DNA of 64,000 bases from Prochlorococcus marinus str. MIT 9313 (lineage in GTDB: Bacteria > Cyanobacteriota > Cyanobacteriia > PCC-6307 > Cyanobiaceae). The stretch is taken from the NCBI RefSeq assembly GCF_000011485.1, contig NC_005071.1, forward strand, positions 124,001-188,000, written 5' to 3'. Shown here piece by piece: positions 1 to 64,000 of the stretch. A program made the position numbers and the translations under genes. The notes under the pieces are model-generated. The model saw nothing but the letters and a program-made list of their open reading frames with translations, was not told the DNA's origin and did no database searches. Each line of letters starts with the position of its first letter. Within the stretch, counting starts at the first letter, position 1.

Positions 1-496
1 ATGCAAGCCTTACAACCATTCCGCTTGAGTAGGTTCTAACCGGTTGATCTACATAATTTCCTATATCTGCAAAAGCTAGAATATCATCTAGGCGCTCTTG
101 AATTTCCTGTTTATTTAGTCCAAGAATCGATGCATTAAGGTACACATTCTCTCGCCCTGAGAATTCTGGGTTAAACCCACTACCTAGTTCTAGAAGTGCT
201 GCTATCTTCCCGTTTACTATCACTTCTCCTTGACTTGGCTTCAAAGTTCCGCATATCAGTTGTAGTAACGTACTTTTACCGCTTCCATTTTTACCTACTA
301 TACCTATTGATTCACCCCTTCTCAGATCAAAACTGATATTTCTTAGAGCCCAGTGCTCTTGAAAATATTTTCGTCTATTTTGAAATATTAGTTGCTTTGC
401 TCTATCCCTTTTGCTGTTGTAAATTTTATATGCTTTACCCAAGGATGATACTGTAACAACAGTTTCAGGAGATTGATGTTGTGTTGTTGAATACAT
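1..496 (-). CDS. Polysaccharide ABC transporter ATP-binding protein (Wzt/TagH-like), 3' part missing
   Basis: Energises export of a lipid-linked polysaccharide across the inner membrane together with the permease just upstream. About 165 N-terminal residues are in the window, read on the minus strand from the ATG at 494-496. The Walker A motif GKNGSGKST lies near residue 68 and the ABC signature YSSGM near residue 155. The sequence ELGSGFNPEFSGRENVYLN between them is typical of the Wzt/RfbE/TagH branch of exporters. The ATG overlaps the permease stop (TAATG), so the two are probably co-translated. Walker B and any C-terminal glycan-binding domain lie outside the window. A decayed homologue lies at about 9780-10190. 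Confidence 0.88.
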   Translation of the reverse strand, partial: MYSTTQHQSPETVVTVSSLGKAYKIYNSKRDRAKQLIFQNRRKYFQEHWALRNISFDLRRGESIGIVGKNGSGKSTLLQLICGTLKPSQGEVIVNGKIAALLELGSGFNPEFSGRENVYLNASILGLNKQEIQERLDDILAFADIGNYVDQPVRTYSSGMVVRLA

Positions 497-1308
497 TAAA
501 GTATATCTCCAAACTCGCTTTGTGCATTTTTTAAAATCCTAAGGGTGATTTCACACCAGCCAATTGATATTAGAAATTGTACTGCTATCTGTAATCCTGA
601 AGGTGCTATTCCTTCGATAAGTATTTGCCTTGTTTGCTCTATCGTCTGTGCAAGAGGATTAATTCTAGCCAACCATATTAGGTCTTGCGGTATTGCACTT
701 GATGGATAAAATATTGGACTTAAAAACATGCACATACTAACCACTGAATTTATTAATTGGTTCACATCACGTATGAACACGCCTATGGTAGCTAGTAACC
801 ATGTGAGCCCTAGACAGCCCAGTATCAGTGGTCCCCAAACCATCGGCAGCATAAGCACTGTAAACGGAATTGTTCCATCTACTATAATTTTTAGAATTAA
901 CAAAATACTAGTGCTCGTCAGAGCATGAAATAAAGCACTACCTGTCACCATAGTCCCTAGGATCTCTAAGGGAAAAACTATTTTTTTTACGTAGTTAGGA
1001 TTGCCTGTGATCAGCGTTGGGGCTCTGGTTGCGCATTCTGCAAAGATATTAAAAACAATAAGGCCTGCAAATAAATTTATTGCGAAATACACAGGCCCTT
1101 GATTCTCTGTGCTTACGCCCCAGCGTGCTTTGAAAATTTGTGAAAAGACTAGTGTGTAAATGCTTAGCATCACTATTGGGTTTATCGCAGTCCATGCCAG
1201 CCCTAGTTGTGACCCTTTGTACCTGCTCGTAATATCCCTATTTATAAATAGTCTAATTAATTCCCTGTTTCTATAGTACGAGTTTACGATAGAGAGCTTT
1301 TTTTTCAT
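496..1308 (-). CDS. ABC-2 type polysaccharide export permease (Wzm-like)
   Basis: Membrane subunit of an O-antigen/capsule-type exporter. The 270 residues begin with a short cytoplasmic segment containing RDITSRYKGSQLGLAWTAIN, the characteristic start of ABC-2 (KpsM/Wzm) permeases, followed by about six hydrophobic helices. The length is normal for the family. It is followed by the ATPase gene with a 1-base overlap and preceded by a methyltransferase gene 31 bases upstream on the same strand, which suggests one glycan-modification and export operon. The exported glycan is unknown. The rhamnose genes nearby suggest a rhamnose-containing polymer, which is inference. Confidence 0.9.
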   Translation of the reverse strand: MKKKLSIVNSYYRNRELIRLFINRDITSRYKGSQLGLAWTAINPIVMLSIYTLVFSQIFKARWGVSTENQGPVYFAINLFAGLIVFNIFAECATRAPTLITGNPNYVKKIVFPLEILGTMVTGSALFHALTSTSILLILKIIVDGTIPFTVLMLPMVWGPLILGCLGLTWLLATIGVFIRDVNQLINSVVSMCMFLSPIFYPSSAIPQDLIWLARINPLAQTIEQTRQILIEGIAPSGLQIAVQFLISIGWCEITLRILKNAQSEFGDIL

Positions 1309-1339
1309 TGTCTTATATGGTGAGGGAGTTGATTGTTAA

Positions 1340-2119
1340 TTAGTTTCGTTTTCCTGCTTTTATAGCCCCAGTAATGAATTCTATTAGTTTGCTTCGCCTG
1401 TTACTCATATTCCCTTTTTTGAGATTCGATCTTTTTTGACTTGATCTGTCTTTTGTTTCATCCAATGTTTGATCTTTTCTTTTGCTCTCAAGGTATTCGC
1501 CATATGTAGCCATGCCGTTGCTTAGCTCTGTGTGATCACTTGGTCTGCACTTATAGTTTTCCAAATTCACTGGCTTCGCTTCGCCACTATAAGGCTTTCT
1601 TGCTACAAGCATCGAATCGGCACAGTCGGCGCTAAACCATTCAGCTTCCTTAATTGTAGGTGCGGAATTAGTATGAGAGTGATGAACTTCGAGTTGATTG
1701 TACCTGGCAAGAGCAACCATGCCATCAGTAAAAAACCTCCAACAATCTACTGGATACCGATGCTCTCCAAAGCCATTTGGTGCAATTATACATATGAATC
1801 CTCCCTTTTTTGTAACCCTTACTATTTCAGCCATGGTTACCCAGAAGAATTCTATATGTTCTAATGCTTGTCCCGAAATGACAACATCGAATTGATCGTC
1901 TTTTATTTCATTCCACTGATATGTGCAATCAGGCACGATGTCTACATTTGGTCCAGCCTCCATGTCCAGACCCACATATTTGAATCTTTCGTGTTGAAAC
2001 AGACTTTTGTAGCATCCGTTCACGTTGTAGCTTCCGACATCAAGAATATTCCTATTTGTTGTTCCATCTAAGTATGTTTGTATGAACCACTCCATCCGCT
2101 TCATTGAGCTTTCGTGCAT
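1340..2119 (-). CDS. Class I SAM-dependent methyltransferase
   Basis: 259 residues with a Rossmann-type methyltransferase fold of the Methyltransf_11 kind. Motif I is ILDVGSYNVNG (residues 25-35), an acidic residue ends the next strand (YVGLDMEAG), and a post-I stretch FDVVISGQALEHI is followed by KKGGFICIIAPNG. The C-terminal 60 residues are basic and Ser/Lys-rich. Location upstream of an ABC-2 exporter operon suggests methylation of a sugar or of the glycan end, but the substrate cannot be read from the sequence. The start is the ATG at 2117-2119. Confidence 0.82.
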   Translation of the reverse strand: MHESSMKRMEWFIQTYLDGTTNRNILDVGSYNVNGCYKSLFQHERFKYVGLDMEAGPNVDIVPDCTYQWNEIKDDQFDVVISGQALEHIEFFWVTMAEIVRVTKKGGFICIIAPNGFGEHRYPVDCWRFFTDGMVALARYNQLEVHHSHTNSAPTIKEAEWFSADCADSMLVARKPYSGEAKPVNLENYKCRPSDHTELSNGMATYGEYLESKRKDQTLDETKDRSSQKRSNLKKGNMSNRRSKLIEFITGAIKAGKRN

Positions 2120-2848
2120 AGCTGGTTCATGGGCTCTGAATTAGCCCAATATTAGTCCGAACGTGCTTCGTTCCTACTTTCATCTGTATTCTCCCAAGCT
2201 CCTTGAGCCTCTTTCTTTACATTGCTTCTTTTGTGCAAGAAAATTAAATTTTTATGCTCAAGCCACTGCTGGGTGACCTTAAAGCCTACAAGCTAAACTG
2301 CTACCAGCTTATTGTCTTAAACATTAATCTACTGGAGGATGACATCCCACCCCTCACCGTCGAGAACCTGCATGAAAATACTTTCACCTTTACGGTGTGA
2401 CTTGCTCACCCCGTCAGTCTTTACAGTAGATCTACACCCTTGATGAGTTTTGCCGCATGCTTGTCTAGTAGTCAGCGAGGCTTGCAACCGTGTGCGTGTT
2501 ATCCGTCTCTTCGATGTTCAGCAGATTGGCGGCATGGTGCTGCATTACAGGTAGATAGCCTAGATGAAGACTCGTGACAGTAAGACCCTTGTTGGGTCAT
2601 TAACCAGTTAGTGAATGGTTATATGCAGCGGCGTTCAACTGGTCACTGTTAACGACTACCATGCCCGCAGGGATGCGTAATGGATCGGTAGGCGTCCCCC
2701 TTTGTTTCTTGAAATGATAACGAATATGCGCAGGAATGTTATTGACTCGATGTTCATGTTCCAGCCTGCCTCTCCGGCGGCTTAGCAGCCACCCAGCGCC
2801 TGAAATGGTTTTCATGCGAGGCTTCTTTTAACATCAATTATTTCATTT
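2120..2848. other. Spacer with weak coding remnants
   Basis: There is no convincing intact gene in about 730 bases between the divergent methyltransferase and rfbA genes. On the plus strand, 2254-2400 reads as a 48-codon open frame, and similar protein-like sequence continues in other frames to about 2560, interrupted by stops, so this may be a frameshifted gene remnant. A 71-codon open frame on the minus strand (2600-2815) has no recognisable domain. A small inverted repeat (GAACG-TGCTT-CGTTC) lies near 2159-2173. The promoters of both flanking genes must be in here, but no clear -10/-35 pair was identified. Confidence 0.35.
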
Positions 2849-3775
2849 GTGGCTCGTAAAGGAATCATTCTTGCCGGTGGCAGCGGTACCCGTCTGAATC
2901 CGATCACGCAGGCAGTGAGTAAGCAATTGTTGCCTGTTTATGACAAGCCGATGATTTACTACCCGCTAAGCACGCTGATGCTGGCGGGTATCCGTGAGGT
3001 GTTGATCATCACGACTCCCCAAGATCAGGCAGCTTTTGACCGCCTTCTAGGCGATGGGTCCCAATGGGGGATGAGCATTCAGTATGCCGTGCAGCCCAGT
3101 CCCGATGGGCTTGCCCAGGCTTTTCTCATCGGTGCTGATTTTCTTGATGGGGCACCGGCTGCTCTGGTGCTCGGAGACAACCTGTTTCACGGCCACGAAT
3201 TGGTCCCCCAGTTGCAGGCCTGCAATCGTCAGGGGTCTGGGGCCACGGTCTTCGTTTATCCGGTGCGTGATCCGGAGCGCTATGGAGTGGCTGAATTTGA
3301 TGCCAGTGGGAGGGTTCTCAGCTTGGAGGAGAAGCCAACACAGCCGAAGAGCCGCTATGCCGTCACGGGGCTTTATTTCTATGACGCCTCCGTGGTAGCG
3401 AAGGCGCATCAGGTTCAGCCTTCGCATCGTGGTGAGCTAGAGATAACCGATGTCAATCGGATGTACCTTGAGGAGGGTCTGCTGCGTGTCCAGCAGATGG
3501 GTCGCGGGATGGCTTGGCTCGATACAGGGACCTGTGATTCCCTTCATGATGCTTGCAGCTACATTCGAACCCTTGAGCATCGTCAAGGGTTGAAGGTCGG
3601 TTGCCCTGAAGAGGTTGCCTGGCGTCAGGGCTGGATCAATCTTCAAGAGCTGGAACAGCTTTCGATGCCATTGCGCAAAAGCGGCTATGGCCATTACTTA
3701 ATGCAGCTTGTTGAGGAGTCGGTGTCTGACCATGGCGCTTTGCAACGCACTGTGGAGGTGGCAGATGCAGGTTGA
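2849..3775 (+). CDS. rfbA: Glucose-1-phosphate thymidylyltransferase
   Basis: First step of dTDP-L-rhamnose synthesis: joins dTTP and glucose-1-phosphate to give dTDP-glucose. 308 residues, slightly longer than the usual 290. The nucleotide-binding signature [12 protein letters not shown] is at residues 9-20, followed by [17 protein letters not shown]. The metal and sugar site GDNLFHG lies near residue 109, and EKP and TGLYFYD come further on. The start is a GTG at 2849, because the conserved GIILAGG follows after only four residues. It is first of three overlapping genes: rfbC starts inside its last codons. Confidence 0.95.
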
Positions 3776-4382
3776 ACGGCTGGACTCGAATCGGGGTGAC
3801 CTAATGGACCTGCCATTACTCCTCACTCCAAGTGTTTTTAATGATGACCGTGGCTTCTTTTTTGAAAGTTGGAATGAACGTAGTTTTCAGCAGGCTCTGA
3901 TCGAGGGGGGATGGAACGAACAAGCCGCCAGTGCGGTGGTCTTCAGGCAGGACAACCATTCCCGCTCCAGTTTGGGTGTGTTGCGTGGTTTGCATTACCA
4001 ATTGCAGCCAGAACCCCAAGGGAAATTGGTGCGATGCACCGTCGGCGCAATTTTTGATGTGTCGGTGGATCTCCGCCGCGGTTCCTCCACTTTTGGGCAG
4101 TGCGTTGCTGTAGAGCTGACAGCCGAGAATCATAAGCAACTCTGGGTCCCTGTTGGTTTCGCACACGGCTTCCTGACCCTCAGTGATCAGGCTGAAGTGC
4201 TTTATAAAGCCAGCGGTTTCTGGAATCGTGACTGTGAACGCAGTCTTCGCTGGGATGATCCTGAGTTGGCGATTGCTTGGCCCTTGGAGCGTCTTGGTGG
4301 AGCACAACCGCTTCTTGCTGAGAAAGACGCCAAGGCACCGCTTTTGGCCGCTGCAGATGCGGCTGGGGACCTGTTCGCATGA
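3765..4382 (+). CDS. rfbC: dTDP-4-dehydrorhamnose 3,5-epimerase
   Basis: Third step of dTDP-rhamnose synthesis, epimerising C3 and C5 of the 4-keto sugar. The frame is open further upstream, but the ATG at 3765 gives 205 residues and overlaps the rfbA stop by 11 bases, in keeping with the tight spacing of this operon. Family signatures are [11 protein letters not shown], the catalytic-His segment [18 protein letters not shown], and [14 protein letters not shown]. The cupin-like core is complete. The last 25 residues are Ala-rich and poorly conserved. rfbD follows with an ATGA overlap. Confidence 0.94.
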
Positions 4383-5284
4383 CGATCAAGGTCTTGCTCA
4401 CCGGTGCTGCCGGTCAGCTTGGTCAGGCCTTGCAAGCGTCCTGTCCGTCGTCTGTTGAGTTGGTCTCCACCAGTCGAATGGGTGATGGTTTGTTGCAGCC
4501 CTTGGATTTGGCCGATGCTCAGGCATGTCGGGCAGCAGTGTTCCAGCACCGTCCTGACTGGGTTCTCAATGCAGGGGCTTACACCGCAGTCGATCATGCG
4601 GAGCAGGAGCCCGATCTGGCATTAGCTGTTAATGCAAGTGCACCGCGTGCTTTGGCGGAAGGTTTATTGGAGACGGGCGGGCGGATGTTGCAGGTAAGTA
4701 CGGATTTTGTGTTTAACGGCGCTCAAGGGCACCCTTACCGTCCTAATCAGCCTCGAGATCCTTTGGGGGTCTATGGCGCGACTAAAGCCGCCGGGGAAGA
4801 GGCAGTGGAACAAATTCTCGGTGCGCAAGGACGAGCGGTAACTTTGCGCACCAGCTGGGTTTATGGCCCTGTGGGTAGGAATTTTTTGCTCACCATGCTG
4901 AGGTTGCATCGCGAACGTGAACAGCTGAATGTGGTTGTCGATCAAGTGGGTTGCCCCACAAGCACAATTACACTAGCCACTGCATGTTGGGCGTTGATGA
5001 AAGAACCTCAACAGCCGTATCTTCCGCCAGTATTGCACTGGTGTGATGCTGGAGCGGCATCTTGGTATGACTTCGCAGTGGCTATTGGTGAATTGGGCGT
5101 TGCCAAGGGCTTGTTGCAGCGGGCAGCCGTCGTGAACCCGATAATCACGGCGGAATACCCCACGCCCGCCCAGCGTCCCAGCTACTCCCTTCTTGACTGC
5201 TCAGAGACTCGTCAACTTCTTGGCTTGCACGCATGCCATTGGCGAGTTGCATTGGAACAGGTGATTGCTGATGTAGAGAGTTAG
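4379..5284 (+). CDS. rfbD: dTDP-4-dehydrorhamnose reductase
   Basis: Last step of dTDP-L-rhamnose synthesis, the NAD(P)H-dependent reduction of the 4-keto group. 301 residues of an extended short-chain dehydrogenase. The nucleotide-binding loop TGAAGQLGQ is at residues 8-16, the STD motif at 107-109, and the catalytic Tyr132/Lys136 in VYGATKAAGE. NAGAYTAVDHAE and SWVYGP are typical of RmlD. The start overlaps the rfbC stop (ATGA). It is the end of the overlapping rfbACD group, and AT-rich sequence without clear genes follows directly. Confidence 0.95.
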   Translation: MTIKVLLTGAAGQLGQALQASCPSSVELVSTSRMGDGLLQPLDLADAQACRAAVFQHRPDWVLNAGAYTAVDHAEQEPDLALAVNASAPRALAEGLLETGGRMLQVSTDFVFNGAQGHPYRPNQPRDPLGVYGATKAAGEEAVEQILGAQGRAVTLRTSWVYGPVGRNFLLTMLRLHREREQLNVVVDQVGCPTSTITLATACWALMKEPQQPYLPPVLHWCDAGAASWYDFAVAIGELGVAKGLLQRAAVVNPIITAEYPTPAQRPSYSLLDCSETRQLLGLHACHWRVALEQVIADVES

Positions 5285-6764
5285 CCCTAGAGCAGTTCTT
5301 GTGTTGGCGGTTTTGTTTGATTTTGCTTGGTAGAAAGAATAATCCCATCAAAACTTAAATCATTGCAAATATATTTAGGCATTGAACTCTTTGGTGTTTA
5401 CGCTAAATAAGCGAGTAAACACAGGGAATGCATGAGTTACGTCAAACCTGCCTTTTGTTTGTAAGCTTGAAGGGTGAAAATTGGAAAGCAGCTAATTGTA
5501 AGCAAGACTATTCGCTGAATATTCTTTGATTGATTGAGCCTAAGGGTCATCGAACCATATAAATTAGTGAAATCTGTATAATAATCGAACAAGAGAGTAG
5601 ACCTAGTGTAGTCACACTCAAAATCGAGAACTTGCTTTGATGCAGAATTTTGATTGGCGATATTGTTGTATGTCGACAGGCAAAAGTGAGAGAAGTATGG
5701 AGATTGACATGATAAAGTTATTCTTGATGCTCCTGTCCATTTATTTATACTTCATCGAAGGAAAAGCTTCGAAGTAGCTTGGGCAAAGAGGGATATCTTT
5801 TGTTTGGGAGAGATATCAAATACTCTCCAAATTTATTTAGAGTTAGAGTCCTTAGATTGATTATTATCTGATTTCAGTCGATATCGGTCAACATTACTTT
5901 GAACAGAAAGGGTCTCTTCAATTTTTTATTGATTCTCAAAATCCTCTTGCACTACAAAACTGTATGAATTGAACAGCTAATATACTGCAACATTGAGGGC
6001 TTTCCCCATTAGTGTGATTCACCTATTTGGTGATCCATGTATTACATTGGAGAGAACTATGCTTTGTCAGTTTTAAGTCGAGCTTGGGAAAGGCCCTATG
6101 CGTCAATCGGATAGAACCTCAGCTAAAGCCAGGAGCTGTTTATTTCTTTGTTTGCCCAGATTTTGCATTTGCTTCAATGAATTATGTGCAAAAATTCCTT
6201 GAATTGCTCGATCAGCTAAAGCTTTTATTATAAGTGTGCGTCATAATGGTCATTTAAAATAGAGTTTTCAACTAATTGCAGAAATTGTAAGCAATAACGG
6301 CTCTGCGGAGCACAACAATAAATGTAATATTTTTTTTCAGCTTCCTTTATGTTAATCGATTTCTCTCCACCCCGTCAAGCTTCTGTGAATTTCGCGAACA
6401 GGACAGATCTCATTCTTGACACGAATGGATATTGGCTTGGGCTATTAGCTTGATTTTTGTACTCGTTGACTGAAATATTTTAAACACTTCAAGGTGATGG
6501 CTTCTTAAATATTTGATTTCGCAAATATCAGCCATAAGAGGCACTAGATTTATTCGTCAATGCTAGAGATAATACAACTTGCTTTTATTGAGTATATATA
6601 TGATAGGGCTTGCTGTCCATGCTCTCATTTTTTCTTTTTTTATGTTCAGGAATCCTTGGATTTATAGAAATTGGCAATTTTAATATGGCTTTATGCGATT
6701 ACAACTTGTCGTGAGCATATCGCTTGTTCGCTGCGGTCTATAGTTGCTTTAATTGGAGATTCTT
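5285..6764. other. 1.5 kb AT-rich spacer inside the rhamnose gene set
   Basis: No gene can be supported here. The sequence is markedly more AT-rich than rfbACD. Short protein-like runs occur on the plus strand, for example around 6115-6233 and 6353-6450, but they lack starts, have nearby stops and match no family I recognise. They may be traces of decayed glycan genes. The rfbB promoter and a ribosome-binding site (GGAG at 6755-6758) lie at its right end. Confidence 0.4.
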
Positions 6765-7877
6765 ATGTCTGCTCCGCTTCTGCCGGAAAGAGTACATCGT
6801 GTTTTGATTACAGGAGGTGCTGGATTTATAGGTGGGGCTGTTGTTCGTCGCCTTCTTGAGGGAAGCCAGGCGAATGTGTTTAACCTTGATAAACTTGGCT
6901 ATGCAAGTGACTTAACAAGTATTCGACAGAATGATCGGTATAAACATCTCCACGTTGATCTCGCAGATTCTGCTGCCACTTCTGCTGCTGTAGTAACCGC
7001 TGATCCAGATTTGGTGATGCACTTGGCTGCTGAAAGCCACGTAGATCGATCAATTGATGGACCTAAAGCTTTTATCGAAAGCAATGTGAATGGCACTTTC
7101 AATCTTCTTCAGGCAGTTCTCTCTCATTGGGAGAAATTGCCCGAGGAAAGGCATCAGCACTTTCGTTTTCATCACATCAGTACCGATGAGGTGTTTGGCT
7201 CTCTTGGTCCTATTGGGCGGTTTTCGGAAATTACTCCGTATGACCCTCGTTCGCCTTATTCCGCGAGTAAGGCAGCTAGCGATCATCTGGTATCTGCTTG
7301 GCATCACACCTATGGACTTCCTGTGGTACTTACGAATTGTTCCAATAACTACGGTCCCTGGCAATTTCCAGAAAAATTGATTCCTATTGCCATACTCAAG
7401 GCCGTGGCGGGTGAGCCTATTCCCTTGTATGGAGATGGCACGAATATAAGGGATTGGTTATATGTCGAAGATCATGTCGAGGCATTACTACTTGCGGCTA
7501 CTCGAGGTGGGTTAGGTGAGAGTTATTGCGTTGGAGGTGCTGGTGATCATGGTTCTCCTAGCGAGCGTACGAATCGTGATGTTTTGGAGACTATCTGCAA
7601 CTTGATGGATAGTCTTCGCCCCTACGGTGCACCTCATACGCGTTTGATTACCAGAGTTAGTGACCGTCCTGGCCATGACCGTCGGTATGCTATTGATGCA
7701 AAGAAGATTACAAATGATCTGGGTTGGAAACCTCGACATAGTTTTGAGGAGGGCCTAGAAGCAACTGTGGCTTGGTACTTAGACAATCTTGATTGGTGCC
7801 AAAAAGTTAGCTCTAAGTCTGACTATCTTGGTCAGAGAATCGGCCTTCCCCGGCTCTCTAATGATGCCAATGCTTAG
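6765..7877 (+). CDS. rfbB: dTDP-glucose 4,6-dehydratase
   Basis: Second step of dTDP-rhamnose synthesis, converting dTDP-glucose to the 4-keto-6-deoxy sugar with bound NAD+. The ATG at 6765 is preferred over the upstream TTG at 6753 because GGAG lies 6 bases before it, and 370 residues result. NAD loop GGAGFIGG at residues 17-24, catalytic THR-ASP-GLU in STDEVFG (140-142), and Tyr165/Lys169 in YSASKAASDH. The family-specific NCSNNYGPWQFPEKLIP is present. With rfbA, rfbC and rfbD it completes the pathway, although it is separated from them by 1.5 kb and followed by broken glycosyltransferase genes. Confidence 0.95.
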   Translation: MSAPLLPERVHRVLITGGAGFIGGAVVRRLLEGSQANVFNLDKLGYASDLTSIRQNDRYKHLHVDLADSAATSAAVVTADPDLVMHLAAESHVDRSIDGPKAFIESNVNGTFNLLQAVLSHWEKLPEERHQHFRFHHISTDEVFGSLGPIGRFSEITPYDPRSPYSASKAASDHLVSAWHHTYGLPVVLTNCSNNYGPWQFPEKLIPIAILKAVAGEPIPLYGDGTNIRDWLYVEDHVEALLLAATRGGLGESYCVGGAGDHGSPSERTNRDVLETICNLMDSLRPYGAPHTRLITRVSDRPGHDRRYAIDAKKITNDLGWKPRHSFEEGLEATVAWYLDNLDWCQKVSSKSDYLGQRIGLPRLSNDANA

Positions 7878-8642
7878 TAAAAAGAGAACTTCTATTGCTA
7901 GTTTCTGCTTATCATACTTCTCAGTTAGTGGTCGATGGTCTCCGGTCATTCTTCTCTCTTTCCTGCCTTTAAATATAGGCTATACTGTTGCAGTAAAAGA
8001 TTATTCTCATGCTGAGTCTGTTGACCTTTTGGCAGATAAATCAGATTATTTCTGCACTCGATTAGATAGTCTCGGGTATGACCTAGCTGTAAATCACCTA
8101 CTGAATAAATTGAAGTTTATTTTTTTTATGTAGGAATACTGCATACAGATCTTGGCTGGTATCTGGGAACATTAGAAAAGTTGATCGCTTCGCTTCAAAT
8201 TCATCCTGAGGCAAGCCTCGCATGCCCTCAGATTTTCGATGAATCTGGCAATCATCATAAACTATGTAAAAATAATTCAACTGTACTTACTTTATTAACT
8301 CATCGTTTTCTTTCCGAATAGATTAAGCCTGATTGGTTAAAATGTTGTGATCTTTGGTATGTAATGACTGATATAAATTATCATCAGATGTTTGAGGTGC
8401 CTTACCTAAGTGGTTGTTGTATGGTCATAAGTATTGATGCGTTCTAGATGCTTGGAGGATTTGATGAACGCTATTCCATTTATTTGGAAGATGCTGACAT
8501 TACCCGAAGCCTTGCCCAGTACTGATTGTGCGTTCATTTACCCGTAGAATCCATTATTCATGGGTGGGGTCTGGGTAATTACTCAAGCTTTTATCTGATC
8601 TGTGTAAATGTAGTCAGTATATGGAGGTATTTCCAAAAATGA
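7878..8642 (+). pseudogene. Broken family-2 glycosyltransferase (rhamnosyltransferase-like)
   Basis: Starts directly after rfbB. The N-terminal part reads LLLVSAYHTSQLVVDGLRS and then shifts frame to continue as IGYTVAVKDYSHAESVDLL. Another frame carries GILHTDLGWYLGTLEKLIAS and then VPYLSGCCMVISIDAF, MLGGFDERYSIYLEDADITR and SIIHGWGLGNYSSFYL, the classical acceptor and catalytic region of GT2 rhamnosyltransferases. In this last frame stop codons interrupt at 8319-8321, 8445-8447 and 8523-8525 before the final TGA at 8640-8642. With at least two frameshifts and three internal stops, a functional product is very unlikely. The family call is from the translated motifs, and the sugar specificity is unknown. 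Confidence 0.85.
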
Positions 8643-8656
8643 GGATGTTCTCTATG

Positions 8657-9621
8657 TTAAGAAGCCAGGATATAGAAGTAATTTTATCTACTTATAATGG
8701 CGAACAATTTTTGGAGGCTCAGCTCAATTCTATTTACAATCAAACCTTAAGGCCTATACGAGTTTTGTTGCGTGCTGATTACTCAGCAGACTCCACAATT
8801 TAACTCATAAATTCATTTCAAGATAAATATGGGAATTGGCTTCAAAGATTTCCATCTGATGAGAATTTAGGATGTGTAGGGAATATCAACAAGCTACTGG
8901 AATCGCCTTCTGCTTCTTACATAGCACTTTCTTATCAAGATGATATTTGGTTGCCACATAAGCTTGAAAAAATTTTTTTGCTCAAATCCAATACTTGGAA
9001 AATATTTACACTTCTTCAACCCCACTCTTAGTGCATTGTGTCTTGGATGTGGTCGATCAATACAGTGCTCACTTGCAAAGTAGTTTTTTGCAACGTCAGC
9101 ACCTTAACCCTAAGCGAATTTGCTTTAAAGACCTTGCTTTGACTAATGTTGTTACAGGTTGCCCTTCTCTCTTTAATCGATGCTTGCTGCAAATTGCATT
9201 ACCAATTCCTTCTACCGCAATGATGCATGATTGGTGGTTAGCCCTAGTAGCAAGTTCCTTTGGTTATATTAGCTTTCTAGATGAATCTCTAGTGCTTTAT
9301 CGTCAGCATGGCCCTAATTTTATAGGGTCTCAAGGACTTGGTGTTAATTACTGGTTAAATAATGTCTGGAAATTTGCCCATATGAATTCTTCTGAGATAC
9401 CTCTTTACTCAGTTTTACGCCAGTATCAGACATTTCAAAAATGTTATTCCCTGAATAGTGATACCTTTTTGAATCTTTTGACAATCGAGAGAGCTAAAAG
9501 ATGTCAGGCTCTACTAAAAGTTCCATTTTCTCGCTGGCCTTGTAAGCATGGCATGCTTCGATCAATTGGTTTATATATACGCCTTTTTACTCTGCCAATT
9601 GCAACGTGCGATAACCTTTGA
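8657..9621 (+). pseudogene. Frameshifted family-2 glycosyltransferase
   Basis: A second GT2 gene in two frames. The first reads IEVILSTYNGEQFLEAQLNS near its start, runs through one TAA at 8801-8803, and continues with SYQDDIWLPHKLEKI, the DxD-type region of GT2 enzymes. At an A6T7 run (8967-8979) the frame changes. The reading continues as FAQIQYLENIYTSS and then some 200 residues containing HDWWLALVASSFG and ESLVLYRQHGPNFIG, which are typical of the C-terminal half. It ends at the TGA at 9619-9621. Removing one base from the homopolymer and replacing the TAA would restore about 320 residues, so the decay looks recent. The start position is approximate. Confidence 0.85.
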
Positions 9622-9779
9622 GAATGATAAGCAATCACTGCGTTCCTAAAATTAGCAGATTCAAGCTTTTCGCCTCCCCTCTGATCCGATTCTCTATCTA
9701 TTGCCTATGTCTCAGGTTATGCTTTTAACATTATTTTTATAGTGGCTATTTTAGGACCTGCTGATTTTAATAAGCCTAT

Positions 9780-10190
9780 ATACGCTTGCCATAGAGTAAG
9801 ATTTTACTGGTTGATGTATGAAATTCTCTATATCCGCAAATGGCAAAATATTATCTCATTTATTATCTGTTTCTTCTTTATTGAGGCCTAGTAGTGAAGC
9901 ATCAAGGTAAACGCTATCTCAGCCTCTAAATTCAGAATTGAATCCGCTGCCTAGCCTTGTGCAAGTAGCGCAGCATTATTTCCATTTCCTCATTAGGAGG
10001 AAGCGTCCCGCAGATTAATTGTAATTAAGTGCTTTTCCCTTCTCCAGTCCTTACTAAAATCCCAAGATTTTCTCCTTTGGAACATCAAATGAAATATTTT
10101 GGAGGGCCAGGTCTCTCGAAAATAATTTCTTACCCCTCTAAGATGTCTATTTCAGCCTGTCTTTGGAGTGCTATATATTATTTCTTATGT
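9780..10190 (-). pseudogene. Decayed paralogue of the polysaccharide-export ATPase
   Basis: The nucleotide sequence here can be lined up by eye, in the same orientation, with the ATPase gene at 1-400. For example, ttgatgtatgaaattctcta (around 9811) matches ttgatctacataatttccta (around 43), and aagcatcaaggtaaacgcta matches atgcattaaggtacacattc. The region covering the signature motif, the exporter-specific middle part and the Walker A neighbourhood can all be followed, but frames are broken by many stops and indels. No matching permease remnant was seen between here and cysE. The left and right ends are approximate. Confidence 0.75.
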
Positions 10191-10336
10191 GTTACCTAGG
10201 TCTAGGCAAGTTAGAACTGTGTTTTTAGCTTCCCTTATCTACTTCGTTGAGAATTTTCATTTTGAATAGTGATTGCCAATGTTTTTGATTATATGTTAGC
10301 CACTCCACTCGCATGCCTCGCCTCTGCTAAAATATT

Positions 10337-11092
10337 TTATATTTTTTTGTCCCCTATATATTCTATAATCTCCTTATCCTTGAGATTCTGCGATTCGCCA
10401 AATAGCTCTTCATTGTAAGAGTTTCCGTCTTTTATTGCTTGCATTTTTCTGCGCATTGTTTCCATATTGGCTTCTAGCAGATCAATCCTTCCCATGAGAT
10501 TTCTTATCACATTGGCTTCTGCATCTGGTAGAGCTGAATGTGCAAGAGGCTCTATTCGCGCGCCACTCTGATGTATTACTCGACCTGGAATGCCCACAAC
10601 CGTGGAGTTGGCTTCCACGTCACTTACCACAACTGATCCCGCACCAATCCGAGTGTTGCTGCCTATGTGAAGTGCTCCAAGTACTTTGGCTCCGGCCCCT
10701 ACTACTACGTTGCTTGCCAGCGTGGGGTGGCGCTTGCCGTGATCTTTGCCTGTGCCACCCAGAGTTACCCCCTGATAAAGCAGGCAACGATCACCTACCT
10801 CCGCTGTTTCGCCGATCACCACGCCCATTCCGTGGTCAATGAAAACACCATTGCCAATTTTCGCTCCTGGGTGGATCTCCACTCCAGTAAGACTTCTGCT
10901 GAAGTGGCTGATGAGGCGAGCTAGCAATTTCATTGGGATCAGCGGCAATCTGGTCGACCAGATTCGATGGCTGAGCCGATGCATCATCAGCGCGTGAACC
11001 CCTGGATAGCAAAGCAGGATCTCAACGAGGCCTCTGGCCGCTGGATCACGCTCACGGATGATCGCAAAGTCTGCGCGGAGATTATTCAGCAT
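10337..11092 (-). CDS. cysE: Serine O-acetyltransferase
   Basis: Acetylates L-serine with acetyl-CoA to give O-acetylserine, the acceptor for sulfide in cysteine synthesis. 251 residues. The N-terminal helical domain has [21 protein letters not shown] and HRLSH. From about residue 70 it forms a left-handed beta-helix of hexapeptide repeats ([18 protein letters not shown]). The catalytic and CoA loop [20 protein letters not shown] is at residues 106-125. The C-terminal 60 residues are coiled-coil-like and charged, which is common in short cyanobacterial CysE. It is transcribed alone, with a 214-base gap to the next minus-strand gene. Confidence 0.95.
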
Positions 11093-11306
11093 CGATTCAA
11101 ACTGCTAACACCTCGATTGTGTTTTTGGTCGGCCGACCCTGTCAACAGCCTGCTGAATGGCTTCATGAGATTCCCTGCCCAATCTAGTTGCAGGCAGTAC
11201 AGCCTTGGAAGCGGCTTAAAATCGATAAAAGTGGTTGAATGAGATAAGTTCTTTTTCTGTTCAAAGCAATTGCTTCAGATCTAACTGTTGATTGTTTTGC
11301 TCTTAA

Positions 11307-12296
11307 TCAAGTAGCCAATAGGCCAATTTCCTTGCGTAACTGATCAATCGTATCAGTGCTGAGATAGCTGTCGGCGCAGTGAAGTTGGGGCATTCGTATC
11401 AATTGGGAACGGTTTTGGCGCAGGCTTTGCTCGACGAGGGGCAGGCTGGGGCGATCGCAGAGCACGTGGCTGGCAGCTCGTAGCAGGGCTAGTAGGCGGC
11501 TGCCTACATCCGGTGTAGCTGTCATGAGCAGGAGTTCATTGCCGCGCATGCTGTGCAGGATCACTTCGGCAGCTCTTAGGATCCCTGGGCTAATGCTTAC
11601 CAGCCCCACGCAGCTGCCGGGTCGCAACTCCTTCAGCATGGCGAGCTCTTGGCGGAAGTCATTTAGATCTACTGCGACTGCCCGAACACCGTGGCGTTTG
11701 GCTAGCTCTTCTAGCGGTTGCAGAAAATAGCGGCTGGTCACCACGGTGCCGTTGCTTGAGCTTTCAAGAATGCTTTCCAGCTCCTCCATCGGTACCACCT
11801 CAACTGGAACATCAAGGTGGGGTTCCAGCTCTTCTGCAATGAGCATGGAGGCGCCAATATCCTCTCTCGGAGTGCTTACCAACACTCTTGCCCCGCAGCG
11901 AAGTCGCCAGTCAATTTCTCGAGTTAGCATCTCTCTCGTCTGCTGCAGAGTGCAACCAGCATTGAGCAGACCATCGACGCACTTGCGCACTTCCTGGTCA
12001 AGGTCAGGGGTGCCCCGATTGCGAAAATGGGGAGGGGTTTTGATTTCACGCGGCTTTTGCTGGTCGCGCACGTAGATACCGGAACCAGCCATGGCTTCGA
12101 CGACCCCATCTGTTTCAAGCTGTCGATAGACCTTGCTGATCGTGTTGCGATGAAGGCCAGTTTGCATGGCTAACTGGCGAGTGCTGGGCAGTCTGTGGCC
12201 AGGTGGGTAATGACGTGCGGCGATTGCGAAACAAATCTGGTTGTAAAGCTGGGTCGAAGCTGGAATGTCGCTTTCCTGCTGAATATGGAATCGCAC
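11307..12296 (-). CDS. GntR-family transcriptional regulator
   Basis: 329 residues. Residues 1-75 form a GntR winged helix-turn-helix: PASTQLYNQICFAIAARHYP, then LPSTRQLAMQTGLHRNTISK and a wing around VVEAMAGSGIYV. The rest, about 230 residues, is not the aminotransferase domain of MocR proteins and is only distantly like periplasmic-type ligand folds. It contains VLVSTPREDIGASMLIAEEL and CVGLVSISPGILRAAEVIL. The effector and targets are not visible. It sits between infC and cysE on the same strand with wide gaps, so it is probably a separate transcription unit. Confidence 0.85.
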   Translation of the reverse strand: MRFHIQQESDIPASTQLYNQICFAIAARHYPPGHRLPSTRQLAMQTGLHRNTISKVYRQLETDGVVEAMAGSGIYVRDQQKPREIKTPPHFRNRGTPDLDQEVRKCVDGLLNAGCTLQQTREMLTREIDWRLRCGARVLVSTPREDIGASMLIAEELEPHLDVPVEVVPMEELESILESSSNGTVVTSRYFLQPLEELAKRHGVRAVAVDLNDFRQELAMLKELRPGSCVGLVSISPGILRAAEVILHSMRGNELLLMTATPDVGSRLLALLRAASHVLCDRPSLPLVEQSLRQNRSQLIRMPQLHCADSYLSTDTIDQLRKEIGLLAT

Positions 12297-12727
12297 GCCG
12301 GTAGGCCAGGTCGCAATGCGGCCACCTTAAAGAGCAGGAGGCCTTCGTGACAATCGCGCGTGTGTCCTGTGATGCTGTGACAGTTCGCTGTGGCCCTGGA
12401 ATGGCTCAGCTGGACAGTGGTTTCTTGTTGGGCTCATTTAGAGAATTTGCATACTGCCCGCCTTCCTGCTGCTCTCAGGTCGAATATTTTGAATGGCTGC
12501 AGCGATAGTGGCAATATCTCTTTGGTCCAGTCAAATCTCTGCCTGGGGAGATGTGTAGGCGGGCTGTCCAGGCTTGTACTGGAAACAGCAGGTTTTTGAA
12601 AAAGCGTTGTCGCTAAGGGAATTCAGAGGGGTCGACCCTTCTGAATTGATCGACCAGAACACACTTAGGGGTTCAGCAGGTTGCTCTCAAGGGCTAGCAG
12701 GTGCTTGATTTCTCTGAAGTTAGGGAT
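12297..12727. other. Spacer between infC and the GntR gene
   Basis: About 430 bases without a supportable gene. Open frames on the plus strand are short and not protein-like. It should hold the promoter of the GntR regulator near its left end and the 3' end of the infC transcript near its right end, where an inverted repeat is seen at 12621-12646. Confidence 0.4.
12621..12646 (-). terminator. Hairpin downstream of infC, possible terminator
   Basis: An inverted repeat with 11-base arms and a single mismatch around a TCGA centre (attcagagggg / cccttctgaat). It lies about 80 bases past the infC stop. The T-rich stretch that follows on the minus strand (12594-12602) is some 20 bases away, so the Rho-independent terminator call is tentative. 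Confidence 0.35.
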
Positions 12728-13387
12728 TTATTGATCCTTGTTGAGCTGTGTTTTGGCAGCAGCAGTGGCTCGAGGTGGGGCTGTGATGGTGCGAACCGCA
12801 CGCGTAGGAATTTGGTTTTCCTTATCTGTTTTGATCAGCGGTGTTTTGCGCGGTGTAAGGAACATGATCATGTTCCGACCTTCACGCTTAGGAGCTTGCT
12901 GAATTTCAGCCTGTTCTTCCAGGTCTTTTGCCATACGTCGTAGCAGCGTTTCAGCCAGGGCAGTGTGCTGAATTTCCCGACCCCGGAAGATAACGGTGCA
13001 TTTGACTTTGTCACCAGCCTTGAGGAATCGCACGGCTTGGCCGATGCGCACGTTGTAGTCGTGCTGATCGATTTTGTAGCGCATTTTTACTTCTTTGACT
13101 TCGGTCTGATGCGACTTCTTTTTGGCTTCCTTGGCTTTCTTCTCCTGCTCAAACTTGAATTTGCCGTAATCCATGATTCGGCAAACGGGTGGATCCGCTT
13201 TCTCGCTGACAAGGACCAGATCGAGTTCCCTATCTTTTGCTACATCAAGGGCTTCTTCCCTGTTGATCACCCCGAGCTGAGTTCCGTCTGCGTCAACGAC
13301 CCGCAACTTGGGATAATTGATGCGGTCATTAATGTTGGGGAGCTCCCTGACGGGTGCGCGACGGTCAAAACGAGGACGTGGTGGCAT
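12728..13387 (-). CDS. infC: Translation initiation factor IF-3
   Basis: Binds the 30S subunit and checks the start codon-initiator tRNA pairing. 219 residues: N-terminal domain ([20 protein letters not shown], 20-85), a Lys-rich linker helix ([18 protein letters not shown]), and a C-terminal domain with [18 protein letters not shown] and [21 protein letters not shown] 35-residue, Thr/Ala/Arg-rich tail follows, longer than in E. coli. The start is a normal ATG at 13385-13387, not the AUU used for self-repression in enteric bacteria. It is followed by a wide gap and preceded by miaA on the same strand. Confidence 0.95.
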
Positions 13388-13449
13388 TCAGTGAGATAAG
13401 GGAATAGAGCAGACGACAAGGAGACCAGAAGGTTTTATGTCTGCACCCT

Positions 13450-14349
13450 TCACCTTAGACCCGCTTGAATCAGTGATAGCGCTTCGCTCAGCGGTTCCTC
13501 ACCTTTGAGCCAATAGGGGTGATGTTGTCTGCGGAACCATGTGCGCTGACGCTTGGCGAACTGTTGAGTACGACGTGTGGTCAGGGCGATGGCCTGTTCA
13601 CGGTTGAGGAGGCCTTGAATCACCTTTAGTGCTTCCCCATAGCCAATCGTTTGCAGCAAGGGCAGATCGGTGTCGTAGCAATGACTCAAGTGTTCGGTTT
13701 CTTCGATGAGACCATTGGCATAGAGCTGTGTTGTGCGATGGCCAATGCGTTCGCGGAGGTTGTGTGGGTCGAGGCCTAGTTCCAGCACGCGCCAAGGGGG
13801 TGGGCTTGAGCCTTGTTGAGTGGTGATCGGTTTGCCAGTGGCATAAACCACTTCCAGACCCCTTTGAGTGCGCATGGCATCAGCAGGGGAAATTCGGTTG
13901 GCAGCGGTGGGATCGGCGGCTTGAAGTAGGTGGTGGCAGGTGCGTTGGCCTAGCTCGCCTAACTGCTTGCGGAGTTCTGGCTGGGGTGGCACTGCGGGTG
14001 GGCGCAGCCCACAAGTGAGAGCTTTGAGATAAAGACCACTGCCGCCAACTAGAAATGGCATGTTTTGTTCCCTTAGCTTTTGCGCAAGGATCAGTTGCGC
14101 GGCTGCCTGAAATTCCTGCAGGGTGATTGGTTGATCTGGGCGACGAAGATCAATCAGGTGATGCTGCACACGCCGCTGCTGTTCTTTGGTTGGCTTGGCG
14201 GTGCCAACGTCCATGCCGATGTAGAGCTGGCGGGAATCCACATTGAGCACGCTCAGCTTCAGCTGTTCTGCCAGCTGTAAGGCCAGGCATGTTTTGCCGC
14301 TTGCTGTGGGCCCTAGCAGCGCAATCAGAAGCGGCTTAGAGGCGGGCAT
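13450..14349 (-). CDS. miaA: tRNA dimethylallyltransferase
   Basis: Transfers a dimethylallyl group to N6 of A37 in tRNAs reading UNN codons. 299 residues. The P-loop [14 protein letters not shown] is at about residues 11-24, the substrate loop [19 protein letters not shown] comes next, and then [10 protein letters not shown] and [15 protein letters not shown]. The catalytic QRTWFRRQ segment lies near the C-terminus ([15 protein letters not shown]). It diverges from gyrB, and the 178-base gap between the two starts must hold both promoters. Confidence 0.95.
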
Positions 14350-14527
14350 GAGCAGCTGTGATGGGTGTCATGTCAGCAACGTTTAGGTCCGTCCCTTTTG
14401 AGCAATGACGCTTCAGTGACCGTTGTAAGCGCCAGTGGTGAGCCAGTGGTAAAATGAGCTTGCCAGGTCGAGGTTTCTCGCCGATGAGGCCTCTTAGAAC
14501 AACCCTTCCTGGCTGCGGATTTATTGA

Positions 14528-16494
<1,967 letters not shown>

Positions 16495-16495
<1 letters not shown>

Positions 16496-16821
16496 TGGGT
16501 GTTGTGCTCCGTTGGGGGTGGGTCTTAGGGGTGGCCTTGCTAGCTCCTGCAGCCTTGCCGGCTGGTGGGGGTGAGCGTCGGCAGCCAGAAATTCGTCGTT
16601 CTGATAGCTCAGGACCTTTGTTTGCTGGGACAAGCTGTGAATTGCGAGTTAGCCCTTTGGCTGTGGCTCCCAGCTTGCGAAGATTGGCTGTTGGCACCCC
16701 CTTGAATGTGCTCCGTCGCTGGCATGGTGAAGATGGTAAGGACTGGCTGCAAGTACAGATCGCCTCGGGTAGCGGGGAGTGCTTGGCCGGGGTTGTGAGG
16801 CGTGGCTGGCTCAATGTCTGA
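16495..16821 (+). CDS. Small exported SH3-like protein
   Basis: 108 residues starting in the gyrB stop codon (TGATG). The first 25 residues look like a signal peptide (hydrophobic core [14 protein letters not shown], then Gly-rich). The remainder contains [20 protein letters not shown] and [10 protein letters not shown], which resembles a bacterial SH3 domain of the kind found in cell-wall-associated proteins. Two cysteines (in SCELRV and ECLAG) could form a disulfide. The function is unknown. It is conserved in context with gyrB and fluC genes only as far as this window shows. Confidence 0.7.
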
Positions 16822-17209
16822 TCTGGCGTTGCCAGCATGGCAGGCTTCACTGGTAGCCATAGGCGCTGTGCCAGGAGCTTGGTTGCGCCTCAGAGTGGTG
16901 AACCACCTTGAGCCGATGGTGCCGAGGAAGCACTGGGGCACTTTTGCGGTGAACATGGTTGCTGCTTTCGCTCTTGGCTTGGTCTTGGCCTTGCAGGCCA
17001 AATGTGCACCAGAAAGTGGAGCATCGCCTTTGATCTTGTTGATTGGTGTGGGCTTCTTCGGCTCTCTCAGCACCTTTTCGACTTTTGCGGTAGAGGTGCT
17101 CAATACCTTGCGAGAGCATCGCTGGAGTGAGGCCCTAGTGCTTGCTGTGGGCTCGATCTTGGGAGGTCTCTTGGCTGTAGCTGCAGGGGTTGGGCTGGCT
17201 AATGGCTAA
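16814..17209 (+). CDS. crcB: Fluoride channel subunit FluC/CrcB, first copy
   Basis: Membrane protein that lets fluoride leave the cell passively. The ATG at 16814 overlaps the previous gene by 8 bases and gives 131 residues. Family marks are [13 protein letters not shown], the pore Asn in [15 protein letters not shown], and the [15 protein letters not shown] break. Four helices are predicted. It overlaps a second homologue by 8 bases. Pairs like this form heterodimeric channels in some bacteria (established for related systems), so the two probably act together. Confidence 0.88.
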
Positions 17210-17576
17210 TCCGACGCAACCCTTGCCCAATCAATGGAATGAGATGTGGCTGGTGGCTTTTGGGGCTGTGCCTGGGGCTTTAGTTCGCTGGCAGGTTCAG
17301 AACGACTTGCTGGTGAATGTGATTGGAGCTGCCATTTTGGGGTTGGTGGTTGGTTTGCCGTTCCGTCCAAGCCGTCAGTTGTTGCTGGGGGTGGGTTTCT
17401 GTGGTTCTCTCACCACTTTCAGCAGCTGGATGGTGGAATGCAGCACCCTGATCTCTCAGGGGGCTTGGTTGTCAGCGCTGGGATTGATTGGTTTAACCAT
17501 GGGCTTAGGTCTTGGTGTTGCAGCCCTTGGTTTTTTGATTGGTTGGCAGTTCAGGCCATCAGGGCTTGGTCGATAG
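17202..17576 (+). CDS. crcB: Fluoride channel subunit FluC/CrcB, second copy
   Basis: The ATG at 17202 lies inside the end of the first copy (8-base overlap) and gives 124 residues. It has [26 protein letters not shown] and [16 protein letters not shown], the same landmarks as its partner but shorter and more diverged, and four hydrophobic segments. Its last 26 bases overlap the 3' end of the convergent glutathione peroxidase gene. Functional pairing with copy one is inferred from the tandem arrangement. Confidence 0.87.
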
Positions 17577-18036
17577 CTGCCTTGAGCTCAGTGCTTTCAG
17601 GTTCCACGCCGCTCTTGAAACGTTTGAGCACGGTGCCGTCCTTACCCACAAGAAACTTTTCGAAGTTCCAGGCCACATCTCCTGCTGGTTCAGTTTGATT
17701 GAGGGTGGTGTAGGGCTCGGTGGTTTTGCCCATGGCGTGCACCTTGTCAAACAATTCGAAGCTGGCGCCGTAGGTGGTGGAACAGAAGCTCTTGATCTCC
17801 TCGAGGGTGCCGGGCTCCTGGGCGCCAAAGTCGTTGCAAGGAAAGCCCAGCACCTTTAGTCCCTGAGGGCCGTATGTGTTTTGCAGCGCCTGCAGGCCTT
17901 TGTATTGCTTGGTAAATCCACATCGGCTGGCCACATTCACGATTAACAGCACCGTGCCGCTGTATTCGCTGAGGGACTTCTCAGCACCCTCTGGAGTGCG
18001 AACCACAATCTGGCTGATGTTGATGGCCATGGACAT
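17551..18036 (-). CDS. Glutathione peroxidase family protein
   Basis: Reduces hydroperoxides through a cysteine in the selenocysteine position. 161 residues, thioredoxin fold. The signature VNVASRCGFTKQYKGLQAL carries the catalytic Cys. LGFPCNDFGAQEPGTLEEI and the conserved WNFEKFLVGKDG (Gln and Trp of the active site nearby) follow. Non-animal enzymes of this type usually use thioredoxin rather than glutathione, so the name describes the family, not the reductant. It overlaps the convergent fluC gene by 26 bases. Confidence 0.92.
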   Translation of the reverse strand: MSMAINISQIVVRTPEGAEKSLSEYSGTVLLIVNVASRCGFTKQYKGLQALQNTYGPQGLKVLGFPCNDFGAQEPGTLEEIKSFCSTTYGASFELFDKVHAMGKTTEPYTTLNQTEPAGDVAWNFEKFLVGKDGTVLKRFKSGVEPESTELKAAIDQALMA

Positions 18037-18105
18037 TTGGTTTTGTCTTCAAGACCCTAGCGAGGACCATTCGCCATACAGTGTGCTCGCCTTGACGGTT
18101 GGCCG

Positions 18106-19527
18106 ATGAACGAGGCAACGGGGGCAACCAGTCCGGAGGCGGCCGTCGTCAGCGGCTCTGACCTGGTGGACTTGGTGGCCCAGCAGCTGCAAGCGCTGTT
18201 GTCAGCAGGCAATTATGACGCCGTGAAGATGCTGCTTCATCCGGTGCAACCGGTTGACATCGCTGAAGCCATTGGCATTTTGCCTCGCACCCTGCAGGCT
18301 CTGGCCTTCCGCTTGCTCAGCAAGGACGAGGCCATTGAGGTTTACGAATACCTAGAGCCTGCTGTTCAGCAGAGTCTGCTGGAACGCCTTCGCTCTGGTG
18401 AGGTGCTCGAGTTGGTGGAGGAGATGTCCCCCGATGACCGGGTGCGATTGTTTGATGAGCTGCCTGCCAAGGTGGTGCGACGATTGCTGGCAGAACTGAG
18501 TCCAGCAGAGCGACGGGTCACTGCTCAGTTGCTTGGTTACGAGCCTGAAACCGCTGGTCGTTTGATGACGACCGAGTTTATTGACCTCAAGGAATTTCAC
18601 AGTGCAGCTCAGGCTCTCACGATTGTGAGGCGTCGAGCTCCTGACACGGAGACGATTTATAGCCTCTATGTGACTGATGGCGAGCGCCACCTGACCGGGA
18701 TCCTTTCATTGCGAGATCTCGTGACTGCTGAGCCGGAGGCACGCATCGGGGATGTGATGACCCGCGATGTGGTGAATGTGCGCACCGACACAGATCAAGA
18801 GGAGGTGGCCCGAGCGATTCAGAGATACGATTTTTTGGCTGTCCCAGTTGTGGATCGAGAACAGCGATTGGTAGGGATCGTCACCGTCGATGACGTGATT
18901 GACGTGATTGAACAGGAGGCTACACGCGATCTTTATGCCGCTGGAGCTGTGCAGGCGGGGGATGAAGACGACTATTTCCAGAGCAATTTGTTGGTTGTTG
19001 CGCGTCGTCGAGTGGTTTGGCTGGCTGTATTGGTGGTAGCGAATGGCTTTACTAGTCAAGTGATTGCCATGAACGACGATGTGCTGAAGCATGTTGTGCT
19101 GTTGGCGGCGTTCATCCCGTTGTTGATCGGTACGGGCGGCAACGTTGGCGCTCAGAGTTCCACTGTGGTGATTCGAGGTCTTAGTACTCAGCGCATCCAG
19201 GCTCTTGGTCGCATGAAGGCGGTGTTGCGTGAGGCCATGGCGGGCGGGATTTTGGGTTTGTTGATGTTGCTTGTGGTTGTTCCCTTTGCTTGGTGGCGGG
19301 GTGAAAGTCTTCTTGTGGGTGCAGCAGTAGGGATCAGCCTGATGGCGATCACTACTCTGGCTGCTACGGCTGGAGCTGCTTTGCCTTTGTTGTTCGATCG
19401 AATGGGTTTGGATCCCGCCCTGATGTCGGCTCCCTTTATTACGACAGCAACTGATGTGGCTGGGGTCTTTATCTATTTGCGGACAGCGGCTTGGCTGCTT
19501 CAGCAAACAAATGGCATAGCGTTCTAG
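18106..19527 (+). CDS. mgtE: Magnesium transporter MgtE
   Basis: Mg2+ channel gated by its own cytoplasmic domain. 473 residues: a helical N domain (about 30-140) with superhelical repeats such as LVEEMSPDDRVRLFDELPAK, two CBS domains (about 150-270, containing GILSLRDLVTAEPEARIGDV and VDREQRLVGIVTVDDVIDV), a connecting helix, and five membrane helices from about 300. The pore region has GTGGNVGAQSSTVVIRGLST, the family hallmark. The transcription unit looks single. A six-base-pair hairpin begins in its stop codon. Confidence 0.95.
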   Translation: MNEATGATSPEAAVVSGSDLVDLVAQQLQALLSAGNYDAVKMLLHPVQPVDIAEAIGILPRTLQALAFRLLSKDEAIEVYEYLEPAVQQSLLERLRSGEVLELVEEMSPDDRVRLFDELPAKVVRRLLAELSPAERRVTAQLLGYEPETAGRLMTTEFIDLKEFHSAAQALTIVRRRAPDTETIYSLYVTDGERHLTGILSLRDLVTAEPEARIGDVMTRDVVNVRTDTDQEEVARAIQRYDFLAVPVVDREQRLVGIVTVDDVIDVIEQEATRDLYAAGAVQAGDEDDYFQSNLLVVARRRVVWLAVLVVANGFTSQVIAMNDDVLKHVVLLAAFIPLLIGTGGNVGAQSSTVVIRGLSTQRIQALGRMKAVLREAMAGGILGLLMLLVVVPFAWWRGESLLVGAAVGISLMAITTLAATAGAALPLLFDRMGLDPALMSAPFITTATDVAGVFIYLRTAAWLLQQTNGIAF

Positions 19528-19621
19528 GTAGTTCTACCTATGCATTCTGCTGAGGTGGGTTTCCCGTAGTGTCTTTTGGGCCACTTGGAGGGTAAGCTTT
19601 ACAAAACGCAATAGAGTTGTC

Positions 19622-20629
19622 GTGGCCGACTCCGCAGCCTCCAAATCCCTTGTTAAACCAGCGGTTGTGCCTGCTCGTCAGTTGCCCGCAGATGTCGACC
19701 TGGTGCGTTCGTACCTGCGCGATATCGGTCGAGTGCCGCTGCTGAGCCATGAGCAGGAGATCACGCTGGGTCGTCAGGTGCAGGAGTTGATGTCTTTAGA
19801 GCAGCTTGAGTCTGAACTGGAAGGTCAAACAGGTGAGCCAGCGAGTCGTAAAGAGCTAGCGAAGGCAGCTGGCTTGAGTGAGTTGCAGCTCAAGAAGAAG
19901 TTGCAGAGCGGACGACGTGCGAAGGAGCGGATGGTGTCTGCGAACCTGCGCTTAGTGGTGAGTGTTGCCAAGAAGTACACCAAACGGAATATGGAGCTAC
20001 TTGATTTGATCCAAGAGGGAACGATCGGCTTGGTGAGGGGAGTAGAGAAGTTCGACCCAACCCGTGGCTACAAGTTTTCGACCTATGCGTATTGGTGGAT
20101 TCGTCAGGGGATCACGCGTGCGATTGCGGAGAAGAGCCGGACGATCCGTCTGCCGATCCATATCACGGAGATGCTGAACAAGCTCAAGAAAGGCCAGCGA
20201 GAATTAAGTCAGGAGATGGGGCGCACGCCAACAGTGAGCGAACTTGCAGAGTTTGTGGAGTTGCCCGAGGAGGAGGTGAAGGATCTGATGTGCCGTGCCC
20301 GTCAGCCGATGAGTTTGGAGATGAAGGTGGGAGATGGGGATGAAACGGAGTTGCTTGAGTTGCTTGCCGGGGAAGAGGAGTTACCGAGTGAGAAGGTGGA
20401 AGTGGATTGCATGAAAGGCGATTTACGTACCTTGCTAGAAAAGTTGCCCGAGCTGCAGGGTCGTGTGCTGCGGATGCGTTATGGAATCGACGGAGGGGAG
20501 CCGATGAACCTCACCGGGATTGGCCGCATCCTCGACATCAGTCGTGATCGTGTTCGCAATCTGGAGCGCCATGGACTCAATGGTCTGCGCCAGTTGAGTG
20601 AAACGGTTGAGGCCTATGCGGCTTGCTGA
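19622..20629 (+). CDS. RNA polymerase sigma factor, sigma-70 group 2
   Basis: 335 residues beginning at a GTG. Region 1.2 is VDLVRSYLRDIGRVPLLSHE. Region 2 has ANLRLVVSVAKKYTKRNMEL, LIQEGTIGLVRGVEKFDPTR and FSTYAYWWIRQGITRAIAEK. Region 3 has IRLPIHITEMLNKLKK, and region 4 ends with MNLTGIGRILDISRDRVRNL. It lacks the long N-terminal region 1.1 of the principal factor, so it belongs with the cyanobacterial group 2 factors (SigB/C/D/E type) used in light, nutrient and stress responses. The exact subtype was not determined. Its last 16 bases overlap the convergent hydrolase gene. Confidence 0.93.
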   Translation: MADSAASKSLVKPAVVPARQLPADVDLVRSYLRDIGRVPLLSHEQEITLGRQVQELMSLEQLESELEGQTGEPASRKELAKAAGLSELQLKKKLQSGRRAKERMVSANLRLVVSVAKKYTKRNMELLDLIQEGTIGLVRGVEKFDPTRGYKFSTYAYWWIRQGITRAIAEKSRTIRLPIHITEMLNKLKKGQRELSQEMGRTPTVSELAEFVELPEEEVKDLMCRARQPMSLEMKVGDGDETELLELLAGEEELPSEKVEVDCMKGDLRTLLEKLPELQGRVLRMRYGIDGGEPMNLTGIGRILDISRDRVRNLERHGLNGLRQLSETVEAYAAC

Positions 20630-21525
20630 ATGATGCTGAGCAGTAGCGGATTGACCTCTTCAGGAGCTTCGTCGTGTGGGCAATGCCCTGCACCATCGAC
20701 TACTGATATGGAGCGGATACAAGGCAGCAACGCAGCCCAGCGACGGGCTTCCTGTAACGGTTCCCATGGATCGGCTGCCCCCCAGATCAGATCCACTGGC
20801 ATGTTGAGATCAGCCATCAGTTCTGGCGCCAGGTAGTCGTCGAAGATGTTGATGAAACCGTGGAAGGCTTCTGCAGCACCTGGTCTATCGGCTGGTTTTT
20901 GCAGCATGCTCACCAAGGATCGATCGAGATTGTTTCCGCTGGGGTAGGCCTGCTTCAGTACCCGCTTGATCATCATCGGGTTTGCTGCGTTGCGGAAGAG
21001 GCTGTTGCTTAGCCAGCGCTGCTGAACCAGACTTTTCAGCCAGGGACGAGTCCAGCGCATCAGGCTGGGCTGTTCGTCTAATCGCTTGTCGTCCAAGGTG
21101 CGTTGGGCGCAGTTGATCAGAACGACGCCTTCGCAAGCCTCTTCGAGGAGCTGGGCGGCACGTAACGCAATCACTCCGCCGATTGAATTGCCCACAATGC
21201 GCACAGGTATCTGCACCACTTCGCGGCAGAAGGCGGCGACCTGGGCTCCCCAGCCATCAAAGTCGTAGCAGAAATCACCTTGATGGGGGGCTTCACCCCG
21301 CAGTCGTGCCCTTGGTTGGCTGCTGCTACCAAAGCCGAGGAGATCGATGGCGTAGCAGGGGCTTATTTGGGCCAACACCGATTGGTTATGGCGCCAATGC
21401 TCCTTGCAGGCTCCAAAGCCGTGGATGAGCAGCGTTGCTGAATTGGCATGATCTGCAGTGCCTGATCTGCTCCAAGCCACCTGCCAATCCTGCCAAGTCC
21501 AAATGTGATTTTCGGCGTTTGTCAA
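20614..21525 (-). CDS. Alpha/beta hydrolase
   Basis: 303 residues with the usual fold marks: LLIHGFGACKEHWRHNQ (oxyanion region), the nucleophile elbow in VRIVGNSIGGVIALRAAQ (GNSIGG, Ser nucleophile), an acid residue in DLIWGAADPWEP, and the final His in VDGAGHCPHDEAP. It starts at a TTG that overlaps the RND pump stop (TTGA), and no ATG exists near the conserved N-terminus, so the rare start is plausible. Similar cyanobacterial proteins are often annotated as pheophytinase-like or haloalkane-dehalogenase-like. The substrate cannot be told from sequence. Confidence 0.9.
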   Translation of the reverse strand: MTNAENHIWTWQDWQVAWSRSGTADHANSATLLIHGFGACKEHWRHNQSVLAQISPCYAIDLLGFGSSSQPRARLRGEAPHQGDFCYDFDGWGAQVAAFCREVVQIPVRIVGNSIGGVIALRAAQLLEEACEGVVLINCAQRTLDDKRLDEQPSLMRWTRPWLKSLVQQRWLSNSLFRNAANPMMIKRVLKQAYPSGNNLDRSLVSMLQKPADRPGAAEAFHGFINIFDDYLAPELMADLNMPVDLIWGAADPWEPLQEARRWAALLPCIRSISVVDGAGHCPHDEAPEEVNPLLLSIIQQAA

Positions 21526-24500
21526 ATCTGTGGTTCGCTGCTGAACCAGCGCTCCTCTAGATGCTTCACCACAACATAAAAGGGCGGTACCACTCCTAGA
21601 GACAGCACTGTGGCCACCACCAGGCCTCCAAAAATCACAGTGCCCAGTGATTGTTGGCTATGGGCACCAGCTCCATTGGCCACCACTAGAGGGAGGAAGC
21701 CGGCTAAGGCTGCAATAGCAGTCATCAGGATTGGCCGTAAGCGGGATTCGGCCGAGGCAATCACAGCATCACTAGGGGTCATGCCGCTTTTCAGATTTTG
21801 TTCGGCGACTTCCACAATCAGGATGCCGTTCTTCGCCGCCAGGCCGATGAGGGTCACCAGGCCAACCTGGGCATAGATGTTGAGGTCGATCGAGCGGATC
21901 GCTAGAAACGCCAGCGCTCCAAGCATCGCTAATGGCACTGTCATCAGAATGATGACTGGTGTGACATAGCTCTCGTATTGGGCAGATAGCACCAGATAGA
22001 CGATGAGCAGTCCGAGTCCGAAGACCATGATGCTTGCGCTGCCTGCAGATAACTGCAGTGCAGCCAAGCCGGTGAAGGCGTAGCCGATGTTGGAGAAGTC
22101 TTGTTTTTGGAAGAGGTTTTGAATGGCCTGTAAGGCTTGGCCTGAACTTTTGCCGATGGCCTCCGCACCTTGAATGAGCACTGTGCGGTAGAGGTTGTAA
22201 TGGCTGATGACTGGGGGCGCACTGCTCAGGTCTGCGGAGGCGAACTGTGAGACTTGTACAAGCTCGCCATCACGACTGCGCACGTAATAACTCAGGATGT
22301 CGTTAATGTCGTTGCGTTGTTCGGCTGATGATTGCACATAGATGTTGCGGACTTGACCGTTTTCGTATGTGAGGCCTGAATAGTTGCTGCCAGCCAGGGT
22401 GGCGATTGTGTTCATTGCCTCCTGATAGTCAACGTTTAAGGCTCCCATCACAGCTCGGTCGACTTGGAGTCCGAAGGCCGGAGCGCTAGGAATGAACTGG
22501 GTGTAAAGGCTGGAGAATTCGCTGCTCGCTTTACCGGCTTTGATCAGATCATTGGCAAGCCCATCCAGTTGGTTGAAGTTGTAGGCACCGTTGCTGAGAT
22601 CATTGAACTGGAAGTAAAAACCTCCCTGGGATGAGAAGCCCGGTACAGCAGGAGGTTGGGCAGAAACCGCCATGGCACTACTTAGCTTCTCTAACTTGGC
22701 GTTAAGCCGATCGACGATGGCTGCTGCACTGTTGCTGTTGCCTTTGCGTTCATTGAGAGGCTTAAGGCCAAAAAAGAATGCACCCTGATCGGGGCTGGAG
22801 CCATTGAAACCGAAGCCACTGACAATTGCCGCTGCATCGATGTTCTTTTCGGTTTTGAGCAGCTCGGCAATTTGCTGTCCTGTTTGTTGGGTTTGGCTGA
22901 GTGAGGCGCCATTTTGAAGCTGGTAAAAACCCAATCCATAACCTTGGTCTTCTTCCGGGATGAAGGCAGAGGGAATGGCAGTGAAGGCGAAGGCAGTCAG
23001 CAGGATGCCACCAGCGAGACTGGCCAGGATTAAGCGGCGTTTGCTGATTAACGATTTGATCAGTTGGGCATAACGCTTTTGCAAATCATCGAAAAAGCTA
23101 TTGAAACGACGAAAAATGAAAGGGAGGTTGCTGCTAGCTATGCCACCCAACATCACACCAAGTACGTAGGTCCAGCTGCCGAAAGCAGTTGCTGTGAAGC
23201 GACCAAAGGCCAATCCCACTAACACTCCTGAGAGGACCCAGCCCCAACCTTTGGGCTCTCGAGGCTTGTCGCTACCTAGAATCAATCCTGACAACATTGG
23301 TGAGAAAGTTAGGGCGTTAAATGCTGAGATCGCAATTGAGAAGGCAATGGTTAGGGCGAATTGCTTGTAGATGATGCCAATGCCACCTGGGTAGAAGGCC
23401 ACTGGTACGAAGACGGCCATCAGTGCCAAGGCCGTGGCCACTAAGGCGCCAAATAGTTCTCCCATGCAGGCCAGTGCTGCCTGGCGAGGACGCATCCCTG
23501 ATTCGATGTTTTTTGATACAGCTTCGATCACCACAATTGCATCATCCACAACCAATCCGGTAGCGAGAACTAGGCCAAGCAGGGTGAGTTGATTAATAGA
23601 GAAATCGAAGACTTTAAGGAAGGCAAAGGTGCCAATTAGAGAGATTGGGATAGCCAAGCTCGGAATGATTGTTGCTCGCCAGTTCTGCAGGAAAAGAAAG
23701 AGAATGAGCAGCACAAGGACAATTGCAAGCCCAAGGGCATCAACGACTCCTTCAACAGAGGATTCAATAAATTGACCAATGTTGTAGATCTGCGATACCT
23801 TGACCCCTGGTGGAGCTGAGGCGGCGAACTGATCGATTACTTTCACGACGTCATTGGAAACGTCTAATGCGTTGCTATCAGGTGTCTGGTAGACAGCCAG
23901 TGTCATGGCTGGGTGCCCATTCACGTCGATTGCATCGGCTGTAAAAGTATTGGAGCCATAAATCACTTCGCCAATATCTTTTAGCAGCAAAAGGTTGCCA
24001 CTTGTAGTCCGACTAACGATGAGGTTGTTGAAGTCTTCGATGGAGACAAGGTTGCCATTATTTTCAACCAGAATTGGGTATGTATAGGCTTGGTCCCCTG
24101 TCGCAGGAGGGCCACCTACTAGGCCTCCAATCGCTACGCTGTTCTGGCTTTTTATAGCATTGATGATGTCTTCGGCAGTTAGTTTGTTGGCTGCCAGTTT
24201 GTCGGGATTGATAAATAGCCAATAGGCCGGGTTGGCTCCGCCCAGCACGGCAACATTGGCAACCCCTGGGACTCTGCTAAGGGGGTAATAGAGCTGCTCG
24301 TAGATAAGGCCATTGAGGTAATTAGCGTCAAATTGCCCCTGCGTTGACCCAACTTGATATGCCAGCAGGATGGATGGATTGCTTTGTTCAACGGAAACAC
24401 CCGTCGCCTGAACTTGCTCTGGAAGCTGGGGCATGGCCAGGGAAACGCGGTTTTGCACATTGACTTGGTCGATATTGATATCAGTTGACTCATCGAAGTA

Positions 24501-24782
24501 GACATTGATTGTGCTTTGCCCCTCCATGTCACTGGTGGACGAGATGTAGTTAACGCCAGGAACACCGTTGATCTGTTGCTCTAACGGATTGGTGACAGCT
24601 TGTTCGGTGACTAGTGAATTTCCGCCGCCATAGTTTGCTGTGACTTGGATCAGTGGACTGGCGATATTTGGGAGGTTTGCGATTGGTAAGGAAGGGATTG
24701 CGATAATGCCTACCAGCACGATGAGGATGCTGCAGACTGTCGTCAGAACTGGTCTTTTGATGAAATTGTCGGAGAACGCCAT
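21522..24782 (-). CDS. RND multidrug efflux transporter (HAE1/AcrB type)
   Basis: Inner-membrane proton-driven pump. 1086 residues, a little longer than AcrB. The start FIKRPVLTTVCSILIVLVG is typical. The proton-relay pair is in GLVVDDAIVVIEAV (TM4) and the matching Lys in LIGLAAKNGILIVEVAEQN (TM10). Two large periplasmic loops with porter domains follow TM1 and TM7. Downstream of the lipoprotein adaptor gene with a 7-base gap, it forms a two-gene pump. No TolC-type outer-membrane channel gene is in the window, so the pump probably borrows one. The substrate is unknown. Confidence 0.94.
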   Translation of the reverse strand: MAFSDNFIKRPVLTTVCSILIVLVGIIAIPSLPIANLPNIASPLIQVTANYGGGNSLVTEQAVTNPLEQQINGVPGVNYISSTSDMEGQSTINVYFDESTDINIDQVNVQNRVSLAMPQLPEQVQATGVSVEQSNPSILLAYQVGSTQGQFDANYLNGLIYEQLYYPLSRVPGVANVAVLGGANPAYWLFINPDKLAANKLTAEDIINAIKSQNSVAIGGLVGGPPATGDQAYTYPILVENNGNLVSIEDFNNLIVSRTTSGNLLLLKDIGEVIYGSNTFTADAIDVNGHPAMTLAVYQTPDSNALDVSNDVVKVIDQFAASAPPGVKVSQIYNIGQFIESSVEGVVDALGLAIVLVLLILFLFLQNWRATIIPSLAIPISLIGTFAFLKVFDFSINQLTLLGLVLATGLVVDDAIVVIEAVSKNIESGMRPRQAALACMGELFGALVATALALMAVFVPVAFYPGGIGIIYKQFALTIAFSIAISAFNALTFSPMLSGLILGSDKPREPKGWGWVLSGVLVGLAFGRFTATAFGSWTYVLGVMLGGIASSNLPFIFRRFNSFFDDLQKRYAQLIKSLISKRRLILASLAGGILLTAFAFTAIPSAFIPEEDQGYGLGFYQLQNGASLSQTQQTGQQIAELLKTEKNIDAAAIVSGFGFNGSSPDQGAFFFGLKPLNERKGNSNSAAAIVDRLNAKLEKLSSAMAVSAQPPAVPGFSSQGGFYFQFNDLSNGAYNFNQLDGLANDLIKAGKASSEFSSLYTQFIPSAPAFGLQVDRAVMGALNVDYQEAMNTIATLAGSNYSGLTYENGQVRNIYVQSSAEQRNDINDILSYYVRSRDGELVQVSQFASADLSSAPPVISHYNLYRTVLIQGAEAIGKSSGQALQAIQNLFQKQDFSNIGYAFTGLAALQLSAGSASIMVFGLGLLIVYLVLSAQYESYVTPVIILMTVPLAMLGALAFLAIRSIDLNIYAQVGLVTLIGLAAKNGILIVEVAEQNLKSGMTPSDAVIASAESRLRPILMTAIAALAGFLPLVVANGAGAHSQQSLGTVIFGGLVVATVLSLGVVPPFYVVVKHLEERWFSSEPQI

Positions 24783-24789
24783 GCTTTAT

Positions 24790-25980
24790 TCAGTTGCTTC
24801 TTTTCTTGGTGGCTTGTGTTGGCGCAATCTTCACGGCCATGCCGTTACGCAGTAGTGCTGTGTTGCTTGAAACAACTTGCTCGCCTTTTTGCAGGCCTGA
24901 TTTCAATGGGTAGAGGTTGTTTTGCAGTTGGCCCAGGGTGACAGCTTTTTGCAACACAATCGGTGTGTTAGTAGGTAATGATTCGAGCTTCTTTTTGGTT
25001 GCTTCGGGTAATGAGCTTGATGCTTTGATTTTTGGGAGTGCTTTGCTTAGTGGGACAACAACGTAGACAAATGGTTGTTGGGCCTCCATAAATACCGCTT
25101 GAACAGGAACAGCAAGGCTTGTAAATTTCCCCGTCACGATCTGACTTTTGACAAATTGTCCAGTTTTTAACTTACCAGTGAGGTTGGGAAAGGCTGCTTT
25201 CACCATGAGTGTGTTTGGAGACTTATTTGTTCCATTCAGCTCGTAATACGGCGAGATAAAGACAACGGAGCCCTGCCCTGTTAAAGGTGGTGTGGTTTGG
25301 GATGCAACCATCACTGTTTGCCCCAGTTGCACCTGGTTGGCTTGCGTTGCAGGGATTTGCATCATTGTCCACAGCATCGAATCGTCAACGATGCCTGTAA
25401 TGGTTTGCCCTTTCTTCACGTAGTCGCCAAGTTTCACTTTGTCCAGATCACCGATTAGGCCATTGATTGGTGCGCGTACGAATTTGTAGCCGAGGGTGGC
25501 TGCATCGGCTTTTGCCTGATCTCGCGACTGGATTGCCTGCACTGCATATTTGTCGCGAGTCTTGGCTGATGTTGCACCCTGCTGGTAGAGGAATTCATAA
25601 CGCTCAGCATTGAGTTGGTCTTTCTTTGCTTCGGATTGGGCGGAGTCCAGGGCAGCACTTTGTTGCTCGTTGTCGAGCACCAGGATGGTTTGACCAGCTT
25701 TAACGCGTTGCCCATCCTTGGCGAGGATTTTGACCACTGTGCCGTCGGTCTGTGGTTTTAAGGCCACGTTTTTGGTCGACTCCAGCATGCTGACGGCACT
25801 GACCATTGGCTCAAAATTGGTTGAGGTGATTCGGGTTGCCTCAACCGTCATGAATTTGTGAGTAGCCTTATGGTTATGGCTGCAGCTCGTCACCATCAAG
25901 ACGGCCCCTAGCAGGGCAAAGGTGGTGGAGCTAGATGCCATCAGAACTTTCTTTTTTGCGGACGATAACCTTCCTTGCAT
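24790..25980 (-). CDS. RND efflux periplasmic adaptor (membrane fusion protein), lipoprotein
   Basis: Links the RND pump to an outer-membrane channel. 396 residues. A lipobox VTSC gives a lipidated Cys33 after a hydrophobic stretch, so it is probably anchored in the inner membrane. The biotinyl-lipoyl half motifs GTVVKILAKDGQRVKAGQTI and FVRAPINGLIGDLDKVKLGD flank a helical hairpin (about 110-155). Beta-barrel and membrane-proximal domains complete the protein. It is the promoter-proximal gene of the pump operon and diverges from the sdh operon. Confidence 0.92.
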   Translation of the reverse strand: MQGRLSSAKKKVLMASSSTTFALLGAVLMVTSCSHNHKATHKFMTVEATRITSTNFEPMVSAVSMLESTKNVALKPQTDGTVVKILAKDGQRVKAGQTILVLDNEQQSAALDSAQSEAKKDQLNAERYEFLYQQGATSAKTRDKYAVQAIQSRDQAKADAATLGYKFVRAPINGLIGDLDKVKLGDYVKKGQTITGIVDDSMLWTMMQIPATQANQVQLGQTVMVASQTTPPLTGQGSVVFISPYYELNGTNKSPNTLMVKAAFPNLTGKLKTGQFVKSQIVTGKFTSLAVPVQAVFMEAQQPFVYVVVPLSKALPKIKASSSLPEATKKKLESLPTNTPIVLQKAVTLGQLQNNLYPLKSGLQKGEQVVSSNTALLRNGMAVKIAPTQATKKRSN

Positions 25981-26082
25981 CTAGATGCTCTGGCGAAGGT
26001 TCACCCGTGATGAACGTTAGGTGCGCCTACTCTCTGACCCATGAGTTTCTTTAGGGTTGTTTGACCTTTGTGGGCTGCATTT

Positions 26083-26715
26083 ATGGGGGTGGATTTGTTC
26101 AGGGCCTGGAGCGCTGCTACAGGGTTGCTGTTGGTGCTTTTCCTGATGCTCCATTTGGGTGGAGTTGTGATGGCGCCTTTTGCACCTGCGAGCTTTGAGA
26201 TTTATGCAGCGGCCTTGCATCAGTCTGCTTGGTTGCCGTTTGCAGAATTTGCCTTTTTAGCTGCAGCTTTCATTCACTTGGCCCTGAGCTTGGCCAAGCT
26301 GATTGTTAATCGACGAACTGGTAATCGTGCTGCTCTTGTTAGCCGCCGAGGTGATCGTCTTGCTGTTTTAGCAGCACGTAGTCAGGCGATTGGTGGTTTG
26401 ATCCTGCTTGGCTTTCTTGTGGTGCATCTCTTGCAGCTGCGCTGGCCTAGGCCAGCCGCCGGCGAGGAGCTGATAGCGCTGCGGGCTTTGTTGGCTCAGC
26501 CTGCAAACGTGGCTCTCTATTTATTGGCCGCTGTGGCCGTCAGCTTGCATGTGTTCCACGGTGGTGAGGCGGCTCATCGCAGTTTGGGATTGCTTGATCC
26601 AGTTAATGGTTTTCGCATTCGGCGCGTCTTTCGCATGCTGGCGTTGCTTTTGGGCGGCGGCTTCAGCGTGGTGGCGTTGCTGGTCTCTGCCTCAGCGTTG
26701 CAGATGGGTCAGTGA
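26083..26715 (+). CDS. Succinate dehydrogenase/fumarate reductase cytochrome b subunit (single-subunit type)
   Basis: Membrane anchor with haem and the quinone site. 210 residues from the ATG at 26083, though an upstream TTG at 26068 is possible. About five hydrophobic helices are seen: [73 protein letters not shown] and [20 protein letters not shown]. Conserved His residues (for example in [14 protein letters not shown]) are candidate haem ligands. The single five-helix cytochrome marks a type B enzyme as in Bacteroides, Wolinella and Bacillus rather than the four-subunit E. coli type. First gene of sdhCAB, overlapping the next by 1 base. Confidence 0.85.
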
Positions 26716-28631
26716 TGAATGGTTTGCCTGATCCTCGCCTCCCATCAGGCACGATCGCCGATGCATGGAACCGCACGCAAGGATCGCTGCCATTAATCAG
26801 CCCATCGCGCAAACGGGAACTTCATTTGTTGGTGGTCGGCACGGGGTTGGCTGGGGCTTCGGCGGCGGCAACCCTGGCCGAGCAGGGTTATCAAGTGCGT
26901 GTGATCAGCTTTCACGACAGTCCTCGACGGGCACACTCAGTGGCCGCCCAAGGAGGTATTAATGCCGCTCGCCCTCTTCCTGTGGATGCAGACAGCGTTA
27001 GCCGCCTCTTTGCCGATACCTTGCGTGGCGGTGACTTCCGTGCGCGTGAGGCAGGTTGCCAGCGTTTGGCTGAGATCAGTAGCGCGATCATCGACCAGTG
27101 CGTTGCTCAGGGGGTTCCCTTTGCCCGTGAGTACGAGGGAACACTTTCGACCAGAAGAATGGGAGGGGCTTCGGTCAGTCGCACCTTTTACGCTCGCGGA
27201 CAGACTGGCCAGCAATTGCTCTACGGCGCTTATCAGGCGTTGATGCGTCAGGTGGCTCTTGGTCATGTGGAGTTGTTCTGTCGACGCGATGTTTTGGAGC
27301 TCATCAAGGTGGATGGTGTGGCCCGAGGGGTGGTCTGCCGTGACCTGCTCAGTGGTGAATTGGAGGTGCATACCGCTCAGGCTGTGTTGCTAGCGAGTGG
27401 TGGCTATAGCAACGTCTACTTTCTTTCGACAAATGCACTCAAATCCAATGCAAGTGCCATTTGGCGGGCTCATCGTCAAGGAGCTTTATTCGCGAACCCT
27501 TGCTTCACCCAGATCCACCCAACCTGCATTCCAAGTGGTGATCCCTATCAGAGCAAGCGAACCCTGATGAGCGAGAGCTTGCGTAATGACGGCCGTGTTT
27601 GGCTGCCATCAGATTCTGCAGATCAGCGTTCAGCTGTTGATATTCCTGAGTCCCAGCGGGATTACTTCCTTGAGCGTCAGTACCCGGCCTACGGCAACAT
27701 GGTGCCCAGAGATGTTGCTTCACGCCGTGCCAGGGAGCTCTGCAAGGCTGGGCATGGTGTGGGCCCTGGTGGCCAAGCCTTTTATCTCGACCTGAGTGAT
27801 GCGATCTCGAGTCAGGGGCGAGAGGTAATTGTGGAGCGATACGGCAACCTTTTGGAGATGTATGAGCGAATCACGGGTGAGGATCCGTTGATGACACCAA
27901 TGCGCATCTCTCCAGCGCCCCATTACACGATGGGTGGTCTCTGGGTTGATTACTACCTGATGAGTTCGATTCCTGGATTGTTTGTGCTGGGTGAGGCCAA
28001 CTTCTCTGAGCATGGTGCTAATCGTCTCGGCGCTAGTGCTCTGATGCAAGGTTTGGCTGATGGCTACTTCATTGTGCCGGCTACCGTCACGGCTTGGGTA
28101 GCAGGCCATAGCACCAAGCCTGTTGCTGATGATCATGGGGCTTGCCGAGAAGCCCTGGCGCGAGCCAGTGGGCGGATTGAGCTTTTGCTCAAGGGGGCGG
28201 GCACACGATCGGCTGATTCTTTTCATCGTGAGCTTGGAGCTGTGATGATTGATCGCTGCGGTATCAGCCGTGATGCCGAAGGGCTGCATGCTGGGTTGGC
28301 AGATGTGGCATTGCTGGAGCAACGTTTTCATGCTGAGGTAAGCATCCCTGGAGAGGTTCAGGGACCTAATCCTGAACTCGAGAAGGGGTTGAGGGTTGCT
28401 GATTTCTTTGGAATGGCCAAGTTGATGTTGCGCGATGCCTTGGCGAGAGAGGAGTCTTGTGGAGCCCACTTCCGTGAAGAGCATCAGACAGAAGAAGGCG
28501 AAGCTCGGCGTGATGATGAGAACTTTGCCCACATTGCTGCTTGGGAAGATCGCGAGATGGCCGAGCCGATTCGCCATGCTGAGCCGCTCAACTTCAAGAG
28601 TTTGAAGCCCAGTGAACGTAGTTATCGATGA
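26715..28631 (+). CDS. sdhA: Succinate dehydrogenase/fumarate reductase flavoprotein subunit
   Basis: Oxidises succinate to fumarate on covalently bound FAD. 638 residues from the ATG at 26715, which overlaps the previous stop (TGATG). The FAD-binding loop is [20 protein letters not shown], the FAD-linked His is in [15 protein letters not shown], and substrate-site and capping-domain motifs appear as [14 protein letters not shown] and [18 protein letters not shown]. The size and gene order C-A-B match type B enzymes (Bacteroides/Bacillus-like). In cyanobacteria succinate dehydrogenase feeds electrons into the thylakoid plastoquinone pool. Confidence 0.94.
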
Positions 28632-29365
28632 GCCGTAAACTGTCGCTCAAGCTGCGTATTTGGCGTCAGGCGTCAAGCAACAGTTCCGGTGCTTTCCATG
28701 TCTACTGGCTTGAGCAGATTTCTGCCGACATGTCGCTATTGGAGGCTCTTGATCGTCTCAATGAACAGCTGATTGCTCAAGCCAAGCGCCCGGTGTCTTT
28801 TGATCACGACTGTCGTGAGGGTATTTGTGGTAGCTGTGGCTTTCTTGTTAATGGTCAGGCCCATGGGCCTCAGACCGGCACCACTTTGTGTCAGCTCTAT
28901 CTGCGGCAGTTTGCTGATGGCGACACATTGACGCTGGAGCCATGGCGGGCAAGAGCTTTTCCTTTCATTCAAGATTTAGTGGTGGATCGTGCGGCTTTTG
29001 ATCGGTTGATTGCAGCTGGTGGCTATTGCTCGGTGAATACGGGCCAGGCTCCGGATGGCAATGACTTGCTGATAGGGAAGGATCAAGCTGCCTCTTCCTT
29101 TGAGACGGCTACTTGCATCGGTTGTGGGGCATGTGTCGCTAGTTGTCGTAATGCCTCAGCCAGTTTGTTTGTGGCGGCCAAATTGGCCCATCTGGCTCAG
29201 TTGCCTCAGGGGCAACCTGAGCGCAACCGCCGGGCGAAGAGGTTGCAAGAGCGGATGAGCGAGGAGGGTTTTGGTAGTTGCAGCAGCAACTTGGAATGTG
29301 AGGCGGTGTGTCCGAAGCAAATTTCAGCTGACTGGATCAGCTGGATGCATCGCGAGGCCCGTTGA
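28628..29365 (+). CDS. sdhB: Succinate dehydrogenase/fumarate reductase iron-sulfur subunit
   Basis: Carries electrons from FAD to quinone over three clusters. 245 residues. The N-terminal ferredoxin domain has [16 protein letters not shown] (2Fe-2S). The C-terminal part has [17 protein letters not shown] (4Fe-4S) and [12 protein letters not shown] (3Fe-4S and 4Fe-4S). It starts in the sdhA stop (ATGA), so the three genes are translationally coupled. Its extra spacing between clusters is normal for type B enzymes. Confidence 0.94.
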
Positions 29366-29395
29366 TATCCCGTGGTCATCTATTGATTGCAGCCA

Positions 29396-30349
29396 TTAAG
29401 CCATCAGTTTGATTTTGTACAGCACTTCCTCTAGGGCATCGGCAGCCATCACGCCGGCGAACCGTTGTGGATGGCTTTCATTGACGCAGTTGCTGAGCGG
29501 TGTGAGCAGGGTGGATGGTTTGGGGTGACAGAACTGAACAACACTGAGTCGCTCAAGATTGGCTTGACTTGGTGCTAAGACGCGGTGCCAGCCTGTTGGG
29601 ATGAGCCCATTGCTGATCCGTTCAAGCATCAAGCCACTGTTGACGATCACTTGGCCTTCAGGTGCGATGGCATCAACCCAAGAGCCATCGATGTAGACCT
29701 GCAGACCTGGGGCCGTGGCTCGCGGTAAGGCTGTAATCAGGTTGATGTCGCCATGGGCGGCGGCCCACATGTGCCCTGCAGCAGGGGCTTCGCTCATGGG
29801 TGGGTAGCGGATCGCTCTAGTGAGCGTTGGTGCGTCTTGTACCAGATCAGTGAAAAAATCATTATGGCAACCAAGACCAGTAGCGATGATTCGCAGCACG
29901 CGACACTGCAATTCGGCGATGGTTTGGTGGAAGGTTTGCAGCACTCGAGTGATGCCTGGCACGGCTACTTCTGGTAGGAGTTGTTCTGGATAGAGCGTGG
30001 GGAAACGTTGGCGTAAGGGGTGGTTATCTGGGAGTGGAAATGCCCAGTTGAGCATTTCCTTCCAGTCGGGCAGCTTTTCGCCTGCGGCTGTTTCTACAAG
30101 TGTGTCTGTATAGCCAGTCTGGCCAAAGGCTTCAGGCACGTTGAATTGTCGTTTTGTTGTCGCTTCTAGAGCAAAGAAACGGTTCAGCATCCCGTAGGCC
30201 TCATCGAGAAGAGCAGAGGGCAGATCACTGGTGGTCACTACAAACCCTGTTCCGAGGCTGCGCATCAATCCGTCAACAACAGCGGCTTGTTGAAATCTCG
30301 TGCCCTGTTCAAAAGCCAGTAGGTCAACATCAAGAATCGTTTGCTTCAA
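29396..30349 (-). CDS. 2-oxoglutarate/Fe(II)-dependent dioxygenase, isopenicillin N synthase family
   Basis: 317 residues with a double-stranded beta-helix core. The N-terminal half has the DIOX_N pattern (VDLLAFEQGTRFQQAAVVDG, TGFVVTTSD). The metal ligands are His and Asp of AAHGDINLITALP and a distal His in TGWHRVLAP, with the 2-oxoglutarate Arg/Ser in ERLSVVQF. Homologues cover oxidation of many small molecules, and no specific substrate is suggested. It is convergent with sdhB across a 30-base gap and divergent from mutY. Confidence 0.85.
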   Translation of the reverse strand: MKQTILDVDLLAFEQGTRFQQAAVVDGLMRSLGTGFVVTTSDLPSALLDEAYGMLNRFFALEATTKRQFNVPEAFGQTGYTDTLVETAAGEKLPDWKEMLNWAFPLPDNHPLRQRFPTLYPEQLLPEVAVPGITRVLQTFHQTIAELQCRVLRIIATGLGCHNDFFTDLVQDAPTLTRAIRYPPMSEAPAAGHMWAAAHGDINLITALPRATAPGLQVYIDGSWVDAIAPEGQVIVNSGLMLERISNGLIPTGWHRVLAPSQANLERLSVVQFCHPKPSTLLTPLSNCVNESHPQRFAGVMAADALEEVLYKIKLMA

Positions 30350-30433
30350 GCAATGGCCTGGTTGAACGAACGCTGCAATGGTGCCTTAAAAACTTGTTGC
30401 AGCCCAGTTAGGCCTTGAGAGGTTGGTGGTCAG

Positions 30434-31636
30434 TTGTTGATTCATTTTGCCGGCTCCAGGGTTAAAGCGTTAGAAGGTTCGAGTCAACAGTGCCGAGAGT
30501 TGCTCGATAAACGTTGGCCTGAGATGCGTCAGCAGCTTTTGGCTTGGTGGGAAGTCCATGGTCGCAAGGACATTGCCATCAAGCCGTGGATGTTTACGAC
30601 CGATGGTCGCTGGCCTGAACCAAACGAAGATCTCTCGCCATACGGCATTTGGATTGCTGAGGTGATGCTCCAACAAACTCAGTTGAGGGTGATGCGTCCT
30701 TACTGGGAGCAGTGGATGTTGGTGTTGTCAACGATGCAGCATTTGGTTGCTGCTGAAGAGCGCCAAGTGTTGTTGCTGTGGCAAGGCCTGGGCTATTACT
30801 CTCGTGCCCGCAGGTTGCACCAGGCGGCGCGTCAATTGGCCGCTTCCCCTCTGCCCTCTTCTCTTGAAGCTTGGCTGGCTGTCCCGGGTATTGGTCGCAC
30901 CACGGCAGGGAGCATTCTTTCCAGTGCCTTGAATAGGCCAGTGCCAATCCTTGATGGCAATGTGCGTCGTGTGCTGGCCAGACTTCATGGTTGCCTGGAG
31001 CCACCCCAAAGAGCACAGGCAAGTTTTTGGCAGTGGAGTGAAGCCCTTCTCGATCCTTTGCGGCCAAGAGATTTCAATCAGGCCTTGATGGATTTGGGGG
31101 CTTTGGTATGTACCCCTAGGACTCCCAGTTGCCAATTATGCCCTTGGCAAAGCAGTTGTGCTGCCTACGCTGCTGGAGAGCCAAGCCACTTCCCCGTGCA
31201 GGATGCGAGCAAGCCCATTCCCTTCCAGGTGATTGGTGTGGGGGTTGTGCTGAATGAGGTGGGTGAGGTCTTAATTGATCAACGGCTGAATGAGGGTTTA
31301 CTCGGTGGTTTGTGGGAATTCCCTGGTGGTAAGCAGGAGCCAGGTGAAGCAATCGAAGCCACCATTGCTCGCGAGCTCAGGGAGGAATTGGCGATTGAAG
31401 TGCAGGTGGGTGAGCAGCTGATTGCTCTTGACCATGCCTACAGCCATAAGAAGCTTCGCTTTGTTGTTCATCTCTGCCGCTGGATTTCAGGAGAACCCAA
31501 GCCTTTGGCGAGTCAGCAGGTTTGCTGGGTGAAGCCTGAAGATCTTTCTGGTTATCCCTTCCCGGCAGCCAATGTGCGCATGATTGCCACGTTGATTGAT
31601 CATCTTCGCGCAGACATGCTTAGCCAGCGTTCCTAG
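30434..31636 (+). CDS. mutY: A/G-specific adenine glycosylase
   Basis: Removes adenine mispaired with 8-oxoguanine. 400 residues if the TTG at 30434 is used. An ATG at 30524 gives 370 and starts just before the conserved WEVHGRKD, so the start is uncertain. Helix-hairpin-helix glycosylase domain: GIWIAEVMLQQTQ (catalytic Glu), VPGIGRTTAGSIL, then the catalytic Asp in PILDGNVRRVLAR. The Fe4S4 loop CTPRTPSCQLCPWQSSC has the C-x6-C-x2-C-x5-C spacing. The C-terminal NUDIX-like domain has FPGGKQEPGEAIEATIARE, which checks for 8-oxoG. The Nudix box looks complete, which in MutY does not imply hydrolase activity. Confidence 0.93.
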   Translation: MLIHFAGSRVKALEGSSQQCRELLDKRWPEMRQQLLAWWEVHGRKDIAIKPWMFTTDGRWPEPNEDLSPYGIWIAEVMLQQTQLRVMRPYWEQWMLVLSTMQHLVAAEERQVLLLWQGLGYYSRARRLHQAARQLAASPLPSSLEAWLAVPGIGRTTAGSILSSALNRPVPILDGNVRRVLARLHGCLEPPQRAQASFWQWSEALLDPLRPRDFNQALMDLGALVCTPRTPSCQLCPWQSSCAAYAAGEPSHFPVQDASKPIPFQVIGVGVVLNEVGEVLIDQRLNEGLLGGLWEFPGGKQEPGEAIEATIARELREELAIEVQVGEQLIALDHAYSHKKLRFVVHLCRWISGEPKPLASQQVCWVKPEDLSGYPFPAANVRMIATLIDHLRADMLSQRS

Positions 31637-31660
31637 CTTCATCTCAGTAGCTGCTAACTG

Positions 31661-32701
31661 ATGACGGGGACCAATCCGGTTCACAGCAACGAGCCTGAGG
31701 TGATTTGCTTGGGAGAGGCGCTGGTGGATCGTCTTGGACCGCTGGGGGGAGATCCAGCTGTGGATCAGCCTGTGGAGGATTGCCTAGGGGGAGCCCCTGC
31801 CAACGTGGCTTGTGGCTTAGCTCGGCTTGGTAGCAAGGTGGCTTTTTTAGGACGTCTTGGAGACGATGCCATCGGGGCCAGGTTTCGAGAATTGTTTAAT
31901 ACTCGAGGCGTGAACCTTGCTGGTCTGCAGATCGATCAGCGTCGGCCCAGTCGCATTGTGTTGGTGCGTCGAGATCTCGATGGGGAGAGGGTGTTCCAGG
32001 GTTTTGCAGGCGACCGCGGAGACGGTTTTGCTGATCCGGCTCTGTCTTTAGATGAGTTGGCGGCTAGCTGGCCTTTGCTGGTAGGTAAGGCGAGCTGGTT
32101 GTTGATCGGCTCCATTCCTTTGGCCACACCAGCTTCAGCCCAAGCCTTGCTTTGGTGCGTTGAGCAGGCACAAACAGCAGGGCTTGAGATCGCATTGGAT
32201 GTCAACTGGCGTCCAACCTTCTGGGATCCTGGCCATTCTCCCGATAGTGGCCCTGATGAGAAGGCTTTGCAGGCGATTGCGCCTCTTCTTGAGCGTGCTT
32301 CTCTGCTCAAACTGGCTAGGGAAGAGGCCGTTTGGTTCTTTGACACTGACGACCCTGCAGTGATTGCGCGATCCCTTCCGCAGCAGCCAGATGTGGTTGT
32401 GACCGATGGGGCGCGTCCGGTGCGCTGGTGGATAGGGGGTTGTGTTGGTGAGCTTGCAGCGCTTTCTCCCCCTTCAGTTGTCGACACCACCGGTGCTGGC
32501 GATGCTTTCACTGCAGGATTGCTGCATCAATTTTTGATGGATGCCTCATCTCAACGAGATCTGATCAAGGCCCGGGAGATGGTTCGTTTTGCAGCAGCCT
32601 GTGGCGCGCTTGTTTGTGGAGGGGCTGGTGGTATCGATCCGCAGCCGTCTCAGATGCAAGTGGAGGAGTTTTTGGGGTCGTTCGAAGGTGAGGTGAACTG
32701 A
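31661..32701 (+). CDS. PfkB-family carbohydrate kinase (fructokinase-like)
   Basis: Phosphorylates a sugar, probably fructose, with ATP. 346 residues. The first ribokinase signature is GGAPANVACGLARLGSKVAF. The second signature, DTTGAGDAFTAGLLHQF, contains the catalytic Asp. LGDDAIGARFRELFNTRGVN is typical of fructokinases in this family. Expected length. The 3' end overlaps the convergent tsaE gene by 52 bases. Substrate assignment rests on general similarity only. Confidence 0.9.
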   Translation: MTGTNPVHSNEPEVICLGEALVDRLGPLGGDPAVDQPVEDCLGGAPANVACGLARLGSKVAFLGRLGDDAIGARFRELFNTRGVNLAGLQIDQRRPSRIVLVRRDLDGERVFQGFAGDRGDGFADPALSLDELAASWPLLVGKASWLLIGSIPLATPASAQALLWCVEQAQTAGLEIALDVNWRPTFWDPGHSPDSGPDEKALQAIAPLLERASLLKLAREEAVWFFDTDDPAVIARSLPQQPDVVVTDGARPVRWWIGGCVGELAALSPPSVVDTTGAGDAFTAGLLHQFLMDASSQRDLIKAREMVRFAAACGALVCGGAGGIDPQPSQMQVEEFLGSFEGEVN

Positions 32702-33123
32702 GCAATACGACCTCCTTGAGCTCGATGCTGCAATTGCAATCTCCAGGCTTCAGGCAAGTTAAGGCTTAATCGATCAGGCCATTCCACGGCCATGAGGGCA
32801 CCTAGTGCTTGGGCTTCTTCTTCCTCTTGCAGAAATAGCTCATTGGCAGTGCTGGGTTGCTCCAAGCGATAGAGATCTAGATGGATCAGAGGAGGATTCC
32901 CGTCCGGGTAGTGCTGAGCAAGAGCGTATGTAGGTGATGTGATCGGCTCACGGATACCGAGAGCGGTTGCGATGCCTTGCACCACAGAGGTTTTGCCAGC
33001 TCCCAGGGGCCCCTCTAGCAACAGCACTGATAAAGCAGGTAGCCGCTGGACAAGTGCTATGCCTAGCCATCGAGTGGCATCAAGATTTTCAAGAATCCAT
33101 GTGTCATCTGTAGATTGCCCCAT
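32650..33123 (-). CDS. tsaE: tRNA threonylcarbamoyladenosine biosynthesis ATPase
   Basis: Partner ATPase of TsaB/TsaD in making t6A37 of ANN-decoding tRNAs. The frame is open to 33210, but the ATG at 33121-33123 gives 157 residues, the family size. The Walker [38 protein letters not shown] and VEWPDRL motifs are all TsaE landmarks. Both ends are unusual: the 3' end lies 52 bases inside the convergent kinase gene, and its start is only 70 bases from the ahcY start on the other strand. Confidence 0.92.
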
Positions 33124-33193
33124 AAGCGATCCCGAAGTCTTGGCGACTTCGCTGAGATTTCCGTACACGATTCCCCCAAGGGAGCTTTCAACC

Positions 33194-34624
33194 ATGGTGG
33201 CAGTGCCCACATCAACGGCCTCGTTGCAGGCCCTTCCTCAGTACGTCGTAGCAGACATCGACCTAGCGGACTTTGGCCGCAAGGAATTAAGCATTGCGGA
33301 AACTGAGATGCCAGGCTTGATAGCCCTCAGGATCAAGTACGGCAGCGAAAAACCTCTCAAGGGGGCTCGCATTGCTGGCAGTCTGCACATGACCATTCAG
33401 ACTGGTGTGTTGATTGAGACGCTGGTGGCCCTCGGTGCTGATGTGCGCTGGGCTTCATGCAATATTTTTTCTACTCAAGATCACGCTGCTGCTGCTATTG
33501 CCGCTAGCGGCGTGCCTGTGTTTGCAACCAAAGGCGAGACTCTGGATGAGTATTGGGCCTATACCCATCGCATCCTCGAGTGGGGTGATGGTGGCACTCC
33601 CAACATGATCTTGGATGACGGCGGTGATGCAACTGGCTTGGTGATGCTTGGCAGCAAGGCCGAGAGCGATAGTTCTGTATTGGATAACCCTGGCAACGAG
33701 GAAGAGACGGCATTGTTTGCCTCGATTCGTACCAAGTTGGCCGAGGATTCCAGTTTTTATTCTCGCATCAAGAGCAGTATTCAGGGGGTGACAGAAGAGA
33801 CAACTACGGGTGTCGCGCGTCTTTATCAGATGCAAAAAAGCGGTGAATTGCCTTTCCCGGCGATCAATGTCAATGATTCGGTGACTAAGAGCAAGTTCGA
33901 CAATCTTTATGGTTGTCGTGAATCCTTGGTGGATGGCATCAAGCGGGCCACTGATGTGATGGTCGCTGGCAAGGTGGCTTTGGTGATGGGCTATGGCGAT
34001 GTGGGTAAGGGTTCAGCCCAATCGCTACGGGGCCTTGGTGCCACTGTGATGATTGCTGAAATTGACCCCATCTGTGCTCTTCAGGCAGCGATGGAGGGCT
34101 ATCGGGTGGTGCGCCTGGATGAGGTGGTTCAGGATGTCGATATCTTTGTGACCTCCACAGGCAACTTTCAGGTGATTCGCCATGAACATCTGATCCGTAT
34201 GAAGGATGAGGCCATTGTTTGCAATATCGGTCACTTTGATAATGAGATTGATGTTGCATCTTTGAAGGATTATCCCTGGGAGAATATCAAGCCTCAGGTT
34301 GATCACATCACTCTTCCTAGCGGCAATAAGATCATTCTTCTGGCTGAAGGACGTTTGGTGAACCTTGGCTGTGCGACCGGTCACCCGAGCTTTGTGATGA
34401 GCAATTCCTTTACCAATCAGGTGTTAGCTCAAATTGAGTTGTTTTCGAAAGGTGATCAGTATGCCGATCAGGTGTATGTGTTGCCGAAGCACCTCGATGA
34501 GATGGTGGCTCGCCTTCACTTGGAGAAGATCGGCGCGAGGCTTACTGAGCTCACCAAGCAGCAGGCCGATTACATCAGTGTGCCTGTTGAAGGCCCTTAT
34601 AAGCCCGACCATTATCGCTATTAA
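33194..34624 (+). CDS. ahcY: S-adenosylhomocysteine hydrolase
   Basis: Reversibly cleaves S-adenosylhomocysteine to adenosine and homocysteine, relieving product inhibition of methyltransferases. The frame is open upstream to 32939, but the ATG at 33194 has a ribosome-binding site (GGGAG at 33179-33183) and gives 476 residues, the usual size. Substrate domain: [21 protein letters not shown]. The NAD domain has [20 protein letters not shown]. The C-terminus KPDHYRY binds NAD across the dimer and is intact. A Rho-independent terminator follows at 34646-34674. It is a single-gene unit. Confidence 0.97.
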
Positions 34625-34645
34625 TCCACTCACTTCAGAAGTGTT

Positions 34646-34674
34646 GCCAGGTCCTTTTCAGGCCTGGCTTTTTT
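34646..34674 (+). terminator. Rho-independent terminator of ahcY
   Basis: GCCAGG ... CCTGGC stem with a one-base bulge and a TTTTCA loop, followed at once by six T. It lies 21 bases after the ahcY stop codon. The T run ends exactly at the ATG of the next gene. Confidence 0.8.
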
Positions 34675-36246
34675 ATGTTTAGTTTGACGAAATTGGTTAC
34701 ATACATGATTCGGCAGCCATGCTCTTATCTTGTGCAGGATTCACAACTTCAGCGTCAGTGGAAGTCTGTTTTTGCAGCAGGATTTTTCACGCTTTTGCCA
34801 TTGCTTCTCGCAGTCGATCTCTACATCGATGACATCGAGAGAGCCATGAATGGCAATCGTGGCTGGGTCAAGGTTGGCAGGCCACTGGCTGATTCCCTAG
34901 TGGAATGGTTGAACTTTGGTCGTCCAGCGACGGCGATCGCCCCTCTCCACACTTTTCTGGCTATCGCGCTGCTGTCTGCTCTCGGCGTGGCTTGTGCCCG
35001 TGTTTACGGCATTCGCTCACCTTTTTGGACAGGTGTTGCAAGTCTGCCGTTGATGGCACAGCCATATGCGTTGCAGTCCATGTCTTATGGCTTCGATTCG
35101 GTGTTTATGGCGATGGCTTTGGTCTGTTCCGTCATGGCAGCCATCCTTGTGCATCTGAGAAAAAGCTGTCGCACTGTTGTTGTGGCCCTTGCGCTGCAGT
35201 TGGCTTCTTTCAGCCTCTATCAACCAGCGGCGAATGGCTTTTTGGTGATGACGGGCTGTCTCTGCGTGGCCTCAGGCTTAGGGGTGCTTGATCGACATTG
35301 GCAGGTGCTTTCTCAGCGTTGGCGTCTATTGGTCAGCGTCGTCATTTATGCCGGTGGTTATGGCCTCTATCGGCTGATTTTAGCACTGTTTTATGAATAC
35401 AAATTGAATGGATATGCTGCTGGTGCTTCACAGCTCAAGCCTTTCGATGGCTCACTGCCTTTGGGGCTTGTTGCTTCGGTTTTGGAACCGTTCCAGCTAC
35501 TGGTCAAAGATTTCAGTTATTTGCCTGTTCTTCTTCCGTTTCTATTGCTTATTTTCAGTTATGCAGTCTTGGTGATTCAGTGGCGACCATGGCCAGTGGC
35601 CTTGACTGCAGCAGCAGGGATGTTGTTGGTCTTGTTGTTGGCTCCAGGCGGTATGTTGCTGCTCAAAGATTCTTTTGTGCGCCACCCGAGGGTTTTGCTT
35701 TATTTTGGCCCCCTGCTGACTAACGTCATGCTGCAATTGTTTGCGCTGGCAGGACGTCTCAAGCGACCAATTTGGCGGTTTGGAGCTCTTCCGTTGGTCT
35801 GGTTGATGGTGGTCATGTCTTATGCCTATGGCCATTCTTTTGCTGCACAAGCTCGCTTCGAGCAGGGTCGTCTTTCTCGCATCGTGGGTGCTGTATCTGT
35901 TCTCCAGGTCAGAGATTCAGATCAGCCTATGCGTTATTTAATGGTGAAGGGCACCATGCCGCGTTCGCCGGTTTTGCGAAACACGGTGCGTAAATTTCCT
36001 CTAATCGATCGATTGATTCCCCCATTGCTGGAAGGAGATCAAACCTTTTCATATCGACAGCTTGAGTTGCATGGTTTGGGCTTGGAGAAGCGAAATTTGG
36101 ATGGAATGGAAAATGTTCTGCCTACTTCCTGTCAGCCGTCAGTTGAGGCGATTTGCACGAGCGAATTTTCGTTGCATCTGTTTTCTCCGGACACGTTGTA
36201 TCTAGAACTCGCACCTGATCAGGCGCCTGTGCGTCCCAGGACTTAA
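34675..36246 (+). CDS. Multi-pass membrane protein, GtrII glucosyltransferase-like
   Basis: 523 residues with around ten hydrophobic helices and a C-terminal soluble part of about 120 residues. Just after the first helix is DLYIDDIERAMNGNRGWVKV followed by GRPLADSLVEW, the acidic (DD at 52-53) extracytoplasmic loop typical of the GtrII/GtrIV family, which moves glucose from a lipid carrier onto a surface polymer. The acceptor is unknown and no gtrA/gtrB flippase pair is adjacent. The first ATG (34675) directly abuts the ahcY terminator T run. An in-frame ATG at 34705 would avoid this. Its own promoter was not found. Confidence 0.72.
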   Translation: MFSLTKLVTYMIRQPCSYLVQDSQLQRQWKSVFAAGFFTLLPLLLAVDLYIDDIERAMNGNRGWVKVGRPLADSLVEWLNFGRPATAIAPLHTFLAIALLSALGVACARVYGIRSPFWTGVASLPLMAQPYALQSMSYGFDSVFMAMALVCSVMAAILVHLRKSCRTVVVALALQLASFSLYQPAANGFLVMTGCLCVASGLGVLDRHWQVLSQRWRLLVSVVIYAGGYGLYRLILALFYEYKLNGYAAGASQLKPFDGSLPLGLVASVLEPFQLLVKDFSYLPVLLPFLLLIFSYAVLVIQWRPWPVALTAAAGMLLVLLLAPGGMLLLKDSFVRHPRVLLYFGPLLTNVMLQLFALAGRLKRPIWRFGALPLVWLMVVMSYAYGHSFAAQARFEQGRLSRIVGAVSVLQVRDSDQPMRYLMVKGTMPRSPVLRNTVRKFPLIDRLIPPLLEGDQTFSYRQLELHGLGLEKRNLDGMENVLPTSCQPSVEAICTSEFSLHLFSPDTLYLELAPDQAPVRPRT

Positions 36247-36285
36247 TTGTTCTGTGAAACACTGAACGCGCTTTTACGGTTTTTG

Positions 36286-36945
36286 ATGGGATTGCCGGAA
36301 CTGATCACCAAGTTGCCCGACTGGATCGGCCAGGCCGTGGAGGCCAACCAGTGGATGGGTTATGGCGCGATATTTGCAGCCATGTTTCTGGAAAATCTCT
36401 TTCCACCGATCCCATCCGAGTTGATCATGCCTCTTGGCGGTTTCTACGTGCAGCAGGGGCAGCTGCAGTTCTTACCAGTCGTGTTGGCCGGTTTGTTGGG
36501 CACCTTGTTGGGGGCTCTCCCGTGGTATGGCATTGGGCGGGTTATCAATGAGAAAAGGCTTGAGGTTTGGCTCAGTCGACATGGTCGTTGGATCGGTATC
36601 AGTCCGGCAGAACTTGCGCGCAGCCGTCGTTGGTTTAATCGTTATGGCACGGCGTTGGTGTTTTGGGGACGGCTAGTGCCTGGCATTCGTACCTTGATCT
36701 CTGTGCCTGCAGGCATTGAATTGATGCCTTTCGCACCTTTCCTGATCTGGACAACAGCAGGCAGCCTGATTTGGACTTTGCTACTCACCCTGGCTGGGTT
36801 GGGGCTTGGGGAGGGTTACAGCAATGTGGAGTTGTGGATAGATCCTGTCTCCAAGGTTGTAAAGGGGGCCCTGGTTATTGCGGTGTTGGCTGCCGTGGTG
36901 TGGCTGGGCCTGCGCATTTGGCGCAGGCGTCATCACACTCATTGA
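36286..36945 (+). CDS. DedA family membrane protein
   Basis: Membrane protein of the VTT/SNARE-associated family, members of which act as lipid transporters or scramblases and affect envelope homeostasis. The ATG at 36286 gives 219 residues. An upstream TTG at 36247 is less likely. FLENLFPPIPSELIMPLGG and WGRLVPGIRTLISVPAGI are the two family signatures, each with a re-entrant loop. Four or so membrane helices. An 8-bp stem (GCCTGCGC/GCGCAGGC) lies inside its last codons. It converges with ssb. Confidence 0.9.
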   Translation: MGLPELITKLPDWIGQAVEANQWMGYGAIFAAMFLENLFPPIPSELIMPLGGFYVQQGQLQFLPVVLAGLLGTLLGALPWYGIGRVINEKRLEVWLSRHGRWIGISPAELARSRRWFNRYGTALVFWGRLVPGIRTLISVPAGIELMPFAPFLIWTTAGSLIWTLLLTLAGLGLGEGYSNVELWIDPVSKVVKGALVIAVLAAVVWLGLRIWRRRHHTH

Positions 36946-36954
36946 TCAATGAGT
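36937..36954. terminator. Perfect 18-bp palindrome between convergent dedA-like and ssb genes
   Basis: ACTCATTGATCAATGAGT, two 9-base arms with no loop, spanning the dedA-like stop codon and ending two bases before the ssb stop. Convergent placement suggests a bidirectional terminator, but long T runs are absent, so the function is tentative. Confidence 0.4.
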
Positions 36955-36955
36955 C

Positions 36956-37342
36956 TTAAAAGGGGACTTCCTCTTCACTTGGGCCGTCCCCAAATCCCCC
37001 TCCGCCAAAGTTGCTCGCTTCTGCATCACGTTTTGAACCTAGAAGCTCTAGACGGTCCACCCGCACAACAGGCTTGGTTCGCTCTTCTCCGGTGTTGCGA
37101 TCGGTCCAGCGGTCCAGTTTGAAGCTACCGATGATACCCAGCAGAGATCCTTTTTTGACATAATCCGCGGCGACTTGAGCCTGTTTGCCCCAGATCTCTA
37201 GGTTGAACCAGTCTGGTTCATCGTCGCGACTGCGACGGTTCACGGCCATGGTGAGGTTGGCGACAACCGTTCCCGATTCGAAGTAGCGAACTTCTGGATC
37301 ACGGCCTGCTCGGCCGACGAGTGTGACGGAATTTACGCTCAT
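36956..37342 (-). CDS. ssb: Single-stranded DNA-binding protein
   Basis: 128 residues. OB-fold starting SVNSVTLVGRAGRDPEVRYF, with WFNLEIWGKQAQVAADYVKK and GSFKLDRWTDRNTGEER. The linker is short and Gly-rich and ends with the acidic tip SEEEVPF needed for contacts with replication and repair proteins. Shorter than E. coli SSB, as usual in cyanobacteria. It diverges from mreB across 143 bases. Confidence 0.94.
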   Translation of the reverse strand: MSVNSVTLVGRAGRDPEVRYFESGTVVANLTMAVNRRSRDDEPDWFNLEIWGKQAQVAADYVKKGSLLGIIGSFKLDRWTDRNTGEERTKPVVRVDRLELLGSKRDAEASNFGGGGFGDGPSEEEVPF

Positions 37343-37485
37343 GAATGAAACCTATTTGTTTGAGTTTGGTCAATGATGCGCCACGGTTTAAGTGGCTGCT
37401 TATAAGGAGTTCCACCCTCATCGCTGGGTGTAACAAGCTGCATTGGCTACGCCACCTATGATTCGCCGACTTGAGTCCAGCGCTT

Positions 37486-38538
37486 GTGTTTTTTCGTCGC
37501 TTTCAATTGTCACGCGACATCGGCATTGATCTTGGTACTGCCAATACCCTGATTTACGTTTCAGGCAAAGGGATTGTGCTTCAGGAGCCTTCTGTCGTAG
37601 CCCTGGACTTGGAGAACGGTGTGCCTCTGGCGGTGGGTGACGATGCCAAGTTGATGCTTGGCCGCACCCCTGGCAATATTCGTGCCGTGCGTCCACTGCG
37701 CGATGGCGTGATCGCCGATTTCGATGCAGCTGAGCAGATGCTGAAGACCTTTATTCAGAAGGGTAATGAAGGTCGAGGCATTGTCGCTCCTCGCTTGGTG
37801 GTGGGTATCCCGAGTGGAGTGACCGGTGTCGAACGGCGTGCCGTCCGGGAGGCAGGCATGGCAGGAGCTCGGGAAGTTCATCTGATTGATGAGCCTGTTG
37901 CAGCCGCCATTGGAGCTGGTCTTCCTGTTACTGAGCCGATTGGAACGATGATCGTTGATATAGGAGGAGGCACAACCGAGGTGGCGGTGCTCAGCTTGGG
38001 AGGAACTGTGTTGAGTGAGTCGGTTCGAGTGGCCGGTGATGAAATTAGTGATGCCATTGGGGTTTATTTGAAGAAGGTTCACAACCTTGTCGTCGGCGAG
38101 CGCACGGCCGAGGAGATCAAGATCCGCATTGGCTCGGCTTTCCCCAATCACGAGTTTGATCAGCAGGCCATGGATGTGCGTGGTCTGCATCTGCTCTCCG
38201 GTCTGCCACGTTCGATCAATTTGCAGGCTGGAGACTTGCGGGAGGCGATAGCAGAACCCCTCAACGTGATTGTGGAGGCCGTGAAGCGGACCCTTGAGCG
38301 CACACCACCAGAATTAGCTGCTGACATTGTTGACCGTGGCATCATGCTTGCGGGTGGAGGAGCCTTGGTGCGCGGGATAAGCGATTTAATTAGCCATGAG
38401 ACAGGCATCTTTACTCATGTTGCAGAGGATCCCTTGTTGTGTGTGGTCAATGGTTGTGGTCAGGTCCTCGAGGATTACAAGCGACTTCGCAGGGTGCTTG
38501 ATACTCCGGAATTCACTCGCTCTTCAATGACGGCCTGA
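37486..38538 (+). CDS. mreB: Rod shape-determining protein MreB
   Basis: Actin-like filament protein that positions cell-wall synthesis. The GTG at 37486 is chosen because the conserved FFRRFQLSRDIGIDLGTANT begins there, giving 350 residues. A TTG at 37471 is also in frame. Phosphate 1 motif DIGIDLGTANTLIYV, phosphate 2 IVDIGGGTTEVAVLS, and adenosine motif IMLAGGGALVRGI are all present. It is followed 4 bases later by mreC, so mreBCD form an operon as in many bacteria. Small coccoid cyanobacteria keep these genes, so a non-rod role is implied there. Confidence 0.95.
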   Translation: MFFRRFQLSRDIGIDLGTANTLIYVSGKGIVLQEPSVVALDLENGVPLAVGDDAKLMLGRTPGNIRAVRPLRDGVIADFDAAEQMLKTFIQKGNEGRGIVAPRLVVGIPSGVTGVERRAVREAGMAGAREVHLIDEPVAAAIGAGLPVTEPIGTMIVDIGGGTTEVAVLSLGGTVLSESVRVAGDEISDAIGVYLKKVHNLVVGERTAEEIKIRIGSAFPNHEFDQQAMDVRGLHLLSGLPRSINLQAGDLREAIAEPLNVIVEAVKRTLERTPPELAADIVDRGIMLAGGGALVRGISDLISHETGIFTHVAEDPLLCVVNGCGQVLEDYKRLRRVLDTPEFTRSSMTA

Positions 38539-38542
38539 ATCG

Positions 38543-39286
38543 ATGGGGGTTTCCCCTTGGCAGGCATCTTTCCGTTGGAGGCGTTGGCGTGGAGGTTTGC
38601 CTTGGCTGTTGTTAGTGGCAGCGCTTGGTTTGGTGCGTTGGAGTAAAGGCGCCGGTTTTGCCGATGCTTATGCCCTTCTTAGTCGGCCGTTTTGGCCTGG
38701 ATCAGCCCAGCGAGAATGGATCCAGTCTGGTATTCAGCTCGAGCAGCAGAGCAAACTTCGGTTGCTTGAGCAGGACAATCAACGACTTCGCGGGTTGCTT
38801 GCTCTTGGTCAGGCCTCAGGATCTGGGCGCATTTCCGCGGCTGTGATTTCCCGTACCCCGAAGGGGTGGTGGCAGCAACTGGAACTGGGCAAGGGGCGAT
38901 TGCATGGCATTGCTCAGGGTGATGCTGTGATGGGGCCAGGAGGATTACTGGGGAGAATTCAAAGTGTCACCCCTGCCACTGCACGTGTTCAACTGCTCAC
39001 TGCGCCAGGTAGTCGGGTTGGAGTTTGGATACCGCGAACCAAGCGTCATGGACTCTTGGTTGGTGTGGGTACGAGTAGGCCTCAGTTGGAGTTTCTCGAT
39101 AAGAATCCCTATGCAGTGCCAGGTGATCTTGTCAGCATCTCGCCTGCCAGCACATTGTTGCCCGCCAGCCTGCCTGTAGGGGTGATTCAGAAAGTGGATG
39201 ACCGCGCAGTTCCGGCTCCTCGTGCAGCTGTGCAGTTAATCGCTGCACCAGAAGCCATCGATTGGGTGCAGGTGCAGATTCGCTGA
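38543..39286 (+). CDS. mreC: Rod shape-determining protein MreC
   Basis: Periplasmic scaffold protein anchored by one helix. 247 residues. An N-terminal basic stretch is followed by a hydrophobic segment (GLPWLLLVAALGLVR), then a coiled coil (LEQQSKLRLLEQDNQRLRGL), then the beta-rich domain with AAVISRTPKGWWQQ and GDAVMGPGGLLGRIQSVTPA. Starts 4 bases after mreB and shares its stop with the mreD start (TGATG). Confidence 0.93.
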   Translation: MGVSPWQASFRWRRWRGGLPWLLLVAALGLVRWSKGAGFADAYALLSRPFWPGSAQREWIQSGIQLEQQSKLRLLEQDNQRLRGLLALGQASGSGRISAAVISRTPKGWWQQLELGKGRLHGIAQGDAVMGPGGLLGRIQSVTPATARVQLLTAPGSRVGVWIPRTKRHGLLVGVGTSRPQLEFLDKNPYAVPGDLVSISPASTLLPASLPVGVIQKVDDRAVPAPRAAVQLIAAPEAIDWVQVQIR

Positions 39287-39795
39287 TGGCGCGCCTTCAT
39301 CAGCAACCGATTTGCTTGGCTTCAAGCCTCTTCGTGCCTTGGCTGACCCTCGCTTCACCGACCTGGGTGAGTCTTTCTGGGGTGGGTCCGTGCTGGGCGG
39401 TGTTGTGGTTGTTGCCTTGGGCCCTTGTTGATGGACCTGTCTCTGGACTCACTGCTGGCCTTTGTCTTGGCTTGGTATTGGATGGCCTTAACCTTGGTGG
39501 TGCGAGTCAACTGCCGGCGTTGATGGCGCTTGGATGGTGGTGGGGGCGGCTAGGCAGGCGTGCTCCACCGATTCAGGGCAGTTTCAATCTCGGATTATTG
39601 GCATGGATAGGTACAGCTCTGGTTGGCTTGAGTCTTTGGCTGCAAACGCTTTTGATTCAGTTCGATAGCTCGGTGTCTTGGCTTCATTCCTGGGGTTTGC
39701 ATACCTTTTTGGCACAGTCGTTGATTACTGGTTTGGTTGCTCCTCTGCTGGTGTCATGGATGCTGTTGATTTGGCGGCGGCTGGCTCGAGCTTGA
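39286..39795 (+). CDS. mreD: Rod shape-determining protein MreD-like
   Basis: Integral membrane protein of 169 residues starting in the mreC stop. About five hydrophobic segments, for example ICLASSLFVPWLTLASPTW and LGLLAWIGTALVGLSLWLQ. Sequence identity to known MreD is low, as usual for this family, so the call rests mainly on its position after mreC and its size and topology. Confidence 0.8.
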   Translation: MARLHQQPICLASSLFVPWLTLASPTWVSLSGVGPCWAVLWLLPWALVDGPVSGLTAGLCLGLVLDGLNLGGASQLPALMALGWWWGRLGRRAPPIQGSFNLGLLAWIGTALVGLSLWLQTLLIQFDSSVSWLHSWGLHTFLAQSLITGLVAPLLVSWMLLIWRRLARA

Positions 39796-39802
39796 ACAGG
39801 TC

Positions 39803-41113
39803 ATGAGAATGCTGCGGTCACGAAGAAAGGTTGTTGTTGCAGGCCTCGTGGTGGTTGGTGCAGCCTTGATTGGTTGGGGTTGTCGACCGAAGCAGGGATC
39901 TTCAACTGATTTGCAGCTCTGGACGTTGCAACTGGCGCCGAAGTTCAACACCTATATGGAGGGGGTTATCAAAAACTGGCAGCAGAATCATCCCGGCGCG
40001 CTGGTGCGTTGGACAGATCTCCCCTGGGGATCAGTGGAGCGCAAGTTATTGGCTGCGGTGTTCGCGCGCACCGCACCAGACGTGGTCAATCTCAATCCCC
40101 CCTTTGCTGCAAATCTGGCCAGCAAAGGGGGGATTAGGGATCTGACGCCTTTGCTTCCAGTCGATGCAGCCGACCGCTACCTTCCCTCGGTTTGGGAGTC
40201 TGGCCTGGATGTTGAGGGGCGACAGATCGCCATTCCTTGGTATCTCACGGTACGGCTGAGTTTGGTGAACCAGCAGTTGTTGCGACAAGCCGAACTTGAT
40301 GCTCCACCGCGACGTTGGCAGGATGTACCTTCCTATGCGCGCCGCATGCGTGAGCGCACAGGTCGTTATGGCCTATTCGTCACTGTGGTCCCTGACGATT
40401 CGACTGAACTGCTTGAGTCGATGGTTCAGATGGGAGTCACTTTGCTGGATTCTCGGAGGCGGGCTGGTTTTGCTACTCCAAAGGGTCAACGTGCTTTTGC
40501 TTTCTGGACCGATCTTTATCGGCAAGGTCTCCTGCCTCGAGAGGTGATAAGCCAGGGTCAGAAGCGAGCGATAGAGCTTTATCAGAGCGGTGAGTTGGCC
40601 ATGTTGGCGAGCGGGGCTGAATTTCTACGCACGATCCAGACAAACGCTCCGGCTGTGGCCAGGGTGACTCACTCCTATCCACCGCTTGTCGGTAGTGATG
40701 GCAATGCGAATGTCGCTGTGATGACGTTGGTTGTGCCTCGTCAGAGCAGGCGCCCGCAGGAAGCGGTTGATTTTGCCTTGTTTCTAACCAATGGGGTTAA
40801 TCAGGTAACTTTTGCGCAGCAAGCCAAGGTGTTGCCATCGTCTAGAAACGCTTTGCGACAGGTTCAGATTGCTCTTAATGCTGAGCGTCCCGAGTCGCGT
40901 GAGGCTGCTCAGATCCGCTCTGCTAGAGCATTGTCTGCCAAGACTTTGAAGCGGGCGAAAGTTTTGGTTCCGGCTTTGCCGGGGATCAAGCGTCTGCAGA
41001 GCATTATTTATACCCAGTTACAGCGGGCGATGCTCGATCAGATCAGCAGCGATGAGGCCGTGGAAGAGGCTGCTCGTCAGTGGAACCGCTACGCAGAAGC
41101 CAGATGGCCCTAA
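39803..41113 (+). CDS. Sugar ABC transporter substrate-binding protein
   Basis: 436 residues, family 1 extracellular solute-binding protein. Signal-like N-terminus (RRKVVVAGLVVVGAALIGWG) followed by Cys; the residues before it do not fit the lipobox well, so lipid attachment is uncertain. The mature part has FNTYMEGVIKNWQQNHPGAL, RTAPDVVNLNPPFAANLASK and WYLTVRLSLVNQQLL, typical of maltose/trehalose/glycerol-phosphate-type binders. No permease or ATPase gene lies next to it. It starts 7 bases after mreD, so it may be transcribed with mreBCD. Confidence 0.85.
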   Translation: MRMLRSRRKVVVAGLVVVGAALIGWGCRPKQGSSTDLQLWTLQLAPKFNTYMEGVIKNWQQNHPGALVRWTDLPWGSVERKLLAAVFARTAPDVVNLNPPFAANLASKGGIRDLTPLLPVDAADRYLPSVWESGLDVEGRQIAIPWYLTVRLSLVNQQLLRQAELDAPPRRWQDVPSYARRMRERTGRYGLFVTVVPDDSTELLESMVQMGVTLLDSRRRAGFATPKGQRAFAFWTDLYRQGLLPREVISQGQKRAIELYQSGELAMLASGAEFLRTIQTNAPAVARVTHSYPPLVGSDGNANVAVMTLVVPRQSRRPQEAVDFALFLTNGVNQVTFAQQAKVLPSSRNALRQVQIALNAERPESREAAQIRSARALSAKTLKRAKVLVPALPGIKRLQSIIYTQLQRAMLDQISSDEAVEEAARQWNRYAEARWP

Positions 41114-41259
41114 AGTGCCGCCAATTAGTAATTGATACCTAAGTATAAGTACCTTTTAATTCTTAAATAAATAGAAAAACTGCTATTTCTCAAGCTCGTT
41201 AGCGATTTTTGCTCAAGGCGGAAGGTTAAGGTTGTGTTTCTTCATGAGGAAATGCTCAT

Positions 41260-42132
<873 letters not shown>

Positions 42133-42136
42133 TTAA

Positions 42137-42171
42137 GTCGATGGGCTGAGTAGAGCAGCGACTCCATCGAC
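42137..42171 (+). promoter_or_regulatory. Hairpin in the rpaB-lysS gap
   Basis: Perfect 8-bp arms GTCGATGG and CCATCGAC enclose a smaller GCTG/CAGC stem. It occupies most of the 46 bases between the rpaB stop and the lysS start, and the 3' arm ends 7 bases before the lysS ATG, covering the expected ribosome-binding site. This could be a translation-controlling hairpin or a weak terminator; there is no T run. Confidence 0.45.
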
Positions 42172-42178
42172 CGGCAAG

Positions 42179-43705
42179 ATGGCGAGGTCAGTCCTGAGTG
42201 CCTTGTCTGAGCTGCGTGAGACTCGCCTGGAAAAGGCACAAGCCCTCAAAGAGCTGGGGAATGGGCCCTATGCCCTGCGCTTTGAGTCAAGCCATAGCAC
42301 CGCTAACTTGCAGGCGGATCATGCTGATTTGGCCAAGGGTGAGGAGAGGCTTCTCACTGTGTCTGTGGCTGGTCGGGTGATGACCCGTCGTGTCATGGGC
42401 AAGTTGGCTTTCTATACCTTGGCGGATGAGACCGGCACGATTCAGTTGTATTTGGAGAAGGCCACCATTGATGCGGCTGCATCAAATGAGCTGGCTTCAG
42501 GAACTTTTGTTCAGCTCACCACCCTTGTTGACGCGGGCGACTGGATTGGGGTCACAGGCGTGCTTCGTCGCACTGACCGTGGTGAGCTTTCGGTGAAGGT
42601 TCAGCAGTGGCAGATCTTGAGCAAATCATTGCAACCCTTGCCAGATAAGTGGCACGGTTTAGCTGATGTGGAGAAGCGCTATCGGCAACGCTATCTGGAT
42701 TTGATCGTGTCGCCTCAGTCGCGTGAGACTTTTCGCCGCCGGGCATTGATGGTGAGTGCAATCCGTCGATGGCTCGATGATCGTGCCTTCTTGGAAATCG
42801 AAACACCGGTGCTTCAGGCTGAGGCCGGTGGCGCCGAAGCTAGGCCATTCATTACTCACCACAACACACTCGATCTTCCTCTTTATCTGCGTATTGCCAC
42901 AGAGCTGCATCTCAAGAGGCTTGTGGTTGGTGGATTTGAGCGGGTCTATGAGCTTGGGCGCATCTTTCGTAACGAGGGGATGAGTACCCGCCACAACCCT
43001 GAATTCACTTCTGTAGAGGTCTATCAGGCCTATGCGGATTACATTGACATGATGGTCCTTACTGAGCAGCTGATTTCCTCAGTTTGTACTCAGATCTGTG
43101 GGTCTACGAGGATCACTTATCAAGGCATAGAAATCGACCTAACGCCCCCTTGGCGGAGAGCCAGCATGCACGAACTGGTGCAAGAGGCGACGGGGCTTGA
43201 TTTCATGGGTTTTAAAGACCTTGCGGTAGCGGCTTCGGCTATGGCGCGGGTAGGTCTAGAGGTGCCGTCTAAGGCCGATAGTGTGGGCCGCTTGCTTAAT
43301 GAGGCCTTTGAACAAGCAGTGGAGGTAAGTTTGATCCAGCCAACATTTGTGCTCGACTATCCGATTGAGATCTCGCCTCTTGCCCGACAACATCGCAGCA
43401 AACCAGGATTGGTCGAGCGCTTTGAATTGTTCATTGTGGGTCGGGAAACAGCCAATGCTTTTAGTGAGTTAATCGATCCCCTTGATCAACGTCAGCGGCT
43501 TGAGGCTCAGCAAGCACGCCGTCAGGCTGGGGACCTTGAGGCTCATGGGGTTGATGAGGATTTCCTTCAGGCTCTTGAGGTGGGCATGCCCCCTACCGGT
43601 GGCTTGGGTATTGGCATCGATCGCTTAGTGATGTTGTTTACCGATAGCCCTTCAATACGTGATGTGATTGCTTTCCCTCTGCTTCGACCGGAGCTCAAAA
43701 CTTAA
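42179..43705 (+). CDS. lysS: Lysyl-tRNA synthetase, class II
   Basis: Charges tRNA-Lys. 508 residues. The N-terminal OB domain (about 55-160) contains [20 protein letters not shown]. Class II motif 1 is [20 protein letters not shown], motif 2 is [20 protein letters not shown], and motif 3 is [20 protein letters not shown]. Complete and of normal length. No clear ribosome-binding site precedes the ATG; a hairpin occupies that position. Confidence 0.96.
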
Positions 43706-43764
43706 TCTTCATCGTCGGGAACCGTCGCAGTGGATAATTAACTCAATGGCATGGTCCTATTTCT

Positions 43765-44028
43765 ATGAGTGGCGAGCGCGTAGGTTTCCGCTTCAAACAC
43801 GCCGATGCGGTGGTCAAGCGCAATCCCCAGGGTCGATCCAGGCGCGGGTGGGTGATGGAACCCGTTGAGCAGACCACCAGTCGCGGCACCAAGATGCCCG
43901 CATATCGCATTCGCTGGCGTGATAGCGAGCGTCCAGAAATTGTGCTTCAGCACATGCTGATTGCTGATCCAGACCCAACTCCTCCTCCGGAGAACGTGAG
44001 TCTTGAACCTCCGGCCCCAAAAGCCTGA
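43765..44028 (+). CDS. Small conserved cyanobacterial protein of unknown function
   Basis: 87 residues, no membrane segment. Basic N-terminal half (FKHADAVVKRNPQGRSRRGW), then a compact part PAYRIRWRDSERPEIVLQHM, then a Pro-rich tail (DPDPTPPPENVSLEPPAPKA). The density of Arg and aromatic residues and the beta-strand-like pattern suggest a small SH3-like or nucleic-acid-associated fold, but this is only an impression. Its stop lies 2 bases from the convergent hercynine-cluster gene. Confidence 0.65.
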   Translation: MSGERVGFRFKHADAVVKRNPQGRSRRGWVMEPVEQTTSRGTKMPAYRIRWRDSERPEIVLQHMLIADPDPTPPPENVSLEPPAPKA

Positions 44029-44029
44029 A

Positions 44030-44512
44030 TTAATTAGTTTTGTCGCGTTTTCGCATGAGCTCTTGCAGTTCTTGTTGGGCTGCGAATCGTGTCCAGTCCT
44101 CTTCAAGAGTGGAGCTATCTCTTGCTGACTGTTCAGAAAGTGAGCAAAATTTCTGCTCGACGTCTTTGAAGCGATTGCCCAGTTGATCCAAATCGGACCA
44201 TAGTTGCCGACCCTGCTCCATTAAATCGGCTATGTGTTGATCGGCCCGATCGGCCAGGGCCGAGGCTCCTGCCTTTCTGGCACGATTCGATCGAGTTCTC
44301 CACTCCCGAATTGTGTCGGCAAGGGTGAGGAGTTGCCGGCGAAGTTCCTCTGCTTCTTTTTGAAGTTGCTGTCGCTGCCTTGTCAGGTTTTGGTAATGGT
44401 CTTTTTGGTGTTGTTGGTGGAGGAGTAACTCCTGATATGGATTCTCGCGGAGGAAGTCGGTCAACCTTTCCTCTAAGACTCGTTCCAGTTCGTCGAGCCA
44501 GGTTTCGCTCAT
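44030..44512 (-). CDS. Hercynine metabolism protein (cyanobacterial, coiled-coil)
   Basis: 160 residues, almost entirely helical with coiled-coil character (YQNLTRQRQQLQKEAEELRR) and an acidic N-terminus MSETWLDELERVLEERLTDF. It is the last gene of the egtB-egtD group and starts in the stop of the small gene before it (ATGA). I recall a cyanobacterial family with this name defined by its constant co-occurrence with egtB and egtD (one of the TIGR04375/TIGR04376 pair). The assignment is from memory of context, length and sequence style. No catalytic motif is seen, so a structural or membrane-attached accessory role is likely. Confidence 0.65.
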   Translation of the reverse strand: MSETWLDELERVLEERLTDFLRENPYQELLLHQQHQKDHYQNLTRQRQQLQKEAEELRRQLLTLADTIREWRTRSNRARKAGASALADRADQHIADLMEQGRQLWSDLDQLGNRFKDVEQKFCSLSEQSARDSSTLEEDWTRFAAQQELQELMRKRDKTN

Positions 44513-44739
44513 GACTGATCTGGGGCACGAGTGATCAGTGGGGCTTCGATCTCTTCTTGCAGGGGTTTGATAGCGCCCTCACGCGAGTGCAGTAACAGTT
44601 GGGTGAGTCTTGCCAAGCTTCCTTCCCCTAGGTCAAGCACGGTCAGTCGTTCAAAAGCCCTTCGGTAGATTGCTTCTAGCTCCACGATCAGGCTTTCACG
44701 TTCTTGTCGCACGTTCTGGCGTTGCTGCTCTCGGCTCAT
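44509..44739 (-). CDS. Hercynine metabolism small protein
   Basis: 76 residues, helical, with a charged start (SREQQRQNVRQERESLIVEL) and a conserved-looking middle (LEAIYRRAFERLTVLDLGEG). It sits 25 bases after egtD and overlaps the next gene by 4 bases. Small proteins of this size are constant partners of cyanobacterial egtB/egtD (recalled as the companion TIGR family of the previous entry). No biochemical role is known to me. Confidence 0.62.
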   Translation of the reverse strand: MSREQQRQNVRQERESLIVELEAIYRRAFERLTVLDLGEGSLARLTQLLLHSREGAIKPLQEEIEAPLITRAPDQS

Positions 44740-44764
44740 TTAGCACTTCTTCTTTCTGCTCAGC

Positions 44765-45718
44765 TCAGTCTGACGGTTCCAGCAGATGCAGCGAGAGTGA
44801 ATCGGCAGAGTCGTGCCATCTTTGGTTGATTCTCCAGCCCGCCTTTTCAGCCAGTCTGGCTGCTTCTTGTGGGTTGTATTTGACGCTGTATTCGGTGATG
44901 AGTGGTTCTCCGGCGCTGAATGACCAGGTGCTGTTGTCAATCACGATTGTTTGACTGCAGCGGCTCACTAGAGCCATTTCGATGCGATGAAACTCCTCTT
45001 GCCAACGGGCTCGATAAGAGAACTGGTCCGGTCTGAAATCTGCTTCCAGCTCACGATTGAGACGATGCAACAGGTTGCGCGCGAAAGCTGCTGAGATGCC
45101 TGCTTCATCATTGTAGGCAGCCTCGAGCTGGATTGGATCACGGGGTTGGTCGAGACCGAGCAGCAGGGGACCACCTCCAAGCAGCTTTCGGAACCGACGA
45201 AGCACTGCCACTGCTTCTTTTGGTGTGAAGTTGCCGAGAGAGCTGCCGGGGAAAAAGCCGATGCAGCGCACACCCTCGAGCCGGGGGTGGGGCGGTAGCG
45301 CTTGCATGCTGCTGTGGTCGCAGCAGATACCTAGTATTGACACCATGGGATAGGTGCTGGCGAGTCTGGTTAGCGAATCCTTTAGAGCTGCTTGGCTGAT
45401 GTCCAGGGCCACAAAGGTTGACGGCCGAATTGCGTTGAGTAGGGGGGAAACCTTGCGGGCATTGCCGATGCCGAATTCCACGATGACGCCATCTCCTACG
45501 GCTTTGGCAATGGCTGGTGCATTCTCCTCCAGTAGCTTGATCTCTGTGCGGGTTAGGCCGTATTCAGGTTGTTCGCAGATCTGGGCAAATAGGCGTGATC
45601 CTTTCGCGTCGTACAACACCCAAGCTGGCAGTTGCCGCGGCTGGCATTTGAAGCCTGACTGCACCAGCTGCTTCAGATCCGCAGGGGCGGGATGTAGGTC
45701 AATCAGCTCGATGCTCAT
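44765..45718 (-). CDS. egtD: L-histidine N(alpha)-methyltransferase
   Basis: Adds three methyl groups to the amino nitrogen of histidine to give hercynine, the precursor of ergothioneine. The ATG at 45716-45718 overlaps the egtB stop (ATGA) and gives 317 residues. An upstream in-frame start exists at 45748. Marks: EYGLTRTEIKLLEENAPAIA, the SAM loop VEFGIGNARKVSPLLNA, VALDISQAALKDSL, and FFPGSSLGNFTPKEAVAVL, all typical of EgtD (DUF2260/Methyltransf_33). Second in the cluster. Confidence 0.93.
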   Translation of the reverse strand: MSIELIDLHPAPADLKQLVQSGFKCQPRQLPAWVLYDAKGSRLFAQICEQPEYGLTRTEIKLLEENAPAIAKAVGDGVIVEFGIGNARKVSPLLNAIRPSTFVALDISQAALKDSLTRLASTYPMVSILGICCDHSSMQALPPHPRLEGVRCIGFFPGSSLGNFTPKEAVAVLRRFRKLLGGGPLLLGLDQPRDPIQLEAAYNDEAGISAAFARNLLHRLNRELEADFRPDQFSYRARWQEEFHRIEMALVSRCSQTIVIDNSTWSFSAGEPLITEYSVKYNPQEAARLAEKAGWRINQRWHDSADSLSLHLLEPSD

Positions 45719-46896
45719 CGGGCCAGGCGCAGTCCTGCTGCCATCCAACGGTTTGCTGGTGCAAAGAAGTTCCGGTAGGTGTCGCGCTCATGGCCTTCCG
45801 GTGTGAGCCAGCTGCTGCCGCGAAGAACAAACTGGGAGCTCATGAATTTTCCGTTGTATTCACCCACAGCGCCTGGGGCCGGAAGGAATCCCGGATAGGG
45901 CCTATAAGGACTTGCCGTCCATTGCCACAGCTTGCCGTGAGCATCGTGGATCAGAGGTTGATGCTGTTGTAGGGCCACTTCCCATTCCGCTTCGCTGGGC
46001 AATCGAGCACCACACCACCGTGCGTAGGCATCGGCTTCGAACCAGCTCAAATGGCGCACCGGTGCTTTTCGATTCAAGTGCCGCCTTCCTTCCAGGGTGA
46101 ATTCTTCCTGCCATTGATCTGCAGGCCCGTTGCCGCGCCAGTACCGGGGAGCCTGCCATCCCAGTTGTTGTTGTACGGCCCAGCCCTCACTCATCCAAAG
46201 TTCTGGGCGCTGATACCCCCCATCTGCGATAAAGCACCTGAAGTCGTCGTTGCACACCAAATGATCCATCAGGGCAAAGTCCTCCAGCCAGATGCGATGC
46301 GACGGCCCCTCGTTGTCAAAATGGAATCCCGCGCCAGCATGGCCGATTTCATAGAGACCTCCATCGCAGGAGATCCAGCGGGCTTGGGTTGGCTCTAAAG
46401 GTCCCAGATGATGATCGGCGCCAGTTTGATAAGCAGGCTCTAACGGTTGTCGGCTAAAGCCATCCAAGAGATCCATCAACAGCAATTCCTGATGCTGCTG
46501 TTCGTGATGTAGACCCAGTTCTGCCAGTTGCTGGATGTCTTCTTGGTCAGCGTCCGGGGAGGTCAGGAGTTGCGTTAATGCAGCGTCCACCTGTTGCCGC
46601 CACGCCAAGACCTCCCTGATTGTCGGCCGGGTCAGGACACCCCGTGAGGGTCTTGGATGGCGTGCCCCGGCCGCTTCGTAATAGGAGTTGAATTGATAAC
46701 TCCAGCGTGGATCACAGCCTTCGTAGCCTTTGAGATAGGGCTGAAGCAAAAAGGTATCGAAGAACCAGGTGGTGTGAGCAAGGTGCCATTTCGGCGGACT
46801 TGCATCGGCCATGCCCTGAAGGCAGAGATCTTCCGGTTCGAGGGGTGCAACCAGCGATTCACTTCGTTGACGCACTGCCAAGAGCAGGTTCAGCAT
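45715..46896 (-). CDS. egtB: Ergothioneine biosynthesis sulfoxide synthase EgtB
   Basis: Iron enzyme that couples a thiol to C2 of hercynine with O2. 393 residues. DinB-like domain: PPKWHLAHTTWFFDTFLL (His41 likely ligand) and GLHHEQQHQELLLMD (His131 and His135), the three-His iron site. C-terminal formylglycine-generating-like domain with GNGPADQWQEEF, SWFEADAYARWCGARLPSEA, WQWTASPYRPYPGF and FVLRGSSWLTP. First gene of the cluster. EgtC and EgtE are not present in the window, so the sulfur donor (gamma-glutamylcysteine or cysteine) cannot be decided here. Confidence 0.92.
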   Translation of the reverse strand: MLNLLLAVRQRSESLVAPLEPEDLCLQGMADASPPKWHLAHTTWFFDTFLLQPYLKGYEGCDPRWSYQFNSYYEAAGARHPRPSRGVLTRPTIREVLAWRQQVDAALTQLLTSPDADQEDIQQLAELGLHHEQQHQELLLMDLLDGFSRQPLEPAYQTGADHHLGPLEPTQARWISCDGGLYEIGHAGAGFHFDNEGPSHRIWLEDFALMDHLVCNDDFRCFIADGGYQRPELWMSEGWAVQQQLGWQAPRYWRGNGPADQWQEEFTLEGRRHLNRKAPVRHLSWFEADAYARWCGARLPSEAEWEVALQQHQPLIHDAHGKLWQWTASPYRPYPGFLPAPGAVGEYNGKFMSSQFVLRGSSWLTPEGHERDTYRNFFAPANRWMAAGLRLAR

Positions 46897-48363
46897 GAGG
46901 AAACGGTTTTACTGATCCCCACTTGTGCGCCCAAGCACCACGGCCGAATGGATCTGGTCATAGAAAAGCTCTTGGTCACCGAAGGGCACTGATAGGGAAA
47001 GTTCCCTTGAAAAAACGATCCAGGTAATCTACTGAGTGGCATCGATCGATCTGGTCGCACAATATGTTGGGTTTGCGTGTTCTGCTTGGGTTGAATTGGC
47101 CATCAGTCAGGGCGGTTGAAGTTTCTGTTTCGACTTGAAAATCAAAGTGCAAAGTTTGGAGGCGGCTGAATCCATTGTTTTCCGCGTTAATTGTAATTCA
47201 GTCTCTAGGATTCGTGCTGTTATTTGTGCTCTTAGTGCTTGATCTGAGGATACCTTTTGCCTGGCTGTGGCGTTATAATTTGCTGTCCTTGACTATTAAT
47301 CTGCCCTGAATTATCCGTGATTGGGTGCGCTTGTTTTCTCTGAGATGTGCGCATGAAAAATCTTTAATTGCAATGAGCTTTTATTGAAAACAGGACTTTC
47401 CATTGTCTATTTTTTTGATGATTTCCTTTGGCTAACATGGTCAGGCATTTGGGCTGGTTTCTAGTGCAGTTTTTTGTTTAGGTTGGTTCAGTAGAGCAGA
47501 ATTTTTTGTGGTTCTGGCAAGCGCGGTTTTGCGATTGTAATTATCTATATCCGTGCGGCTGCGGGTATGGCATTTGGTTCAATTATTGCTGCTCTATTGC
47601 TTGAGCTTGGAATAATCTTGCCTTTTTCAAAGTTTGGCTTTGGTGAGCTTTTGATGCTTTCAAGGGCTTGTCTAAGGCGGCACAATCTAGGCTCGTGTTA
47701 AGGCACTTCATAGTTAGCATAAAGGTCGCAATAGAGCTTTGAGTTGCTTCATTCCCAGGATTTACGATTGGAGTTCTTGCCGTGTCGGGTACTTGTAGGC
47801 TTATGGAGTAGATGCTGATTTTGTCTTAGTTGCTCTTGCAATCATCTAGTTTGCAATTTCAAATGTATTTGCATCACCCTGTTTTTGTTGGATGAGTGAT
47901 AGGACATGCAGGCATAGACCATCGCTTCTTGCGCTTCTCACGGCTGCATTTGCTTTGACTCTTGTCGTGATTGATTCCTTGAAGTTGACTTGCCTGATTC
48001 TAGTCGCGATTGCAGCTGAATTATATTGGCGGTGGCGGGCCCATGCTTGGTACTCGTTGACGACGGTCTTTTAATGCGTTGTCAGGTGAATCATGCAGCC
48101 AAGTCGCTGATGAATTTTTGCTGGGGACCGGTGACTGCTCTTGGGTCAATCGCAGCTGTTTTCATGCATGGGGCTTCGGATGTAACTTTGTCCATATTAT
48201 TGTTGACAGTCGTGGATCTTTTTCTGCAGGTTGCTGTCGATTTAATCTTCAGCGATAAAGATTATTTTTAAGGCAATCTTTCTTCTGGAAACGAGTCGAT
48301 TCTGCTGTTTAGCTTTGCGGAAGCGCTTGCAATGGATGGGCCATTAGTACGATCAGCCCATCA
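46897..48363. other. 1.5 kb gap with remnants of membrane-protein coding sequence
   Basis: No intact gene. On the plus strand, 47540-47700 reads as IYIRAAAGMAFGSIIAALLL and LELGIILPFSKFGFGELLML, and 47810-48074 as ADFVLVALAII, stop, FAISNVFASP, then HRPSLLALLTAAFALTLVVI. A different frame from 48026 to 48271 carries NFCWGPVTALGSIAAVFMHG and TLSILLLTVVDLFLQVAVDL. These hydrophobic runs in shifting frames with interspersed stops suggest one or more decayed multi-pass membrane genes, but the family was not recognised. The left 300 bases should include the egtB promoter. Confidence 0.4.
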
Positions 48364-50253
48364 ATGCTTCGGCCTCACGTGAGCGAACCCAGCGCCGTGG
48401 TTGCCGGCACTGTGCTGGCGCAGCGTTATCGGTTGGATGCGACCATTCTGAAGTCGAAGCCGCTCCAGGGTGTGCTTTGGCGTGGGGTCGACATCCTCGA
48501 TGGTGAGAGATCGGCGGTGCTTCACCAAATCAGCGATGCCCCTACAAGGCAGCACTTTCAGAAGTTTTGGCCTGAGCTTCAATCTCTTTCTCATCCTCAG
48601 TTGCCGCGTTGTGGTGAATTGTTTGAGGCGGAGGTCAGCCTCTGGGCGGTGCGTTACTGGCAGGAGGGTGTGACTTACGGAAAGATTCAGCAGCAACGGG
48701 CCGAGTGTCAGTTGCTCTTCGGCGCTGGAGAAGTGTTGCAGTTGCTTTTGCAGCTGCTACCTCCTTTGATTGCCTTGCATGCCAAGGGGTTGGTGCATGG
48801 TGATATCAATCCCAGCGCCCTGTTGAGGCGTCAGCAGGACGGCTTGCCGGTTTTGTTGGACTTTGGCTTACTGCAGCCCCAAGGGACTACCCCTTGGGGT
48901 GATGTGACTTCAGCGTATCGCTCAATTGCACAGAGCAGCACCGAACCAGCTGAAGCTTGGATGGATTTGCATGGCTTGGGCGTTACAGCACTTACTTTGC
49001 TGACTGGTCGTTGCCCCGAGGAACTTTGGAACAGTGATGTTCGGGCTTGGGTCTGGCCACAGTCTTTTGAGCTGGATGGGTCTTTTCGCGATGTGTTGGA
49101 GCGAATGTTGAGTGAGGCTCCTGACCAGCGTTTTGAAAAGGCATCGGATGTGATTTCTGCCCTTCAAGCTGTGATCATGCCCGAAAGCATCGGCCCTAAG
49201 CTCATAGCAGATCGCCCTCTGGCACTCGCGCCTCAAGCAGTGCCTTTATCCGATCACCCCTCGAGTACGTCTCAATCGCTCTTGCAGGAACATCGTTCTG
49301 CCCATCAGCCGCGGCGGCGGCGGGCTGAAGAACGGGAGCAGGCTGCTGAAGGCAGACTTTGGTCTGTTGTAGGTGCCTTGTTGGCGTCTGCATTGGTAGG
49401 TACGGCGATTGGCTGGTTCTTGCTCAGCCGTAGTTCCCCGCTAGGGATGGATCCTGTCAGGGATAGAGATGTCGTGGGCAATGTCCCAGTGGAGAGCCCA
49501 TCAGCAGTAGAGGTGGACCATCGGCAGCAGTTATTGAGTCGGCTGCGGGCTTTGCAGGTCAATCAAAGTTGGTTTCTGCAGTTGGTGGATGCCAGTGTGC
49601 TAGCCCGTTTCCCTCATAGAGGTGGTCGCTTTCCCTCCGATGCACTGGACGATGTTCCCTTGCGTCAGGCCTGGAATGACTTGGCTGAGGAATGGTTGGT
49701 CAGAATCGAACAGCTATCACCTCAGCTGCGCAGGCGTTTAGGTGAGTTGAAGAACACTGACTGGCAGGAGCAGCGTGAAGGTCTGAGCGAATTGGGGGTG
49801 CATGGTCATGTGATTGAGCAGTTGGTTACAGCAGGAGCACAGAAATTGCTTTTGGGTTCGTTCAATGATCAGAAGCCTCCAGAGCCCTATTTGCAGTTTT
49901 GGTATGCGGCAGCTCTGCGCAGCCTGGCTGATGTGCAGATCGAAACCCTCAAGGTCAGACCTTCAACTCCCACTGAGTTTTCTTCAAGGGTTTCTCCTGG
50001 GGCTGCGCGCTTGATTTCTATTCAGGTGCCTGCTGGGCATCGACTAGTACTCGAAATCAAGGGCACGCCGTTGATGCAGATGACTATCTATGGCTCGCAG
50101 GGCGATGTCATTGCCGAGCGCGGATCGTTGCGCGTGGTGACCCTTGAGCCAGAAGCAGGCTCGCCTGTGCAAGTGCTGGTGACCAACGAGGGTTTGGCAA
50201 CAGCTCTAGTGACCCTCTCTTGTCGTGCCGATCAGCAAGCTTCTATGTCTTGA
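48364..50253 (+). CDS. Serine/threonine kinase-like membrane protein lacking key residues
   Basis: 629 residues. Residues 20-280 follow a protein kinase fold: LAQRYRLDATILKSKPLQGV, then ALHAKGLVHGDINPSALL (HGD at 145-147 in place of HRD), VLLDFGLLQPQGTTPWGD (DFG intact), and DLHGLGVTALTLLTGRCPEE. The ATP-binding Lys of the third strand is missing (SAVLHQI, near 53). A single membrane helix (about 332-356: VVGALLASALVGTAIGWFLL) leads to a 270-residue extracytoplasmic or thylakoid-facing part of unknown fold (for example GAARLISIQVPAGHRLVLEI). It may be a pseudokinase sensor. Activity cannot be excluded. Confidence 0.8.
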   Translation: MLRPHVSEPSAVVAGTVLAQRYRLDATILKSKPLQGVLWRGVDILDGERSAVLHQISDAPTRQHFQKFWPELQSLSHPQLPRCGELFEAEVSLWAVRYWQEGVTYGKIQQQRAECQLLFGAGEVLQLLLQLLPPLIALHAKGLVHGDINPSALLRRQQDGLPVLLDFGLLQPQGTTPWGDVTSAYRSIAQSSTEPAEAWMDLHGLGVTALTLLTGRCPEELWNSDVRAWVWPQSFELDGSFRDVLERMLSEAPDQRFEKASDVISALQAVIMPESIGPKLIADRPLALAPQAVPLSDHPSSTSQSLLQEHRSAHQPRRRRAEEREQAAEGRLWSVVGALLASALVGTAIGWFLLSRSSPLGMDPVRDRDVVGNVPVESPSAVEVDHRQQLLSRLRALQVNQSWFLQLVDASVLARFPHRGGRFPSDALDDVPLRQAWNDLAEEWLVRIEQLSPQLRRRLGELKNTDWQEQREGLSELGVHGHVIEQLVTAGAQKLLLGSFNDQKPPEPYLQFWYAAALRSLADVQIETLKVRPSTPTEFSSRVSPGAARLISIQVPAGHRLVLEIKGTPLMQMTIYGSQGDVIAERGSLRVVTLEPEAGSPVQVLVTNEGLATALVTLSCRADQQASMS

Positions 50254-50396
50254 GAAGCTTTGCATCCGAATCCGTTGCCGGATAAAGCTCATGGCTTCTT
50301 TGGTCGGTCAGAACACCTTTTTAGAATACCGAGATTGCCTCGCCTCGTGCTTCGGCGAAAGAAAACTTTTTCAGCCTCCTTGACCCCCTTGGCTGA

Positions 50397-50894
50397 TCAG
50401 TAGCGCGCCAGAGCCGACTTCACTTCTCGATCGGCTTGTTTGCGTTTCTCGTCTTGGCGTTTGTCGTGCAGTTTGCGACCTTTGCCCAGCCCAATCGTGA
50501 GTTTGATCCATGAACCCTTGAGATGAAGGTTGAGGGGAATCAGTGTGAGCCCTTTTCTGTCGAGTTGGCCGCGAAGTTTATCGATCTCACGGCGGTGCGC
50601 GAGCAGTTTGCGTGTTCGTAGGGGATCGTGATTGAAGTAGCTGCCGGCATGGCTATGAGGGGAGATATGAACATTGTGGAGCTGGAGTTCGCCCTTGCGA
50701 ATCAGGCAGAAGCCATCGCGGAGATTGGCTTGGCCGGCCCGGATTGACTTGACTTCGGTTCCCACCAACTCAATGCCAGTTTCGAGGGTGTCGAGGATCT
50801 CGTATTGATGCCTTGCCAGTCGGTTGTCTGCGAGTAGACGGTTGGCCGCGGCTCGAGCAGCAGCAGTCGCTTTTTTGTTTCCTCCCTTGGCCAT
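50397..50894 (-). CDS. smpB: SsrA-binding protein SmpB
   Basis: Brings tmRNA to stalled ribosomes. 165 residues: [80 protein letters not shown], and the decoding-centre tail [20 protein letters not shown]. Complete. It diverges from ruvB with starts only about 50 bases apart, so the promoters overlap. The tmRNA gene itself was not seen in the window. Confidence 0.96.
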
Positions 50895-50945
50895 CTGCGT
50901 TTACCGATGCTTTCGACACTATCCAGAGATCGGTACTCTTCCAAC

Positions 50946-52004
50946 ATGGCGATTGTGTCTTCCAGTGCTGGCCGAGCTGATTCCCAGCCGCCAGCAGCAA
51001 AGTCTCGGGTGGTAGATGCTTCACCTTTGCCGGAAGAGGCCAGTCCAGCTCGAGAAGATGGGCTTAGGCCTAGGCGTTTGGAGGACTACATCGGTCAGCG
51101 TGAGCTTAAGCAGGTGTTGGCGATTGCCGTCAAGGCGGCCATGGGTAGAGGCGATGCTTTGGATCATGTTTTGCTCTATGGCCCTCCGGGCTTGGGTAAA
51201 ACCACCATGGCCATGGTTTTGGCTGAAGAATTGGGTGTTAAGTGTCGGGTTACCAGTGCGCCTGCTCTCGAGCGCCCTCGTGACATCGTTGGTTTGTTGG
51301 TGAATCTGCAACCTCGCGAGGTTTTATTCATTGATGAGATTCACCGGCTCACAAGGGTTGCTGAGGAATTGCTTTATCCAGCAATGGAGGATAGGCGTCT
51401 CGATCTCACCGTGGGCAAGGGCAGTACCGCTCGCACCAGGGCATTGGAACTGCCTCCGTTCACCCTGGTGGGTGCTACGACTCGCGCTGGTGCCTTGAGC
51501 TCGCCGCTGCGGGATCGTTTCGGCCTTATTCAGCGATTGGAGTTTTATGGCCTGGAGGATCTGCAAGCGATTGTTGAGCGGGCGGCGGGGCTGCTGAGGT
51601 TGCAGTTAACTGCGCAAGCCTGCCAGGAGATTGCTCGTCGTTGTAGGGGTACCCCGAGGATCGCCAACAGATTGCTGCGACGGGTTCGTGATGTAGCGAG
51701 TGTCTGTGGCGGGGAGAGCTTGATCGATGCTGCATTGGTGGATGAGGCTCTCACTTTGCATCGAGTCGATGCTCGGGGTCTTGATGCCAGTGATCGGCGC
51801 TTGTTGGACTTGTTGCTGGAGTCTCATGGCGGCGGCCCGGTTGGTTTGGAGACTTTGGCTGCCGCTTTGGGAGAGGATCCAGCCACTCTTGAAGCAGTGG
51901 TAGAACCATTTCTGCTGCAGCTGGGTTTTTTGCAGCGAACTCCGCGTGGGCGCGTGGTGACTGGCGCGGGGCGACGCCATCTTGGTTGGCCGGAGTTGCC
52001 ATGA
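50946..52004 (+). CDS. ruvB: Holliday junction branch-migration helicase RuvB
   Basis: AAA+ motor for branch migration. The ATG at 50946 gives 352 residues; another in-frame ATG at 50907 would add 13. After a variable N-terminus comes [20 protein letters not shown]. Walker [21 protein letters not shown], Walker [21 protein letters not shown], sensor 1 [20 protein letters not shown], and the C-terminal winged helix with [20 protein letters not shown]. First gene of a run of overlapping genes that ends at 54227. Confidence 0.96.
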
Positions 52005-52813
52005 GCGTTCTCCAGGGGTTGAAAAATTGGCTGCCTAGATGGTCAGGGTTGCTTTTGGTTGCGCTGTTGCTGGTCATGGATCCCGTCACTGGAGCAGCTA
52101 CCCCAGCACTTCAACCTCTGTTTGAGCAGGCACTCGAAGCTTCTCGTGAGGGTGATTTTCAAGCAGCCCTACCTCTTTGGGATGAGTTTCTTGAGCTTGC
52201 GCCCGAGCAGCCTGCGGCGTGGAGCAATCGCGGCAATGTGAGGTTGATTTTGGGTGATCCCGAGGGTGCGATCGTTGATCAGACTAGGGCCATGGAATTG
52301 GCCCCAGCAGAGCTTGACCCTCATCTCAACCGTGGTATTGCTGAGGAGGTATTGCATCATTGGCAGCAAGCCGCTAACGATTACAACTGGGTTCTTGAGC
52401 GCGATGCTGTCAATGCATCGGCTCTTTACAACTTGGGCAATGTTTTGGGCTCTCAGGGCGACTGGTTGCAGGCAGAAGCTCTTTACAGAAAGGCCTCTGA
52501 CGTCAGCCCAGACTTTGCTATGGCTAGCTGCAGCAAGGCGTTAGCGGTTTATCAGCTGGGCGAATTTGATCTGGCGGAGAAGGAACTGCGTGCATTGATT
52601 CGCCGGTATCCCATGTTTGCCGATCCCCGTGCGGCTCTTAGCGGTCTTTTATGGCATTACGGCTCATTTGGTGAAGCTGAAAGCCACTGGAATGCCGCAG
52701 TCGGGCTGGATAACCGCTATCGCCAACGGGATTGGTTGTTGGAGATCCGCCGATGGCCACCACAGCCCACGGCTGATCTGATGGATTTTCTTGCTTTGTT
52801 GGAGGCTCCATGA
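52001..52813 (+). CDS. TPR-repeat protein, probably exported
   Basis: 270 residues from the ATG that overlaps the ruvB stop (ATGA). The N-terminal hydrophobic segment ([20 protein letters not shown]) looks like a signal peptide. About five tetratricopeptide repeats follow, for example [20 protein letters not shown] and [20 protein letters not shown], then [20 protein letters not shown]. Such proteins hold other proteins together. A partner was not identified. It overlaps the next gene by 4 bases. Confidence 0.85.
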
Positions 52814-54006
52814 CTCTTCTTTTTCATTGGAGCGAGCGTCTTGATCAAGCTTTGCCCGAGCTGATTGAGTTGCGGCGCCATCTGCATGCTCATCCAGAAC
52901 TGAGTGGTGAGGAGCATCAGACGGCAGTTCTAGTAGCAGGTCAGTTGCGGGGGGATGGTTGGCGGGTGTCTGAGGGGGTTGGGCGCACAGGTGTGTTGGC
53001 GGAGTTGGGGCCAACCGGTGGCCCGTGTGTGGGCCTGCGGGTGGATATGGATGCTCTGCCAGTGGAAGAGCGCACAGGGCTTGTTTATGCCTCACGGCGA
53101 GATGGGGTGATGCATGCCTGTGGCCATGATCTGCATACCTGCATTGGTCTTGGAGTTGCAAGGGTTTTGGCAAAAGAGGAGTCGTTGCCAATAGGCGTAA
53201 GGCTGTTGTTTCAACCGGCAGAAGAATTGTGCGAAGGGGCTCGTTGGATGCGTATGGACGGGGCGACCGATGGCCTGGAGGCCCTGTTTGGGGTTCATGT
53301 TTGTCCCGAATTGCCGACTGGAAGTATCGGTGTACGCAGTGGGTGCTTGACGGCTGCGGCGGGAGAGCTGGATATCGAAGTGATCGGTGAAGGAGGCCAC
53401 GGTGCAAGGCCTCATCAAGCTATGGATGCCATTTGGCTTGCCGCTCGAGTTGTTTGTGGACTGCAGGAGGCGATCAGTCGTCGCTTGGATGCCTTGAATC
53501 CTGTGGTGGTGAGTTTCGGGAAGATCGAAGGTGGTCAGGCTTTCAATGTGATTGCAGATCGAGTTCGGCTGCTGGGTACGGTCCGCTGTTTGGACGGGGC
53601 TGTTTTTGACAAGCTCCCAGCTTGGATCGAGCAGATTGTTCAGGCCATCTGTGGAAGTTTTGGGGCAGAGGCGATCGTGCGCTATCGCAGCATTACGCCG
53701 CCTGTTTACAACGATCCTGAACTCACAGACCTATTGGAAAGTTGTGCTATTACTCAGATAGGAAAAGAGCGTGTGTTGCGGCTTGAACAGCCCTCTCTTG
53801 GTGCTGAAGATTTTGCAGAACTACTGCAAAATGTTCGTGGAACAATGTTCCGATTAGGGGTTAGCGGTCCTAATGGGTGCGCGCCTTTACACAATGGTCA
53901 ATTCTGCTTAGAGGAGAGCAGTCTTGGAGTTGGTATTCGGGTGCTGACCGCGACCCTATTGGCCTGGATGGATGAGCGTGCAAGGCTGGCTTTGGAGAGG
54001 ACATGA
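52810..54006 (+). CDS. M20 family amidohydrolase (N-acyl-amino acid hydrolase type)
   Basis: 398 residues. Two-domain metallopeptidase fold: LIELRRHLHAHPELSGEEHQ, LRVDMDALPVEERTGL, the metal-binding HACGHDLHTCIGLGVA, a second cluster in LFQPAEELCEGARWM, and the dimerisation domain with GEGGHGARPHQAMDAI. The C-terminal end has LGAEDFAELLQ and a final metal His in APLHNGQF. Family members cut N-acetyl amino acids, hippurate or auxin conjugates. The substrate is unknown here. Starts in the preceding stop (ATGA). Confidence 0.92.
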   Translation: MTLLFHWSERLDQALPELIELRRHLHAHPELSGEEHQTAVLVAGQLRGDGWRVSEGVGRTGVLAELGPTGGPCVGLRVDMDALPVEERTGLVYASRRDGVMHACGHDLHTCIGLGVARVLAKEESLPIGVRLLFQPAEELCEGARWMRMDGATDGLEALFGVHVCPELPTGSIGVRSGCLTAAAGELDIEVIGEGGHGARPHQAMDAIWLAARVVCGLQEAISRRLDALNPVVVSFGKIEGGQAFNVIADRVRLLGTVRCLDGAVFDKLPAWIEQIVQAICGSFGAEAIVRYRSITPPVYNDPELTDLLESCAITQIGKERVLRLEQPSLGAEDFAELLQNVRGTMFRLGVSGPNGCAPLHNGQFCLEESSLGVGIRVLTATLLAWMDERARLALERT

Positions 54007-54227
54007 AGCGTCTTGGCTATCCCTTGTTATCTCTTGCAGCTCCTTTGCTGATCGTTTTGGCCATGCTCTGTTTGATGCATCGGCAGGGCAGCGATCGATT
54101 GCAGTCAATACCAGCAGTTTTGGTGGGTGCTGGTCTAATTATCAGCGGGGCTGTGGGCCGCCGCCGCCGCCGTAGCAAGCTGCTTGCAGCACTTCACAGC
54201 ACCCAAACCGAGGAGCAGGAGCACTGA
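54003..54227 (+). CDS. Small membrane protein, DUF3188-like
   Basis: 74 residues, starting in the amidohydrolase stop (ATGA). Two hydrophobic helices, LLSLAAPLLIVLAMLCLMHR and IPAVLVGAGLIISGAVG, then a run of six Arg-rich residues (RRRRRSK) and a short acidic tail. Cyanobacterial proteins of this size and layout are called DUF3188; I assign it by appearance and place. The function is unknown. Confidence 0.6.
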   Translation: MKRLGYPLLSLAAPLLIVLAMLCLMHRQGSDRLQSIPAVLVGAGLIISGAVGRRRRRSKLLAALHSTQTEEQEH

Positions 54228-54362
54228 GTTCATTATGAACACAGCCATGCCTTTATCACAGTTGGACCTTTAAGCGCTGCAGGACAAGATCGATGCGGTT
54301 TTGCACGTTTAGCGGAATGGATTGCGGCTCGGATCCAAAACCACTGCTAGGTTTTGCAAAAC

Positions 54363-54447
54363 ACTAGGGGTGCCATTCAGCAATCGCTGAGTGGCTGAGA
54401 TCACACCCTCCGAACCTGATACGGGTTGTGCCGGCGCAGGGAAGTGA
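54363..54447 (+). promoter_or_regulatory. TPP riboswitch (thi box) in the thiC leader
   Basis: All landmark elements are present in order: GGGGTGCC, a variable stem, GGCTGAGATCACACCC, CGAACCTGAT, the GGGTTGTGCCGGCGCAGGGAAG end. It lies 56 bases before the thiC start, so thiamine pyrophosphate should repress thiC, most likely at translation or by early termination. Confidence 0.95.
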
Positions 54448-54452
54448 AATGA

Positions 54453-55883
<1,431 letters not shown>

Positions 55884-56943
55884 AAGTGTGAAACAATTAA
55901 ATCATCACTTGCTTGACTCTTATGTGATATTTACATAGAGAATATATTTGGTCATGATGCAATGAAAAAAATAATTAGAATCCTAGACTATTCGCCGTTA
56001 TAAGGTTTAGATTTTATAGGCAAGCATAAATAGATGGCGCGCTATTTGCGCGTTAAAGTTATTCTTATTGGCAACCTTAAAAAGGCAATAGCGATCTGCT
56101 TTAAGACCTGCTCGCTTCTCGCTGGGTGCTATACATCTTGCATGATTGGGCCTTTAGATTTGCCTCTTGCAAACAACTATAGCCCAGTAATTTTACCGTC
56201 GTTGAGAATTTTTGGTCAACACATCTGGCGTATTGATTCCCGCTGCAGGAATCAATGTGAGACTTATCTTTTCGTTGCCAATTCATTCACTAACTGTTGT
56301 GAACGTTCTCAATGTTGGCGAAGCGCTATGCGCCCTTGTCGCGCCTGATTTTTTAATTTGAAGATGCTTAATTGACTGCTGATGACCTACTACCTCTCAG
56401 TAAGTAGCTTGAATCGCTATTGCCTCAGCCACGAAATGTCTTGCGCAAAACCCTAGAAGAGGGGCGCCGATGCCTAGAGCATGGCAGCAAGATAGCCCTA
56501 TCGGCAAGTATTTATACCTAATATTTGCGCCAGGGCTGTTGCCTGGGCTAGCGAATTGATTGTTTGGATTATGCTTTTATCAAATCAATCACTCATCAGT
56601 GCTCTAGGACATCTACTGAAGGCTTAAAGCTCTTTAATTTTTTTAATCAAAGGGCTAGAACTTTGTCAGAGCTGGTATATAATTAGCTCTAATCAATATT
56701 AATTGCTAGAAAAATACCGAAGATAAGAGATCTAGTCACAGTGAGAGCTGAGATAATTAGAAACATGGGATATTAATCTGATTCACGATCAAGTTTGAGA
56801 TTAATCATATGTAGTTTAGGGCAATCTAAAGGGATAGATTCGGGTATCAAATCCTAGTAATAATTGGATTTAGACATTTTTGCATGATGATATTGGCAAG
56901 GCATTGGATATTGCTTATTATTGGGAAGCTCAATCCTTAAGCT
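55884..56943. other. AT-rich spacer after thiC
   Basis: No convincing gene in about 1.06 kb. A 104-codon open frame (56034-56348) has no recognisable motif and atypical codon use. Two locally GC-richer, inverted-repeat-containing stretches stand out: a perfect 9-bp stem with 7-base loop at 56232-56256, and 56460-56560, which holds GCCGAT/ATCGGC and CCAGG/CCTGG arms. A small RNA is possible but no known family was recognised. Confidence 0.35.
56232..56256. repeat. Perfect inverted repeat (ATTGATTCC / GGAATCAAT)
   Basis: Nine-base arms around the loop CGCTGCA. There is no following T run, so it is not an obvious terminator. Confidence 0.6.
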
Positions 56944-57087
56944 ATGAAGCTTTTACAGGTTTTTAGCATCTTTTTGATCGGTTGCTTGGCAGGGTCACAA
57001 GCAGTTTTATGCTTTCCTGAATCAGTAAAGCCATCACTTATTTCTAAAAATTCTCCTTCAACAACTAATTTAGGGTTTGGCTTTTAG
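56944..57087 (+). CDS. Possible small secreted peptide or start of a decayed secreted protein
   Basis: 47 codons starting with an ATG: a clear signal-peptide pattern (KLLQVFSIFLIGCLAGSQA, probably cut near residue 20) and then a short Ser/Pro-rich part ending LGFGF and a TAG. In the same frame after the TAG the reading continues as protein-like sequence (DKSVNLNKFASD, stop, DIQCANDDLWQPYAYKLSVL) to about 57230, so it may be the 5' end of a pseudogene. No good ribosome-binding site is seen. Family unknown. Confidence 0.35.
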   Translation: MKLLQVFSIFLIGCLAGSQAVLCFPESVKPSLISKNSPSTTNLGFGF

Positions 57088-58116
57088 GATAAAAGTGTAA
57101 ATCTTAATAAGTTTGCTAGTGATTGAGACATACAATGCGCCAATGATGATCTATGGCAACCGTATGCCTACAAGCTGAGCGTTTTAGCTTTATTATTCGA
57201 GATCTTGAGGTGTGCAGTTATTCAAGAGCAATAATTTATCTTCGTATAACTAGATCGGGCTCAAATGGGACACGTTATTTTTCAGCAAGTTTTTTATAAA
57301 ATTGGCCATCATTCCGCTTGTAGCTGAGATTATCGATCACCTCTCAAGTTAATAATTAAGATATCTATCCATGCGTGCATTTATTTGATCAGTTCAGTCG
57401 AGTAAACTGATCATCAACCTAGCTTTAAATTTTGTTTTTAATAGCTAGTGTGCTTTTTGCTGACCTGTGATGATCATAAATCCTATGATGAGCGTTAGAA
57501 GTGCATTGCAAGCCATCGTCATAAGATTTGTCTGACTAAAAAAATCTGAGAACATCGTAGGCATGCTTGTTCTTATCTATTCTATGTCTTAGTCAAGGGT
57601 TGCATACCATTCAATAGAACAATCTACTCATGCCAAAAGGATTTGAATGGTTACTTCTATTATTTAAAACTTTATAGCAAAAATAGCCAGACTATGATTA
57701 GAGAAACTATAAATCTGTCGTCTATAGAAAAAATAGCTCTTGAAATCTTGCAATTAATAGAATAAGTCAGTAACTATATAGTATCTGATTCCTAATTGAG
57801 TATAATTATTTGAATTTTGACAGGCTTACTTTCAGAAACTGGTGAGAATCGATCTAAATTGCAAATTTTGATAGAGTCAGCATTTTCTTCAAAGCAACAA
57901 GCTGTAGCCATGGGCATGAGATTGAAGGATTTAAAAAAGAGCAAGGAAATAGCAAGAGAAGGCTTATGACTGGAACAAAGGTACTAAACCTTTGGAATAA
58001 AAATATGCTCGCTAAATCTAGGTTTTTGAATACATATTCTCTGACCATCTTGATTAATTAAGAATTTATCTTCATACTTGCCGAGCTGCTAGTTTATTGA
58101 AACCTGCACAGATTCA
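57088..58116. other. AT-rich spacer
   Basis: About 1.03 kb with dense stop codons in all frames. A 64-codon minus-strand frame (57854-58048) is hydrophobic but not convincing. Nothing else is recognised. Confidence 0.35.
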
Positions 58117-58299
58117 ATGTCCTATGAGCAACTAAAGGAATTTTTGACTAAAGTCAAACAAGATAAAACTCTGCAAGATCAAGTTAAGAAAGAAAATTCT
58201 GACCTAGTTTATATCGCTAAGGCAGCTGGTTTTTCAATTACGACAGATGATCTGCGCATAGCATATACTGAGTGGGTGAAGGATTCACTGGCAAGCTAA
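58117..58299 (+). CDS. Nif11-domain protein (leader-peptide-like, no core)
   Basis: 60 residues starting MSYEQLKEFLTKVKQDKTLQ and containing YIAKAAGFSITTDDLRIAYT. This is the Nif11 leader pattern used by prochlorosin (lanthipeptide) precursors of marine picocyanobacteria, where LKxFLxKVxxDxxLQ and AKAAGFSIT are hallmarks. Unlike a precursor it stops without a double-Gly motif or a Cys/Ser/Thr-rich core. It is therefore either a free-standing Nif11 protein, common in these genomes, or a precursor whose core has been lost. No lanthionine synthetase gene is in the window. Confidence 0.85.
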   Translation: MSYEQLKEFLTKVKQDKTLQDQVKKENSDLVYIAKAAGFSITTDDLRIAYTEWVKDSLAS

Positions 58300-58599
58300 A
58301 GTAAAAAAGAAATATCTCTGAAATGCTATTCAAAATGCCTTGAATAATGATTAAATCTTCAAGTTATTCATTATTTTAGCTTTTAACTATATTTTAGAAT
58401 TAGAAATTCCTTTTTATGAGCTGCTAATCAGGATGTTTGCTTGGGCATCTTGAAGAGTACTTTAAGAAATATATGTAGAAAGTGATTTGTATATTGATTA
58501 CATTTTACTTACGCCCGATAATGCCTTTGCTGCCAATATTTAAGTTGACAAGAGATAATCCTTGACCAGAATTTTTATAGCTTAATAGGCTATAAAAAG

Positions 58600-58725
58600 T
58601 TGGATTACACCAAGCCTAATCCAGAAGAACCTAACTCAGAGATTGAGCAGTCTTCAGATGAAATGTGTAAGGAGTTGTCAAGTCAAGATCGAAAAGATGC
58701 TATACGAGAATGGACTTTGTCTTAA
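58600..58725 (+). other. Short hydrophilic open frame, possible gene fragment
   Basis: 41 codons, TTG start, reading PNPEEPNSEIEQSSDEMCKE and LSSQDRKDAIREWTLS. Composition is protein-like (acidic, with balanced residues) compared with the surrounding random AT-rich frames, and the same frame is open upstream to 58546 with no ATG. It could be a remnant or a small gene with an unusual start. No family recognised. Confidence 0.25.
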
Positions 58726-58927
58726 TGCCAGGAGAGATAGAAATCACTTAAAGATGCACAACGCTCTGGTTCAGGATTATCGATGAATTATTGTAAGAAA
58801 AGAAATGCTCATGGAAATTGGTAAATTTAGAACGAGACTCTAGTGAATCTTTAGACCTAAGTTTAATGATCTGCTTGGCATAAATGATTTTTCTTATCGA
58901 TAAATAGAAGATGTTAGATTCTTCCTG

Positions 58928-58960
58928 TAATGCTATTATTAGAGCCTAATAATAGCATTA
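58928..58960. repeat. Perfect 14-bp hairpin in AT-rich spacer
   Basis: Arms TAATGCTATTATTA and TAATAATAGCATTA around the loop GAGCC. It lies 119 bases past the stop of the minus-strand DUF1499 gene. No T run follows on either strand. Confidence 0.7.
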
Positions 58961-59079
58961 GCATGTGACAACTGCTATAGATGACCTGCTATATGTTTAA
59001 GATAATTATATATAGCTGTTATGATCTAGGATGTTTTGTGTAAGGGGCAATTTGAGTTGTAGTTCAGGGCTTTATACAT

Positions 59080-59406
59080 TTATAATTGCGAGTAAAGATT
59101 TTCAATTCTGTTTCTATTAACACCTAGATCTCCAAGTCCTAGTCTAGAAGCAGATCTGACTTGAATAATTCCTTTATTTGGTATTTTTAGGATCTCAAGA
59201 TCATCTGGAAACCTAAAAATTAGGCTTCGTACAATACCATGCCAATAATTTTCTGTTCTTTCTACTACTCTTACCCTTGGCAGGGATTCGGCAATGCGAA
59301 TAAGCTTGTCGTATGATTTCATTACATTATCAAACTTCCATTCGATAAGCACACAGTTGGTAGGTATCAGGCAACTTGATAGAACACCATCCTTTGTTAA
59401 GGCCAT
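59080..59406 (-). CDS. DUF1499 family protein
   Basis: 108 residues. The C-terminal signature IIQVRSASRLGLGDLGVNRN and the middle WHGIVRSLIFRFPDDLEILK identify DUF1499, a small soluble or membrane-linked domain found across proteobacteria and cyanobacteria. An N-terminal segment SYDKLIRIAESLPRVRVVER matches the family start. It looks intact and is the longest clear gene in this AT-rich stretch apart from the 61 kb cassette. The function of the family is not known to me. Confidence 0.8.
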   Translation of the reverse strand: MALTKDGVLSSCLIPTNCVLIEWKFDNVMKSYDKLIRIAESLPRVRVVERTENYWHGIVRSLIFRFPDDLEILKIPNKGIIQVRSASRLGLGDLGVNRNRIENLYSQL

Positions 59407-60811
59407 TAGTTGTTAAAGTTAGAATTTAGTTGATGAGAACGAAGGGGTTGAGTTATTCCGATAGAGATTGGTTCATACATCATCACTTTTAAATTTATCA
59501 TATCGATTTATTCGGATATAATGTCGATGGCAAGCTTTTAATCGAAATGATTGTTCATGTATTTCATGATATTGAATGATTATTACTATCAAAACCAATA
59601 CAGATTAATGCTCCATCCTGTATACTATATTAGTGGAATATATATTTTTCAAGCTTTATGAAAAGCAGAGAGTACTCAATATTGATTAATAATCTTACTT
59701 AATACGATTCTTACCCATAAACTCATACGAAACATATAGAGATGGGCTAAATCTTTGATATCTGTATAAATAGTTTCAGTGAAGTAAACTAATTCACTTT
59801 TCAACTAACTTATTTTGCAAATTAATATATGTTTTTTATATGTATCCATAATAAAACCTAATTATGAAAGAATTATCTCTTTGCAGATTGCTGCTCATAA
59901 CCGATCTTTAGTCTTCACATATAATATACTCGAAACTAGTATCCCTAAGGCTATAACTGAGGCTGCCAATAGATATTGAAAATATATAGGGGGAAGATCA
60001 AAAAAGATAGGAAGTGGTAGCATGATCTCTAGACTTTTTAAGAATTATAGCCTTAGTTGTCAGGCCTCATAGATATTTAGGATAGCACCATTAGCCAGGA
60101 GAAATTTCGAGAGATCCAATATCTTTTCATAATCTAGATGACTATATTTCTATTATTTCATCTATAATGAATTTTTATTTGTAGATTCTATTGGAATAAA
60201 GGCAAAAAATTACATTAAATATAATATATAGCTCACACTATTGTTGAAACTATCAACATGATGCTCGAATATATAAAGCATTGTGAAAATACTCAAATCC
60301 TACCAGGCCCTAGCTCTTGTATATTGATTATTTTAGACATTAAAATATTCAATACTTGCTTATTCAAACATAATTATCCATATTAATATCAATAAAATCA
60401 ATATATCTATTTTAATCTTCGCAGATGTTGTTCATTGAATACTAATCTTATGTTTCAAATAACTATAATAGATCACCTATGAATTTAGCTATATAAACAC
60501 TATAAATTCTCGCTAATGCAACATCTAGTAGAGATTTCGTCAACGACTACCCAAGATGAGAAATAGAATGAAATAATATATTTCACCAAAAATGACTATT
60601 TGACTAATATTAGCTTTCTAATTTGATTTATTATTTCAAATATATCCAGATACTGGCATGGAGTTCATCATTGTGCCCTCCATATTTCTTATTCGGTTGC
60701 GCTGTTTTAGAAAAGTTACCGTTCTACGCTTTAAAAGTATAAATTTCTACATTATTAATCAAATGTCTTGCAATATATCTAATAACCTAAAATTATTAAA
60801 TTCGCCTCCTG
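59407..60811. other. AT-rich spacer
   Basis: About 1.4 kb, very AT-rich, with stops in every frame. No coding, RNA or repeat feature could be supported. Confidence 0.4.
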
Positions 60812-61021
60812 CTAATTGACCCGAGCGATAATCTCAATATTGATATTTTCCTTCAGATAGTCCATGATTGCATTCCATTCCTTCTCTGTATATTCCATTG
60901 GATTGTCATTTCTCAATAGTCCAATGTTTCCATTTATTATAATATCCTTTAAGCAATGATCGTTCATCTGTTTGTTTAGCTCGTGAAGAGCAGCTTGAAT
61001 CGTAGGAGTATTTGGCATCAT
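60812..61021 (-). CDS. Small protein of unknown function, second gene of a two-gene cassette
   Basis: 69 residues, or 68 from the second of two adjacent ATGs. Mixed hydrophilic sequence, PTIQAALHELNKQMNDHCLK at the start, YTEKEWNAIMDYLKENINIE near the end. No membrane segment. It begins 7 bases after the stop of the 205-residue gene, so they are likely co-transcribed. No family recognised. Confidence 0.55.
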   Translation of the reverse strand: MMPNTPTIQAALHELNKQMNDHCLKDIIINGNIGLLRNDNPMEYTEKEWNAIMDYLKENINIEIIARVN

Positions 61022-61028
61022 GTTTTTC

Positions 61029-61646
61029 TTAAATTGTAACGTCTTGCAATTCGTTAATCTTAGCTTTTAGCTTTTTATTCTCATCTCTTAGAGCTGTACA
61101 TACTTTCATTAGGTCTGCCCTTTTCATTGATGTGGTTATTTCCCACTCCTTATTGCCTTCAACCAACTCCTCAATGGCTTTATCGCTGACCTCTTTCTCT
61201 GTAACCTTTTCGCCTCGTTTCATTTTACCTAGGGCATCTCTTCGAGTTCCAGGATCAGCTTTCCCAATTGCTGCTAGCGTTCGCATGCTAGTGCCAACCA
61301 GCTCTTGGTCGGTCACATCTGTATTCTTGAGCCATGACTCCCATGCCGAAGTTAGGTCTCTAATCTGGCCTGCAGTCATTGGAATGACTCCAGATTCTCT
61401 GAACCTTGTCCATTGTTGTTGCTTCTTAAGAACACATTTAAGCCGATAGAGCTCAGCAGCAGTGCTTCGAACTAGTTCTGCTGCAATCCTTGAATTGACA
61501 TTGACAGCATGAACCGTATCTCTCATGATACCTACCTGGACGTCATTCAACCCTTCCGTAATTGCCTCAGGAAGTACGATTGACTCTGACCCTGCACTGT
61601 GCCTATCTGGCGAGATGGCTTTGAAATCGATCGCTGAATCAGTCAT
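61029..61646 (-). CDS. Unknown protein with C-terminal coiled coil, possible phage or plasmid origin
   Basis: 205 residues. The N-terminal 45 are loosely structured. The central part is helical with AAELVRSTAAELYRLKCVLK and QWTRFRESGVIPMTAGQIRD, which has the feel of a helix-turn-helix-containing plasmid/phage regulator of the DUF3102 kind; this is only an impression. The C-terminal 25 residues form a coiled coil (CTALRDENKKLKAKINELQD). GC content is clearly higher than the surrounding desert. A good ribosome-binding site (GGAG, 8 bases before the ATG) and a perfect palindrome upstream suggest an active, regulated gene. Confidence 0.6.
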   Translation of the reverse strand: MTDSAIDFKAISPDRHSAGSESIVLPEAITEGLNDVQVGIMRDTVHAVNVNSRIAAELVRSTAAELYRLKCVLKKQQQWTRFRESGVIPMTAGQIRDLTSAWESWLKNTDVTDQELVGTSMRTLAAIGKADPGTRRDALGKMKRGEKVTEKEVSDKAIEELVEGNKEWEITTSMKRADLMKVCTALRDENKKLKAKINELQDVTI

Positions 61647-61676
61647 TAAGGCACTCCGCTATCCACACCCTAGCGC

Positions 61677-61697
61677 ATTTGAACGAGTCGTTCAAAT
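61677..61697 (-). promoter_or_regulatory. Perfect 21-bp palindrome, likely operator of the 61 kb cassette
   Basis: ATTTGAACGA-G-TCGTTCAAAT, two 10-base arms about one central base, 30 bases upstream of the start of the 205-residue gene. A further TTTGAAC half-site lies about 10 bases beyond it at 61706-61712. Placement and symmetry fit binding by a dimeric repressor, possibly the product of the gene itself. Confidence 0.6.
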
Positions 61698-63846
61698 GGA
61701 GTATTTTTGAACTACTTTGCCAGGTCATCATTTGTCCACCCCCAGAGTTGATTTGCCTGACGAGACATTTGAGACTTCCTCGATTTGCTTGCCTTGGTTT
61801 AATTTATTAAAGTATGTCTTTAGCCTTGCCAATTAAGATTCCCAGTAGTGCTTCATAATTGATCTATCACGCTATATTGCTATCTTAGAATAAAGTCAAC
61901 ATAGACAAGCCCATCTCTTTTGCCACATGCTATTCATATTTAGACCACTGCTGCTATAGATCTTATCTTATTTATATTTAACTACTTCTAGTAATCGATT
62001 TTCAATGTGAAACTCATTTTGATTTCCATTACAAATGTTATTTATTGTCATCATATTCTATTCCTGCTTATTTATTTCATCTAAAGGCCTTTTTTAGGTG
62101 GAAATCCAGTTTATTGGTCTTCTTCTTGATAAAATATTACTAGACATTATTCTAATAGTTCTTATTCTCAGTACTTTGCCTTCCTTTTGCTGTAGAAATA
62201 TTTCTTGATCGAGCATTGCAATCCCAATAGATAGTGCTTTTTGGGATTCCTTTAGGTAAATGTGTTTAGTCCTGGATATATTGTCTATATGCCCAGCAAA
62301 AAACTTTAATTATGCTTTAATGCTTATATCCTTATTAAAATTGATGTAAATGTAGTATAAACTGTAATTAATGCAGAGTTCTAGGGTTCTTATCTGTTGT
62401 CTGGGTTTGAATATCTCTCTATAAGATCTGGATTGCTTTTATTTTTTATCAAAGTTATCTAGGATAAATTTAGAAGAGAAGTAAGAGCCTTGAGCTAATA
62501 ATTGAATATTTAATTCTCTTTTTGCAGATCATTTGCACCCTATATTATCTATAATACGCAAACATCTTTAATAAAGGATGCTTTTATTCTAATACTGATT
62601 CCAATAACTTTTGAAGAGTGTCCATCCTTTTTCCAATATGCGCATATATGATGCCTCCGAATCAACTCCAGATGACATTGCAATCATAAATTGTATTCAC
62701 TATAGTTAATAGCTCTAGAAATCAACCAGATTGTAAATCTATTGCGATCATTTAATGAGATCTTGTGCCGATATTTATTCTATTATTGCTGATTTATTTT
62801 ACCTACTTGTTCAAAATATTGTCAGTGCTCAGTACGCTAATATAATTTCTTGTCGACATCTGTTTTATTTTGCTTAGCTTGGCTCTAATTGGCGCCAAGT
62901 TGCTTTCTTGGAGACCCAGCCCATGCAGGCAGGCCTCTAGGTATATATACTTACATGCCTGCCTTGTCGGAGGCGGGCCTCAGGGCCGCACCCTACCGGC
63001 ATCGGCCTGGATGCTGATTCACTGTCTTCCAGGTTGCTACTTTCTTGCCTGAATGTAATTTGTTCAGAATCGGATAAAGCTTTTGGCGGCCTTCTTGGCT
63101 TGTTCCTGTAACAGATACTCGTCTCTGCAATGCAGTCTATGTTTCAAGCCACCGGCTCAATTTGTCGCAGTGTTGCCTCTATTTGGAGAGCGCATTGCTT
63201 CTGGCCGATTCTTATCATTTAGAAAACGCTATTTGTTATCTATCACATCTTGATGTGCCATAACCTCTAATCAGCCACTAGTAGTGGTTTATCGAATCTG
63301 TTAGGTCGATTTTCTCATTCCTTCTCCTGGTTGCATTGTAGACGCCCTTTAGTTTGGTTGTATGTATTGCACCTTGCGTATTTAGCTTGAGAAAGGAAGT
63401 TGATTTTCACCCTGATGCGCCTGAGGCTAACTCAAGCAGAATTCTCAATCTATATTGAGATGTCTATCTACTTGATGATTCTTTCTGACTGCAATGCTTG
63501 AGTCTTTCGCTCTGTCCGATTCTGTTTGATTGGATTTCATTGTTTTTTCTATTTGTATTGATTAGATCTCCGATAGGGATGTCCTTCCAGTTGTCGTTCT
63601 TGCTTGTTTTTGTGGTAGTTTTTTGACAACTAGAAAAGACAGCAATGTCTACATTGTTATGTGATTAATGTGTGTTAGCACAATGAATCCTTCTAAGATG
63701 CTTGGTAACTACTGTCTTTAATTCCTTTGGGATTTTAGTTTACTGTCAAGTTGAGGATGGATCGTCTGTTTTGATTGGGATTAGCTATCAGACCAACCCT
63801 CCGTACTTAAATATTCTATTCTTTCAGTATTGTCAAAATAGTTGCT
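61698..63846. other. AT-rich spacer with one GC-rich island
   Basis: About 2.15 kb without an intact gene. Most is AT-rich and random-looking. A locally GC-rich, inverted-repeat-containing stretch at about 62885-63060 stands out (see separate entry). Past 63060 the composition is intermediate and there are short protein-like runs but no supported gene. Confidence 0.4.
62885..63060. other. GC-rich structured island, possible RNA gene or gene remnant
   Basis: About 175 bases far richer in GC than either side. It contains GGCAGGC/GCCTGCC arms around an AT-rich loop (about 62928-62970) and further self-complementary GC runs near 62970-63015. A 60-codon plus-strand frame spans it but is not protein-like. 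It does not match 6S RNA, tmRNA, RNase P RNA or SRP RNA in any way I could recognise. Confidence 0.3.
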
Positions 63847-64000
63847 TTAACCATTCATTTGTGGAGGTGGCGATAATAACTGGGGCAGGAACTCAATAAT
63901 CTTTAGCGCAATCCCGTCTGGTTCCTCTGCTCCCACTTCCACATGCAAGTCTGCTTCGCAATAAAGCGGTAGGCGCTCGGCAAATAAACAGTCGAAGGCT
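63847..64000 (-). CDS. aroK: Shikimate kinase, C-terminal end (cut by window edge)
   Basis: Only the last 50 residues are in the window. The stretch [20 protein letters not shown] followed by a helix ([14 protein letters not shown]) matches the C-terminal part of shikimate kinases, where R-x-P-L-Y-x-E-A-D is conserved and the Arg binds ATP. The end is a Pro-rich SPPPQMNG. The rest of the gene, with the P-loop, lies beyond 64000. Confidence 0.7.

Follow-up and report, generated by a model that had tools for sequence, protein, structure and literature searches.

A predicted autorepressed ParB/Noc-type DNA-binding protein and its conserved candidate operator in Prochlorococcus marinus MIT 9313 and related picocyanobacteria

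The window, that is, the whole stretch of 64,000 nucleotides analysed here, corresponds to positions 124001-188000 of the P. marinus MIT 9313 genome, a single contig of 2,410,873 bases. Two minus-strand open reading frames are present as claimed in the initial annotation: a gene encoding a predicted DNA-binding protein of 205 amino acids (P0001, 61029-61646), delimited from the open reading frame, the family alignment and an AF2 model, and, downstream of it, an open reading frame encoding a 69 amino acid protein (P0002, 60812-61021). The genes are separated by 7 bp and are probably co-transcribed. The ribosome-binding site that had been proposed is the sequence GGAG, 7 nt ahead of the ATG of the 205 amino acid gene. 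The pair had also been described as higher in GC than its surroundings, which is clearly so only for the 205 amino acid gene (0.445), since the 69 amino acid gene has a value of 0.352 against 0.28-0.32 in the flanks.

The locus is syntenic in the sister genomes of MIT 9313. Orthologues in the same gene order are found in two genomes (G002 and G003), with 91 % identity for the 205 amino acid protein and 96-99 % for the 69 amino acid protein. In comparison with these two orthologues dN/dS is 0.09-0.16 for the longer gene and 0.04-0.08 (NG86) for the shorter one, and both genes are under purifying selection. Homologues of the 69 amino acid protein were found only within its own genus, and the gene was not found beside any more distant relative of the 205 amino acid gene. 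Its predicted model is poor (pLDDT 53), and a match to the NCBIfam family kduD was rejected, being far below the cut-off of that family. One homologue with 55 % identity (L068:574-828, genome G004) stands alone, with neither the 205 amino acid gene nor the palindrome described below seen upstream. The same gene-poor stretch of the window contains a lone open reading frame for a 60 amino acid Nif11-domain protein (58117-58299, Pfam E 1e-14) and, at 58928-58960, an inverted repeat whose 15-bp arms match perfectly around a 3-base loop, possibly a terminator.

A perfect palindrome of 21 bp had been reported 30 bases upstream of the 205 amino acid gene, and its core, ATTTGAACGA-G-TCGTTCAAAT, is located there, exactly at 61677-61697. 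One further pair extends it to 23 bp (CATTTGAACGAGTCGTTCAAATG, 61676-61698, arms of 11 and a centre of 1), which is here predicted to be an operator. A search for the palindrome elsewhere, allowing up to 3 mismatches, returned this single match in the window and the whole 2.41-Mb genome. Among ten copies of the window generated by a first-order Markov model, none contained a palindrome with arms of at least 10 and a loop of 0-3, whereas the real window contains two, the candidate operator and the repeat at 58928-58960. A predicted -35 hexamer, TTGAAC (61690-61695, minus strand), lies inside the left arm and is followed at 17 bp by a predicted -10 hexamer, TAGGGT (61667-61672, minus strand), giving the predicted promoter geometry TTGAAC-N17-TAGGGT. 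TAGGGT matches TATAAT in three of six positions, which is weak and unremarkable by itself, so the assignment of the -10 hexamer rests on its conservation in three genomes and on the parallel in HL Prochlorococcus described below. In the alignment of the three genomes the intergenic DNA has diverged, whereas about 50 upstream bases, including the palindrome, are near-invariant (GTAGTTCAwAAATACTCyATTTGAACGAsTCGTTCAAATGCGCTAGGGT).

No Rfam match was obtained in 56-64 kb of the window, and the palindrome is therefore not a known RNA element; a role as an RNA hairpin is in addition unlikely because of its 1-base centre and its position over the -35 hexamer and the spacer. The core sites of recombinases have spacers of 6-8 bp, and the reading of the palindrome as such a site was rejected on account of its 1-base centre.

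The AF2 model of the 205 amino acid protein (pLDDT 83) has a long N-terminal helix (residues 35-72), a predicted ParB/Noc-type helix-turn-helix (HTH) domain (residues about 55-165, AF2 model and VIA-align) and a C-terminal helix (residues 176-204) predicted to form a coiled coil, in agreement with the coiled-coil end noticed in the initial annotation. When residues 55-165 were compared with VIA-align, proteins of the ParB/Noc/SopB/KorB group occupied 13 of the 15 top rows with Z-scores of 3.3-6.7 (5-6.7 to Spo0J-parS, Noc and SopB, 4.3 to KorB). As these scores are middling and are equalled by the unrelated helical protein Raf1, the assignment of the fold depends on the list being coherent, on matches to viral DUF3102 proteins, one of which was the top match in the viral fold search (probability 1.00), and on the operator evidence. 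Foldseek against the PDB gave no match at E 0.001, and among solved structures a profile search picked up nothing beyond coiled-coil and chance-level similarities. Neither Pfam, PHROGs, NCBIfam nor PADLOC contained a matching family, and the protein founds a family that is unnamed in these collections.

The CTPase domain of ParB proteins (PF02195) was matched by Pfam neither in the 205 amino acid protein, whose model leaves only some 50 residues before the HTH domain, nor anywhere in the MIT 9313 genome. The same ParB_N domain had no match in six picocyanobacterial genomes (G000, G003, G153, G169, G078 and G021), unlike Synechococcus elongatus. No ParA-type neighbour was shared among the member loci, in the part of the neighbouring proteins covered by profile searches.

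Profile searches identified relatives of the 205 amino acid protein in 42 of 400 genomes sampled from the cyanobacterial family, in Prochlorococcus and in marine Synechococcus relatives, mostly with 25-40 % identity to the query. The gene is present in 28 of 41 genomes of a genus which we take to be HL Prochlorococcus, and in 13 of the 17 that are near-complete. Residues W79, D97, L98, W105 and R122 are invariant in the family alignment. Weak profile matches in other cyanobacteria were proteins of about 350 amino acids, one of them with a DUF3102 domain. Conserved cyanobacterial proteins of this length (L103-L116) share a distant domain with the family; one of them (L103) had no Pfam or NCBIfam match.

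A site of the type TTGGACGA-N(1-3)-TCGTCCAA is found upstream of most branches of the family, even though these share only 25-40 % amino acid identity. Of 18 other lineages scored against the site of locus L010, 11 ranked above the complete set of 4000 control windows (combined p ~4e-24), the control windows being drawn from the same loci with family sites excluded and with longer arms used; the MIT 9313 site gave a combined p of 1e-9 in the same test. The short 12-bp MIT 9313 core gave a p of only 0.005, in part because the control windows there contained family sites. In the remaining 7 of the 18 lineages the L010 site was not matched significantly, although two or three of them carry visibly divergent versions, and no clear site was seen upstream of the second L049 copy or of L045, L012 and L007. 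In HL Prochlorococcus the site has the divergent form TTGTTCCGANTCGTCACAA, with TATATT 17 bp after it. The arrangement TTGTTC-N17-TATATT is near-invariant in the 28 copies, with the palindrome overlapping the -35 hexamer, so that the left arm of the palindrome is the -35 hexamer in both the MIT 9313 clade and HL Prochlorococcus. At three loci the palindrome is greatly extended, with 33-bp perfect arms upstream of L044 position 2816 and with arms of roughly 18-22 bp, as judged by eye, upstream of L046 position 9640 and L049 position 6291.

Control by a dimeric repressor, possibly the 205 amino acid protein, had been proposed in the initial annotation, subject to a DNA-binding fold and to conservation of the palindrome near homologues. 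The fold is predicted (from matches to the ParB/Noc/SopB/KorB HTH and to DUF3102-type viral proteins) and the palindrome is conserved, and it is therefore well supported that a dimeric repressor, probably the 205 amino acid protein itself, would control the operon.

The palindrome could instead be bound by another host factor, such as LexA, with the 205 amino acid protein acting elsewhere. A second conserved box, AGTTCAAAAATACT (61700-61713, minus strand), adjoins the palindrome and contains GTTCAAA, the extra half-site proposed earlier. It is kept in two sister genomes and sits where relatives have boxes of the AGTACANNNGTACT type. In HL Prochlorococcus and in many other members such a box begins 17-20 bp upstream of the operator core. 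The LexA consensus of cyanobacteria is AGTACWNWTGTACT (PMC3091678), and many members match it in 9-11 of 12 positions at this fixed offset. The MIT 9313 box, a degenerate LexA-like box, matches in 9 of 12 with both half-sites imperfect, and in some members the box is missing. LexA control of the MIT 9313 locus is put forward as a hypothesis on the basis of these motif matches. The box is thus the evidence in favour of a host factor, whereas exact copies of the palindrome occur about once per genome, only at the family gene, which fits an autoregulator rather than a host regulon, and the arms and the centre length (1, 2 or 3) of the operator differ between branches of the family. Binding of the palindrome by a host factor in place of the 205 amino acid protein is, overall, unlikely.

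The initial annotation had regarded the pair as a regulatory or defence-type module kept after the decay of a mobile element. Nothing supports a defence role, and PADLOC gave no match. The mobile-element part of the claim holds for the family rather than for the locus itself. Tycheposons are, according to a second-hand account (PMC10872708), integrative elements of Prochlorococcus with a tyrosine recombinase, located at tRNA genes. A tyrosine recombinase was found within 10 kb of 8 of the 27 non-HL members, a lower bound as the recombinase search covered part of the genomes; against a rough, assumed background of 3 % this corresponds to p ~1e-6. Pfam recognised Phage_integrase in three of four tested neighbouring proteins (471-529 amino acids). 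G082 has, beside the fixed HL copy, an inserted segment of about 9 kb that carries both a recombinase and a family member. At L056 the family gene is 237 bp from a tRNA-Ala gene, and at L050 it lies between two copies of tRNA-Arg that are separated by about 2.2 kb. Genes for T7-like single-subunit RNA polymerases (L042:3782-6439 in G169 and L047:11434-13875 in G082; Pfam RNA_pol, E 8e-24 and 1.5e-36) each lie on one stretch with both a tyrosine recombinase and a member of the family. The MIT 9313 genome, on the other hand, contained no tycheposon-type recombinase when searched with the L063 protein, no tRNA gene was found in the window or in L060 or L040, and the locus is syntenic in the sister genomes; descent from a decayed element is plausible for the family and would be conjectural for this locus. 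The survey of homologue neighbourhoods that had been suggested thus located recombinases beside some relatives, whereas searches of phages, plasmids and viral contigs with both proteins identified no relatives, only one chance-level plasmid match.

The linkage could also mean that the 205 amino acid protein serves the neighbouring recombinase as a recombination directionality factor (excisionase), since the gene adjoins a recombinase in G169, G024, G002 and G237 and has an SOS-like box. However, many recombinases occur without the family gene and many family genes without a recombinase, and the palindrome is a promoter site rather than a set of arm sites near att, making this function slightly less credible still than binding by a host factor.

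The arrangement of two small genes in one operon, with an operator over the -35 hexamer and both genes conserved in three genomes, would suit a toxin-antitoxin pair with the 69 amino acid protein as toxin and the 205 amino acid protein as an autorepressing antitoxin. Antitoxins are usually shorter than the 205 amino acid protein, no toxin family was matched, and the restricted occurrence of the 69 amino acid gene, absent beside all more distant relatives and alone in G004, also argues against such a pair, which is improbable. Least probable is a partition protein of an element with the palindrome as a parS-like centromere instead of an operator, for despite the ParB/SopB/KorB-type predicted fold, the single site per genome and the integrases beside some members, the protein lacks the CTPase domain, has no obvious ParA neighbour and has its site over the promoter of its own gene; the two functions are not mutually exclusive, as plasmid centromere proteins can also autorepress.

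The 205 amino acid protein is thus probably an autorepressed, possibly SOS-tuned regulator of the ParB/Noc HTH type with an origin in mobile elements. It would act as a stand-alone homodimer, combining the HTH domain with a dimerisation arm formed by the C-terminal coiled coil, and would most likely bind the palindrome over its own -35 hexamer through the HTH. The bound dimer would block RNA polymerase at the -35 hexamer and shut off its own operon, thereby keeping its own level low, while derepression or release of LexA may give a pulse of the protein. The 69 amino acid gene would be a passenger or a partner in the operon. The family may have arisen as an SOS-tuned regulator on tycheposon-like integrative elements, the SOS tuning being suggested by the LexA-like box just upstream of the operator in many relatives, and would now be kept at fixed chromosomal places in the MIT 9313 clade and in HL Prochlorococcus. 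A second role of the protein is likely, because a regulator of itself only should be lost from streamlined genomes.

More tentatively, the members could be regarded as 'mini-ParB' proteins, CTPase-less HTH proteins in which the SOS box and the self-operator time tycheposon-like mobility and which were later domesticated in two Prochlorococcus clades. In the literature searched, which comprised sources other than the original tycheposon description, no autoregulated ParB-like switch with a matching palindrome was described, and such a regulator family may possibly be previously undescribed. The 205 amino acid family itself is new and well supported, its predicted operator is clear, and its mechanism would be of a known kind. 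If the interpretation is correct, tycheposon-like elements, which transfer genes among the ocean's most abundant photosynthetic cells, would have a candidate regulator whose operator is defined, and the protein-operator pairs (centres of 1, 2 and 3) would form a natural series for studying how HTH domains of the ParB type change their site.

In comparison with tycheposons, several relatives adjoin such a recombinase and two are near tRNA genes, unlike the MIT 9313 locus. Five of 27 members weakly resemble DUF3102 (PF11300)/UPF0137-like proteins at the profile level (best E 0.015), none of them reaching the curated cut-off, and no PF11300 match was found in the MIT 9313 genome itself; DUF3102 proteins are among the top viral fold matches and one cyanobacterial match of the family profile carries the domain, whereas the operator and the coiled coil at the C-terminus are traits of the 205 amino acid family. 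The family differs from the ParB/Noc/SopB/KorB proteins in having no N-terminal CTPase domain, in showing no ParA partner among the neighbours covered, and in its site sequence, present as a single site at its own promoter. They are alike in the predicted HTH fold, residues about 55-165 of the model superposing on the HTH domain of the group, and in a palindromic site with a short centre, and KorB is also a repressor of mobile elements (PMC12704722). With autoregulated HTH repressors the family shares the computed feature of a palindromic operator placed over its own promoter and conserved together with the gene.
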